Positions 1 to 64,000 of a DNA stretch of 64,000 bases are shown piece by piece. How positions within the stretch are numbered: position 1 is the first letter of the stretch; every line of letters starts with the position of its first letter. The translations under genes were made by a program, and so were the position numbers. This DNA is from Jaapia argillacea MUCL 33604. Its lineage: Eukaryota > Basidiomycota > Agaricomycetes > Jaapiales > Jaapiaceae. Location: contig KL197721.1 of assembly GCA_000697665.1 (NCBI GenBank), positions 604,112 through 668,111 of the forward strand, given 5' to 3'. A model generated the notes under the pieces. The model searched no databases and was not told the origin of the DNA. It saw only the letters and a list, made by a program, of their open reading frames with translations.

Positions 1-214
1 TCCTGATTGCTATCACTATTTCTTTCTTTTTGCCCCCACTCGTCGCCTTTCACAAGTTGCCCAAATTTCCATTACAGCCATGAGGAATTTACAACGAATA
101 CTTCGTTAGTCGCACGGACCATCCACACTCATCCCGCACTCTTTCATCTACACAACGGTGAGTTTCCCAACTGCATCCTCTCTCCATATCCCACCCACGG
201 GGTTGGCGCACCCT

Positions 215-602
215 CTAAGTCCAGCAGAACGCACCACCAACGCCCTGGCCCTGGCAGCACTGTACGAACGCTCCGCTATTAATATGATTCCCAGGGCTAG
301 TGCACTAGGACCCCCGCCCTTCGTCAGCCTTTTCATACGCGACGACGCTAACGAAGAGAGCCTTACCTGGTTGTTGGGTCCTGGGTAATAAATGTCACTG
401 AGGGTGTTCTGTTGATTGCAGCAATAAGCTGTTAATTCATTGTATTGGCCGTTGGCGTCTTGGCATTTGCAGTTGTGGCCCGCCAATGCCCTATTCGATG
501 TCGATGTCAATACGGTTAGGGTGGGGGGAGGGGGAGGGGAGATGGGTCTTACGAGGTGGCGAGAAGGGTTGCGATGAATGCGGAGGCGAATGTGAAGCGC
601 AT
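215..602 (-). CDS. Small secreted cysteine-rich protein (8 Cys), copy A
   Basis: The predicted exons, read right to left, are 553-602, 367-490 and 215-304, giving 87 aa. The N-terminus (MRFTFASAFIATLLATSALA) is a textbook secretion signal with an ALA cleavage site. The mature protein of about 67 aa starts GHNCKCQD and has eight cysteines in the order CxC-CC-C-CC-C, ending in FCWT. All introns have GT/AG borders and keep the frame. It is a paralogue of the gene at 1661-2041: same length, same intron phases, same Cys positions, opposite orientation. The Cys order is close to but not that of hydrophobins (C-CC-C-C-CC-C), and no known enzyme fold is visible. An extracellular, disulphide-stabilised protein is a safe inference; its job is unknown. 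Confidence 0.85.
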
Positions 603-1660
603 TTTAGATGGGGTTTGTGGGTGTTGGTTGGTTGGGGAGACCAAGAGTAGGGGGCTGCTGGTGGTGAAGATGCTGTTGGGTTGGACACTCGTTCTCGAGT
701 TCTTGTACGTCCTGGTATGAAGGCTGTGAACTCGCCCACTCAGTCACGGGCTAACGGACTTGTCGGCACATCCGCTCTTCTTGCCTACTACAAGATCCAT
801 CTACGGTGCTCGGCGGGGATGGAGAATAATGACACGGGTGGGAGATGGGCGGCCATCAAAATCAGCCCTTTGAGGAGATGGAGATACTCCGCCTCGTAAA
901 AATGAGGCTGTTGTATTGTCCTTTGGATGTTCGACCACTGATCCGACGGTTTTTACGAGTCGGCCATCGGCCTTGGATTCACTTGTTTGGGAAGTGCGTT
1001 AGTAGGTAAGGATGGGAAGAACGTCACTTGGCCTTCAAACTGTGCGGTTCCAATGATTCTACCACATCTGACCCTAGATTCACCCTCCGTAATGGCTCCA
1101 CCAGCGCTCATGAGTTGAGGGTACAACTCAGTTCGCATCATGATCCTCCACCGCCGCCTTCGCTTCCATTTCCCTTTTAGGAAGGTGTTGAAGTTGGAGG
1201 TCATCACGCGTGACAATTTGTCACGTTCAATTCACTCTTTGCATCAGCAACCACACCGCCTGGACGATTGTCTTGGCGCTTTCGTGGACTCATGATTGAT
1301 TCGAGAAGAATATTCGTGGGGAAGAGATGTTTACGGTTGATGGAATGCTGTATCCTCACTTTCAGGCTGTCCTCGGGCTTGAGTTTTGGAGGGGGGATGG
1401 CCGAGTTGTTCGGGGAGGCTGAGAATGATGGGGCGATGGACGGGCATAGCGGTCTGATTGGAGGTAATGGATGGGGAATGTGGGGCGTTCATGGTCGTTA
1501 GGGGTCACAGGACTTGACTCCCCTTGTTCAACTCCACGTCTCAAGATGAATGCGAGGGCTGTTGTGGGAGTATAAAAGCCTCTGGTCTTTGGTCGGTATT
1601 TCCAACCACCAGATAACCCATTTACACAAGCCTCAGTCATCTCTCTCCACTCACATTATC
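603..1660. promoter_or_regulatory. Shared intergenic region between divergent 8-Cys genes
   Basis: This 1.06-kb stretch separates the two head-to-head secreted-protein genes and should hold both promoters. A good TATA box (TATAAAAG, 1571-1578) lies about 90 bp upstream of the right-hand start codon. Only short unconvincing open frames occur here, and I see no third gene. Confidence 0.5.
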
Positions 1661-2041
1661 ATGCGATTCTCATTCGTTACCATCGTCTCGGCTTTCTTCA
1701 TTGGGAGGTATGTGTTCGCGTCTTCCCGACGACTCCATCGACGGTCACTGACGAGTTCTTCCATAGCGCCTTGGCCGGTCATAACTGCAAATGCCAAGAC
1801 AGCAATGGACAATATAACGAGTTGACTGCCGAATGCTGCGATGATCAAGGCGAGATCGGTGGTCTGTTGTATTATCCTGGACCGAATCATCAGGTCAGTT
1901 ACACTCCTGGGCAGCCATCTCGAACCAGACTGTCGCTGACGGTTTTTGTAGTGTACCAGTCCCACGAACTTGATCAACAGCGGTGAATTCGTTACTTGCT
2001 GCCAGAGCAAGGGTGTTGGAGGCGCTTACTGCTGGGACTGA
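1661..2041 (+). CDS. Small secreted cysteine-rich protein (8 Cys), copy B
   Basis: The predicted exons are 1661-1707, 1767-1893 and 1952-2041, giving 87 aa. A signal peptide (MRFSFVTIVSAFFIGSALA) is followed by a mature chain starting GHNCKCQDSNGQYNEL. The eight cysteines (CxC, CC, C, CC, C) match copy A, and the protein ends YCWD. Intron positions and phases are identical to copy A, so the pair arose by an inverted duplication. A TATA box stands about 90 bp upstream. The most divergent part is the loop after the first CC (DDQGEIGG here, NQQNTLSD in copy A). The protein is probably secreted; no function can be assigned from sequence. Confidence 0.87.
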
Positions 2042-2389
2042 TGGGTCGAATTCGAATGTCAATTGAACGACACGATTCGAGGGGATGTTGAATTTATGAA
2101 TGGGAGGGACAATTGATGCATATGCTGTACTTATTGTATGACATGCTATACACGCGTTCGACTTGCCCTCGACTTTATAAAAGATAACGGATAGGGAATT
2201 TGCTTTGGATAGTTGTCGGAGATAAGATAAGGCGGAGGAGGATGTAGTTGAGCCTGATTTGGATGGTTGAGCGTTGAGTGGCGTGCAAGCACGAGCACCT
2301 GAGTGCGAAGCCAACCCGGTGCCCAGCATACCCACACGACCCACCCACGACTGTTCATATCCGTTCATAACAACGTACTCCCTAACGTT

Positions 2390-4909
2390 ATGGAATCCAT
2401 CGTACCTATCAGCACAAGCACCGGCACAATCAGAGGTCTACATCTCAACATCATTGATTCTCCAACTAGTTCCTCTCCGTCTACCCAACCACTAACAATC
2501 CCGACCACAAACCCTACCGTTTCACAATCCCACCCCTCCACTTCACTCTCAATAGAGGTCCCACCCGCCGGGGGCATTCTACCGTCCCCACCAGACAGCC
2601 CCAGCTCGGATCACTCCGCCTCCTCGTTCCCATCCGTCTCCTCGTCGTTCTTCTTCTCCTCCGTCCCAGCCAGTCCTCCACAGTCTCAGCACTCCGGTAC
2701 AGACCCAGAGTCTTACTTTGATAATATCAGCAGTAACGCCCAATCTGATCGAGATCAATCGGAACGAGGAGAGGGGGATGGGGAGGAGGGTGGAACTCAG
2801 GGGCTGATCATCCCTAGCTTGACCCTCCCTTCAGCGTTGAGGAGACCCACCGTTTTTGGGAAAACTGTTGGAGACGTTAGGGTCCTCGTACTCGGTGGCA
2901 AGGCAGTCGCCAATTTAAAGAGGGAGATTGCGGGCTCGTTGGTCCATGGAAACGAGGATGTCGTCGATGTGGCAGAATGGGAACCAGCTGATGTCGAGGA
3001 TGAGTATGAGTACGATGAAGATGGTTCTGAAGGAGCGAACGTCCTCAGAGCTTCGACCGACTGGATTGAACATCGAGATGCACATGGATTGGAAAAGTTT
3101 GAAGCCTCGAGGAATGTCGAGATTTGGGAAGGGGTTGGGTATGAGATGCACGACGATGTGGGTGTCTTGTTGTCTTATGAACTCGCTCTCAGCTTAACGG
3201 ACGTCTTTCAGCCCAGCATAACTGTTCCGCGCCTTCTAAGTCTCCTTCACACACCCTTCCAGTCTCTCCACTCCGTCCTCTCCTCCTCCCCTCCAAATGG
3301 ACTCTTGGCCAATCTAGTAGCAGGCCAAATGACACCGCTGTGGACATGCTGTGTCTGGGTATTGGATGGCGGTGAGTGCTTCACCTCCTTCCTCCCACTT
3401 TCATAACAGATTAACTGATGAACCATCCAATACTGTTCGTTCTTCGGAACCCAAACCATTGCCTACCATTTCTACATCCTTAACCGATCGTACTACTGCC
3501 TGGGAAAACAAGCTCCTACCCCTCTCGAACAAACGTTGATTGACCAAGTGTCTCCCCACATCCCAATAATCGTCTTACCTCCTCTCTCACAGCAAGCTTC
3601 CTCTCCAGGTCGTTACCCTACTCCCTCCACCTCCACCTATCCGGTATCCTCTTCCCGAAGAGATCGCTCTTCCTACCCCCAATTATACGAAACCTCTCGT
3701 CCTCATCCCCGATCCCGTTCCCGCTCGGGACCACCTTACCCTCCAGCCCCTCGCCCGCCCTCCCAAACCTTCACACCAAAGTTATCATCTTTCACACCAG
3801 CCAACGCACTCGCTCTCCGCCAAGGAATATTCCGCTCGCCAGAGACGTTGGCTATGTTGAGGATGGAAGCTGGGGAGAGGTTTTTATGGTGGAGGGAGGT
3901 TGAGAGGGGTGTTGAAAGGATTGAAGGAGGGAAGGATGTTAGAGCTTCCAGAGCTGATTTGGTTGATCTGCCCGCGTCGAGTCCCACGAGGGTTAGGACT
4001 GCTAGTTCACCTGATGATAGTGAGAGGGGTATGCATGAAGTCTTGAGGAGTCGACCTGGGAAAAGGAAACCGAGTTTGCATAGGGATGATACGCAGACTC
4101 CTTCCTCTGGTTTTGGGAGTCAGGGTTATGGGAACCAATCTCTCTCGAGTCGAGGTTCTGGGAGTACTGCTTCCTTGTCTCCACCGCCACCACCGCCGCC
4201 ACCTGTATCGTTGATCCAACCTAATCAACGAACGTTACCGAAGAGGGTTCGGTTAGGCGAGAAGGCTACGCTTGTTACTAGTTCGAGTTCGGTTAGGGGG
4301 TGGAATAAGGCTGAGTGGGAGAAGGATTGGGAGGTGACGCTGAGTAGGGATATAGCTAGGGCTCGAGCGAGAAAAGCGAAGCATCGGTTATCTACTTCTA
4401 GTACTTTGTTGGCTGTTCCTAGGGACGAGGGTTTGCGTGGGGGGAGGAGGAGGGCTAGTGAGAGTGTGGTTCGACCTGTTGGTGGGGTTGAGGTTAGGGG
4501 TGTTGGGTTTACGGGTAGGGGTACGATGAGTATGGGAGGGATGAGTGGGGGGAGGATGGGAGTGGGGTTGGGGTTGGACCCGTTACATTTGCCTTCGCTT
4601 TTTGCGTTTTCGATGAGTTTGGTGGGTCCTTTGAAAGCTAGGCTTGGGAGGGTGTTTGGGTTTGGGATGTGGGGTTTGAGGTCTGGTGCTGGTGAGAGAG
4701 AAGTGGGTTGGAAAGGGGAGAGGGAGAGGGAGAAGCGTGTTTTGGGTCGGGAGGAGGAGGGGGAGTTTGAAGATGAGTTTGGTGGGGAGAAGGAAGGGAG
4801 GGGGAGGAAGAGGGGAGGTGGGATGAAGATTTTTGGTGTTGGGATGGCGCTGGTTGGTGCGTTTTGTGCTGGGATTGGATTGGGGTTTTTCTGGCATTGT
4901 CGGCGTTAG
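2390..4909 (+). CDS. Tail-anchored hypothetical protein, Ser/Pro-rich
   Basis: The favoured model has two exons, 2390-3371 and 3513-4909 (792 aa). The first 130 residues are a low-complexity Ser/Pro/Thr region. A folded block of about 180 residues follows, with a beta-strand-like start (DVRVLVLGGKAVANL) and later a hydrophobic LLANLVAGQMTPLWTCCVWVLDG. The C-terminal half is Ser/Arg/Gly-rich with a run of eight prolines. The last 30 residues form one membrane span (FGVGMALVGAFCAGIGLGFFW) followed by HCRR, as in a tail-anchored protein. I do not recognise the family. The intron is uncertain: at 141 bp it is longer than its neighbours, and its 3' part could code for a protein-like stretch (FGTQTIAYHFYILNRSYYC), but no usable acceptor adds that stretch in frame. 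Confidence 0.6.
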
Positions 4910-6147
4910 GGATTTGAGCTTGTTGATGAGGTCAGTTTGAGTTTGTGGATTGGGTGGGACTGGTTGTTGTTCTTTTTTGTTATGCCAAGTGCTTTGTACC
5001 CTTTCACGATGGAGTCTATGATTTATGATTTTGGTCACGACATCTCGCTCGAGGAGTTTCTCTGTTAGGGAAATAGGTATTGACCCTTTAATCCCGTCTG
5101 TTCGTCCCGTATATACTCTCTGGATATCCGCATATATTTCTAAAGTTCCCCCCCCAAGCTGCTCCTTCGCGAGTGTGGCTGAAACTGGAACCTGAGAGCG
5201 ATCGTCCACCGCGTACACACTTTTGCAAGATATTCTAGCTGCGGGCGCTATGGACTCCAAAATTCACCTTTCTATAGAATTTTATGGACGATAGCTGTAC
5301 ATGTGGCAGTCGCGGCGAAGCTTTGGAAGTGTTGGCGAGCTAAATAGAGCTCCCGAGGTGTGCATACACAGACCGGAGATGGGAAACGGCCGATGTTCTC
5401 CCGTCATCCGATACGCCTGTATCATCTATTTGCTTATCTGGTCTGTTCATACTGTTCTTAACGTGCTTTAGTATTTCTCCGGCCGAATCTCGGAATCGCT
5501 GCGAAACATTAAGAAAAACCTACTGGCGCCACACACTGCTGCCACCGTGCCTCGCGATATCCTTGGAGTCGTTCTGTGCTGTGCGGCTTGGGAGTAGCAG
5601 GAATATCTGCTGTGAACCTCTGCAAAGAGCTTCGCGGAGAGCCTGAGATGAGCAGGGCGAAAACGACTTGTGCTATTTTGAGTGGACCCGTGCCGAGGCG
5701 ATTCACATGGCATCCCAGTGAGGATGTATGCACCTTGCCAGTCAGGATGGACGTGATCCGATGTTTAACTTCTTTGGAGGGCTTCTGTGCGACTTCTACT
5801 AAGTTCATCGTGATGACTCTGGCTGCTCGCTGTCTTCCAACAAACAACGATTGAACACCAACTTGCGCCGCTTGCCCTGGCACGTTCGCGTTGTGTAACT
5901 GTTTGATTGTCGGCTTGTTGACTTCCAACCAATGACGAAGCTTTGCCGAGGACGCCAGTTGCCGGCTTTTGTGGCGGTGGCTTTTGACGCCCCACTCAGA
6001 GAAACAAAAGTCCAATCCGAGGCTCCGACTGGGGAGGTTGGTCTTGTACCACCACAGTAACTGTCCAAGTCCTCTCTCGTCTCTCCTTGTCTATCACCAG
6101 CCCTTTAAATACCCCAGCACTACACCCCCAAATCTTACCTTGCGCTA
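4910..6147. other. Intergenic region, no supported gene
   Basis: This holds the 3' end of the previous gene and the promoter of the CCC1-like gene. Several open frames of 70-170 codons occur on both strands, but none has a recognisable domain or a coherent splice pattern. A frame read on the minus strand over about 4960-5260 is long but largely mirrors the repetitive codons of the gene opposite. Confidence 0.4.
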
Positions 6148-7213
6148 ATGTCCTGCGTTCCGTTGCCCAGTCATTCCCGACCAGACTCCACAGCAGTCAG
6201 CAAAATCCCACCCGTGTGGCCAATCAATGACTCTGCTACATCGGATCCTCCCCCCCTCCTCGCAAAATGTGCTCGAAATGAGCAGACAAGGGAGATTTGT
6301 TGTAAAGAGTTGAAGGGAGATGATGAACGGACACTGCTTGATCCCGACGTTGTTCGTGACATGTACGCCTGTCTCACCTCCGTCCCAACAATTTTCAGTT
6401 TTGCTTACTAAATTCTCTGATCCCTTCTTTAGTGTTATTGGTCTATCAGACGGTCTTACAGTTCCTTTCGCCCTCACTGCTGGTCTCGCAGGTCTCGGCA
6501 GTTCACGAGTTGTCATTCTGGGTGGCATCGCCGAGCTAATAGCAGGAGCCATCTCAATGGGAATCGGCGGTTTCCTAGCATCCCAAGCCGAAAGAGACCA
6601 CTATCGTTACCTCCGCAAAACCACCTCCGCTCGCGTCCTCCGTTCATGTTCAGGCGAGATGGAGAGGGAAGTCTACGCCGTACTCGGACCCATCGGAGTG
6701 GACGAAAAGACCTCACGGATGGTAGCCAATTGTTTGCGGAATGTAGAGGTTGAGACAGTGGATGAACCTGAGAGTGGGGAGAGTTCTCGGAGGGCGTCGA
6801 TGTCGAGTGGGAGTGGTACGGTGGCGAATATGGAGGAGGGTGGTGTGTTGAGATGGAGTAAAGATGTCGGTCTTACAGCTTTCCTCCTCAAATTCGGTGA
6901 AGGTCTCGAAGAAGTACCCACGAAACGATTATTCATCTCGGCTTTCACCATTGGCATGGGATACCTCCTTGGTGGTCTCATCCCACTACTACCCTACTTC
7001 TTCATCAGCTCAGCACACGTCGCGTTGCTCTACTCGTCACTATTCACTGGAATCGTGTTGTTGATCTTTGGAGTTGTCAAAGCACGTGTGACGGGAGCTG
7101 CTGGGAGGGGGATTGGAGGGTATGTTTATGGAGCGGTGAGCACGTTGCTTGTCGGTGGATTCGCGGCGGGTGTGGCGTATGGTCTTGTTGCTCTTTTGGA
7201 GGCTAACGAGTGA
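6148..7213 (+). CDS. CCC1: CCC1/VIT1-family vacuolar iron/manganese transporter
   Basis: Two exons, 6148-6362 and 6433-7213, give 331 aa. The splice restores the family signature RDIVIGLSDGLTVPFALTAGL, the first transmembrane helix with the conserved Asp. It is followed by a second helix (VVILGGIAELIAGAISMGIGGFLASQAERDHY) whose Glu/Met pair lies in the ion path in this family. A cytosolic loop of about 90 residues with acidic and Ser-rich parts follows, then three more helices (about 245-328). Family members move Fe2+ or Mn2+ from cytosol into the vacuole in exchange for protons; the role here is inferred from the family. The N-terminal 70 residues are variable and cytosolic. Confidence 0.93.
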
Positions 7214-7829
7214 AGGGCGGGGGTTTTGTCATGGGTACCCACCATCAGGGCAGGATTTAGAAGTTTCTTGTGTATTGTATGACCATTCTAGCTAATGAAT
7301 TCGGAGGGTACCTTCGCTCCTCTTCTGTCCTTTCTTTTTGTTCTTGTGCTACTGTAGTATAACCTTTGCAATCTCATAAATGCTACTGAATGTATGAAGT
7401 TCGCTCTGCACCCATTCACGGTTTACACCAGCGCACCGTAGTTCCGCAGTTGGACTCAGTGTCAGGGTGAGGAGTCTCAGAAGATACGGTAGGATCGACG
7501 GCGGAGGTGGAGATGCTTATCTGATAAGTGGATAGGATAAGATAAGAGAACCATCAGCGCCAGCGAGGACCTCAATCTGGTACAGGTACTGTAGCAGAAT
7601 GTACGTTGACATCTCGTCTCAACGCGACGTCGACATCGACCTCCATTGTCGACAAACCGATCATACAACTCAGAGGTAACGAGTCTGCAGACGGATTAGA
7701 GGACGGAGTAGTTCACAATGGCGGGATGTAAAGTGGCTGCCAGTCGATGGACCACCCAATACGCAGTATATCGATGATTGGAAGCATACGACAACGCAAT
7801 GTGACAACTCCAATCCCACGAGGGGTGGA
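7214..7829. other. Convergent intergenic region, no gene seen
   Basis: This 0.6-kb stretch lies between the 3' ends of the CCC1-like gene and the nucleoside phosphorylase gene. It should contain both 3' untranslated regions. Only short open frames without known motifs are present. Confidence 0.45.
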
Positions 7830-9079
7830 TCAGGGCGAGGGGATGAGCTCGATGATCTTCTCCACCAGCCTAGTCATGACCTCCCCTTTCTCTTTACCGA
7901 TAGCCAGCACCTCTTCATGCGAAACAGACTCTGCTTCAGCGATATGCAGCGGCTTACCATCCAACTTAAAACAAAACCCCTTCAGCCAAACGATCCACAG
8001 TAGACGAGCAAAGGAAACCAAACACACCTCAGCTTGCACCTCCTCCTTAATACTCCTATACTTCTCCGGTATAACCACAAAATTCGTCACCAAACTCAAA
8101 ACCATAACCTCCATACCCTCCTCTTTAGCAACACAAACCTCAGGTACTGTACTCATACCAACGACACTGGCACCCGCGTTCCTTAAAAATCGACCCTCGG
8201 CGGGGCTTTCGTATGTAGGTCCACTTACCCAGGCGTATATGCCTTCGGATAGGGCTGATGGGGGGAGGGAGAGGTGGTGGGAGGCGATGAAAGCTAGGCG
8301 ACGGAGGGAGGGGGAGTAGGCTGATGAGATTGGGAGGAAACGGGGGTAGGAGGGGGAGAGGAGGGGTCCGAGGAGGGGGTTTAGACCTGTTAGGTTTGGA
8401 AGAGCCAGGTGGTCTTGGATTACTACGACTGGTGGGGACGTCAGTGGTACGATGGTGATGATACGAGAAGATGGAGGTGAACGTACTGGTACCGACCGGA
8501 AGCTCGGGGTTTAGAGATCCCGCTGCGTTCGTTACTGGAGATGGAGTTCATTAGGAGATGGGGGAGGTGTGATAGATGAGAGACGTACCGATGAGGTTCT
8601 TGACTCCCAATCTGGCCATTACTCGGATGGGATAAACGACTGTGGAGAGAGCGTGACCTTCATATGCGTGGAACTGGCTTGCGTTATCTCAAGACGAACA
8701 TCCAGTTCACGAACGTATGAAAAACATACCCGTCCCAGCATCGCAACGACAGGTACACCCTTCCCAGGCCCCACCAACCCAAACGCCAAAGCGCTCTTAT
8801 GACCAGGAACTTTGAAGGATAACGATGACACGGCGATCAGCGATCACCTCAAGATCGCTCTAGTAGGATGAAACACACACCAGTGCTAGATCCGAATCCG
8901 CGAAGGGAAGAGTATGGAACTTCAACCTTGTCTCTGAAAGTTGAAGCTAGGGTACTTAGACCTGATCCGCAGACGATCCCTACTTGGGGTTTGAGGAGAT
9001 GGGAGGGGAGGATCGTTGCGAGGACATCGAGGGTTGAGGCGATTAGAGATAGGGGTGATTCAGGTGGGGGATGGGACAT
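7830..9079 (-). CDS. PNP1: Purine nucleoside phosphorylase
   Basis: Six predicted exons, right to left: 8881-9079, 8730-8809, 8589-8673, 8493-8534, 8028-8428 and 7830-7964, giving 313 aa. All family landmarks appear in order: VGIVCGSGLSTLA (phosphate loop), VPGHKSALAFG, GRFHAYEGH, VTNAAGSLNPELPVG, VVIQDHLALPNLTGLNPLLGP, GPTYESPAEGRFL (purine site with Glu), GMSTVPEVCVAKEEGMEV and VTN. The length is normal for trimeric eukaryotic PNP. The enzyme splits inosine or guanosine with phosphate to free base and ribose-1-phosphate in purine salvage. The last intron (7965-8027) is 63 bp, stays open if not removed, and was placed from family alignment in memory. The cytosolic location is inferred from the absence of a targeting signal. 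Confidence 0.95.
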
Positions 9080-10245
9080 GATGGTCGTTTGGAGTTTCAG
9101 TTCGATGCGATTTGGTTGTGGTGAGCGAGTTGGATGGTGATATGGGTGGTTCGGTAAGTAAATAACAGGCCGGTTCGCGTGTTCTGAGTTGCTTCCGCTG
9201 AGCTCCATGGTTTTTCTGAATCTCTGCATCTGCCCACCCCTACATTTTCCTTGCGACTATGCAGGCCTGATTGATTCGGATGTAGCACGCATCTAGGTGC
9301 TGATCGGACAGGCTACAGCTGCAGAGGGTGAGTAGGGCCGTCTTCGCTGTCGGGAACTTTTCCTTCTGGCTTGGTAGTTAAAAAAGTGATACTGTTGTCT
9401 TTGACGTTGAACCAGTCGAACTCCGTACGTATTGGGGATCTTAACATTGGTCATTTATGTTGAGGTGTTGAGGATCTGCGCGATTTGCACTGTGATACAG
9501 ACGCTGATGGTTGGAGGCGCGACTCACGAGCGGAAGTTGATGAAGTTGAATTTGCAAGTTCAGGGACGCGAATTGGAGGGGAAGTTGCGACCTGGTAAGT
9601 GTCATGAAAAAAATAGAGACGAAACGGCAGCAGTATATTGTAAATCGAGTACAAGGACGTTGAAGCTGACATAGTTGAATGTGGATGCGTTGACAGTTGA
9701 CAGAGGCGGGGCGATGGCGGGTGGCGTGATGTTGAAGACGTAAATTTCCATTGCTGGCAATCTTGTTGCCTTTACGGGATGTCCACCAACCAATGGACAG
9801 GTCGGAAATATTGCCGAGACTAGACTGATAAATAGGCGAGACGGGCTTCTGTCTCTTCTGGTGTCTCTGCTTGCCTCGTGCAACGCTCTCTCTTCCTTCT
9901 TGGCCTTTCCTGCGACTTGTTGGAGCATCTCGACGTCGACTTCTGCCTCGTCCTCAAAAGTAGAACCTGAGCCTGCACCGAAGCAAGCATACACCCGCTT
10001 AAGAGTCCAGCCACCCTTGCCCGTCCTTACAGTCAGCCCCCAGTCCACACGACAACCTAGATCCTTCTTGTTTTCGTCCCATGTCAGTATTTTCTTTTCT
10101 TCATCTCGTCGTCATCCTCACACTCTTTCAACGTTGCCTTCCGAAGCCAAAGCCCTGTTTTACCCTGGCGTCAACTTGCTTCAAAATATCATATCCCTTA
10201 TTCCTATCTAATATCCATTTCTCATAATTTATCTCTCCGGCCATA
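9080..10245. other. Intergenic region with a possible unassigned minus-strand gene
   Basis: About 1.2 kb lies between two divergent genes. On the minus strand a frame starting near 10048 reads through a charged, coding-like stretch (EMLQQVAGKAKKEERALHEA) and stays open to 9602. No intron pattern or domain could be completed, so I do not claim a gene. The rest appears to be promoter sequence. Confidence 0.3.
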
Positions 10246-12125
10246 ATGCTCATCAATGTCATCCCCTGCTCGCCCTCCCCCAACGTTATTTTCACAATCG
10301 GCTTCCCCCACCTTCCGGAGACCGTCCCGGTACCCCCCAGTTGGCACATGCAACTGCAGCGACTCAACCAGGACGAGCTAGACATGCCCCCGTGCCTCCA
10401 CGCCCTTGACAAGGCGTCGTGGTTGGTCGCCGTCTTGACACAGGTCGTCTTCGACATGCGTTCGTCGATGGTCACTTGTTACTTTGTGGATGGCGCAATG
10501 GAGGCATGGCCTGTCATGGAACAGTCGTGCATAGCGGTACTGCAGAGTGTGTTGGATGACGTCCAGGAGTCGACGGAACATGACGAGAGGCAGAGGGAGA
10601 GGGACAGACTCGCGAATGCTCCTCCTGCGCCTCCAGGCGGAACGAAGCATAAGAAGCAACGGTCTTTGATCATGTCTATCATTGCGTACGTCGATCAACC
10701 ATATCGTTTCGTTTCGTACTCATAACTGTACCCTGCAGTTCAATCGTCCCTCACTCTAACCCTCCGACTCCACCTCCAACATCTGCACCGGAACCCGTTG
10801 TCTCCCGCCCTTCTACTCCCCACACTTGGCCCTCCTCCCATCCTGGTTATATCCTCCGCCGTCGAGCGCGTTCCACCCTTGTTGATGCTTTCCGGCGTTA
10901 CATCATCTCCGAGCTCTCTGCCCGTGCCACTCCTGGCGGATACTACACTTGGAACGCTCAAAGCTCACTACGCCGTGCGAGCATGCAAATGGATGCTTTG
11001 GTTCAAGAAGTTGGCGGCCTTCCTCAACATTTCAGGCACCCGAGACGACAAGTTACGGATGGTAGCAGTCCTTCGTCTGACACTACGTTGTCGTCGTCTT
11101 CTCCCTTTTTCGACGATGAGACGGATGGACAGTCGAGCATCGATACCGAAACGGATGATTCGTCGATTCACACTCCGACTGACACACCTCTTGGGTACAA
11201 TTTCGATGGCAAGTCTAATAGCTTGCCGAGGACTCCATCACCGCCTACCTTCTCACCAGAAGACCTCGCGACGTACACGGCGCTGTCAACTCGGTGTTTC
11301 CGATTACGACAGCTGCTCTCCCGTATGGAGGTGGTCCAAAAAAACATCGTCCACGAGGAGAAGCACATCCTGTCGATTTTGGAGATTAAGAGCAAGCGCC
11401 GTGCGTGGTCGAATCGGCGCTATGTCGGCGGGGCTGCTGTTAGAGATGTTGGGTTGGCTACGCCGTTTAGGAGTTCGCCTTTAGCGAGGTTTGAACCTGT
11501 CACACCTGATCACCTCAGTCCTCGGTATTCCAACTTTTTGGAGATCTCGTCTGCCGAACATGATATATCGTGTCTGTTCCCGGTCAGTGAGGATGATGAG
11601 GAGGAAGGAGATGAGGAGAAGGGAAGGAGCCCTCATCATGAGTATGCATCGTTCCATAACTCGAATAATGGAGGTTTCGACGAGTTTGGTGTCATTGAGT
11701 ATGACGTCGAGGCTGGTATCCCACCTATTCCACTGGAACGACCGCAGATTCGAGCGAGGACGCAGAGTATGCACCGTATGCAATCTTTAGAGATTGACCC
11801 CTCGCTCGCTCCAGAGCCGCCAGTCCTTTTGGTTCCTCCTCCCTTGTCTCCACCCCAGTCCTTATCTCCTTCCTCATTGCTCTGTCAGCCGATGGACCCT
11901 CCGCCTTACACGAAGAACCACAATGGGCCCTTAATAGTTCGTAATTGCTCCAGTGAGAATCGTATCCACCCGGAGGAGGACGGCGTCATCGGATCGGAGT
12001 TCACCTTGGCTATGGACGTTCCGTCTTCATATAGGAGTCGTACCATTAGTCAGGCAGGAGCCAAGGCACGGAGTGGTCGGTATGATCATGATGATTGGTT
12101 ACCTGCTACGGCGGTCGAGTGTTGA
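10246..12125 (+). CDS. Conserved fungal protein of unknown function
   Basis: Two exons, 10246-10685 and 10739-12125, give 608 aa. Residues 1-115 are ordered (VIFTIGFPHLPETVPVP; a Leu/Met-rich helix around MEQSCIAVLQSVLDDVQE). A basic linker and a second ordered block follow (about 185-245: GYILRRRARSTLVDAFRRYIISELS, then GGYYTWNAQSSLRRASMQMDALVQEV). A short helical segment (RCFRLRQLLSRMEVVQKNI) could form a coiled coil. The C-terminal 250 residues are acidic, Ser/Pro-rich and likely disordered. No signal peptide or membrane span is present. I do not recognise the family and assign no function. A long T-rich 3' untranslated region follows. Confidence 0.8.
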
Positions 12126-13145
12126 TGATACCCCTCCAGCGCTTTGATGTGCTGTGTGTCGCCGGTCGAGTTCACTACCCTCCACCCCCCCACTTGCTTT
12201 CGCTGTCCATTCATTTAACATTGCTTTATTCCCTTTTTTGCCCCCACCCAATCACGTTTGCTCCCTTGCTATCCCATCCATTGCATTTGCTCGTTTTTTT
12301 TTTGACTCTTAATGCTTTCGGTCGTTTCTTGGACATTCATTGTTGACACTCCTCATTTGGTCGAATCTCTCCTCCACATTTGCATTTTTCCATCTTTTTT
12401 TTTTTTACCCCACGTTCACGTCCTTTCGGATTCAAGCAGTCAAAATCATTCATCGGTCATCTTGCATTTGCATTTGCACTTTTATTCGCCGTCACCACCA
12501 TTACCCATCGTACATAGTTCATTTCAGTTTTTAATGCCATACCCTCGCAGCAACTTTTTTATCACGTCTTTAGAAGATTCCCCCACATTGCTTCATCTGT
12601 TTCCGTCACCCCTTTACCCTCCCTTACCGATACACCCCCACCCCCCACTGCCAGTCTTGCGCGCGCGTTTTTGGAGTCGTCAGCAGCATATTTTTGTCTG
12701 TGTTTGATACCGTTTTGCCCTACGAGGCTGTCGCTGGAATTTGAATCAAGTGGAATTGAAGATTTCGAGGAAAAGTTTGACGGTCGCCTTCGGACAAAAT
12801 TCGTGTCTTTTCCTCGGCCAGAGGGGCAATCTTGGAAACATCTGGAAATTACTGGCTATCCCCCTCATGGACTAGCTACTACTGGTCTTTGCTGGTTAAC
12901 ACCGGTATTTATCAGTACATGTTATCGAGGTGTGCATTTTACTATCGTAGACCCTTCGATTGTACACGGTGAGGGCGGCCGGTAAGGGTCATCCTCGACG
13001 GTCCCGTAGACCGTGGACTTCACAGCGATTGGTATACAGAGACTTCAACCCCCTCAGAAATTCGCTAAAGATTTACAATAGCTTCTGTGAGAATGAGTAT
13101 TATACCCCAACCCCTTGGTTGGTGGGTTCAAGGTAATTGGGTCCT
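12126..13145. other. T-rich 3' region and spacer
   Basis: The first 600 bp are strongly pyrimidine-rich with runs of T up to 11 (near 12294-12305 and 12395-12405), as expected of a fungal 3' untranslated region. Short phrases such as ACTGGTCTTTGCTGGT recall the ACTGGTA/ACCGGTA words at 14190-14270. No gene was seen. Confidence 0.4.
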
Positions 13146-13154
13146 CCGATCCGG

Positions 13155-14040
13155 AGAACGTCCGACCGGCAGGGAGCCTTGCTTCGTGGCAATTGCTTCA
13201 GAGCAATGAGCAATCGAGCAATTGAGCCGATTGCTCTTAAAAATAACTTGAGTAAATTGCTTCGTCAACAACAGTCGGGCTGGCATCAACCTCCGAGCAA
13301 TTTGCTTAAGGGTTTACTCTGGCTACGGACAAACTTCTTCCCTTCACTGCACTTCACAGTGAGGCACCTTCGCCTTCCCACTAACTCCTTTCTTGCTCAC
13401 GTGGCGCGTTCAACGATATATGTCCCAGTCAACGCCCACGACTCAGAAGGATGATTGGGGCGCGTGCCAGTGTGGGACATGCTTTGGGTGAGAAAATATC
13501 ATTTTATTTATCCACTATTTGTATAGGTATGGTATACATTTCTAATGAAGGAGAGGGGAGGAGGGAATTGTAAATAAACAAACTGGGCCCTTGGGACCTG
13601 GTTCACTGGGCGCAATGTGGGTGGTAATGTTAGTTAATCGGGTATGCAGGTGCAAAGGCCTGGCAATGGTGACATTCAGGAGTGTCGGCAGGGCCGGAAA
13701 AGCGCACCACGGAACAGGCGAGGAGCATCGTGGGCGAACGAGACGTCGTCGTCGTTGACGATGTTGGGACCTACATCAAATTTCCATAACGGGGAGGGGT
13801 GGTTCTGAGGTCCATGTGAACATCACGTAGTCTGTGTTGGACTTCTACGTACCCAATGAAGCGGATTGAGCAGAGCCGGGAGCCATTTGCTCGCAGCTCA
13901 TGAGAGGGTGGGAGAGAGGATCTGAGCTGGAAGCAACCACGGAGCTGCGAGCAATCGAGCAATCGAAGGGCTTGGGAATTGCTCGATTGCTCCTAAAGCA
14001 ATTTGCTCCGAGCACTGTTCCCTGTGGGTCGGACTTTCTG
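13155..14040. mobile_element. Non-autonomous DNA transposon of the KDZ-end type (886 bp)
   Basis: The element is flanked by a perfect 9-bp direct repeat CCGATCCGG (13146-13154 and 14041-14049). Its ends are inverted: the left starts AGAACGTCCGACCGGCAGGGA and the right, reversed, reads AGAAAGTCCGACCCACAGGG after one extra base. Inside each end is an array of GAGCAAT/ATTGCTC words (13187-13320 and 13940-14020). The same end sequences and word arrays bound the 6.1-kb KDZ element at 45780-51865. No open frame in the 886 bp resembles a transposase. It is therefore read as an internally deleted or MITE-like relative mobilised by a KDZ transposase. The target duplication is intact, so the insertion is fairly young. 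Confidence 0.85.
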
Positions 14041-14049
14041 CCGATCCGG

Positions 14050-14502
14050 ACAACCGCGGAAATGCTGCTCGGGCCACTCGACGGACCTCCTCACCCGAGC
14101 CTCCTGCAACCAAGACCTTCAGAAGACCCCCACCAAGTTTCGCCAACCCGAAAGGGGACCTCCACCACACCCTCATCTGCTAGATATCACTGGTAACCAC
14201 CGATAAATCCCGGTGATAACTGGTACTTTCTGGGAAAACCCAGCAAAACCCGGTAGAAGCTGGAGAATATTGGCTATTTGAGTCTCATATTTAATTTTGT
14301 CCAATAAAGTCCACCATAGTGGTGCAGCACTCAGTAGTCGCCCTTCCGGAACGGGCAAAGGATTTGCCTTATTTGGAGAGGCAAGTTCACCGTCCGAACC
14401 AACGTTCAATATTGAACCTTGCTTCTGAATCTTGTGCCAGGTTTTATCCCCTAGTATCTACCGAAGAAAGTCTCGATTGGAATACTTGGCTGGGAACTGC
14501 TC
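14050..14502. other. Spacer and leader upstream of F-box copy 1
   Basis: Near 14190-14270 lies a run of short related words (ACTGGTAACCACCGATAA, CCGGTGATAACTGGTA, CCCGGTAGAAGCTGG). From about 14335 the sequence resembles that upstream of F-box copy 2 (about 23880), including the shared phrase TTTGCCTTATTTGG. The duplicated unit therefore includes the leader or promoter. Confidence 0.5.
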
Positions 14503-16735
14503 ATGACTCTCTTGGACTCGGACTCCTCCTCAGATGGAGGCAATAGCAGTGATGACTTCTGGAACGTTGAAGAGGATGGAAACTCCTCTGAGGAGGAGCC
14601 TGATGGCAATGGCTCTACTGCGGATGATGGGGCCGCCGTGACAATGCGACCATTGTTCCTGGTTCCCCGAAGCCAGTGCCGGGCGGAAGAACTGGCCTCT
14701 CCACTTCTCTCAACCCCCTTGGATGTTTTCTTTGAGGTGCGCTCTCTAAATGCTCTGTGGGTTTTGAAGGCTCGTCTACTAAACTTACATATAGATATGC
14801 AGCTACCTTAATCCCAAAAACCTCCTGGCGCTTTCACGGGTTAGCAAACCCCTGCGAAGAGTACTGATGTCGCGCAACTCTATCTCGGTTTGGAAATCAG
14901 CTCGTCAACTTATCCCAGGGTTGCCTGAATGCCCTTCCCTGATGTCTGAACCTGAGTGGGCATACCTTATTTTCGGGACTACTTGTCAGGTGTGCGAAAC
15001 GTCCCTTCCACACTCGTCTTCTTTACTCATCGCTTCGAAGAGTTGTTGGAGAGTTCGTGTACGTAAGGTGGAATTCGCTCTGCGTCGACGCGTTTGTGAG
15101 GCATGTATGGATCAACAGTCAGAATTCCTCCTCTGTCATTAAAAGATGTTGGACTCACGCATAGATCACAATTTAGTCTTGTCGATGCTGATGAGCTTCC
15201 GGAACGGTTTCCCAATGCTAATGTTTGGGTGACGATTATGATTCCCCATCTTATCAGTTAGGCTTCCTTCGTCGCCGTCATCCTAGCAGGTGCTAATTGG
15301 ACCTCTTAGTCAGCCGTGACGAGCCCTCTCATTCACGCAACACCGGCTTCAAAGCCTACTGGGACACTGACGTTGAAAATATGATTCGGAAACTTGAAGG
15401 ATTTGAGATGGACATCTCTGAGGGTCGGATCGATCGGACGGTCCTCGACAAGTTCAAGCTGGAGAAGGTTGCGGACGTCGCTGAGTTCCTCCAAGTATGG
15501 TTGTTTCTCGTTTCTTCGGGAACGCCGCAGATGACCCCATTAATCTTCCATTATCCTCGTCACAGAAATCCGAGGATTATTGGGAGTGGTATTCTGAGAA
15601 CATCAAGTTATGGCATGAAGAAAAGACGGAATCTTTAATGGTGGAGTATGTCCCTATGCTTTCAATGGTTTATCCACCTTTAATCTCTCGAGCACCCGTA
15701 GGACCAAACGCCGCCTTGTTTCCCTTGGATGGCAAGATGAGGACATTATGGGAACCGACCTCCTCAAGGCCGTTAGTGATTACGGTATCGATAAAGACTT
15801 AACGCCACAACGTCAGTCTTGCTTGCCAGGGTGTACAGCAGACAACCTTACTGAAACATACTCACATGCCCTTCAACCGTAGGTTGGGAGGGTATCTACG
15901 CCGAATTGGAACCTGAACTTCTGCTTCGGCGTCGACGAGCTCGGATCGCATTGATAACGACCTTGTACAACGAGTATCGGGAGACCATCCCGAGGGCGCA
16001 ATGTGCCCGTCTTCCTACTCCGACTACCATTTTGAAATTTCCAGATATAATCCGTATCCTTGCCAGTGAGCCCCACCGTGATGAAGTGACCCTCTGCATA
16101 GATGTTATGTCTCAATTGTCTACGATGATTTCTCAATGGAAACTCAAAATCGAATCTGATCTTTTGGCGCAACTCCCAAAGGGGTGAGTTTTCTCATATG
16201 TGGTCCTCCTTCACTTACCCAGATCCATCCAGTTCACGGACTCCTTCTGATTTGGGCCTGGTGACGAGTGTGTTCTTCTGTACATCGACTGCGTGTCGTG
16301 GTTCGAACATTCAGCTCGTGGGTTTCGATGCTCTGACACACGAATGCTCTTACCGCCGGCCTCGTCGATCAGAATACCACCCAGAGTGCCTGGTATTCTC
16401 CGCGCGCGGCCACGCGGCAGCGGTCTCTTTATGTGAAGCACTCGGTTTACCTCTCGATACTACCCTTCCCCAAGAGTTGGACCAACTCAACCCACGATTC
16501 TTCTGTCAAAATTGCAGCACAACGACATCCGGACGCCGAGGAACAGACCTTGCGTATACCTGGTGCCAATGTGTTTGTGCTACACCCCCCTCCCGGACCT
16601 AGTTCTGATTACCCTGTAATTCCAGATCTCTCACTTCCGCCGAGGCAACGCCAAACACCGAGAGTCTCATGCATCACCTCGTTGGATAATGTTGTCCTCT
16701 GACGCTAGAGATGCCTTGTTAAGCAAGGAAGAAGA
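14503..16735 (+). pseudogene. F-box protein with Cys clusters, copy 1 (3'-truncated)
   Basis: An acidic N-terminus (DSDSSSDGGNSSDDFWNVEED) leads to LASPLLSTPLDVFFE. After an intron the F-box continues as ICSYLNPKNLLALSRVSKPLRRVLMSR, the classical core. Next come a Cys pair (FGTTCQ...CWRVRVRKVEFALRRRVCEACM) and a region with NMIRKLEGFEMDI and YWEWYSENIKLWHEEK. A second Cys/His region is near 16250-16510 (SVFFCTSTAC...RFFCQNC). Splice sites keep the frame to about 16180. F-box proteins bring substrates to SCF ubiquitin ligases via Skp1; the target here is unknown. Homology with copy 2 (24051-26703) stops near 16735, so the last 140 or so codons are missing. Confidence 0.75.
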
Positions 16736-16887
16736 CACAGACCCAGAGTTGACTGAGTAGGGTTGAGTCCATATGCATAGGTGGCGGCGTCGATTAGACA
16801 GTCACCATTGTAGACCATGCGCGGCTAGGTAATGTTATTGGAGGTACTTCAGAGCTGGGTTGGAAAGATGTCGTCGAGGCTGGTACC

Positions 16888-16920
16888 AGGCCCCGGGCTA
16901 CTCCTATGTAGGGGTGTCCG
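16888..16920 (+). repeat. Left terminal inverted repeat of the P-like element
   Basis: 33 bp starting AGGCCCCGGGCTACTCC and ending GGGGTGTCCG. It pairs with 23141-23173 with two mismatches. The 8-bp target duplication CTGGTACC abuts it on the left. Confidence 0.9.
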
Positions 16921-17221
16921 TCAAAATCCTCCACAACGGCCTCAAATATGCATACTTTAGTGAGTGAAATATGCTAAGTCGGACAAGGGTGTCACATATG
17001 TCACGTTATGTCACGCAATCGTCGTTTCACCTCTACGGAGCCCTACAGCGGTTATTCTACCGTTTAAACTACGTAGATTCTCAATTAGCAGTCTAAAAAG
17101 CAGTATAGACACATAAAATATCAGTCCATTTTCATCCTACCTCCGGGAATCCTGATGATGAGCCGCTGCACCCGAGGTTTCGTTAATGAATGCCAGCGGG
17201 ATGCCGCCACAGCACTCAGAA

Positions 17222-20200
17222 TCATTTGGCCTCGCTGGCCATTGGCTGGGGTAAGTGCTCCAGTACCGAGATGATAGAGGACATCCTGGACAAATACATG
17301 GGTGTGAAGGTCGACACCCTGATGTCGACAGGTGAAGTTTGGGGTAAGGGTGGCAGAGTCATCTGAAAGGCCGGAATCGTCTGAATCCTGGCCATCGCTA
17401 TTCGGACCACAAGTGGGGTGCTGAAATTGAATTCAGTGATATAAACGGACTGGTGAACACAAAGACATACTGATAAAAGCGGCACAAATACCCGAACAGA
17501 CAGATACGATAAACCAGCCATAGTTGAAGCAGAGAGTATTGAGCCATGGCGGCTACTACTTCCCTTCTTGTAGATATCGAGAACCTCCCCGATGTATGTT
17601 CGATGAGAGTTCTTCACGATCACAAATGACCTGAGCCGCAGTGGATTGACGGCGGTCACATTCTTGCTCGCAACATTGGGCAACACTAGAGGTAATCATC
17701 AGCACAGACGGAAATAAAGTGAGCGAGAACACACACCACTATCAGGAATGATTCTCCTGATGTCCTTTGCAGTGGTCTGCCAACGCATCTCCCGAGCTGT
17801 CTTCGGTTTTGTAGTATCCGAATCGAGGTCTTGAACGATCCTCACGCGGTGAGAGGCTTCACGAATGGAGAGTTTGTCAGATCCATCGGCCTTGTTTCCA
17901 TGTAGAACACGATGTAAGGCAAACTTGGGGTCGAGTTGAATGACTCGTTCGGAACGTGTCGCAGTCCCGGATTGGTTACGTTCTCGTGCTGCGAGCATCG
18001 CTCCGACTGAAATCCTCCCAGTGGCATCGAGTAGCTTACTGGTGGCAGCGGTTTGACCTGTCTGATCAGTGGAACTCGGAGGAGGAATTGAGGGTATGGG
18101 AGGGCCTGGTGTCAGTATTGGGATGACTTTCGCTGCTTCTTCTACACTCTCCTCATAGTCCTCAGCGAGAGCGGCATACCGAGCAGCATCACGAGCAGTA
18201 GAAGCTGCAGCTTCATCGACACTACACTCCTCGTCCTCGTCAATCTCATCAGCCTCGGATTCATCGTCCTCATCGAGATTTTCATTGGCATCACTCCCCT
18301 CACTATTAGCCTTGGGCTTTCGTTTTGATCTCGATTTTAGCGAAATGATGGGTGCGAGGACGAGTGGGAGTGAGGGTATCGGCATACGTAGAAGTTCCTT
18401 GCAGATTTGCGATGTTTCCTTGAAAGCAAGCTCAACAAGTTGGTTGAATTCGCCGTCGGTGAGTCGCACATGAGCATGCCGTAACTCATCAGCTGAGAGG
18501 GGAGAGCCATCATAATCCAGCAGGTAGCCAGATTTCGATGTCCGTTCTTTCTGGCCCTTGAAATTGCCCAGGAGCAGAATTCGCTGTCGCAGCATGACAT
18601 GCTTCACGAGCTTCAGGAGCTCAGCATATGTGAAGTTTGGTAACAGCATACGGGCCAAGCCAAAGAAGTGTTCGATTAGTTCGGTTCCTAGAAGCCAAGG
18701 ACAGAAGGGCTGGTCGGGGTAATAACGGGAATATGCAAGGACGAGGAGGAGCAGGCTGTCACAGAGGCGATTGAATATATTGAAGCTTGCTGGGGAAATG
18801 AAAGAACGGGTTGTCGAGTAAAGATCCGGATACACGAGCGAAAGTTTCTTGATATGTGACCACCAAATATGGAGGAAAAATCGCGCTCGGAGAACTGCAA
18901 GGATGCGGTCCTGAGGAGTCATTCGCCGATTGAGCCAGGCATCGAATAACTCTCCTACATAACAATTAGCACTTTCGTCGTGGGGAAAATAGGCGCAAAA
19001 CCGATACATACCAAAAATGAATAGGTATACAAAAAGACCAATAAAGTCATCCTTAACTTCTCTCTTCCCATGTTCTTCAGTCGTGGCGGCAGTGAGGGCA
19101 ACAGGATGGAACATTCGCCGGGCAGCTCCGTCATCCTGCTTGTCAACATCCTGGACATCTCGAAGGACGAGACCAGCAGTCCCAGTCTCGTAGAGATCAA
19201 CGAGGGATCGGTTGACAAGATATCCACGTCCTAAACTTGCCGTATGTGTTCCATGCTGGGGCTGGTTGCGACATGTCTTCCTAGCATGCTGAGGATCAGT
19301 AATGGAGATTAAAGGGCCAGTCTTGTCGAAAACCGGGGCCTTGAGGTCGATTCCGTACAATGTATATTGGTAATGTAGATGAGGACGATCTGAAGCTTCA
19401 TTATCCATAAGGGATTGGGCAGCGAGCTCGGATGCGGCACCATCCGCAGCACATGAGATCATTCCCATATTCAGCTCGGCAGCCATCTTTTGGAGCTTCA
19501 TATAATGAGTGTGTATAAGCTCAGCATCGTCCTTGCCATTTGTAGGAATGAGTGCGATCACGATGGGCGGAACATTTGGTAATGGGATCTGTGAACAGGT
19601 CAAACTCTTCGAAGATGAGACGATTGGAGGAAATACTAACCTTGGCGAGAATAGCTCTGGTTTGCGTAGCCCAGGCATTCTCTTTCTTGATGAGGGAAAT
19701 GATCACATCTATGTCGTCGGCCTTGTCGACCTCACAATCTTGTAGTCGAAAGATGGATCCCAAGATATGGCCGCCGAAGTCATTTGAATAAGACAGCCAT
19801 TTGCGAACCTTGGTACAATCACCTCCATAGGCGACGGGCCCACAGTAGCCCAAGGAATCTGCCAGCCGTTTGACTCGAGCAACATTCTCGAAGACAAGAT
19901 GTGGGTTTTGGAGACAGTCTTCGGAGTTTGCAACCAAGCGTCTGGAATGTTCGCAGAAAGTCAGTTCCAGTTTCAGGTGATCACTTTCAAATAGCTGTAC
20001 CTGAGGTGGCGAGTGGACGGACCCCCAATTGCTTCGGAGATGATGGCATATTGCTGCGCAGAGTTCGAGCCATACGACCGCAAGAGGGTCATAAAATTCA
20101 GATAGTTTTCAGGATATCGAATGCCATGCTTCAGCTTCTTGTTGGAGTTGGTGGATCAGCGAACTTCATCTGCAAGTACTTGGCAGATCTCCGTGAACGA

Positions 20201-21892
20201 GTTCTTGCCAGCGAGTTTCCCGGTCTTGGCGTACTGATAAAGATGGAGAAAACACCCAATAGAATCATCACGCTCAAGAGATTGCCAGGCAGCGAAGAGT
20301 AGAGGATCAGATAATTGGGCTTGAAGAGCTCGGCCCTCGACGTCGCGGAAAGTGTGGGATGAGAACTTCTCACGTTTGGCGTGTATCTCTCTTTGCTTGT
20401 CATTTGGTAGCGCTGACTCCTTCAATTTCTACTCTTTGGATCAGTGAGGTGACTACGACTAAATCACTGTCAACTGCTTACCCTGCGCACGGCTGATTTG
20501 AACGATTCGTCCTCTTGAAGCTCTTGACACGGACGACAAATCCCTGACTTCTCCGCAGTCGTCCCCTCACACCTCGTTGATCGTACCCATCCTTCTCCAC
20601 GATTTACCATCCACCGCGCCCAACCTTTCAAATTCTTGTCAAATCTCTGTCGCTCGCCATCCGTCCATTCACTCTCCTTGACCTTCCGGTTGCCCTCCTG
20701 CGGAACCTCAATTCTGATAACAACATTTATCGACTGCTCCTCGTTGGCCCCATCATCATCGGATTTGTTTGCGCTTGCATTCCCAGACCCAACAACATCA
20801 ACAAGTGCTTTCATCGGTGGAAACGGCTTGTACGGGAAGAGTTGTCGCATGAGTCGGGCTCGTAGCGTCAACGAAACTCCACCCAAGCTACGTGTGTGCG
20901 TCCTGAGTATATACTCTGCGTATTTCTGATCGGTGAGATGCTGACACGCATTCCTTGTCTCCATGATAGGTGGCAACACTTTGGTTGTAGTGGATACAAC
21001 TTTCGTCGATGCTGGTTTGAATATCTGGGAGATCGAGGGATTCTGGTGGCCGTTGCGATATTCAGGTAAGTTAGGAACCCTTAATATTTTGCATTGGTGC
21101 TTACAGCTTTAATAATCTTGGTTTTATATGAAACAGTGCTGCTCAACAACATTCCGCTGGACGAAACGGCGCCTCTCGACGAAACGGCACCACTGGATGA
21201 AACGGTGTTACCAGGCGACACAGCGCTGCTCGACAAAATGGCGCTACCAGATGACTCGGTGCTGCTCGACGAAATAACGCCACCGAATGAACGCTGCAGT
21301 GTCTCGAGACGACCATAGGTTGGTTGTGGCGATGGGCTTGTGTCACTCTCCGCCAAACGAGAGACAGTCGACTTTTGGAAGAAATATGACAAGCCGCGTT
21401 GTTCCCCTGGTTCCTGCAGCATGTAAGTGAGTCTAGCAATACACTTTCGAGGCGAGTACATACCTCTATTGACCGTTGTTCACTTTTGACCGTAATCCTC
21501 TTCACCTCAAATCCGGTGATATTCGGGCATCGCGATCGGTGAAGTAACCAGTTTGCGTGATCATACTTGCGGTCCTTTCGCAGATCATACCACTTGGTGC
21601 ATCCCTTGCACTGAATACGATGAGCTTCTACCGTCTTGACCCATTGGTCATTTTCAAGCTCTGCCTTTCTCGAATCAACTGTTTTACGCTTCTTTCGAGG
21701 ACCTGAGGCCGCCTTCCCTCTCTTCGACAATGCTGATTCGTAGTCGGTGAGGCAGTCCTCATTGGCATCACTCTCGTTATGAGCCCTCGCTAACCCTGGA
21801 CGAGGAGTTACAGAGGCGGCCCTCGTGACACGAGTTCCATCTTCGGATCTATCATGATTATCCTCGCTGTTGATGAGGGTCAGCCTTTCCAT
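17222..21892 (-). CDS. P/THAP9-like transposase (multi-exon)
   Basis: The coding segments run right to left. 21892-21450 has a basic linker and a zinc-finger-like motif, CKGCTKWYDLRKDRKYDHAN ending in HRSRC. 20979-20470 has CEGTTAEKSGICRPC. About 20425-20130 and 19937-19520 follow with YGGDCTKVRKWLSYSNDFG, then 19678-17699 with the core. The core includes PPIVIALIPTNGKDDAELIH, MISCAADGAASELAAQSLMD, LISITDPQHARKTCRNQ and LLGTELIEHFFGLARMLLP. An acidic stretch (about 18180-18300) and a C-terminal part (17686-17222) complete it. Asp of GGDC or NGKDD, Asp of AADG and Glu of GTELIE are candidate catalytic residues. The enzyme would cut and join the element ends in the nucleus. Exact exons were not resolved throughout. 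Confidence 0.7.
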
Positions 21893-22154
21893 CTCTCAAT
21901 TGAGGTTCATATATACTTACTCAATCTCCATAGGACTGGGTTCAATGAATTCAATATCATCTGAGTCATCTTGCAGCCCAACCCCAACTGCCTTGGGCTC
22001 ATCAGATGGACGGCCCTCTCTTATGATCCTGCCAGGTATCAGGTGATGAATTTTACTCCAGTAGACTATAGTTTGGTAAGGCCACGTACGTTTCCTTCAG
22101 AAGTGCTTGTAGGGCACCAGCTTGGATAGCCTCTTTGAGGCTGTTCCTGACATA

Positions 22155-22895
22155 TCAGTTGAAGTCAAGGTTATCTGCAAAGGCTTTGAGTGCCATCATA
22201 GTGAATAGTCCACACGACCAGTCATCAAGCTGTCGTTCTAGCTCAGGTGGGGAGAGGATCGTCTGTTTCCACCTTTCCACACCCCACTGGATCTTTGGGC
22301 TCCCAATGAATTCAAGTATTTTGTCGACAACTCGTAACAACATCTTCAAACTCTTCATGTAAGTATTTACCATTGGTTGGACCAAGGGCTTGCAACTCAC
22401 AGGTTCGGCCCAGTAGCTTGAACCAAGTTCTGGTACGCTATCGCAAATCCCAAGCTCTCTTCCACCAAAGTCTAGCCAGCCCAATACCCAATGTGGTGGA
22501 GATCCAGAGCAAAGGGGTATGGCCCACCGAGGTCGGCTTTGCGCCTCTTCCTTCTGGCGGTTTGGACACTATGGAAAACATGAGGAGCGGTCCTTCAGTA
22601 TCTCATATTAAATTGAACTCACCACTGCGAGGATATGGTCTTCCAACGAACCCTCGATGTCATTACTTCGTACAACACCATCCACGAGAAGACTCAATCG
22701 AGACGAGAAAATACAAAAGTCTCCTGTTTGTGCCTGTTCGTGAGCCTTTTGAAGGAGTGCACCAAAGGCATTAATGATCGTCCCAGGAATTTTCTGTCTT
22801 CGGTCAGGGAGCAGTACTTCCAAGTCGGTGCGATCATACTGAATGTTGCGGATCTGTCGCAGGTGGTTATCTAGAGTGGGTTCTGTGGGTCCCAT
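22155..22895 (-). CDS. Ulp1/SENP-type (C48) cysteine protease domain in the transposon
   Basis: The first exon (22895 to about 22618) reads WLDNHLRQIRNIQYDRTDLE-like sequence and ends at a GTGAGT donor. After an intron come PPHWVLGWLDFGGRELGICDSVPELGSSYW and, after another intron, LERQLDDWSCGLFTMMALKAFADNLDF. The catalytic set of the C48 family is visible: His in HW (codon 22491-22493), Asp in ICDS, Gln in RQLDD and Cys in WSCG (codon 22212-22214). These enzymes release SUMO or related modifiers. The frame ends at TGA 22155-22157, but plausible coding (YVRNSLKEAIQAGALQALLKE) continues right after it. The stop may have replaced CGA, and the protease may once have been the N-terminus of the transposase polyprotein. 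Confidence 0.75.
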
Positions 22896-23026
22896 CCTAC
22901 CGTTTGCGGTTTACAGTGTGTGCGAGAATTGATCAAGAGAAGTTCAGAACACCAAATATGTGTCAATGCTGTATAGTTTAGGACATTGTGGACCGTCCTT
23001 GATACTGGACCAGGTCCCTGATAGTC

Positions 23027-23146
23027 CTCAAAATATGCTAACTCAGACAAGGTTTTCAAAAAATCTCCCTCGGCGAGGCCTTAAATATGCCAATGCGGAC
23101 TTGGATTTCGGTCCCATCAGGACCTCAAATATGCTAACTCCGGACA
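23027..23146 (+). repeat. Subterminal repeats of the P-like element (right cluster)
   Basis: Three copies of a word like CTCAAATATGCTAACTCCGG occur at about 23027-23052, 23079-23104 and 23123-23146. Two more, in the same orientation, are at 16941-16955 and 16967-16988 near the left end. Such repeats commonly bind the transposase in DNA transposons; here that is inferred. Confidence 0.65.
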
Positions 23147-23173
23147 CCCGTACATGGGAGTAGCCCGGGGCCT
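23141..23173 (-). repeat. Right terminal inverted repeat of the P-like element
   Basis: Read on the minus strand it starts AGGCCCCGGGCTACTCC and ends CGGGTGTCCG, matching the left end. The target duplication CTGGTACC follows directly. Confidence 0.9.
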
Positions 23174-23181
23174 CTGGTACC

Positions 23182-24050
23182 CTACCATATTCCTTTGGAC
23201 TGACCAGAGTTAGGCGAGGGCGCAAAGTCTTCGGAGATCGATCACTCCCTACCCTGGAGCCTCCAGTCGTTTCGGATTTTCATCCCATGTCACAGCCCCC
23301 GTCCCAATCTGTGTTCTCGTTACTCTGCCCGTCGATGGACCCCCGTGCCCACTGCTTCCCTTATCGTTTGAGAATCAAACCATTCACTTAGTAGGGCGAC
23401 ACCAAGACCGTAATGGTCGTCCCCGACTCCCCGAAGTGGGAGGAGGGTTCTCTCACGTTAGATCGTAGACCTACAACCAAACCTCTTGCTCGTGGGAATT
23501 GATAATTGTCCAACTTTACCTTCTTCTTTTGGCAAGACATTCCCATCCAGACAAAGTATGTGTGTCCCATTTCCTTTCGTTCTGTTCTGCTGCTGCTTTG
23601 TAGAGTGTTGGTTTGTCTAAATGTACTTGTCGAGCTGTAGAGCATGGTGCACGACGCAGCCTGAATCTTTCACAAGGCCAATTCAAGATTACTTTAGAAT
23701 GCTGGTTTACAATCTGAGGGAGTCGGGGACCGGTGCTTGCCGCCGCTACAATTATGATGATTGCCAGGTCACGTGCAACGGGATTAAGTCAGGCTGATAC
23801 CTTCCAGTTGGCCACCGGTCGAGTTCGCACCGACGATTCAAGTTGTGAGGTTTTGGGAGGACTTTTGAGTGCCACTCCACGTGGATGGAGCTTCCTTCCA
23901 CGTGGGGCAATCATTTGCCTTATTTGGGGAGGGAAGTTCACCGTCCATTAATATTGACCTCCGTTCAACCTGTACTTACCAGACTTCATCCCTGCTAAGT
24001 CTTCTCCACCTAAGAAGATTCCCATTGGACTGCTTGATTGAGACGTCCTC
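23182..24050. other. Spacer between the transposon and F-box copy 2
   Basis: No gene was seen. The last 170 bp (from about 23880) match the leader of F-box copy 1 and include TTTGCCTTATTTGGGGAG and AGTTCACCGTCC. Confidence 0.45.
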
Positions 24051-26703
24051 ATGAGCTCGGGAGCAGCGGCACATCTCCTCGATGAGTTCTGGGACGATGT
24101 GGCAGACGACAGCGATGACTTCTGGAACATTGAAGAGGACGGAGGCTCCTCTGAGGAGGAACCTGACCATAGTGATACTCAAGCTCTGGTTCCTAGAAAG
24201 CAGCGTCGGCTCGAAGAACTGGCCTCTCCTCTTCTCTCAACACCCTTGGATGTTTTCTATGAGGTAGGCTCTGCTCGCCCTAACTTCTCTGCGGAGAGTG
24301 AAGCCTAGTCAACTAAATCTAGGGATAGATTTGCAGCTACCTGCATCCCAAGGATCTCTTGGCTCTTTCTCGGGTCAGCAAACCTATGCGTGGAGTTCTG
24401 ATGTCTCGCAACTCCGTCTCGGCCTGGAAGTCTGCTCGTCAACGTATCTCTGGGTTCCCTGAATGTCCCTCCCTGACGTCTGAACCTGAGTGGGCATATC
24501 TGATATTCGGGACTACCTGTCAGGTGTGCGAAACATGTCCTACAGATTCATCTTCTTTTCTGACTGCTTGACAGAGCTGCTGGAAATATCGCGTCCGAAA
24601 GGTGGAGTTCGCTTTGCGTCGACGTGTTTGTGAGGCCTGTGTGGATCAACAGTAAGAATTCATCCCTGTGAACCGAGATGTTCGATTCATGATTGATTGC
24701 TATTAGTCTTGTAAATGCCGATGAGTTTGCGAAACGGTTTCCCAATGCTGATGTTTTGGTGACGATTATGATTCCTCATGTTATCGGTCAGTTCCTCTTC
24801 CGAGTCCTCGCCGCCGTCACCGCAGGTAATAACTAACTCGAACCTTTTAGTCAGCAGCCACAAGCCCTCCCATTCGCGCAACATCGGTTCAAGAGCCTAC
24901 TGGGATACGGACATTGAAAATATGATGCGAAGATTTGAAAAGTTTGAGGTTGACATCTATGAGGGTAGATCAGATCGAGTGGCGTTCGACAAGTTCAAGC
25001 TAGAGAAGGTTACGCAAGTTGCCAAGTACCTGCAGGTATGATTATTTCTCGTTCCTGGGGAAATGCCACGATTGACCATATCAATATTCTATCTTCCTCG
25101 TTACAGACATCTGGGCATTATTGGGAGTGGTATTCCGAGAACGTCAAGTTGTGGTATCAGGAAGAGACGGAATCCTTGATGGTGGAGTATGTCCCTGATT
25201 GTTCTATTGTTTCATTCACTGTTAAATTTCTTGAGGACCCATAGGACCAAGCGCCGCCTTCTTGCTCTTGGATGGCGCGACGATGAAGTTGGGCGAGAAG
25301 ATCTCCTCTACGTGGCTCATGATTTCCATATCAAGAAAGATTTAACACCGCAACGTCAGTCTTGCGCACCAGGCCTGTCCGTATAGCAGACTCCCCCACT
25401 GACGCGTACCCACATCCTCTTCTTCGTATGTTGGGAGAGTTTCCTCGCCCCGTTGACCCACTGCTTTCTATCTCGTCGCCGAAGCGTGAGGATAGACATG
25501 ATAAAGACCCTGTACAACGAGTATCGGAAGACCATCCCGGGGACACAATGTGCCCATTTCCCTGCTCCGATGACCGTTTTAGGTTTTCCAGAAGTAATCC
25601 GTGTCATCTTTGCCAGCGAGCCACGTCTTGATAACGAGAAACTCTGCAAAGATGCCATGTCTCATTTGCCCGAGATGATCTCTCAGTGGAAAGTCAAGAG
25701 AGAATCTGAGCTTTTGGCGCAACTCCCCAAGGGGTGAGTTTCGTCATATGTGGACGCTCCTCCACTTACCTCCTATCATATCCAGCTCACTGTCGTCCCC
25801 TTCTGATTTGGGCCTCGCTACGAGCGTGTTCGTCTGTGCATCGAAGGAATGTCTTGGCTCCAGTCCGTCCCTTTCGCGCCGCCTTCTCGTGGGTTCCGAT
25901 GCTCTTATACATCAATGCTATCGCGAAGAGCGAAATCTATCCGAGGAACACCATCAAGGGTACCCATTATTTGACCCACGCGGCCATGCGGCAGCGGTCT
26001 CTTTATGTGAAGCACTGCGTTTACCTCTCGAGACTACCCTTCCTCGAGATTTGGACCAGATCAATCCGCGATTCTTCTGTCAAAATTGTACCACAACTAT
26101 ATGAGGAGGCCGAAAATTGAAGCTTGCGTATACCTGGCGCCAATGCGTTTGTGCTACACCTCCCTCCCGGGCCTATTTCTGATTACGCTTTAATTCCAGA
26201 TCTCGCATTTCCTCCCAAGCAACGTCAAACACCTAGAGTCTCATGCATCACCTCGTTGGATAATGTTGTCCTCCGATGCGAGAGATTCCTTGTTAAGCAA
26301 GGAAGGCATGGACCCAGCTTGGAATAGCCCGCACTGGGTCTGTGCCCACTGCACGAACAACCCGGGAGTCCATGTATTCAAGTCGTCCGACCGGCCGACA
26401 GCAATTGATCACATCAGAACGAGGTACCTCGATCTCCTATCCTTACCCTCGCCGTCTGATGAGACTCACGGAGTTCCCAGTCATAACGTCGATAGCCCGA
26501 ATGAAGATATAGACTTCTTCTGGGACCCATCGGCAGTGAAGCCCGACGATCGTCATGCAATCCATGCCCCTTTTGAGGGCCAGTTTGATATTGCTGCCAA
26601 TACGAATGAAACCATCATGCAGTATCAGTGCGCGCTTTGCACTAACCAAAAATTACGCAAGTTCCTATTGCCTGGCGTTCGGGAACATCTTCGCATGAAG
26701 TAA
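24051..26703 (+). pseudogene. F-box protein with Cys clusters, copy 2 (fuller but decaying)
   Basis: It starts ATG AGC TCG GGA with an acidic DDFWNIEEDGGSSEEEP region. LASPLLSTPLDVFYE is spliced to ICSYLHPKDLLALSRVSKPMRGVLMSR (F-box). Then come Cys cluster 1 (FGTTCQ...SCWKYRVRKVEFALRRRVCEACV), the YWEWYSENVKLW block, a second Cys region (SVFVCASKEC...FFCQNC) and a C-terminal HWVCAHCTNN...QYQCALC...HLRMK. It is about 140 codons longer than copy 1. Two signs of damage are seen. A TGA at 26102-26104 interrupts the frame just after FFCQNC, where copy 1 has TCC. The acceptor before the LTHCFLSRRR exon (near 25429) reads TATG where copy 1 has TAGG. It may still make a shorter product. Confidence 0.7.
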
Positions 26704-27355
26704 GTGGTTTCGTGACCTGAAGTCAGCGCTGTGGAGTCCTGATTTTTGGTAGGCATGGTATCCCTTCTGCTGTTGAGGGGAGTGATTTCCTGTGGGTTTT
26801 ATTTCTGTTCAAAAAGTTTTCGCGTGCTCATTCATCGCTCAGGCCGATCTAATTGAATCACTTCGTATGGGGTTGTCACGTTGTGGGCACCCAGCTTTCC
26901 AGCTGTTTTCCTGATCCTACACATTTCCTAATAGCGTCAGAAACCTTGTCAGTAATCCATTTACATGACCATCTCTCTTTGATACCGACGTCAACAACAC
27001 TGGGGGCATGGACAAGTCACGACAAACAGAAAATCTCCCGTAAACCCACACGAAGATGCTTGCGATCAGCAGGTCGGCCTGAAACATACAACCCAAGTCA
27101 CTATCGTACTCCAGAAGCGGTGCTACGAAATTCGCCGACCACGAGCATGAGACTGTCTCTTACACGACTACCACTATGGAAGGAATCGACATTGAGATCT
27201 GAGAACCGAGTCTTCACAGGGGCAATGGCTACACATGATATCAGATTTTGCCAAGATCAAGTCCCAAAATAAGTCTCAAACAAGCCACGATGAATTTTGC
27301 GCTAAGCGCATGTCCGGACAACCGACAGTCTTGCTTCTGCGCAAGTCCCCAGTCC
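26704..27355. other. Intergenic region, no gene seen
   Basis: This stretch separates the F-box copy from the 3' end of the membrane-protein gene. One open frame at 26853-27272 has no recognisable motif and no matching splice context. Confidence 0.4.
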
Positions 27356-28820
27356 CTACTGAGAGTAATGTCGGTACGCATTGTGATGGCCTTCGAAAGG
27401 GTCGTGCAGAGGGGTATACCCAGACTGGGGCATAGACGGCGTTTTGGGCGGCTCATAATTGTATGAGTCGTAACTGTTGTATGAAGCCATCTTGGGTGGA
27501 TGGGCAGGATGCGAACCGTGGCTGGGGGTGTGGGGTGAAACAAGGGGTACGTTGAAGGTTTGGTTGCCGTGCTGCGGTCGGGGATTTCTTGGTTTACCAC
27601 AGCGGCAGGTGAGGGCGCGGACCCAGGTGAGGTCCCATAACCAGGCGGGTAGTTTGTGGAGAACCTGGAGGAGGGACCACAGTGGAGGGATGGCCACGAA
27701 TATAGCAATAACCTATTCAGAGGTTGAAGTAGGTTGAGAAAATGGGCGGTAAAGGAAAGCATGATACAAACAAACCTGTCCGAAGGTTGCTTGATTATTA
27801 ACTTGGTCGCTTACTTCGACGGAGACACCAATCTCGAGGGTGAGGATCCAATAGGTGAACGGGAAAACAATAACCGTCAGGAATTGCAAGAAAGGATACT
27901 GGTCGCAGACGGTGCGCCTGCAAGAAAGGAAATGTTAGATGGGGGTGAATGAGTTTTCAAAGCGAGCACAAACCATAAGTGTCGTATGGGGAAAACCGAG
28001 TGACCAGACCATATCTCTGTCCGTCGAATTGTGATACAGATGATCCAAACTACGATCAGGATCACGATTGGACTTAAGCACGCCATTCCTTCCGCGAATG
28101 AGAAGACGAATGGAACCAAAGGAAGGAAGAACATATAAACGAGTAGAAGTTGGGGTCTCTCTTCCAGATCACATTCAGCCTGACTGAGTATACCCCGCCG
28201 ACCCGCAATAGACAGGAAAATCGCGATGCCAATCCAACAAGGTACAATCATCAAGACGATGATTCGGTTCACCCACCATCGTTCGTGGCCTCTGGCGTAT
28301 ACAGGGTCCATCCGCGTCGATCCCCACAACATGGTCCGAAGAGCATAGACAATCATGTAGATTGATAAAGGCGAGCCAGCTGCTACCAGAGCAATGGTGG
28401 CGTGTAGTCGGGTGAGGTTCTGGTTTATGATTGAGATGACGATGGTGACGAAAAGAGAGTATACAGATAGAAGTTGGGCGTAGAAACTGACGACCAATTC
28501 TTCTGGTGCGTAGAAGATGATTAGCGCCAGACAGATGTTGGTCACATAATCTGTTGACGGAACCGTAAGAACACGTACATAAGACTCCACGAAAGAGACT
28601 CACCAGCGATACGGGTGTAAAACCCTGCGACATCGGGATTTGGACAGTACCCGAACTCGCACGAGTCCTGCGGTGGGTTCATGCAATAGTGCTGATTGTA
28701 GGTAACGTGGTTGGTGATGTTGAGGAACTGCAACATCGTGATGGAAACAGCATCGCAGGTTGCGTTGCTGCCAGTATAGAAGCAGTCGGGGAGGGGAGGA
28801 TATAGGGTTCCGTTGGACAT
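27356..28820 (-). CDS. Polytopic membrane protein with N-glycosylated N-terminus, unknown family
   Basis: Four exons, right to left: 28604-28820, 27974-28550, 27776-27917 and 27356-27712, giving 430 aa. The first 70 residues lack a signal peptide but have six cysteines and several N-glycosylation sequons (NGT, NAT, NIT), suggesting an extracellular head. About seven or eight hydrophobic helices follow: NICLALIIFYA, LLSVYSLFVTIVISI, TIALVAAGSPLSIYMIVYAL, IIVLMIVPCWIGIAIFL, LLVYMFFLPLVPFVFSFA, IVILIVVWIICI, FLTVIVFPFTYWIL and VIAIFVAIPPLWSLL. The tail of about 95 residues is cytosolic and Tyr/Pro/Ser-rich. The topology resembles fungal 7TM receptor-like proteins, but no GPCR motif was recognised. 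Confidence 0.82.
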
Positions 28821-29413
28821 GATATTTTGATGTCCTGGCACGACTCGGGTAAAAGGGAATACTGGGGGGGCGGGGGCGGGGGCGGAACAAGCTAAGGAGC
28901 CATTAGCAACCAAACGACGAAAATACAACCTTCAAGCGCCCATGAAGCGCCCAAATCATCGCCCAAGCCCCATACGGAAGTGCAGTCCACCGCCACGCAG
29001 ACACAGCCCCAGGGACCATCAGAACAGCGATCAGCTCGCAGTCCAGCAAATCATCGCACGAGGACCAGAGGTTAAAATAGCGTTTTTTCCCCACATCGAG
29101 AATTGATCCGACTGCATATCTTACATAATGACCCATGTAACTTCCATCGAACTCCTCCGTAGTGATTGGACCGTAGCAGGACGGACACCGAACAACCTCA
29201 ATTGTGATACCTACAGGACTCTCCAGGCCGAGCGGGGCCATTAAAGCACCCCGAAGTTACTGCACACCAGTGATAATCGCTCACAAGCTTAAGTCTGCTA
29301 TTCAAACCACCAACCAGCTCTACTCAAGACAATCAAAAAGATCTCGCCCAACGGGGCAGTACCTTCGCCGAACTATGGCAGATGCATAAGAAGATTTTGA
29401 AAAAGCGACTGGA
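28821..29413. other. Spacer between membrane-protein gene and COG6
   Basis: This holds the promoter of the membrane-protein gene and the 3' end of COG6. A minus-strand open frame (28903-29241) has no known motif. No further gene was seen. Confidence 0.4.
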
Positions 29414-32400
29414 TCATCGCTCGTCGTCGTCGGGCAAGCCGAATATCTGCCTCAACAAATGAATCTGCCCAAATGGTCTCTGGCTTCCCAACAATGTACT
29501 GGCCGCCTCGTAACCGTTCTCCGGCTTTCTAACCAACTCGCACAACAACTTGTACGTGTTGGCCAATCGCTCCAGTGCTGCTTGATGGATCCGAGTGTGC
29601 AGACGCTGAGCAGTTAGTTGAGCTAAACGAGGCGAGTGGACGACTTCCAGCCCAGACAGCCACTCTGAGAATTTAGAGAGAGCGCCGGAGAGAATCGGAG
29701 GAGTGGTCGCCCAGATATTTGAGAGCTTTTCCTGTGATGAGTTATTAGCATTGGAAGAACTATTGGTGCAGTGAAGAAACGTACACCAGGTGCCATCGTT
29801 ACACAAGCCACAGCAGCGTTGTTAAGGTTAGCATCGGCCAAAATGTTGTTGTACTGTCGACGAATAAGGATCATCAGGACAAATCATCAACAAAGTCAAT
29901 AAGGCCAGACGAACATGTTCTTCGATGAGATCATTGACTCGTTCTTCAATGACATCGTCTAACATTTTTCGCTTATTTCCTGCGAATGGATAGCTCTCAA
30001 GGACATTCTAAAACGGCCCCCAATGTCAGTGCCCACTACTTTGTCAAAACCAAAACGTAAGTAACGTACCTGGAGATACGTCAAACAATTTAGGGCAAAC
30101 ACTTTACCATCCCATCCCCGTCTGAACCTGCTCTTAGCCTCGGAAGCCGCAACACACATTTCGATGGCGGGGTCGATCATCACATCCAGGATTCTATCCA
30201 CTCCGCCAAATAGCAGTTGCTCATCCTTCACATGGGGCTCGGATGAGTTCGAAGAGGATACCGGCACGGCATGTTCATCGTCAAGATGGGAGGACTCGTA
30301 GACAGACAAGATTTCGCGAAGGGTTTGTATATGCTCGGTGACTGTTGCTGGAGGTGTTAGAGCAGGGTCGTCAAGATCCTGGAGTTGGCCGAGTGAGCAA
30401 CACGGATTGCGGAATTGTATAATTCAGAGAGGCGCGGATACGGCACTTACCAGCGTGACTCGAAGCAGAGCTCGGCCCTGTGCTTCGATACCATCGAAAA
30501 ATACCTTGAAGGAAATATCTGTCATCCTGAAGACCCGTGTTAGTAATTTCACTTCCAAGCATCGTCCACGATCTACCCACTCTTTGAGAGTTTTCGAAAG
30601 TACGGCCTCCTCTCCGATAGTTCTCTTCATTGTCACGAGGTAGAACTGGAGGAGGTTGGCGATTTTGTACGAGATGATTGGGCTCTCTTGTGAGCGAACA
30701 GTTTGCTGAACTCTGACCTACCGTCCAGATGAATGTAAGGCTCGAAGAAAGGGCACGAATGAAGTCAATTGTTACCTTGAGCGGTCCACACAGCTTTCCA
30801 ACACAACGATCCATAACCTCTCCAATCCACTCTTCCTCAATCCCCTGCCTCTTCCGGACACTCCCAATCATTCTCCTCTCATCCTCTCCTTCCTCCACCA
30901 TATCGATTCCTCTGCTCGATCCCCCAGCACCTTTAATCTCATGTAACCCAAACAAACTCTCCAAGAACTCCCTTTCCGCGGCAATAGCTTGATGAACCCA
31001 TGCCATCATATCACCGACATATCTCAAAGGATCGTGGGCGTGAAGTTCTATGGGTCTTGGTACACCACCCGGTCCGCCTCGTGTGAGAGCGGTTAAGAAG
31101 GAAGAGAGGAGTGTCGGAGAAAGTGATTGTGAGAGTGTGTTCAGGGTTTCGCTGAATGCACAGTATTTGACAATCAATGATAATATTCAGTTAGAAGGAA
31201 ACGAATGTGGACATACGCGAGTAACTCCGGTCGATCTCTTAACCTTCGAACGGCCTCTCTCATGATAGGAGTCACCTCCAAACTGCCGGCGTAGTCGGGA
31301 TCTACTCGATCTCCTCCTCTTCCCATAAGGTTTTGGAATTCAGTCGTCAAATAACGGAAGATCTTCTCGTAGGCTTGTTCGAGGTGTGACGACGTTGTAG
31401 TCAAGATATCCAACCTGGTGGAAAATCAAATTCAAGAGAAGGATGGAGAAAAAAATTAAGAACATGGACAGACCCGACTTGACTAGGTCCCTCCTCCCCA
31501 CCAACCCCCATCAAAACTCGACAGTCTTCTCGTATTTTGACAGCCTTGTCCATAGCTTCGAAGAAAGATTTACCCAGAGGAACATCTCTGGAAGTCAGAG
31601 CTGAGATGTCGGATGGGGTGAGAGTGAAGCGATGAAGGAAGAGGGAAAGTATTTGTTGTTGAGTTGAGATTGCTTGTCTATGGGTTACGAATCGAGGCGT
31701 TCGAATCCAGTTAGCCAACAAATCTACGTAGAGGGAGGGCGAGGGCGAACCGCTGTTCACGTAAATTCCCTGCTCGTTCCAGTAAGGATTTACAGGCTTC
31801 GTTCGTTGAGGAGAGTTGCGCTTGGGCATCATCACATTGGACTCGCATTGCGGTGATATGTTCTTGGAGGGAATCCAGTTTCTGGCATCAGAAAAGAACA
31901 ATGAGAATCTGCGCGAAGAATTCAACAGTAAAGAGGTGAAAGTATGTGGAGTACAGGAGGGGAAACTTAGTTCTCGAACATCAACTCAGTCCGACCTTGG
32001 TGTACTCACCTGGTCGACTTCTCCGAAGGCTTTCACAAACATTCGACTGGTCTCCGCAAGCTTCGTCTCGATATCCCTCCTGAGGTTCTTCCTCGCCAGA
32101 GCAGCCGTCCCGGTCGTGACACGCCTTTCGCTCGAGATGATACTATTCGGCGGGAGTTGTGGCAGCTTCAACTGGCCATCCTGGCCATCCCAGTCAGAGT
32201 CCGAGTCCGAGTCTGAGCTCAGGTCACCGTCTTGTTTGATTTGTTTTACTTTTCCGATGGCCCCGATTGTTGGTCCAGTCGCACTTGTCCCAGTAGTAGG
32301 GTATAGTTCAGACAGAGTATTAAGAGCCTCCTTTGTGGCATCGTCGTCAAAGTTGGCGCCGAGAACTTTATAGAGACGAAGAGAGACTGGATTTCGATGT

Positions 32401-32471
32401 GGTTGTGGCGACGCCGATGATGGGCTCGGTGTTGGTCGTGTCGATAGTGAGGGTAACGGAGAGGAGGACAT
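29414..32471 (-). CDS. COG6: Conserved oligomeric Golgi complex subunit 6
   Basis: Eleven predicted exons, right to left: 32010-32471, 31751-31881, 31474-31677, 31217-31414, 30776-31151, 30581-30717, 30451-30526, 30070-30378, 29915-30007, 29785-29853 and 29414-29731, giving 790 aa. Diagnostic stretches are NPVSLRLYKVLGANFDDDAT, KLDSLQEHITAMRVQCDDAQ, LREQRQAISTQQQILSLFLHRFTLT, YEKIFRYLTTEFQN and LKVRVQQTVRSQESPIISYK followed by IANLLQFYLVTMKRTIGEEA. The C-terminus ends LLRQIFGLPDDDER. COG6 is part of lobe B of the COG tether that handles retrograde vesicles at the Golgi. An unusually acidic DSDSDSDWDGQD insert lies near residue 90. Two donors (GTTCGC, GTCTGT) are weak, but each keeps the frame. 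Confidence 0.93.
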
Positions 32472-32766
32472 TGTCACAACTTGGACCTTCGCCTAGCGAT
32501 CTTCGATTTCAGCTGAACAGCCAGAGGTTGTAAGTATCTACGACACGGGTGGGGATCGCAAATCTCGAGCGTAATATAGTTCACTGATATCTGAGCCTTG
32601 TGTCGACACACGAAACCAACTTCGAGCACATCGCGATGATAATTAACCATCCTCATTATTCTGGCCCCGTGCGCCAACTTCAAACTTCCCTTTCGTTCGA
32701 TCGCTATATACACCAAAGATACTATGTCCAGTATATGGCCACAATCGCACTCACAACTACTTCCAA

Positions 32767-35133
32767 CTACTCCTCATCCTCGAACAAGGCCCAAGATAGG
32801 GTTGCGACTTCAGATGCGATGGGAGTAAGCTGATCGTGAGTTAGAAGAACAGAGTCGGATCCCAGTTTGAAGGGATCAGGGGGGCTTTCCGAGGCATATT
32901 CAGCCGTTCGGGGGCGTTTGAGGACGGTTTCCTCCAAGCTTTGGATGTCTGCGACAACGAGAACCATGTTTGGTCGAGTTGACCGATCGCCTGACCAGCA
33001 TCGCTCCATCAACGCCCACATATCATCTCTAAGCTCTTTACCGTGGCATTCCTCCTTTGATGGACGGTTCGGTCTCTCGCCCTTGGTGACCTTCAAAGCA
33101 ATGGCAAAGTCGGAGGTGATGTTCCGAAATGGGGGCTGCTCTGTATAAACCTAGATATTCACGATCAGTTTGCCAGAGCGACTTGGGCGATCAGCATATC
33201 AGCCTAATGGGTTTGAAAAAAAACGACAAACCTCAAGACAAAGACAGGCGAAAGCATAAACGTCACTAGCACAAGTTCTCCGAGCACCTTCCAATCCGAA
33301 ACTCTCTGGACTATGGAGCTCTGGAGCCATCCACCGCGTTGATCCGGTCGTGCTAGTCGACGTGAACGCCCCTCGTGTGGCTTCTTCAAAGACCGACAAG
33401 CCCAAGTCGGCCAAACGTGGACTGAATGCATCATCCACAAGAACGTTCGCTCCACGAAGATCGCCGTGGACAATATTCTCGCTGTGAAGGTACTCCAGAC
33501 CCTCGGCAATTTGTCGCAGCTGTACAGACGGACGGGAGGCTGAGTATGACAAGCTCTGGGCTACACTTGAAACGACAGGGCGAATCATGACTGACCAACG
33601 TATTGACCTGCAGCTCTGTCACGTATCTTAACTTGTTGGCTATGCAGTCTAAGATGCTACCATGCTTCATCCACGGCGATACGATGCACATTTGCTGAGA
33701 AGGAAATGTGTCGGAATCGATTCCCAGACACGGCAAGATGTACGGATGAGAGAGTTGCTTCCAAATCAGCGCTTCTCGGAAGAGTGCCTGTGAACAATTA
33801 TTGTCATTAAGGCTGAGTTGGCCATAGAAAAAAATAGGTGGAGACATCGATTGGTATCGGGCGACACTGACCTTCTTCACCCTCTCTCGTTCTCGGGAAT
33901 GGAGCTGGAATAGCCTCATCCGCTTTAGTGCCACCCTCTGGCCACTTAGCTCGGCAGAATACACATCAGCGAACCCTCCGCCTGCAACTGGATCCCTATC
34001 GGGCAACGAAACACCGGAGGCAAAAAGGGAAGCTGGCACAAGACTGGTGATTTCTGATACCCTCGCCAGGAGTCGATGAATGCACCGCCGAAGTGTCGCC
34101 AAGTGCCGACGGGCGACATACGGCGGATCTGAGGGACAGAGAACTAAGGACGAACCACGTTGGTGGTAAGTGCCGTCAAGTTTGAAGGAGTCCATGAGCT
34201 GCAAATGATACTTCTAGATGAGTCTTCGGTAGCGCTGGCAAGATGGATCGAAGTTGAGGATACGAACACGCTGCAGCAGATCCACCAAATGTTGAGCATG
34301 TTGTGGCGACAAGGCACCTACATGGCGGGTATCGTGGGGAGGTGTAAGGAGTGTCTGCAAGGACCGGACAATCCCAACGTCATCAGATGCGAGGGCAACT
34401 CGACTGTGTTGATCGTCATCGATGCCAACATCGTCTGCAAGCTTGAGAACGGTCAGTCGAAAAGATTGACAATAGGAAAATCAGACCTTAAGAAGTTGGT
34501 CGCGAAGCTGGTCACTAGACGCCATGGCTTCCAACGAGTCTGTAGGGGGATCTATCTCGGATAGATGACGATGCATTATTTGCCTAGGTAACGGGTTAAG
34601 TCTCATATGTTGATAAACTGTCTTTGGATTTACTGTACAGGTTCAGATGCCTTCGACATCTGAGCCATGATGACAAGAAGGAGGTGCTACCCGGGGGGAG
34701 AATATCAATTTCAGTGGAATATAACAAGGAGGTGGGAGAGGATCGGAATACACACCTGATGGACGATCGGCTGACAAAGGACCTTGCAGTTCTGTAGGCG
34801 TAGAACATCGACCAGGCCTAACCAACATTTCTCCTTTGCCAACACAGCTTCGGTTGTGGAAGACCAACTCCGGACCAGCGATTCCAGCGCTTCCGCGCCT
34901 CCCAAGGTCCTCAATTGATCAACGGCGACAGGCACTCGTGGAATGGCAACGACACTGGTAGATTCGGAGCGGGTTGGTCTGGTGGGTGATGGTAGGTGCG
35001 AGGCAACACGCCGCGGCGAAGCGGGTGGAATGTGCTCCTCCCAAGGTATCCCTGCCAATGCCTGTCTTCGCTGTCGGGTGTGGTTCAGCAGCCTGACAAA
35101 CTGGTGTTTGGTCATGGGTACTGGGTCTGCCAT
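32767..35133 (-). CDS. TKL-like protein kinase with long N-terminal region
   Basis: Eight exons, all joined in phase 0, right to left: 34756-35133, 34639-34659, 34487-34555, 34268-34441, 33872-34213, 33596-33787, 33232-33519 and 32767-33150, giving 615 aa. The N-terminal 300 residues hold a disordered part and helical stretches (QLRTLGGAEALESLVRSWSS). The kinase domain follows: Gly loop GGGFADVYSAEL, VALKRM (Lys), HGDLRGANVLVDD (catalytic Asp; HGD for HRD), ADLGLS (DLG for DFG) and STRWMAPEL. It ends with a GERPNRP...MWALMERCWSGDRSTRPNM C-lobe. All catalytic residues are present, so it is probably active. This type is greatly expanded in agaricomycetes; targets are unknown. The first three exons are less certain than the kinase exons. 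Confidence 0.85.
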
Positions 35134-35528
35134 TCGTCCCTACTGGATATTCGTGGCAATGAATCCGACCAGTGAGACCGGTGCTTTGAGAGTTTCTGGG
35201 AGGTCGTTCCTGCTTCGACCGGTGGACTCGGAAGTTTAGACATCGCCATGAAGCGTTAGCGCCGACTTCTTCTGGACTGCGTCGAAAAGTGATATCCTCC
35301 AAATACACCCTTCAATGTGACTCAGCATAGCACATTAAGCAACGTAGCAAAGGATGGGATTGAGCTGAAGATGAGTTTGGTTGGCAATGACAAAATTGAA
35401 ATCAGTGGATCAACCGTTTGGCTGAAACCTCGGAAGTGGTCGGGATGTGCTGATGTCGTCAATATCCTCCAACATCCTCTCCCTCAGTCCACATCCCCCC
35501 TTTCCTCCTTTCCCCGTACCCCGAAGCC

Positions 35529-36588
35529 ATGTCCTCCATTCTCTCCCTCAACAACCGAAAGGCTTTCTCAAAAGTACTTTATAACCCACGCGTATTCACC
35601 ACAGCTCCTTCCAAAACCTCACAATATCTATTTACCCCAAGCCTGGGCGCCCGACTTGGATCATCATCAAGTTACGGAACCCCACCCCCACCCGCAGATG
35701 GATCAACATCGACCTTCTCCGCAAAGTCCGCGCCAAAATCAACTCCAATCAGGTATGCCTGGAACTCTGGTTTAGGACCAAAGGACGCAGGGTCGAGCTC
35801 GGGGAGGGGTGCATCGAACTCCAGTTTGACGAAAGCCAGAGGGAAACATGCGCTCAGTAGGCCCCCTCCACAACCCCAGCCTGAACCTGTAACCTTTTCG
35901 GAGCCATCTAAACCGAGGCCGTACTATGCGAGGCCCGGTCAGAAGGATTTGCCTCCTGTCGCTGTTCGTACCTTGTCTCCATCTTGCTATCTCTCATTCC
36001 CTTCGAAACCGTCGCTCACCGTTGCCTTGCTTTTGATAGCGCCAGTGGCCTACCCTCCTCGGCTTCACCGCCCTCGGCTTGACGGCCTGGGCTCTTTTCT
36101 ACCTCTATGCAACCAACCAAGAAAAACTTGCGTCTTCCGTCGTCCAACAAATTATGACCACGCTCAAAGAAGACGACCAAATTAGGGAGGTGCTTGGAGA
36201 GGCAGTGAGGATGGAGCCGAAGTGGTGGATGAATGGGGATTCATGGGTCGAGGGAGGGATTAACATGATGCAGGGACATGTGGATGTGAGTTTCAGGGTT
36301 AAGGGACATAAAGGTGCGTGTCGGTGTTCTGGACCGGATGGATTTTTCACTGAGTTATTCGATTGGATTGAATAGGGGCTGGGACGTTGTACTTTACTTC
36401 GTTACGGAAAGCCAAGGGCGAGCCCTTCACTATTCGTGAGTCTCTCATATTGTTTTCTCTTGCCTCTTTCCTTCTCTTGATTATCCCTCCCTTGACACAT
36501 CGACTCACTCTATCTTCTCCATCGCACAGTTCGATTTAAAGTGATAGCGGATGACGGCAGAGTAGTTCATGTCGAGACTGGCCGATAG
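35529..36588 (+). CDS. COA1: Coa1/Tim21-like mitochondrial inner-membrane protein
   Basis: Four exons, 35529-35963, 36040-36313, 36376-36435 and 36530-36588, give 275 aa. The N-terminus (MSSILSLNNRKAFSKVLYNP) is a basic, hydroxylated mitochondrial presequence. One membrane helix (TLLGFTALGLTAWALFYLY) is followed by ATNQEKLASSVVQQI, EVLGEAVRMEPKWWMNGDSW and VEGGINMMQGHVDVSFRVKG. It ends GTLYFTSLRKAKGEPFTI-LRFKVIADDG. This matches the Coa1 family of cytochrome c oxidase assembly factors, which shares a fold with Tim21. The proline-rich 80 residues before the helix are variable. The gene lies 395 bp from the divergent kinase gene, so a shared promoter is likely. The exact Coa1 assignment is from memory of family motifs. 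Confidence 0.82.
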
Positions 36589-38038
36589 TTCCTATATCTC
36601 GCAATTCAATCTTTAACCAAACCTTCAAAACATGCCCAAAATAAACTGTTGCACGAGTGATGGGGCAAGGGGTGGAGCTTGAGGGACATGGATGTGTGAG
36701 AAGTTTTCGAGAGGTTTATTTAAGAAAAGTGGAGGTCCAGCTGAAGGGGGTTTGACGGGTGGGGGGAGTTTGAGAGTATGGAGAGCTCGCCGCGAGTTGG
36801 TGGACTGAGGATGTGGATCAATGAGAGGTCGAGATGTGGAGATCGAAATATGGGGATGGCGACTTTCCGGGGGCGGACCCTGGGGATGCGAGGGGGGCCA
36901 CAAAGGATCACTCTCAGGGTGTCGATGTGGTGGGGACTTGGGCTCACAGGACGAATGGAGATCCATGGGGATAGACCTATGTTATGTTCGACGAATTAAT
37001 GTGTGACCACAAGTCCGATCTGCCTACTTCTCTCTTTTCAACCCATTACTACTTAACTTTGTAACTGTATATAGGAACGCCTCAACGTTTGTAGGGGCAT
37101 TAATTTCATGAACATCGCAAGCGAGACTTGGATCTGCAATCCTTGTGTTAACGGGCTCGATCTAGAGGTCTACTCCTCATCCTCACCTTCGCTCCTGTTG
37201 AACTTGAACGCCGTACGGAAGCTGCGTCTGCTTCCTTGTGGATTATACCTATCCTTTAAGTTGGCCGAGACTAGTAGCTATGGTTGAACGGCGACGACAC
37301 CTTTGCCAATTACTTTCCACCCTTCTGCCCCCCCCCCCCCCCCCCCCGAGAGTCCGACCGTCAGGATGGCAGACTCGCCCCCGAGCTTGTCACATCGACT
37401 CGCATCGAGAGCAGATTTTACTTGCCGCACAGAATGCACCGAAGCTTGGGATCGGCTTTTGGAGCAATAAAGCCCATCCTCCTCGATCTTGGTGCATTTT
37501 CCTGCGAACATCAATCCAATATCCAGTAAACAGTATCACCATCCTGGTGCTCCTGCCAGTGCGATTGACATTGATACACCATTTCTCGTACTCATGTACT
37601 CATGCTCGATGATTCGAAGCGTGGGATGCCGCCCATGCTTCCAACACGACCATCGGGTGTCATTAACTGGATTTCTACCTCTGTGGTAGGGATGAGAAGC
37701 ATCGTCCCTGTTTCTCCCCGTCAAAATGTATACGGGGCCCTCTGAACATGAAAGGAAGGCCCTTGGGATTGAAATGTCGCCAACGGCCCTCGAAAAAATA
37801 TTTTGTACCTCAAAACTGGATGTGATAAGACGGTTGCGCAGCCATACTTAGGCGCTTGTTAGTCTTCGACAAGTTGTAGACAGTGACGAACCTACTGACC
37901 TGCCAAATCAGGTTGACTCTTCTGCCGCGAGAACGCGTCTCACTTCCTGTTGGCATCCGCAGCTGTCCTGTGGAACCTTGTAAATTCTACATCAAATAGC
38001 CACTAGATTGCAACTCCTGAACCGCCTCGAATACAACC
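36589..38038. other. Intergenic region, no gene seen
   Basis: A 1.45-kb stretch lies between the Coa1-like gene and the P450. It has a G-rich plus-strand segment (36660-36970), a 20-bp poly-C tract at 37328-37347 and only short unsupported open frames. Confidence 0.4.
37328..37347 (+). repeat. Poly-C tract (20 C)
   Basis: An uninterrupted run of 20 cytosines in intergenic DNA. The exact length is likely to vary or be mis-sequenced. Confidence 0.9.
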
Positions 38039-40319
38039 ATGCTCTATCAGCCAACTTTCATCGACTTCTTAGTTCTTCTTGCGGGCACCTATCTATCTCT
38101 TCGCATCATTCGTAACCTGCGATTGCGTGGAACAACGCCCGCTACACCTCTGAAAGGCCCCCCAAATACCAGCCCTTTCAATATCCTCGGCCTTGCACGT
38201 CGGATTGCCCGAGCCCCAGATACTGGTGCTCTATTAGAACAGTGGGCAGAAGAATATGGCTCGGTGTACCAAATACCAGCCGCTCTTGGAACCAAGAGAG
38301 TCATTCTAACCGATCCGAAAGCAATCGCCCATTTCTATTCCCATGAGACATTTGGTTACGTGCAACCGACGTTTGGGAAAATGCTGATCGAGAATATTGT
38401 AAGAGGCCATCTGTATATTTCGCACAGTATATTTGGTAACCTGTTGGGATTAGGTTGGCAGGGGTTTGTTATGGGCCGAGGGAGAGGCTCATAAGAGGCG
38501 AGTCTCATTGCCGCCTTGATGATACAACCAACCTGATTCGACCAACCCCCTGGTAGACAAAGAAGGGCCATCGCTCCTGCCTTTACCAATGCTGCGATCA
38601 GGAAGGTAACAGACGTCTTCTACGATTCGGCCTATAAGGTGTGACCACTTCATCTAAATTGAGTCTTCGCTCAACTTATCATCGGTCTTGCATAGTTGAA
38701 GGATGCTTGGGATACTATCATCGAGGCGGCTTCAAGCGATGAGGCCATCATTGAAGTTCAGACCTGGTCGGTACATTTCCTATTTGAATGGTCCACCGCT
38801 TCACGAGCCCTGATACCATCACAATACCAGGATGAATCATGTCTCGTACGCAATCCTTTGCTCATTCCAACCATGCAGGATTACCTCACCTCCCTATAGG
38901 TTAGATAGCATCGGTATTGCCGGCTTCTCTCACGACTTTGGGTCCCTCCACGGCAAATATTCCACCGTAGCCAACGTATTCGACTCTTTCAGCACCATAC
39001 AACCGACGTTAATTGATATCATACCCTTCATCCTCGGGCCTATATTCCCCTTCCTAATCAACATTCCCACTGAACGTAATAGGATGCTAAGAAAGTTGAA
39101 TGCGAGCATGGAAGAGATCTCGGAAGAGCTGTTGAGTAAGACGCGGGAAAATTGGGAGGGTGAAGATCGCCAGTTGAAGGAAGAAAAATCCTTGATGGGG
39201 GTGTTGAGTATGTTTTCTATCGCTTGCCGTGTGCGTGAAGCTGAATGGTCTTCTATGAAGTCAAATCAGAAACTACGGAATCTGGCTTGAGGATGTCCAA
39301 GGAAGAAGTCCTGGCTCAGGTAGGTCCTGATTCCCTCTGAATCAACTTACCTGATTAAAGAAATTGCTCCCCCGCAGATGAAAGTGCTGATGCTCGCTGG
39401 TTATGAGACATCATCTAGTAGGCTTCAACAAGCTCAACGTCCCTACGCCATACTAACTCCCCCGATGTGATCTCCCAGTAACCCTCACTGTCCGTATTCC
39501 ATCTCTACTATTCACACCCTAGTTAACATCCAATCCTGATAGTGGGCTCTGATCGAATTGTGTCGGAATCCCCAACAACAGACAAAGCTTCGAGAAGAAC
39601 TACAAACGCAATGCGGCGCTGGTGACCCAACGTGGGAGGAATTTACCAATGGCTTGCCCTATCTGGACGCTGTCGTTCATGAGACGCTGAGACACCATCC
39701 CCCTCTTGACCAAACGAACCGCATTGTACGTCTCACGTCAGGCCCGCCACCCTACCGTCCTCGCTAACCCGGCCATAACCCGCAGGCAGCGGAGGACGAC
39801 ATCATCCCGTTAAGCGTTCCCCTCCAACTCTCCTCAGGAGTGTCCGTCGACCGTGTATCCATATCAAAAGGAACCCGCGTAACGATCCCCATCATGGCCG
39901 TCAACCGTTCCACATCTATATGGGGTCCTGATGCTAAAGTATTCTCCCCTGAACGTTGGCTGGACGAAACGAACAGTATCAACAAGTTTCGAGCGAAGGA
40001 AATCCAGGGACATCGGCATTTGCTTACTTTTGTTGATGGGCCTAGGACGTGTTTGGGGAAGGGGTTCGCACTCGCCGAGATCAAGGTAAGTAAACCGTGG
40101 ATTGGAGTTTGAGCCCGTGGGCTGCGTTTTATTTGCGGAATTACTAACGAGATGCGGATTGCGCAGGCTGTTCTATCTGTACTCATCCGCAATTATTCAT
40201 TCGAGTTCAGAGATGGACCCGAGACCCAGATCGAGAAGGCGAGGGGCATCTTACCTCGGCCTAAAGTTGCAGGTGAATCGGGTTATGGAGTGCCGCTGAG
40301 GGTACGTCGACTGAGGTGA
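38039..40319 (+). CDS. Cytochrome P450 monooxygenase
   Basis: Twelve exons: 38039-38398, 38454-38497, 38557-38638, 38696-38766, 38831-38845, 38900-39207, 39270-39319, 39378-39417, 39479-39489, 39543-39725, 39786-40085 and 40167-40319, giving 538 aa. An N-terminal anchor (FIDFLVLLAGTYLSL) is followed by GLLWAEGEAHKR-QRRAIAPAF (helix C), MLAGYETSS (I-helix oxygen-binding motif), ETLR (ExxR), FSPERW and FVDGPRTCLGKGFALAE with the haem Cys. It belongs to the basidiomycete CYP5150/CYP63-like style of microsomal P450; the clan is an inference and the substrate unknown. Two oddities are an AG|GCGAGT donor (a GC-AG intron at 38498-38556) and an 11-bp exon (39479-39489) that supplies ITLT before WALIEL. 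The reading frame is complete. Confidence 0.93.
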
Positions 40320-40377
40320 GGCGCAGGTTTAGCAATGTCAAATGGACTCTTCTTTATATTTTCGTTGCATTATACTT

Positions 40378-40739
40378 GTATGCAATGTTAACATGTCGTC
40401 AATGAGGCGAAAACCCTTCAGAACCTACTTCTCGAATTGCAGAGATGGAAATGAGCCATAAGACAGGGTAAGGGATGTCTACATCGACAGTGCAAAGTTC
40501 AATTAGTTGAAGAGATGCATACAAACAAACGAGATCTGACAAGAGCCTGGCGAATGATCGGGGGCGTGTGTACCAACACCTCACCCGTGATCCACTAAAC
40601 CGCACCCTCGCCTACATTTATCCGGTTTCAGGCAGGGATAGAATTTAGAAACCTTCAAGATAGATCCATCACTCACTACACCCGTGTAAGCTTCAGCTTG
40701 CACGTACAACATCTAACTCTGGAAGACAAGAGAAATAAC
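40378..40739. repeat. 3' end of tandem HNH repeat unit (copy A side)
   Basis: Matches 42315-42626 in the same orientation, for instance GTGTCTACATCGACAGTG in 42315-42626 against a one-base variant here. The tandem unit of about 1.9 kb therefore includes the HNH gene plus its downstream flank. Confidence 0.7.
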
Positions 40740-42051
40740 TTACAGGGATGCTTGCTTCCATGCTTCAACTTTCGATCGGCTAGCTTCTTGTCTGCGTAAT
40801 TCTTCCTCCTCCTCTCGCCTCCGCCTTTCTCTGGAAACTGATTCGGGAGTAGTTCCCCTAGTCAACATGGAGAGAAGAAGGACATCATCCATTGCCTGCA
40901 GCATTCCAGCTGACATGGTTGATCCATGACGTCGAGCTCCCCCTCTCCGTTGTCTATTGGGCTGAGAGTCACTATCATGAGCATCACCAGATGGACCACT
41001 GTCCTCATCGTCACTTGCAGATCCTGAGACAGGAGGTGCAGGCAGGGTACCATACCGCTCTGTAAAGCGGCGCTCCATTAATTCCTTGATGTGTTCGCCA
41101 CAGCCCCAACGCCGATAGGCAGCCACACCATACATGTAGTCAAGAAGGATGGCAGGTGGCGGCAAATTGCCGGTGCCAGCGATGCAAGCGTCAAAAGGCA
41201 GAATTGGGCGAACGCCACCGTGTGGTATCAGATGTTGCAGTGTGATGCGAGTGGCTGACATTGGGCCATCGAGAGCGGTGAAGGCAATGTCGGTTGTATC
41301 CAGCGCAAAGTTCGGTGTCTAGACATCAATCAGGTCAGACCACATCCGCGTGTAGGTTTAGGTGCACGTGCCCTACGTACATTCAGGAAAGCGCATGAAC
41401 CTATGCCGAACAGAGTATGCACATCCTTGCACACAAATATCCCATTCTGGATAGAATCGATGCTAGTTTCATCCGGAGCCGGATCGTACAAGGCACCGCG
41501 ATCTTGAAGAACTGCCTGAATATACTGGGAGGAATTTGTTCATCTGACGGCATGAAACAATCTGGAGGAGTGCATACCTCATCACCTTTGCAACTTGGGA
41601 TTATGTGGGTGGCGTCGCATAGTAAGGGGATTTCCCTTGTGAAGACACATCGGGAGCCGTCGCGTCCCATGATATCCTCGCGAAAACGACTGCGGCGAGT
41701 GGTTTGTGCAGAAGACGTGATTCGTTCGTTTAGTCCCGAGTGGTCGATAAGTCGATAAGTTTCTATGTAGGATGAGTATAAGTGACAAGCTCAGAGCGAA
41801 AGAAATGCACGTTCACCTTGCGGGGTATAATAATAAGCCTCTGCGACGGGGTCGAGGTGATGGACGCTGTCATAGTCAACGGCGGGGCTGTCTGGCGTCG
41901 TAGATAGGTCTCCCCGTGCCCCACAGACCGCGAATGTGATATATCGCAGCCACTTGAGCGGACGGAGAGAGAGCCGTTGGATGTCATTGAGGGGGATGGA
42001 GAGTGCGAGAACTGGTGGGTCGTTTTCAACTTTCAAATAGATGTCGACCAT
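40740..42051 (-). CDS. HNH endonuclease-domain protein, copy A (intact)
   Basis: Four exons, right to left: 41817-42051, 41578-41762, 41381-41524 and 40740-41318, giving 380 aa. The N-terminal part (MVDIYLKVENDPPVLALSIP, later YITFAVCG and AVDYDSVHHLD) is followed by the HNH core. That core reads RFREDIMGRDGSRCVFTREI, CDATHIIPSCKGDEYI (His), then SIDSIQNGIFVCKDVHTLFG (Asn, His). This matches the HNH_2 domain found in many agaricomycete proteins. The C-terminal 190 residues hold a helical DYMYGVAAYRRWG segment, an acidic Ser-rich linker and a charged coiled-coil-like end (RERRRREEEEELRRQ). HNH domains nick or cut DNA with a metal ion; targets of this family are unknown. A second copy lies directly upstream. 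Confidence 0.85.
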
Positions 42052-42626
42052 ATTTCAGAGCTGTGTGCGAGCTTTGCCCAAGAGAGCTCCTATCGAGTAT
42101 CAGTACTAGTGTCGATGTTTCTCGTATGTTACCCGCTGTTGGTGGCGCCGGTCTGGTACAGATAGAGTCTGCACTCTGATATTTGACGTTTTGCGCGGAT
42201 CATCGATGACCCCGTCGGTCTGAGTTAAATCGAGTGAAGAAAGCATTGAAACGAACGTTAGGGGAAGTGGTAAAAGTGTGGGGAAAAATACTGAAGGATT
42301 CGACAGCCAGGCTAGCGGTCATAAGCCCAATAGGGCTCATACATATCCAGTTTCATGCAGAAATGGAAATGAGCTACAAGACATAGTAAGGGGTGTCTAC
42401 ATCGACAGTGCTAAGTTCAATCAGCCGGAGACGTGCATACAGACAAATAAGATCTTACTAGAGCCTGGTGAATGAATCAGAATGACGCTGGTCAACCCGT
42501 GGGCATGGGTACCAACTTGCACTCACCCACGACCCACTAATCCATACCTAGCGTACAAATATCCGGTTTCAGGCAGGGATGGAAATCTTCGAGATAGAAC
42601 CATGACTCACTATACCTGTGTAAGCT

Positions 42627-43942
42627 TCAGCTTGCATGTACAACATCTAACTCTGTAAGACAAGAGAAATAACTTACAAGGGATGCTTGCTTCCACGCTT
42701 CAACTTTCGATCGACTAGCTTCCTGCCTGCGTGATTCCTCCTCTTCTCGCCTCTGTCTTTCTCTGACAACTGATTCGGGAGGAGTTCCCTTGATCAACAT
42801 GGAGAGAAGAAGGACATCATCCATTGCCTGCAACATTCCAGCTGACATAGTTGATTCGTGACGTCGAGCTCCCCCTCTCCGTTTTCCACAGGGTTGATAG
42901 TCACTATAATCAGTATGATTAGATGGGGTATAATCAGATCGGCCACTGCCCTCTTCGTCTCCACTTGAAAGCCCTGAGACAAGAGGTACAGGCAGGGAAC
43001 CATACCGCTCAGCAAAGCGGTGCTTCATCAAATCCTTGATGTGTTCGCCAGAGCCCCAGCGTCGATAGGCAGCCACGCCATACATGTAGTCAAGAAGGAT
43101 GGCAGGCGGCGGCAAATCGCCGTTGCCAGCCATGTGAGCGTCGAAAGACGGAATTGGCAGATCATCATCAGGTTCTATCAGATGTTGCAATGTGATGCGA
43201 GGGGTCGCCATTGGGACTCCACCCCTAGGGACAAAGGGAATGTCGGTAGTATTCAACGCAAAGTTCAGTGTCTAGAGATTACTCATATCAGACATATAGG
43301 TGTGCGAGTGAGTGCCCCACGTACCTTCAGGTATGCGCATGAACCTCTGCCAACTAGAGCGTGCAAATCCTTCCTCACAAATATCCCATTCTGGATAGAA
43401 TCGATGCTGATTTCATCCGGAGCCGGATCATACAAAGCACCGCGATCTTGAAGAACTGCCTGAATATACTGCGTGGGGTTTTGTTCACCTAACGGCATGT
43501 AACAATCTGGAGGAGTACATACCTCATCGCCCTTGCTTCTTGGGATTATGTGTGTAGCGTTGCATGCAAAGGGGACTACCCTTGTGAAGACACACCGGGA
43601 GCCGTCGCGTGCTATGAGCTTCCTGCGAAAACTATTGCGGCGCCGTGTTTGTGCAGAAGACGTGACTCGTGAGTTCAGTCCCCTGTGGTCGATAAGTTGA
43701 TAAGTTTCTATGTATCGGGGAGCATATAAGTGACAAACTCAAGAACGAAAGAAATGTACACTCACCTTGCTGGGTATAGTAGTAAGCTTCCGCGAGGTCA
43801 CGAATGATGTTCTGGTCGTTGATACCGTCGAGACGGATGCTGTCGTAGTCAACAGCGGGGCTGTCTGGCGTCGTAGATAGGTTTCCTGGTGCGCCACACA
43901 CCGCGAATGTGATATATCGCAACCACTTGAGCGGACGGAGAG
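42627..43942 (-). pseudogene. HNH endonuclease-domain protein, copy B (3' portion, gene split)
   Basis: A tandem paralogue of copy A with matching exons. It reads LRPLKWLRYITFAVCGAPGN, NSFRRKLIARDGSRCVFTRV, CNATHIIPRSKGDE, YIQAVLQDRGALYDPAPDE and IQNGIFVRKDLHALV, then the GVAAYRRWG and coiled-coil ends, finishing with 12 extra residues. All exons present here are open and the H-N-H residues remain. Homology stops abruptly at 43942 against the motif CATCGGGAAAAACCTCCCG. The first 28 codons are missing here. They lie at 53661-53705 (codons 1-15, same strand) and 52829-52867 (codons 16-28, opposite strand). Confidence 0.85.
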
Positions 43943-45770
43943 CATCGGGAAAAACCTCCCGCCCTAATTAGACCTAATTATATCTAAATAGCTCTGATAA
44001 GCCCCGATTAGCCAGATAAGTTGATTAGAGCTAATTAGGTAGGTTCCCTACTAATCGTCGACGATTAGCTCGCTTAGGTGGCTTAGTCGAAGATGAGCAG
44101 ACAATTATTCTTCATTTCTTGCAGGTAATTACTCAATAATCCATGTAAAGCTGCACAGGAGAGGAATTGAAGTAACTATCATTGTCAAGTATAGCTAATA
44201 CATAGGCTGGTAACCGAGCCTGACAATTGAATCCTATCAGTATGGTGCAAAACTGACGATACATTTTGTTCCATACTGATATCTCAAAGACAGGCTGGTC
44301 ACAAGCCTAGCTAATACATAGGGCACTACAAAGTATGTTATTGGAGTCACCAAACGTCAACGTCGATCCAACTAAACCCTAACAGCCACAAGCCAAACTA
44401 TTGTGGATCCTGACAACGTGGCAGAGGCATTATGGGCATGGCAGCGGGAACTGCGTGACAGAATGAAGTATCCAGCAACAAATTAATACCAAATGAGATA
44501 GAAAAACTTACAGATATCAGCGAAGAGCCCAATTCTACTCCGGATTGGAGGCACCTACAACGAGATGAAGATTAGCATGGGCACCCAGGTGAACGAGGCT
44601 AGCACTTGCCAGGTATGGCTATCGCATCGGCTCAGCGGATGGTATCGAGGGGATGACAGTAATGTGGTGGAATAAGGGTGAGCTGTGACAATGACGAGAA
44701 GCACGTTATAACGGGTCTGAGACATGGGGGCATCAACATACCAGATACAATGCTCTAACTCGAGCCAAATCCCATGGTGGTCGTCACCACTCAGACCACT
44801 GTGGTGAACCTTGCATGTACGGCAAGGGGAAGGCACGGCTAGAGAAGGAGTAAGGTACCAATGCAAGAAAATTCACGTACCGTGGCGTGCAAGGAAAGGA
44901 AAAGGCGGGGACGCAAGCCGCCGCTCAGACTTCAGATCTGCTGCCGGCCACCTGTTATAATCAACATTACCCGAATACGTGAGGAGATGGGGTGGGTAGA
45001 CAGACAAATTGATAAAACTCACTTGCATCATGTTACATCATGCGGGTTGAAGACAGTAGTGAGAAAGTGGGATGGTCCCAAAGTCGAGGTTCCCGCTACC
45101 TTGGTAGCGGGTTTTACACTGAGGTCCCTATGCATCTTTTCTATCATTCCTGCGATCCAATTGATTCAATTTAGGGCAGGTGTCTGAGTTTTGGCCTTTC
45201 CTTCTGTCTTGGTCTCGCTCTCGTCCACCCATGTCCTTCAAGTTACATCCCTTCGGCCTTGACTATCTTCTCCACTGTGGCGCTCCTTTCTCTGTAACTG
45301 TATGGTTTCTACGATGGGTTTCTTGCATCCCGTTACTTGTACACACCTGGGCCTGGTTGTCTCGTGTCGTCTGTCCATGGAGGCTTGTATCACGCCATAC
45401 CTTTGAGCGACTCCCAGCACTAGTTCAAAATTCTCGCGTCCCAAATCAAGTCCCAAGGACAATAGTCACGACTTATCACTGTGATCTCTCTGACTATTGT
45501 ATTCACCTCATGTATTTGTTCAACCTAATACTTCGACTATGCTACGTTGGCTGGTAATAAATTTGATAAATCTGCTGGCTGTCAATAGTTTGCGGCAATT
45601 CATCTGTGCCTCCTTGAGTCTCGTTGATGGAAAGGTAGCAGGCTGTGCTGCGCATGTGGCCTTGGGCCTTATAAGGGGATTGACAGAGTTGTCATCGATG
45701 AGGGGAGAGAGATAGCATCGTCGTTGACAACAACGCGGTGAGAGGAGACGTGGCGAGAGGATGAGGTAGT
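43943..45770. other. Left part of the insertion in HNH copy B
   Basis: It begins with CATCGGGAAAAACCTCCCG and an AT-rich tract full of CTAATTAG/GATTAG words (43962-44100) that looks like a transposon end. The remainder has no supported gene. A perfect hairpin (CCCGCTACC-TT-GGTAGCGGG) sits at 45092-45111. It ends at the KDZ target site. Confidence 0.5.
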
Positions 45771-46405
45771 GAAAGCTCCAGAAAGTCTGACCCACAGGGG
45801 ATGTTGCTCCCAGCGCTTTGCTTTGAGGCAACTGAGCAATTCCCAGGCTTGCTCAATTGCTCAATTGCTCACGATGTGCAGTTCTCCAGCTCACTCTGTG
45901 AGCTGCTGCCTTCCTGTCGACCTCCCGTTGAGCAAATTGCTTGATTGCTCTGAGGTTGGACTTCATGCTCCCGCAGCTGCTTCCAATCCTCCGAACCCTC
46001 CACTCAATCACACAAATATTGCCCTTCACAACCTTCACCTCTCCATGCTGATTTGTCATCCCACTTTACTTTCACTCTCGTTTTCCACCTCTTAGAGCTC
46101 TCTATCATATACAATGTCCCTCATACTGTAACTTATGCTTTTCTATTCACTATCAAACACCTGTCCTTGCTGTCAAAACCCTCTGAGTCCTGTATCCGTG
46201 AATAAGGGAACTGGAAATTCAAGAAACAAGAACCGTTTGCAACATCTTGTTCGTGGCTGTCTTTTCAGTTTCGATGATTTGAATTGCTGATGTTGATGGA
46301 CAGTGTTTGAACAAGTATTGTTGATTTGTTCGATTCTTATCGGACGTCTTGGAGGACGACGTCGCCTTCCAATTGGTCAAGGCAACCAATGGCTGAACCC
46401 TTCCG

Positions 46406-49151
46406 ATGGAATCCACAATTGATCCACTCCATCCTCTGCAACCGTCCTCCACACTCCTTTCACAACCAAGTGCTCCTTGCCCCAATAACACAAGGGCCAT
46501 GGAAGGTATATCATGCTCGACACCAACATGTCATACGAGGGGAAACACACAGTGTTCCGGACAGCAGTGTAAGAACTGCTGTCAAAGTCTCGCAAAGGAC
46601 CAGATCCATGCTGGTCAGTCGCATCGAGTATGTGCCAACTCAAAGCACCGGCTAGCAACAGCTGTCTTGCATGCGCTCGTGGCAGAATACCCTTGATTGG
46701 CGCAAGTGGACAATCCTCACCTACCAGGCACTAATGCACCCTTAACGAACTCAAATCCCTTCCCCTCAAACCCAAAACCCTTCTCCTCAAATAATTCCTT
46801 AAGCCAATCTGCAACTAGTGCCTCAGCTCCAAGTCAACCACTTACAACATCATCAAAGACTCATGCCACACCTATTGCGATGATGTGGCAGACTGTGGGT
46901 GAAAGGTGGCTGGATAGTGCGAGGGAGGCTTCTTCAGCGAAAGATAAGATAGTCGGATGGAAGCAACGCGCAATGGTCTTTGATACCACGCTACGGACAC
47001 AGGTGAAGGTGGTTTATTGGGCAAAGGTTATTCATTACCATTGAAGCCATTGAATTGTATGCTGACCTTCCTGTTAATCAGGCTGGCCAGCAACCAATTA
47101 CAATTCCATGCCCAGTCGAAGCATTTCCAGACTTTTGTCTTGAACATGATGAAATCCTGGTCAATGCATTCCAACTCACCAACGACACAAAATTTCTCGA
47201 AGCTTATGTTGACGGGACGTGGGAGCTCCACAGTTGTACCACCTCTCGTCGTCTTGTCTCTACCGATGAACCACTTCTCTACCAGGCACTTCCAGATGGG
47301 ATACAGGGGTCTCGCATCCTCGATTCAGAGTGTCCGACATTTGACACCTTGTGGCGGAGACAACGTGGCAAGGGTCGGCTTGGTGAAGCTGAACCGATGG
47401 TACCACTGGGAGCACCAAAGCAATGGGCTAGGAGTTCTAAACTAAGTGATGCTGAGGGGTTGGCCAATGAGCGTCCACAGAAGAGGCTGCGTTCGGGCCC
47501 AATAATCGACCTTACCTACAGCACTTCTGATGACGATGACGATGACAACATGTCACAGCCTGGAGTTGATGTTTTGCGGAAGGAAAACACTCTGAAAGGA
47601 CCAAAGGTTGAACAAGATCCTCACACTTCACTCTTGCAGTCCTTCTCTCGAAATGGTCGTGGGCGTGGGCGTGGTCCATCTCAGAAGGGTGCGAAGTCTG
47701 GACGGAGAAAAGTCAGCCAGATTGATGGTGGAAAACTGTGGCCCACTGCATACGAAGCAAAAGATGTTATTGCGGGCTTCAAGACGATGGAAATCCAACT
47801 AACTGAACGACCCAAGCCCTCACTTGAAGTTCTCTTTACCCAAACATTCAACCGACCATTCATCCGCTCGACTTTCACGAGACACTGGAGTCTTTACCAA
47901 CGATTCAGCAGAAGACACCTGAACACCATCCAGCAATTGGAACATACTCCAGTAGGCTCGGAGAACAGCTTGTGGCCATCATTTGTTGCTGTAGCAGAGG
48001 CGGAAATGGATGGTTCAGGGAATCAGTATGACAGGGATGAGGATGAGGAGGATGAGGACGGGAACGAGAATGATGAGGATCCCTCTGATGCCAAAAGGTT
48101 TTGCAGGGCTGGGAATGGTGATGTGGGCCATGCTAACCCATCCAATGTGGCACCCAGTTCCAAGAGAATCGTCAGCGACCCCTCAAGTTCAAGTTCTGAT
48201 AATGATTCTGCTTCAGAGTCGGACGACGCTGCAATGGTTATTGATGCGAGGTTCCTCTGTCCATACTGTGATGAAATCTACCCCACGAACCCCTCTCGTT
48301 GCCTAAAATGCCTTCATCGAACCACGGATTCAAAAAGCCAACCTGCCCCCTTCGCTGCTCTCGGTTGCCGAAACAAGTACCACCGTATAACCATTCCCGC
48401 CACTGCAGCAACAGAGCATTGCGAGCGCCATCGATTTGAGACCCGTCTCATCCATAAAGCCATTCAAGCTGGGTGGCCCAGAAAAATCAACTTTGAAGCA
48501 TTACAGCACCGTATAGTCAGCCTTTTGAAGCCAACTCTTGGACCCATTGTCGATAATCCATGTCAAAGCTCGCTTTTCCTTCAGCTAGTTGCAAAAGCAA
48601 GGAAACATGGGTCGATGCACACATTTGGGGCCAATGGTGAGTATGGAATGCTCAGAGAGGTTGGGGTTGGCTAGTATGTTCCTACACCCTGATCTTTGTT
48701 GCTCAATCTAATACCGTTTCTTTGTAGCTATGGACCGAAGGCTTATCAAATCATCTTCTTTGCCATTCAGCAGATGTTCCCAAAACTTGAGGCACTTACC
48801 TTCGAGCATTACGACCCTGAATCCGACACAACCATCTGAGTTCCTGGCAAGTCGTTTATTGGACGGGTACTTGTACCTGAAGTTGCCATTCACCTGATCG
48901 AAACCGACCTCCAAATATCTTGGAAGAATGCCATTCAGACGAAGAAAGAGAGTGATTCATATGGATATCTTGCATTCCCTGACAATGGCAGCGACAACGA
49001 TGACGATGACGACGAAACTCCTTCCATCCCTTCCATCTCTTCAGTTCCTTCCGTCCCTTCGTTCCAGCAACAACCAGTGAAGCGCAAGGGTCTCACTCCG
49101 CCTCTGTTCATGGCATCTGGGATGAAAGACGATGCCATCGAAATTGATTGA
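46406..49151 (+). pseudogene. RTC4-like domain protein carried by the KDZ transposon
   Basis: Three segments, 46406-47026, 47082-48673 and 48728-49151. The N-terminus has a Cys/His-rich patch (CSTPTCHTRGNTQCSGQQCK, then NCC and C..SKHRLA). The middle holds IIDLTYSTSDDDDDD, a typical SUMO-interacting motif, and GRGRGRG. The RTC4 domain follows: RFLCPYCDEIYPTNPSRC, CERHRFETRLIHKAIQAGWP, KINFEALQHRIVSLLKPTLG and YYGPKAYQIIFFAIQQMFP. It ends near FIGRVLVPEVAIHLIETDLQ and SYGYLAFPD. RTC4 was named in yeast for restriction of telomere capping; its molecular role is unclear. Two in-frame TGA codons (46694-46696 and 48837-48839) stand where CGA would fit, so this copy is probably dead or read only in part. 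Confidence 0.8.
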
Positions 49152-49252
49152 TAGTGCTACCCAATATCTGGATTGGTATCGTATTTTGACTCATATAGAC
49201 ACGATTAATTCTCTCCTCATGGAGCCTCTAATTTTAGAGTACATAACTCGAA

Positions 49253-51497
49253 CTACACCTTCCCTAGTAGTTCCTCCTGTGGAATATTGTATGGTGCCTT
49301 GTGTCGTCGTCGTAGATCCATCACAATAAACTCATTCCTCAGCTTGATCATTTCATCCAAAAAGAAATTATACCTATCCACCCTCATTTCACGTACAATC
49401 GCCTGAAATCCTCCAAACCACGCATTTGTAATCTCTGCAGCAGAGGAGTTGAAGCGCCACTGACCATCTGTAGTTGTCAGTTCGGGCCAGTTAATGGGGT
49501 TGCAATGGGAGTTGCAAAAGTCATCCGATTCCTTGTGTTTCGTCTTCATGTGAAACACATCAACAGGGAGGGCGCATCGCTGGAAATGAGTATCTTTCTC
49601 TGATTCAATAACCTTTTTGACATTGCAGTTATTGTCATGATAGATCACCCCGGGAAGGGATTCGGAGGTGGGGAATAATGTACAATAAAAGATCTGCCAA
49701 AGAATGTAAGAATGGGCACGATCATCGATGAGACCAATGAGAGATGGGAGATCAATCCTTACCTGGACTCCATTAGGGCCCTCAGAACCGTAGAATGTTG
49801 CCCATCCCAAGATAACACCACATGTCGCAACACAGAGCTCTTCGTTGTGAGTTCGCCGACGCCCAAACTCAGCATGAAATTTGCGGTTGCCATCATCAGG
49901 CTTGCCACTACATTGGTCATTGATGCCATCAGTTGATTGAGATGCCAGTTCATCTGCGGCAATTGAACCCCCATCTTCGGTGCGTAACAAGTCTTCAGTC
50001 TGAGCAATCTTAAGCCGTTTGAGTCGCTGTTGTAACTGGAACATTGCGTGGTTCTGTTTGTTATGTTGTAGTTCAAGGGCTCGGTGTTCCGCTGCTGTGC
50101 ATGTCTGATGGCCACTCTCGACGAAGTTTGGACATTCAACAACTACGCATTTTGAGCTCAAGCCTGAATGGTTGTCGCAATATGTTGCTCATTGGTTTGG
50201 AAGTGAAGCTTTGCAATCATGAACGCAGCAACATGGATGTCCAAGAGCGATTCCATTGGTCACAACTACTCTCAAGGCCCCTATAAATATATAATGCAAT
50301 GAGCATGATGACACGCAACTGTGAAGGAAGCTACTCACACGATTCACCATTTGGAAGAGTCCTCAACTCGCAACACAAATCATATGCGTGATTCCAATGT
50401 GGTTGACCAGGTCCAACCATCACAGCATTTCTGGCTTCAATCACCTGAGATAAACGGATGGCTTGTGATGGTCCATTGTGGTCCAAAGAAAGTGTTGTGT
50501 GATGATCATCACAATCGAGGAGAAGGCTGTACAAGAAAAAGCCATCCCAAACATTCTCGCAATCCATTTCCAAACTATATGACCATGGTACAGGTAATCG
50601 TGATGCAGTAGACGGGGATTCGAGGTTGTAGACACAAGCACAATTTGTAGCTGATGCCCTGCGGAAGCATCAGTTATATCCAAGAGTTTAGAGCAGAGAA
50701 CGTACCATGTACAGACCATCATATATTGGAAGCGCTCACAAAGATTTGTGTCAAAGTAAAATCGTTTCGAGCCTTGTAAGACGTAGGGAACACCAGGATA
50801 GTATGTCCTCTGAGTGGCGCCGTCGTGAACATAGTAATTGGGGTGATAGCGAGTAGCACAGCCTACGCAACAAGGGGTAAGCTCATTGATTCAATGGTTG
50901 ACTATTGAGAAACTCACGATGACAGTAAAGCGAATTTGACCAGGCCGGGAGAGTGCCAAAATTGCTCATAAACAACATTACTTCATGTTGCGAACGTTCC
51001 GTCAATTCGGGAGCACAGAGCAGGTCGAGACAGACACGTGTCAGAGGCCCAATATCATAGAATCCTGAAATGAGAGCAATTGTGAGTAGGTGAGACACTG
51101 AGAAGGAGATAGGAAGCACCGAAAACTCACCAATTTGGTGTTGGAGGCCATATTTGAGGAAGTAGTGTAGATTTCGACCATTCTGCAGTGGGCTACTATA
51201 CTCCGGCCCACCATCGGCATGACCTTCACCCAAACCCCTCTCTAACCAAATGAAAGGGGACAGTTTCTCCCACAACTTCACAATCCCTTGCTCATGTGAT
51301 CCTAAGACATCGCACAGAAACCCACTCACATCTTTGCTGAGAGTTGTCGGGGGGCGAGATACCTCTGGTTGGACGCCGCGAGATATTTGGGAGCGAAGAC
51401 GGTTGACAAGATCAATAAAAAGCATGATATCAGAGAGAGAATAAGCCCTGAGGAGGTCTGGGGAGGAATGGAGAGTGGAGAATAGGTTGTCCACCAT
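49253..51497 (-). CDS. KDZ transposase with CxC5 and CxC6 cysteine clusters
   Basis: It starts at ATG 51497 (MVDNLFSTLHSSPDLLRAYS). The CxC5 cluster reads RVCLDLLCAPEL ... SNSLYCHRCATRYHPNYYVH, followed by RTYYPGVPYVLQGSKRFYFD and CERFQYMMVCTW across an intron. The CxC6 cluster reads CVVVECPNFVESGHQTCTAAEHR ahead of AMFQLQQRLKR. The transposase core has ELCVATCGVILGWATFYGSE, GVIYHDNNCNV (Asp), LPVDVFHMKTKHKESDDFC and QWRFNSSAAEITNAWFGGFQ, then AIVREMRVDRYNFFLDEM. These are the hallmark blocks of KDZ transposases. At least five exons are joined by GT-AG introns, with clear splices at about 50921, 50705 and 49762. No in-frame break was found in the blocks checked. Confidence 0.85.
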
Positions 51498-51874
51498 TGC
51501 AGATAGGGAGGGCAAAATGAGGGAATGGGACCATGTATGTCGAGTGAAATGCCCTGCAGGAGAGGGTTAATGTTGGCAGGACAATGCATGGAGAAAGTGT
51601 GGCCACGATGGCAACATTTCATCACACACTTCCATCTTTGGCAACTCTCGGCGGTTGCGTAATCTGGAGCAAAGTCCTTGTAGGTAGGAGCGAACGACGA
51701 AGAGCAAATTGCTTGGATACCGACAACGTTTGCTTTCAGCTTCAGAGACACCCTCTGAGCATTTTGACTCCAGGAAACAGTCGCGAGCAAATCACTCACG
51801 CGGATTGCTTTGTTGCTTTGAAGCAATTGCTACAGAGCAAAGCTCCCTGCCAGTCAGATGTTCTCGAAAGCTCC

Positions 51875-52828
51875 CGACACTCAACCAACCAAATTCAAGC
51901 TCTGCTTCATTCTCAGGACTCAGAGAATTTGCGTGCTTGGCCGTCCGCAATACTGGATGCCTCACGTTCGATATTACCCTGCATGCTGAATTCACTGCTG
52001 CTACAAACGAACATCTCTGGCACCCCTGCATCCCATCATTGGCTCTGGTCCCCACCCCCTCATATTTCTGAACAGCCGACTCTGTCATTCGAATCCAATG
52101 CCAGTCATCCCCATACCCATTCAGAAATCACCACCCAAGCCCCTCCAGAACCTGTTACCACCTCCCCCGTTCCCGTCAAGGTCACCTACGACCCTCGTAA
52201 CGCCACGAACCTTTTCACTGTCATCGCCCGCCACGTCGGCATCACCCCCACACCACCTGATGGCGAAGAGATCCAGGTCACCCACAGTCGCTATACCCGC
52301 CTGGTGATGATGGCCATGGAACTCAAGCTCCAGTCGGCATGCCCAAAATCCAAGCTTAGTCTGGAAGCTTTTGCTTCCGCTGCGCCTGCGGTTTGGTAGC
52401 GCCATTGGTCTCTCCTCTGATCTCTTTATTACTGCTGGCGATGTTCTCGCCTCTCATCGACTTCCATTCTCGTCTCAATTTTCTATCTTTTCAGGTTTTC
52501 CCCTATTTAGTGGCCTGGCAGTCTCGACAACGGCGGTCCGGCAATACTAATGGCTCGCTGTACATTGGACTGTCATCATCACTCGCTGGTGCTTCACTGG
52601 CATCCTCCATGCATTATTCTACCTTTTTTGTCTTTCGTTCGTTGTTTTGTTTGTGTATATCCCTCCTCCCTTCATCAATCTCACAACATCATCGCATTTC
52701 GTGTACTACCAACATTATTATGTCTTGATACAGACTGATATATACAGTATTGGCCCAGACATGCACCCCTTCTACATGTATCCATCCGTAGATAGTCGCC
52801 TTAGTTGAACTCAGCCTGCGAAAGTTTT
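51875..52828. other. Right part of the insertion, possible unknown reading frame
   Basis: A plus-strand frame stays open to 52399 and ends in ATNLFTVIARHVGITPTPPD and RYTRLVMMAMELKLQS. It has no known domain, and its start would be inside the KDZ element. A pyrimidine-rich stretch follows. Together with 43943-45770 this is the DNA into which the KDZ element jumped. Confidence 0.35.
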
Positions 52829-52867
52829 GCACTCTCCATCCCCCTCAATGACATCCAGCGGCTCTCT
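52829..52867 (+). pseudogene. Inverted 39-bp middle piece of HNH copy B
   Basis: It reads GCACTCTCCATCCCCCTCAA and onward, and encodes ALSIPLNDIQRLS. This is codons 16-28 of copy A with one base difference. It lies on the strand opposite to the rest of copy B and is followed within six bases by CATCGGGAAAAACCTCCCG. Confidence 0.85.
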
Positions 52868-52872
52868 GAGTC

Positions 52873-53660
52873 CATCGGGAAAAACCTCCCGCGCTAACCT
52901 AAAGTAAATTAGGTTCCATTAGTCCTAAACGCTCGCTAAAGGATAATTCTATTTGGAAACCCCGTTCATGGCAGAAACCCCCATGAGAAAACGTTAGAAA
53001 CATCACACTTCGGGGCGCTACGCAGGTCAGAAACTCCGTAGACCTCGACGCGAGCCGTGCGGCGGTATGTATTTATTTGGGAAGTGGGAACATTTGCAAA
53101 GCCCCGCTCATCGTTGATGGCGACGAGGAGGGCATATTCATCATGCTACTCGATTCGTTTACGTTTGTCGACTACTTTGAAATGAATGGCAGCCTCCGTT
53201 GGTTGCCATCTCGGGTGTGCCAACTTCAGTTCCAATGGCTGGTGAACGGCGGGATTTTGGGAAGTGGTTGCCCCCTGGGGGCTCAGCGCTGTTGTGGACA
53301 ACGGCGAGATGAGTTCATTGTCCCCCAACAAGCACACATCCAGCATATGGCAGTTCTTATGGCCATGCACATGGCAGATCAAATCGGTTGTTATATAATT
53401 TTTTCCTCACCAGCAAGCACCATGGCCATCAAGCACCACTGCGAATGGGCATTGGAAATTGAAGGCGGGATCGGAGTGCGAAAACACTTCCTTGTGAACT
53501 TGTGAAGTTGTCCACAGACGAGTCCACGGAGTCTGACGAGGCTCGGTCACACTGAGTCACACTTACAACGCAAGATTATGCTCAGAAACCCCCATGAACA
53601 GGGTTTCCAAATAGAATTATCCCTCGCTAAAGGTGCTCTTTCAACTAATTCCAACTAATC
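52873..53660. mobile_element. AT-rich transposon-like segment with CATCGGGAAAAACCTCCCG end
   Basis: It starts with the same 19-bp motif as the left junction (43943-43961) and contains TTAGG/CTAAT words. It stops exactly at the HNH 5' piece (53661). A 681-bp element is nested in it. Without the nested element it would be only about 100 bp, so it may be a remnant or one end of a larger element. Confidence 0.5.
52942..53622. mobile_element. 681-bp MITE-like element
   Basis: The ends are inverted: GATAATTCTATTTGGAAACC on the left, and the same after one extra G on the right read from the minus strand. The match runs on about ten further bases with a mismatch. It is flanked by a 10-bp direct repeat CTCGCTAAAG (52932-52941 and 53623-53632). 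One 142-codon frame inside (53077-53505) has no recognisable domain. Confidence 0.8.
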
Positions 53661-53705
53661 GAGAACTTGTGCGTCATTTTCGGCTCGCAAATAGATATTG
53701 ACCAT
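53661..53705 (-). pseudogene. Detached 5' piece of HNH copy B
   Basis: It reads MVNIYLRAENDAQVL from 53705, matching the first 15 codons of copy A (MVDIYLKVENDPPVL). Upstream sequence to about 53770 also matches the copy A leader, so the original promoter side is still in place. Confidence 0.85.
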
Positions 53706-54053
53706 GCTGCAGAGAAACTCCTGTCAAGTATTGTGTCGATGTCCTCACGTATATTGTAGTATTAGTACCCACTTTCCGTTGAGCGGATCGCATATCTCAA
53801 CCAGTCGGTCCTTGAACTTCGGGTGTAAATGGAAACCCGTCATTACCTTCACCTCCGAGGGCACACTGTAACACTGTACAAGCCCCCGCGCCAGAAAATC
53901 CCACTTCAAATGGGATCCCCAGGTCCCCTGCCGTACTTCTCGAAATATCTCCAGATCTCACCTGAGCGGCGGGTTGATCCCAGCTCCTAGGAACTTCTTC
54001 CCCACAGTTCTTATCTTCACGTTCATCAAGTGTATCTACTCTCTAGATCTGGC

Positions 54054-55348
54054 ATGAGCGACCAAGGCGTGCTGGTGTGGTTTATTACCGGTACGGCTTT
54101 ACAAGCTCTATCGACTTCGCCCTCTAATGTATGTACTCATGAAATTGCGTAGGCACCTCTTCAGGTTTCGGAAACAGACTTGTTCACACCGTTCTCGGAA
54201 GAGGGGATAAAGTCATCGCTACGACTCGATCCCTCGCCACACTACCGATTCTAGACTCCATCCCGTCTCCCCAAAGACTCCACCTCCCAAAATCAGATGA
54301 TCTTCATGTAGTGGAACTGGACATCACGGAAGGTGAAGAGAGCATTAAAGCGAAGGTTGGGGAAGCCGTCAAAGTGTGGGGAAGGATAGATGTCCTGGTC
54401 AATAACGCTGGATGTGCTATTCAGGCTCTGATTGAGGAAGCTGGGTACGTCGACGTCATTTTATCTTCCTTTTGCCCACTGGCAGGACTCAACTCAGTGA
54501 CTTCCCCAACAGCTCGTCGCTGCTCAGAGCACAGTTGAGACCAACATATTTGGAACGTTAGATGTCACGACGGCCGTTCTGCCATATATGAGAGCGAGGA
54601 AGTTCGGAACTGTGGTATTCGTTGGGAGTAGGACGAGTTGGCTCCAGAAGAATCCAGTGAGTGTCGGCGGTGAAGAGAAATGTGTACTCCTCCTCGTCCC
54701 CAATTGCAATTTCACTACGAAAGCATGTCTAACCTCCACCTTGATACCAGACTGGCTGTGGGTATCTCTCCCATCTATCAAGCGAGATGCATCTACCATC
54801 GTACTCAAACAGAATCTTATTTGATTTGATGTGAGAAAGCCGTATATGCCGCTTCTAAAGCTGCATTGCATTGTAAGTTTTCGTTCGTATTCAGAAGCTG
54901 CACACTCACTCACCTACATACCACCACAGCGATAGCGCAAGGCCTGTCAGTCGAACTAGCCCCGTTCTCCATCCGGGTGCTCCTCGTGGAACCAGGAGCA
55001 TTTCTCACTGAGGGAATACTACCACCGTCGTCTCCCTCATCCACTCATCCAGCAACCCCTATATCGGATTACGACTCCATGCGCACCCAGGCTCAGAACA
55101 ACTACGCTTCGATGATCCCGGGTACCTTCAAGGGTGACCCTCAAAAGGCCATGACACTTCTTGCCGATGTTGTGCGAGGGGAGGGAAAGGCCAAAGGGAA
55201 AGAATGGCCGTTGTATTTGCCAATGGGTTTGAAAGCGGAGGAGACTATGAGGGAGAAGTGGGGGAGCGTGGAGGGGGTGCTTGAAGAGTGGGGGGAGATT
55301 ATTCGTGATTTGGATTTTGATGAAGGTGTTGACAGTCTGAAGGTATAA
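54054..55348 (+). pseudogene. Short-chain dehydrogenase/reductase, tandem copy 1 (frameshifted)
   Basis: Exons start at 54054-54090 and 54153-54444. The glycine motif TGTSSGFG is made across intron 1. VVELDIT, NNAG (VLVNNAGCAIQ), the catalytic YAASK and a C-terminal PLYLPMGLKAEE follow. In family terms this is a classical NAD(P)-dependent SDR with a Rossmann fold. Copy 2 reads LLRAQFETNVFGTLDV where this copy has lost one T near 54536 (CAGTTGAG against CAGTTTGAG), which breaks the frame unless it is a sequencing error. About 120 bp of leader upstream is duplicated before copy 2. The substrate is unknown. Confidence 0.82.
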
Positions 55349-55734
55349 TCCGACTGAAAGGATGAAAGGATGAATTGAAAGAGCCGTTTGCGGAGGGGAG
55401 GATGGCACGGGGACTGATTGACAAGGTTGCGAAGATTGAATCGTGTTGTAGTCGCACGTTTCACTAAAGCTTCATCATCAGGCAAGTTTCGAACCATGGG
55501 AGTGAGGCGTGGATATGCAATCCTGGCATCAAAGAGCTCTGTCCACCCAATGTCATGCAGCAGCTCGCATCACAAAATCCTGCTACGAACGGAAACCCCG
55601 GCTCCCCCCTACCGTACTTCTCAAAATATCTCCCGATCTCACCTGAGCGGCGGGTCGATCCCAGCTCCTAGGAACTTCTTCCCCACAGGTCTTATCTTCA
55701 CCTTCATTAAGTGTACCTGCTCACTAGATCTGCA

Positions 55735-57012
55735 ATGAGCGACCAAGGCGTGTTGGTATGGTTTATTACTGGTACGGCTTCACAAACTCTATCGACTTGA
55801 CCTCCCTCGCACGGATGTACTCAAGAAATTGCGTAGGCACCTCTTCAGGTTTCGGAAACAGACTCGTTCACACCGTCCTCGGAAGAGGGGATAAAGTCAT
55901 TGCTACGACTCGATCCCTCGCCACACTCCCGATTCTAGACTCTACCTCCCAAAATCAGATGATCTTCATGTAGTGGAACTGGACATTACGGAAGGTGAAG
56001 AAAGCATTAAAGCGAAGGTCGGGGAAGCGGTCAAAGTGTGGGGAAGGATAGATGTCTTGGTCAATAATGCTGGGTGTGCTTTTCTGGCTCTGATTGAGGA
56101 AGCTGGGTACGTCGACGTCATTTCATCTTCCTTTCGCCCACTGCAGGACTGAACTCAGTGACTTCCCTCATCAGCTCGTCATTGCTCAGAGCGCAGTTTG
56201 AGACTAACGTATTTGGAACGTTAGATGTCACGACGGCCATCCTGCCATATATGAGGGCGAGGAAGTGCGGAACTGTGGTATTCGTTGGGAGTCGGACGAG
56301 TTGGCTCCAGAAATATCCAGTGAGTATTGACGGTGATGAGAATACACGTTACTCCTCTTCGTCGTCGATTTCAATTTCACCACGAAAGCTTGTCTAACCT
56401 CCATCTCGATCTTAGACTGGCTGTGGGTATCTCCCAGTCTATTGAGCAAAATCCATCTACCATCGTACTCAAACAGAATCTCATTTGATTTGATCTGAGA
56501 CAGCCGTATATGCTGCTTCTAAAGCTGCGTTACATTGTAAGTGTTCGTTCGTATTCAGAAGCGACACACCCACTAACCTACATGCCACAATAGCGGTAGC
56601 GCAAGGCCTGTCAATCGAACTAGCCCCGTTCTCCATCCAGGTGCTCCTCGTGGAACCAGGAGCGTTTCTCACCAAGGGAATACTATCACCGTTATATCCC
56701 TCATCCAATCATCCAGCAAACCGCATAACGGATTACGACTCCATGCGCACCCAGATTCAGAATAACTACGCTTCGATGATCCCGGGTACCTTCAAGGGTG
56801 ACCCTCAAAAGGCCATGACACTTCTCACCGACGTTGTGCGAGGGGAGGGAAAGGTCAAAGGGAAGGAATGGCCGTTGTATTTGCCAATGGGTTTGAAAGC
56901 GGAGGAGGCTATGAGAGAAAAGTGGGGGAAGGTGGAGAGGGTGCTTGAGGAGTGGGGGGAGGTTATTCGTGATTTGGATTTTGACGAAGGTGTTGACAGT
57001 CTGAAGGTATAG
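55735..57012 (+). pseudogene. Short-chain dehydrogenase/reductase, tandem copy 2 (22-bp deletion)
   Basis: It has the same exon layout as copy 1: 55735-55771, a second exon from 55837, and so on to SLKV. LLRAQFETNVFGTLDVTTAI, VVFVGSRTSW, VYAASKAALH and the full C-terminal exon are intact. However, about 22 bp present in copy 1 between CTAGACTC and ACCTCCC are missing near 55945. This shifts the frame to a stop shortly after. Copies 1 and 2 thus have different single lesions, and neither encodes a full enzyme as given. Confidence 0.82.
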
Positions 57013-57299
57013 TCTTTGACTGAAAGGATGAATTGAAAACCGTTTGCGGGGGGGAGGATGACACGGGGACTGATTGACAAGGTTGCAAGAATGAACCGTG
57101 TTATAGTCGCATGTTTCATCAAAGTTTCACCATTAGGCAACTTTCGGACTACGGGAGTAAGGTGTGGGTGTACAATCCTGGCGTGAAAGGGTTCGGTCCG
57201 GGAATTTATTATCTGCACCTCCACCTATTTCACAAGGCAGATCTCCCGAACAGACCGTAATCTACATCCTTTTCGTTAGGCCTGGGAGGTCATTCAAAT

Positions 57300-57910
57300 T
57301 GTCTGTATTCGTTTGTGTTCGCGTTACACCCACCCACCTACAAACTACAATAGCATACCATGAGGCCTGTCAATCGGATTAACCCCGTTCTCAATCCTCG
57401 TGGAACTAGGAGTGTGAATACCCCCACAGTCATCTCCTTCCTGCCCCTCCTCACCTACGCCAAACTGCATAATGGAATACGACTCCATGCGCACCAAGGC
57501 TCAGAACAACGAAGCTTGCATGATCCCGAATACGTTCAAAACGCCGTGGCACTGTTTGCCGTGTGAGAGTGGAAGTGAAGGTCCAAGAAAAAGAATGGCC
57601 GTTGGATTTGCAATGAGGATGAAAGCAGAGGAGACTAGGGAGGGGGAGGAGTGTATTATACTGACAAGGTCCCATAATTGGAACAATCAGTTTACTGTAC
57701 ATTATACAAGCAGGTACCATAATCCTGCCAATATACTTACAGAGCACACAAGGGTGTGGGCATAGCACAGTAGGATCGAAACGATGAATTGGAAACGGTA
57801 TGCAGAGAGGATGGCACGCGGATTCGAATAACAAGGTTCCGATTCGCGAAGAGTGGAACGTGTGTGCAACTCCACGTTTCACAAGGTTCCTTCTTCAGGT
57901 AGGTTTCGAC
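57300..57910 (+). pseudogene. Short-chain dehydrogenase fragment, tandem copy 3 (remnant)
   Basis: It retains the end of the last intron, a diverged last exon (GAGGCCTGTCAATCG, GACTCCATGCGCACC, AATGGCCGTTGGATTTGC) and the downstream flank (GAGGATGGCACGCGGA) of the other copies. Much of the coding sequence is lost or rearranged. It is the oldest of the three copies. Confidence 0.75.
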
Positions 57911-58463
57911 GATCGAGAGGACGACCAAGAATTGAGCTTGCTCCACGGGCAACGAGCAGTACCTCGGGGACATCGGTCCCGTACGCCACGGACAACGTGA
58001 GCTTTCGTTCACCAAATATGACTAGAGCGGCCTTGAGAGACAACAGCCCTCCGTACTGTATCGCAGCTTTGTTGCCAGCATCACCGCCTAGCAGCGACCA
58101 AGCGAAGTAAACCGCAGGACATCGCCAATGGAACAGTGCACTGCGCAGAACACGTACGACGGCAACGACATGTGTTTGGCAGCTGGTCTTGCAAATTTCG
58201 TCCCCGGTGGACCCCGCCCACTCATTTTGGAGTGGCGGAGGCGATGCTCGGAGACACCTAAAAAGACAACAATCGGAACCAAATGGGCAGCGAAGACCTG
58301 AAGAATAGGCTGTGCGGCAGTCTTTCCTGGCGTGTTTGTTTATAAATGCCAGCATTGCTGTGAGCTGGGAATCACCTGTACTCCGTGCCTGCTTGTCTCT
58401 TTATAACCTCTTCTTCCTGCCAACTTCTCATCACAACCACACCGGCATACCGACTTGAACGCG
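57911..58463. other. Intergenic region, no gene seen
   Basis: Lies between the SDR remnant and the small MGNQ protein gene. Only overlapping short frames without motifs were found. Confidence 0.4.
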
Positions 58464-58865
58464 ATGGGCAACCAGGTCAGTCGACACCAACGGCGCGGGA
58501 AGGCCGGAGCCGGGAAGGGTGAGGAACGGAGCGAACCCCCAAGTGGCGGGAACTCGCTGGCCGGGACCCTCAATTCTGTCACCACCGATACTACAACTGC
58601 CACTTCAGCTGCTGCATCAACTTCTCGTCTCGAAGACCCTCAGCCTGCTGCGGCTCAACTATCGACCTCAGCATTCAGAGAAGAACCCAAGTTTGAATCC
58701 AGTGCGGATGTCAATCCCAAGTACGGTGGACCGGGATTTGAGGCTCCGGGAAAGTCTCAATCTAGACTGTCTAAATTGGTGAGTCGGACAGGGGTGCAGG
58801 GTTTAATATAGTGCAGATTGCGCGGGGCTAAAGATAGGCAGGAGGCTGAGGCGGTTAAGCGCTGA
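58464..58865 (+). CDS. Small, putatively N-myristoylated disordered protein
   Basis: Two exons, 58464-58778 (ending at a strong GTGAGT donor) and 58842-58865, give 112 aa. If the intron is retained the frame ends at 58811 (115 aa). It starts MGNQVSRHQRRGK: Gly2, Ser6 and following basic residues fit an N-myristoylation signal with a polybasic membrane anchor. The rest is Ser/Thr/Ala-rich and likely disordered, ending SRLSKLEAEAVKR. No homologue is recognised. It stands 173 bp upstream of the CaMK gene on the same strand. Confidence 0.6.
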
Positions 58866-59038
58866 AGAGAGTATATTGATTCGACGCGGGGGGCAGCATC
58901 AATCAGTGCATTGATTAGTCCGACTCATCCTCCAACTTGCCTTCATCCCCTTTCTTCTTGCCTTTACCTGCTACCTGGTTGCTGGATTGGATCGCTGATC
59001 GATACACGTCCTTGGAATAGCAAAGCCAAGTCCAAGCT

Positions 59039-61169
<2,131 letters not shown>

Positions 61170-61663
61170 GGGATTTGTTTGGGTGGGTTTGGGTGATCTA
61201 TCGGATTGTTGGAATAAGGTGGCCTTGGGTTGAATGTTGTTGATCGGGTGTTCTGGACGTCGTTGTAAGATGTTAGTTTCTTGGTTGTGTCCCATTGAGA
61301 TCTTACAGATGAGGAGTACTCTAATATATTACTGATTTTCTGCTCGAAAGCTTTCGGAATATGGGTGGACGGATACCGTGTCGTTGTAAGCTACTGGGGT
61401 TTCGATCGAAGTTTGATCGGCGTGTAATTTGGTAATTGCACGCGACTTGGACAGTTGGACGCGACGGACGAGTTGCTCAACGTCGCTCAACGTCGTTCAA
61501 CGTCTCCCAAGGCTCTTTCTGTCCGCGCACTGTCTTTGTCAACTTGCGGCTATCTCGTTGGGGTCTGGGTCGCAGGTTTCGAAATTCTAATACTACACGT
61601 GGTCGCTTGACACTCGTTGAACGACAATTGTCCACAAACTGCGACCTCCCACTCGAGTTTCAA
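61170..61663. other. Intergenic region
   Basis: 3' end of the kinase gene and promoter of the next gene. It contains short direct repeats of CAACGTC (61480-61505). No gene was seen. Confidence 0.4.
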
Positions 61664-64000
61664 AATGCCAGAAGTCATCGTCATCACCGATAGTGACGAT
61701 GAGATTACATTCATGGAAATGGGAAATAACCCGCAGAATGCTGCAAGGAGCAAGGCAGCTGCTCCACCACGAAAGACGATCACGATTGACCACGACAAGC
61801 CCGGCCCGACTCGTAGCGTGAAGGTGGAGGGTCATTCTGGGTCCAAGAAATCTAATGTCGTGTCAAGGTATCGTGGTACTTCATCTTTGGTGGTGACGGG
61901 ACTGACAGATTTCCTTTATAGTTCAACAGCTCCTGCCGGGAACCCACTCGTAGCAGCCCTAGACAAGGCTCAGGCAGGTTTGGACCGGGCTTCTCGGTAG
62001 GTGTACAACCAGTTTCTTTCGTGCTGTGTTTATGGTGAGCCTTGGCAAGGACTACGTCGACACGGAAGCCTCGGCCTCTCGTCTCTTCCTCTAGTGTGTC
62101 GTCGAATGCAGTAGCATCCAGGTAAGTTATAGATCTTGGTCTGTTGGGTCTTGATGAGAATGAGTTGTGTTTCAGTTCTTCCACTCCCATTCATTTGAAG
62201 AAAGAGACTTCCTCGTCTTCAAGCAGACCAACACCATCTCAGCCTGCATCAACTCGGTCAAAGGGGTATGTGTTCGTATTTATGTAGAACTACCTGGTTG
62301 ACTCGAAGCTGATTTCCTTGGAGTGAACCTTCCGGCAGCGATCGAGCTTCAGCTTCCAAGCGCCCTCCACTCGATGACGCAACCAACCCACCACAGTCGA
62401 AGCGTACCAAGATTGGTCCTTCTCAGCCGGCGACGACACGACCAGCAATATCCAACTCATTTCGAAAAAGGCGGGCAGGTTCTCCTGCATCACATGAGAT
62501 TATTAGCCTTGATTCAAGTGACGAGGAAGCGCCCCCCGTTCTCAAGGTTAGCCTACTTATGCTGGTTATGTATTCCTCCAATTCGTAGTGATATCCATTG
62601 CTTGCAGAAAGTCAAGCTCGAGTCAGCCCCGGCGGTGGAACACGCACCTGCTGATACCGATCTTGAGACTTGGGAGGTGTATCCAATAGCTTATGCTGCT
62701 CTCGATCTGGACGTTGAACAGAATGTATGTTCCCTTTTTTCGCATTCTACAAGCTAAGCTAAGTATGTGGTGTCAGTGGGCGGTTAAGGTTCACCGCCAG
62801 GAGAATTCTCAAGTCGAAGCCGACGAGCTTTCTGAGATATTGAATAACCAACTCAACATTTCTTACCCTGCGCCCCACTTACCTCGGCGCACCGTGCCAC
62901 TACCGCCGAATCTTGTAATGAAAGGTCCTTGGGCCTGGAGCGAAGTGTGTTTGAGACATGTCTCATCTTCCATATGTTAACCGCAGACTTTCCAGTTCCT
63001 AGAGGAGAAGTATCGGATCCCTTGTAAACAACACCCAAAGCTTCCGTTGTTGCGGAGCTCTCTACCTTCTCCGTATTCCAATCAGACGAGCACACCCCCG
63101 TTCATGGAGCTCCATGGTTTGTCGCAATGCGGGCCTCTTGTTCTTGGGTCCGGATGTATGTTGGTCGATAATTTTTTAACTCTGCCGTCGCCACTGGACT
63201 AATTGTCCCAATATTTGCAGCTGTGAATAAAATATTCCAAATGGGGAGTGCTGTTGTGGTTGGCAGTGCCGTCCCTGGCGGAGAGGCCGATACTATCCTT
63301 CCCGCTTGTGAGTCTGGGTCGCATGCTTCCTGTCAACTGCTATGTACTGAGGATTCGAGATTCTTGAATTGTAGGGCAGGACCCAACCGGCAATCATATT
63401 GGGTCTTTGGTTTTGTGGAATAATGGGGAAGGTCAGGCAATTTGACCATCTTCGAGATCATTTTTCGGGGATTCACAATTTTGCGTAGTCCACAAGTTAC
63501 ATGGGCATAGACGACAAATTGGACCTGGCAAGTGGACGAGATTACTCTAAGGATCGACCTACCTCCTCACTGTCTTGTCAGGCCTGTACAAGTACTACAC
63601 TGTCAACGATATTGCTTGTGACCCTACATCAGAGTGCGTGACTGGTCAGCTCTGATCGCAACCATGTCTAACATATGTTGTAGCTCAACTCAGTTCAAAT
63701 TTGCTTCCTGCGGCGATGACAAAATGGTGCGATTATGGGAATTTGATCGATCTATTGTAGACCTCGCACACGAGGACGGGCATAAATGTCCCTGTATGAG
63801 AGTTGGCCATAATCCTGCCTGTACCGTTCAGGTTTGGGATGATTACTGTCAGTTGGTGGCTTGTCACTTCACAGAATTTACTCATGTATTTCGTAGATGA
63901 TTGGTTCAGCGGAGCAAGACCACTGGCCCTGGCTTACGGACCTAAAGGGTCAGAACTTGCTGTTGGCTGCAGCGATGGGTGCGTGGTCATTTTGATCACG
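61664..64000 (+). CDS. WD40-type protein with SUMO-interacting motifs (5' part, runs off the window)
   Basis: It starts MPEVIVITDSDDEITF, a hydrophobic core followed by acidic residues, as in SUMO-interacting motifs. A second such motif, EIISLDSSDEEAP, lies near 62497. The first 300 residues are otherwise disordered and basic. Ordered parts follow over several exons: ETWEVYPIAYAALDLD, LPRRTVPLPPNL and KYRIPCKQHPKLPLL. Near 63690 FKFASCGDDKMVRLWEFD is a clear WD40 repeat, and at the window end LALAYGPKGSELAVGCSDG starts another. Many small introns are expected, and exon borders were only partly resolved. A chromatin or nuclear scaffold role is suggested by the SIMs but not shown. Confidence 0.65.

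Follow-up and report, generated by a model that had tools for sequence, protein, structure and literature searches.

A likely two-gene transposon family in Jaapia argillacea, with an RTC4-bearing partner gene facing a CxC5/CxC6 transposase

We analysed a stretch of 64,000 nucleotides from the 43.7-Mb, 95-contig genome of Jaapia argillacea (G000:C13:604112-668111), referred to below as the window. It contains a complete transposon of 6,087 bp at positions 45779..51865 (no strand assigned), with the ends CAGAAAGTCTGACCCACAGGGG / GAGAACATCTGACTGGCAGGGA. The same 8-bp target site duplication, GAAAGCTC, flanks it on the left (45771..45778) and on the right (51866..51873), likewise without a strand. 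Inside, a transposase on the minus strand and a partner gene on the plus strand face each other.

An earlier note on this DNA had placed the element at 45780-51865, between perfect 9-bp duplications. The inverted ends that it described are real, while the start had to be moved by 1 bp, to 45779. The 9-mer GAAAGCTCC is literally there twice, but the target duplication is 8 bp long, because the ninth base differs between the two sides in short copies of the same family; in the window repeat this base is C, the element's own first base. The two short copies that rule out the longer duplication are both gene-less and both carry 8-bp duplications. One lies on contig C26 (886 bp; duplication GACTCATA; 18/22 end bases matched vs 9 for the next candidate). 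The other is a non-autonomous copy of 887 bp on the minus strand of the window itself, at 13154..14040, with the duplication CCGATCCG at 13146-13153/14041-14048.

Among 51 pairs of equal 8-mers on either side of candidate ends, the window copy ranked first with 15/22 matching end bases against 9 for the next pair; this ranking included an end motif derived from the window and C26 copies. When the ranking was widened to 64 pairs and made without the motif, it came first again (15/24 vs 13), so the window copy taken alone stands just modestly above chance. The window element is nevertheless secure because other copies have the same ends.

Together with the window copy, seven larger copies carry both ends. 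In rankings with the end motif, copies on C40 (6411 bp), C52 (6210 bp) and C63 (6151 bp) each matched at 15/22 end bases, vs 11, 11 and 9 for the respective next pair. In motif-free rankings the C8 copy (5297 bp; duplication TCTTGGGT) reached 17/24 vs 14, the C4 copy (6264 bp; duplication GACGTTCC) 19/24 vs 11, and the C9 copy (5773 bp) 16/24 vs 12. Six of the seven have a perfect 8-bp duplication, and in C9 it agrees at 7/8 bases. The comparison across copies that the earlier note had called for thus found 10 copies with both ends, 8 of them with perfect 8-bp duplications, the exceptions being C9 and a short copy of 211 bp on C15, where both ends are present with no matching duplication. End polarity is fixed in 7/7 larger copies, with CA on the partner side and GAG on the transposase side. 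The inverted repeat that these ends form is short and imperfect. A single end lies on C16.

The subterminal word array reported earlier was also recovered: in the terminal 300 bp, GAGCAA/TTGCTC was counted 7 and 4 times, a level reached by 0/182 interior window pairs. Words common to both ends exceeded interior pairs in the window copy (C13), C40, C9 and C4 (0 of 172-182 pairs). They did not go beyond interior pairs in C52 (10/179), C63 (11/177) and C8 (20/169).

Ends were sought and not found at 5/12 loci (C14:666k, C28, C57, C17 and C14:469k); at the last three, the search covered the end motif and the available pieces. Four more loci, C10, C20, C40:254k and C40:274k (the latter two are fragments), were covered by a motif scan alone, which gave one possible end near C40:253.4k. 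The C14:666k locus is 92% identical to C9. This similarity and the two short gene-less copies with common ends and 8-bp duplications are as expected of a mobile family.

The transposase carries both Cys clusters named in the earlier note. The CxC5 cluster is encoded in two exons at 50705..51038 on the minus strand (Pfam PF18718, 2.3e-16 and 2.2e-06), and the CxC6 domain was matched as well (PF18721, 3.2e-08), all over the cut-off. On the same strand, 50099..50275 holds a block with the proposed first catalytic Asp, followed by CxC6. This block (VV.DG.TIGHPCC) lies beside CxC6 and upstream of the core; its Asp is present in 10/12 aligned copies and also in C14:469k. The exceptions are C52, which is out of frame in the alignment, and the window copy, which has Asn. 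Farther along, at 49385..49648 on the minus strand, the core alignment places HDNNC with the proposed second Asp, an FH...H...C...C pattern and SSAAE with the proposed Glu. The motifs HDNNC/YDNNC, VDVFH...KH...C...CNP and FNSSAAE are conserved with few exceptions. We infer that the conserved Asp, Asp and Glu could make up the catalytic triad of a DDE/D transposase, whose RNase H fold would then contain CxC6 as an insertion. The AF2 prediction for the core exon, made from the single sequence, reached a mean pLDDT of 43, too low for use. Viral contigs gave no match to the transposase exon.

The earlier note had called the element a KDZ transposon. Its CxC domains and 8-bp duplications fit that name, but none of the five window transposase ORFs matched the KDZ core PF18758 at E<=1, and the profile similarity to KDZ cores is weak. 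When its core profile was aligned to one of eight KDZ cores from this genome, hhalign gave a score of 27.9 (probability 32%, P 4.7e-4), against at most 15.1 in 30 column shuffles, and the alignment pairs YD..C, FH and E. This suggests, short of proof, a remote kinship of the transposase with KDZ cores, and we do not file the element as KDZ. The CxC5/CxC6 proteins probably form a lineage related to, yet distinct from, the Pfam-defined KDZ transposases.

A different origin of such regions has been proposed for Pleurotus ostreatus. As far as the accessible part of PMC7641404 goes, a 6,792-bp insert in MSH4 has a 739-aa CxC5/CxC6 ORF and is multicopy in that genome, and its authors found no KDZ core within the expected distance; an association with Copia was proposed there. 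That CxC5/CxC6 regions would be accessories of Copia retrotransposons, in line with the co-location in that part of the paper, seems highly improbable for the elements studied here. Nine copies have their own ends with duplications of 7-8 bp, and the protein has transposase-like motifs of its own. By term search, RTC4, target site and inverted repeat are absent from the main text of PMC7641404.

The partner gene has an N-terminal Cys cluster, CX4C...CX4CX2CC...C..H, found by pattern scan at 46514..46651 on the plus strand, as are all of its features. The Cys-rich N-terminus claimed earlier is real, and it is present in 8 copies, the window's included. In 15 stretches (14 CxC5/CxC6 loci and a host gene described below) the pattern was seen in 8, and on the 15 opposite strands in none; no Pfam family matches the cluster. 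A middle region common to partner copies follows at 47094..47363. The hydrophobic-acidic stretch PIIDLTYSTSDDDDDD at 47499..47546 is present as reported, and we take its label, SUMO-interacting motif, to be apt by motif resemblance only. Comparable SIM-like stretches occur in C63, C52, C40, C8, C14:469k and C9.

The next module, which we call W, has the pattern WP..Y....GF..M...F...F....STF..H at 47736..47993 and is predicted to be helical. Its single-sequence AF2 model is of low confidence (mean pLDDT 59.6), and the model gave no PDB match with E <3. In Pfam the W module drew two stray single-member matches (best 0.0018), with no family recognised.

A CPYCDE zinc-like region, common with the host RTC4 gene, lies at 48252..48671, followed by the RTC4 domain at 48729..48986, which has an in-frame TGA inside. 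This domain takes its name from a yeast protein that has been connected with the ends of chromosomes. The earlier claim that a gene with this domain faces the transposase held in Pfam (PF14474, 1.1e-07, 32.5 bits vs a gathering score of 23.7), so that the HMM check suggested for RTC4, CxC5 and CxC6 matched all three families. A PDB sequence search with CPYC plus RTC4 found no match below E 0.24. The gene ends in an acidic C-terminal tail, DDAIEID, at 49128..49148, with the counterparts IIIIDD in C63, IIEIDD in C40, PIVIDD in C52 and LIIIDDD in C9.

The window copy looks decayed because it has a TGA in RTC4, another TGA between the CxC6 cysteines, and Asn in place of Asp. Judged by these lesions, it is probably inactive.

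A profile search found at least 7 PF14474 matches in the genome, 7/7 over the cut-off; an eighth, on C28, came up in tblastn and again when a four-copy model was used. Seven of the eight lie 1028-1248 bp from a CxC5/CxC6 match, all on the opposite strand, i.e., tail-to-tail. The RTC4 domain was found between both ends in 5/7 larger copies (C13, C40, C52, C63 and C9). According to the earlier note, the gene would be a chance capture if other copies with these ends never contained it; in fact, the RTC4 gene recurs inside complete elements.

The one exception, on C48, is an RTC4 match without any nearby CxC5/CxC6. It belongs to the host, as a gene of its own with argininosuccinate synthase on one side and an aspartyl protease on the other. 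Its RTC4 domain is over the Pfam cut-off and is preceded by a CPWCDE region, as in the transposon gene; no Cys cluster and no W module were seen in it. The existence of this host gene lends something to the idea that one element once picked up a host RTC4 gene, without meaning. Such a capture is scarcely credible against a pairing at 7 loci in the same orientation and spacing, and a domain that is kept though the window partner is just 30-36% identical to five others aligned to its main exon. The recurrence of the RTC4 pairing refutes it in this genome.

Selection on the coding sequences argues against it too. Purifying selection could be usefully measured in one pair, C52/C63, where each of the six segments of the two genes has a dS of 1.2-2.2 and dN/dS is far below 1 (partner 0.09-0.14; transposase 0.03-0.04). 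In the same pair pS is 0.60-0.71 across four partner and two transposase segments; pN is 0.14-0.20 for the partner gene and 0.04-0.06 for the transposase gene. Thus, the two genes of this pair look roughly the same age, and each is under constraint, which is stronger on the transposase. In five other pairs, with two segments of each gene, 19/20 dS values were saturated; pN/pS was 0.39-0.52 in partner segments and 0.16-0.28 in transposase segments.

The partner was detected at 12/16 CxC5/CxC6 loci, some of these calls being weak single W-module scores (C14:469k 0.0059, C17 0.0026), and was not detected at C10, C20, C40:254k and C40:274k. RTC4 together with the CPYC zinc-like region is present at 7 of the 12. 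RTC4 was not found in C8 and C4, which have ends, nor in C57, C17 and C14:469k, which means that not every lineage needs it. The facing gene of C8, in which RTC4 gave no match, stops some 0.3 kb short of the transposase core, and its N-terminus has the same CX4C...CX4CX2CC cluster. C14:469k is related to C8 (52% identical in the main aligned stretch). The W module is the sole partner module in C4. In C57 and C17 it is encoded on the transposase strand, several kb upstream of that gene, and the pieces scanned gave no RTC4.

When W modules of partners with and without RTC4 were compared, hhalign gave a score of 80 (probability 96.4, 81 columns), vs at most 21.8 in 30 shuffles. By this profile similarity, the two partner versions are homologous. 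RTC4 is recurrent, yet C8 keeps the second gene and C4 one module without it; RTC4 is therefore one module of a resident partner. The earlier description of an RTC4-like cargo, different from TET/JBP, was right about the difference and too weak about the cargo, the gene being a resident second gene of the element. From the sequence comparisons as a whole, it is very likely that this is a two-gene element with a resident partner gene facing a CxC5/CxC6 transposase.

On the transposase tree, RTC4-bearing copies are not one clade and two changes are needed (12/500 label shuffles were as low). This fits either an early presence with loss or two gains. The RTC4 tree has good support for C52/C63 and C9/C14:666k only, and the placement of the host gene is unsure. 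A lone ORF of 433 aa at C1:3193596-3194894 combines the middle region with the W module (blastp 2e-26 to the C63 partner), and no transposase was found with it in 6.5 kb. This ORF may be either a partner that was domesticated or a related gene of the host.

KDZ elements are present in the same genome, with 71 matches at 41 loci, and as the earlier note had stated, they travel with TET/JBP. There are 25 TET/JBP matches (17 over the cut-off), and 18/25 have a KDZ match at most 3 kb away, in all 18 cases on the same strand. A CxC5/CxC6 match within 5 kb was seen for 0/25 TET matches; within 5 kb of KDZ we found 0/8 RTC4 matches, and 0/38 CxC5/CxC6 matches lie that close to any of the 71 KDZ matches. 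With TET beside KDZ and RTC4 beside CxC5/CxC6, these are two element classes with different partners in different orientations. Iyer and colleagues reportedly have a paper on KDZ and TET.

This contrast bears on what the partner does. It might counter host chromatin silencing, as TET/JBP is thought to do for KDZ, rather than serve the transposition reaction. The division of partners between the two classes is compatible with such a role, and SIM-like stretches and an RTC4 domain would fit chromatin work. Against it, Pfam recognises no enzyme domain in the partner, and C8 and C4 are copies without RTC4; on balance, we regard silencing evasion as possible but somewhat unlikely.

Our own proposal starts from a two-gene cut-and-paste DNA transposon with 8-bp target duplications, in which the CxC5/CxC6 protein would cut and join DNA. 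By sequence, the transposase is ordered as CxC5, the block with a conserved Asp, CxC6, and the conserved Asp and Glu motifs. The order in the partner is Cys cluster, middle region and helical W module, and then, at 7/12 loci, the CPYC region and RTC4. The partner would work in the nucleus as an accessory protein. Its Cys cluster and W module may bind element DNA or the transposase, and its SIM-like and RTC4 parts may contact chromatin or DNA-end factors of the host while transposition takes place. Set against silencing evasion or some other role, this function in transposition is put forward tentatively, with confidence short of even.

Another role for RTC4 would be at the broken ends left by excision, where it might protect them or damp the checkpoint, by analogy with the genetic link of the yeast gene to telomere capping. 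Available portions of PMC6162548 place Rtc4 in the cytosol and nucleus and report genetic links to telomere maintenance, while calling its function unclear. We think end protection distinctly unlikely.

A broader reading is that CxC5/CxC6 elements are their own two-gene lineage separate from KDZ, that the RTC4 partner is a general accessory factor handling chromatin or broken ends in the course of transposition, and that most multicopy RTC4 genes of Basidiomycota are transposon genes. Taken together, these propositions are doubtful. If they are true, the function of host RTC4 could be studied through transposon genes. The present elements supply CxC5/CxC6, a multicopy domain pair named in Pfam, with complete boundaries and with a second gene that is resident, and they place RTC4 in a mobile setting where its role can be tested. 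A warning for fungal annotations is that RTC4 families which have expanded may consist of transposon genes. Within one genome, TET with KDZ and RTC4 with CxC5/CxC6 suggest that distinct transposons met a similar problem, each with a partner of its own.

The literature searched, with most subscription papers outside it, held no paper with both RTC4 and a transposase, and the accessible part of PMC9674265 contains no KDZ or CxC term. Three papers in it combine RTC4 with the word transposon, PMC9370660 among them, and a search on further names of RTC4 gave a single paper whose abstract concerns another subject. Multicopy RTC4 in Basidiomycota has a parallel in rusts: according to the part of PMC9370660 at hand, there are 45 RTC4 proteins in Puccinia novopanici and 15 in P. 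sorghi. Unlike the genes described here, they are tied by those authors to the DNA-damage response. The host gene on C48 is alike in its RTC4 domain and the CPWCDE region upstream, and unlike in showing no Cys cluster and no W module.

The Pleurotus MSH4 insert, compared by description rather than by sequence and from part of the source, resembles the present element in its similar size, CxC5/CxC6 ORF, multicopy state and lack of a nearby KDZ core, and differs in being Copia-associated. PMC12730594, whose accessible sections treat TET-bearing transposons, gave no hit for RTC4, CxC5 or CxC6 when its text was searched for these terms. In those sections, Zisupton and Dileera share 8-bp duplications with our element, and Cryptococcus KDZ elements have duplications of 8 bp and 4-8 bp in the available part of PMC12810828.

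KDZ elements (Kyakuja, Dileera, Zisupton) resemble the present element in their CxC zinc clusters, in carrying a second gene and in a similar YD..C / FH / E spacing. The CxC5/CxC6 element differs from them in its lack of a PF18758 match and in its partner, which is of the RTC4 type and convergent with the transposase, whereas TET lies on the same strand as KDZ.

The window also holds a non-autonomous short copy of the CxC5/CxC6 transposon family (13154-14040), which carries its own 8-bp duplication. Its relationship to the 886-bp copy on C26, another contig of the genome, extends over the length of the element. On contig C14, an element copy (663529-670600) is 92% identical to the C9 element of this family and is split by about 2.3 kb of other sequence. 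Judged from the sequences, this identity and the interruption point to nesting and to mobility in the fairly recent past.

In three copies, a stop lies at an almost identical position between the CxC6 cysteines (window 50099-50275, C4:1508704-1508898 and C14:665644-665835), which might reflect recurrent decay of one codon. Elsewhere in the window, a 667-aa ORF on the minus strand (17699-19702) gave no Pfam matches at E 0.01; our impression is that it resembles a transposase from a different family.

A 433-aa ORF on contig C1 (3193596-3194894) is homologous to the middle region and W module of the partner gene, and neither a transposase nor RTC4 was detected in the 6.5 kb searched. By its sequence, it is possibly a domesticated gene or a host relative of the partner.

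At C57:49300-53250 and C17:185000-190800, partner-like genes lie upstream of CxC5/CxC6 transposases on the same strand, whereas at the other loci the two genes are convergent. The KDZ-TET layout in this genome is regular, with TET/JBP matches on the same strand as the KDZ matches and 1.1-2.1 kb from them (18 loci).
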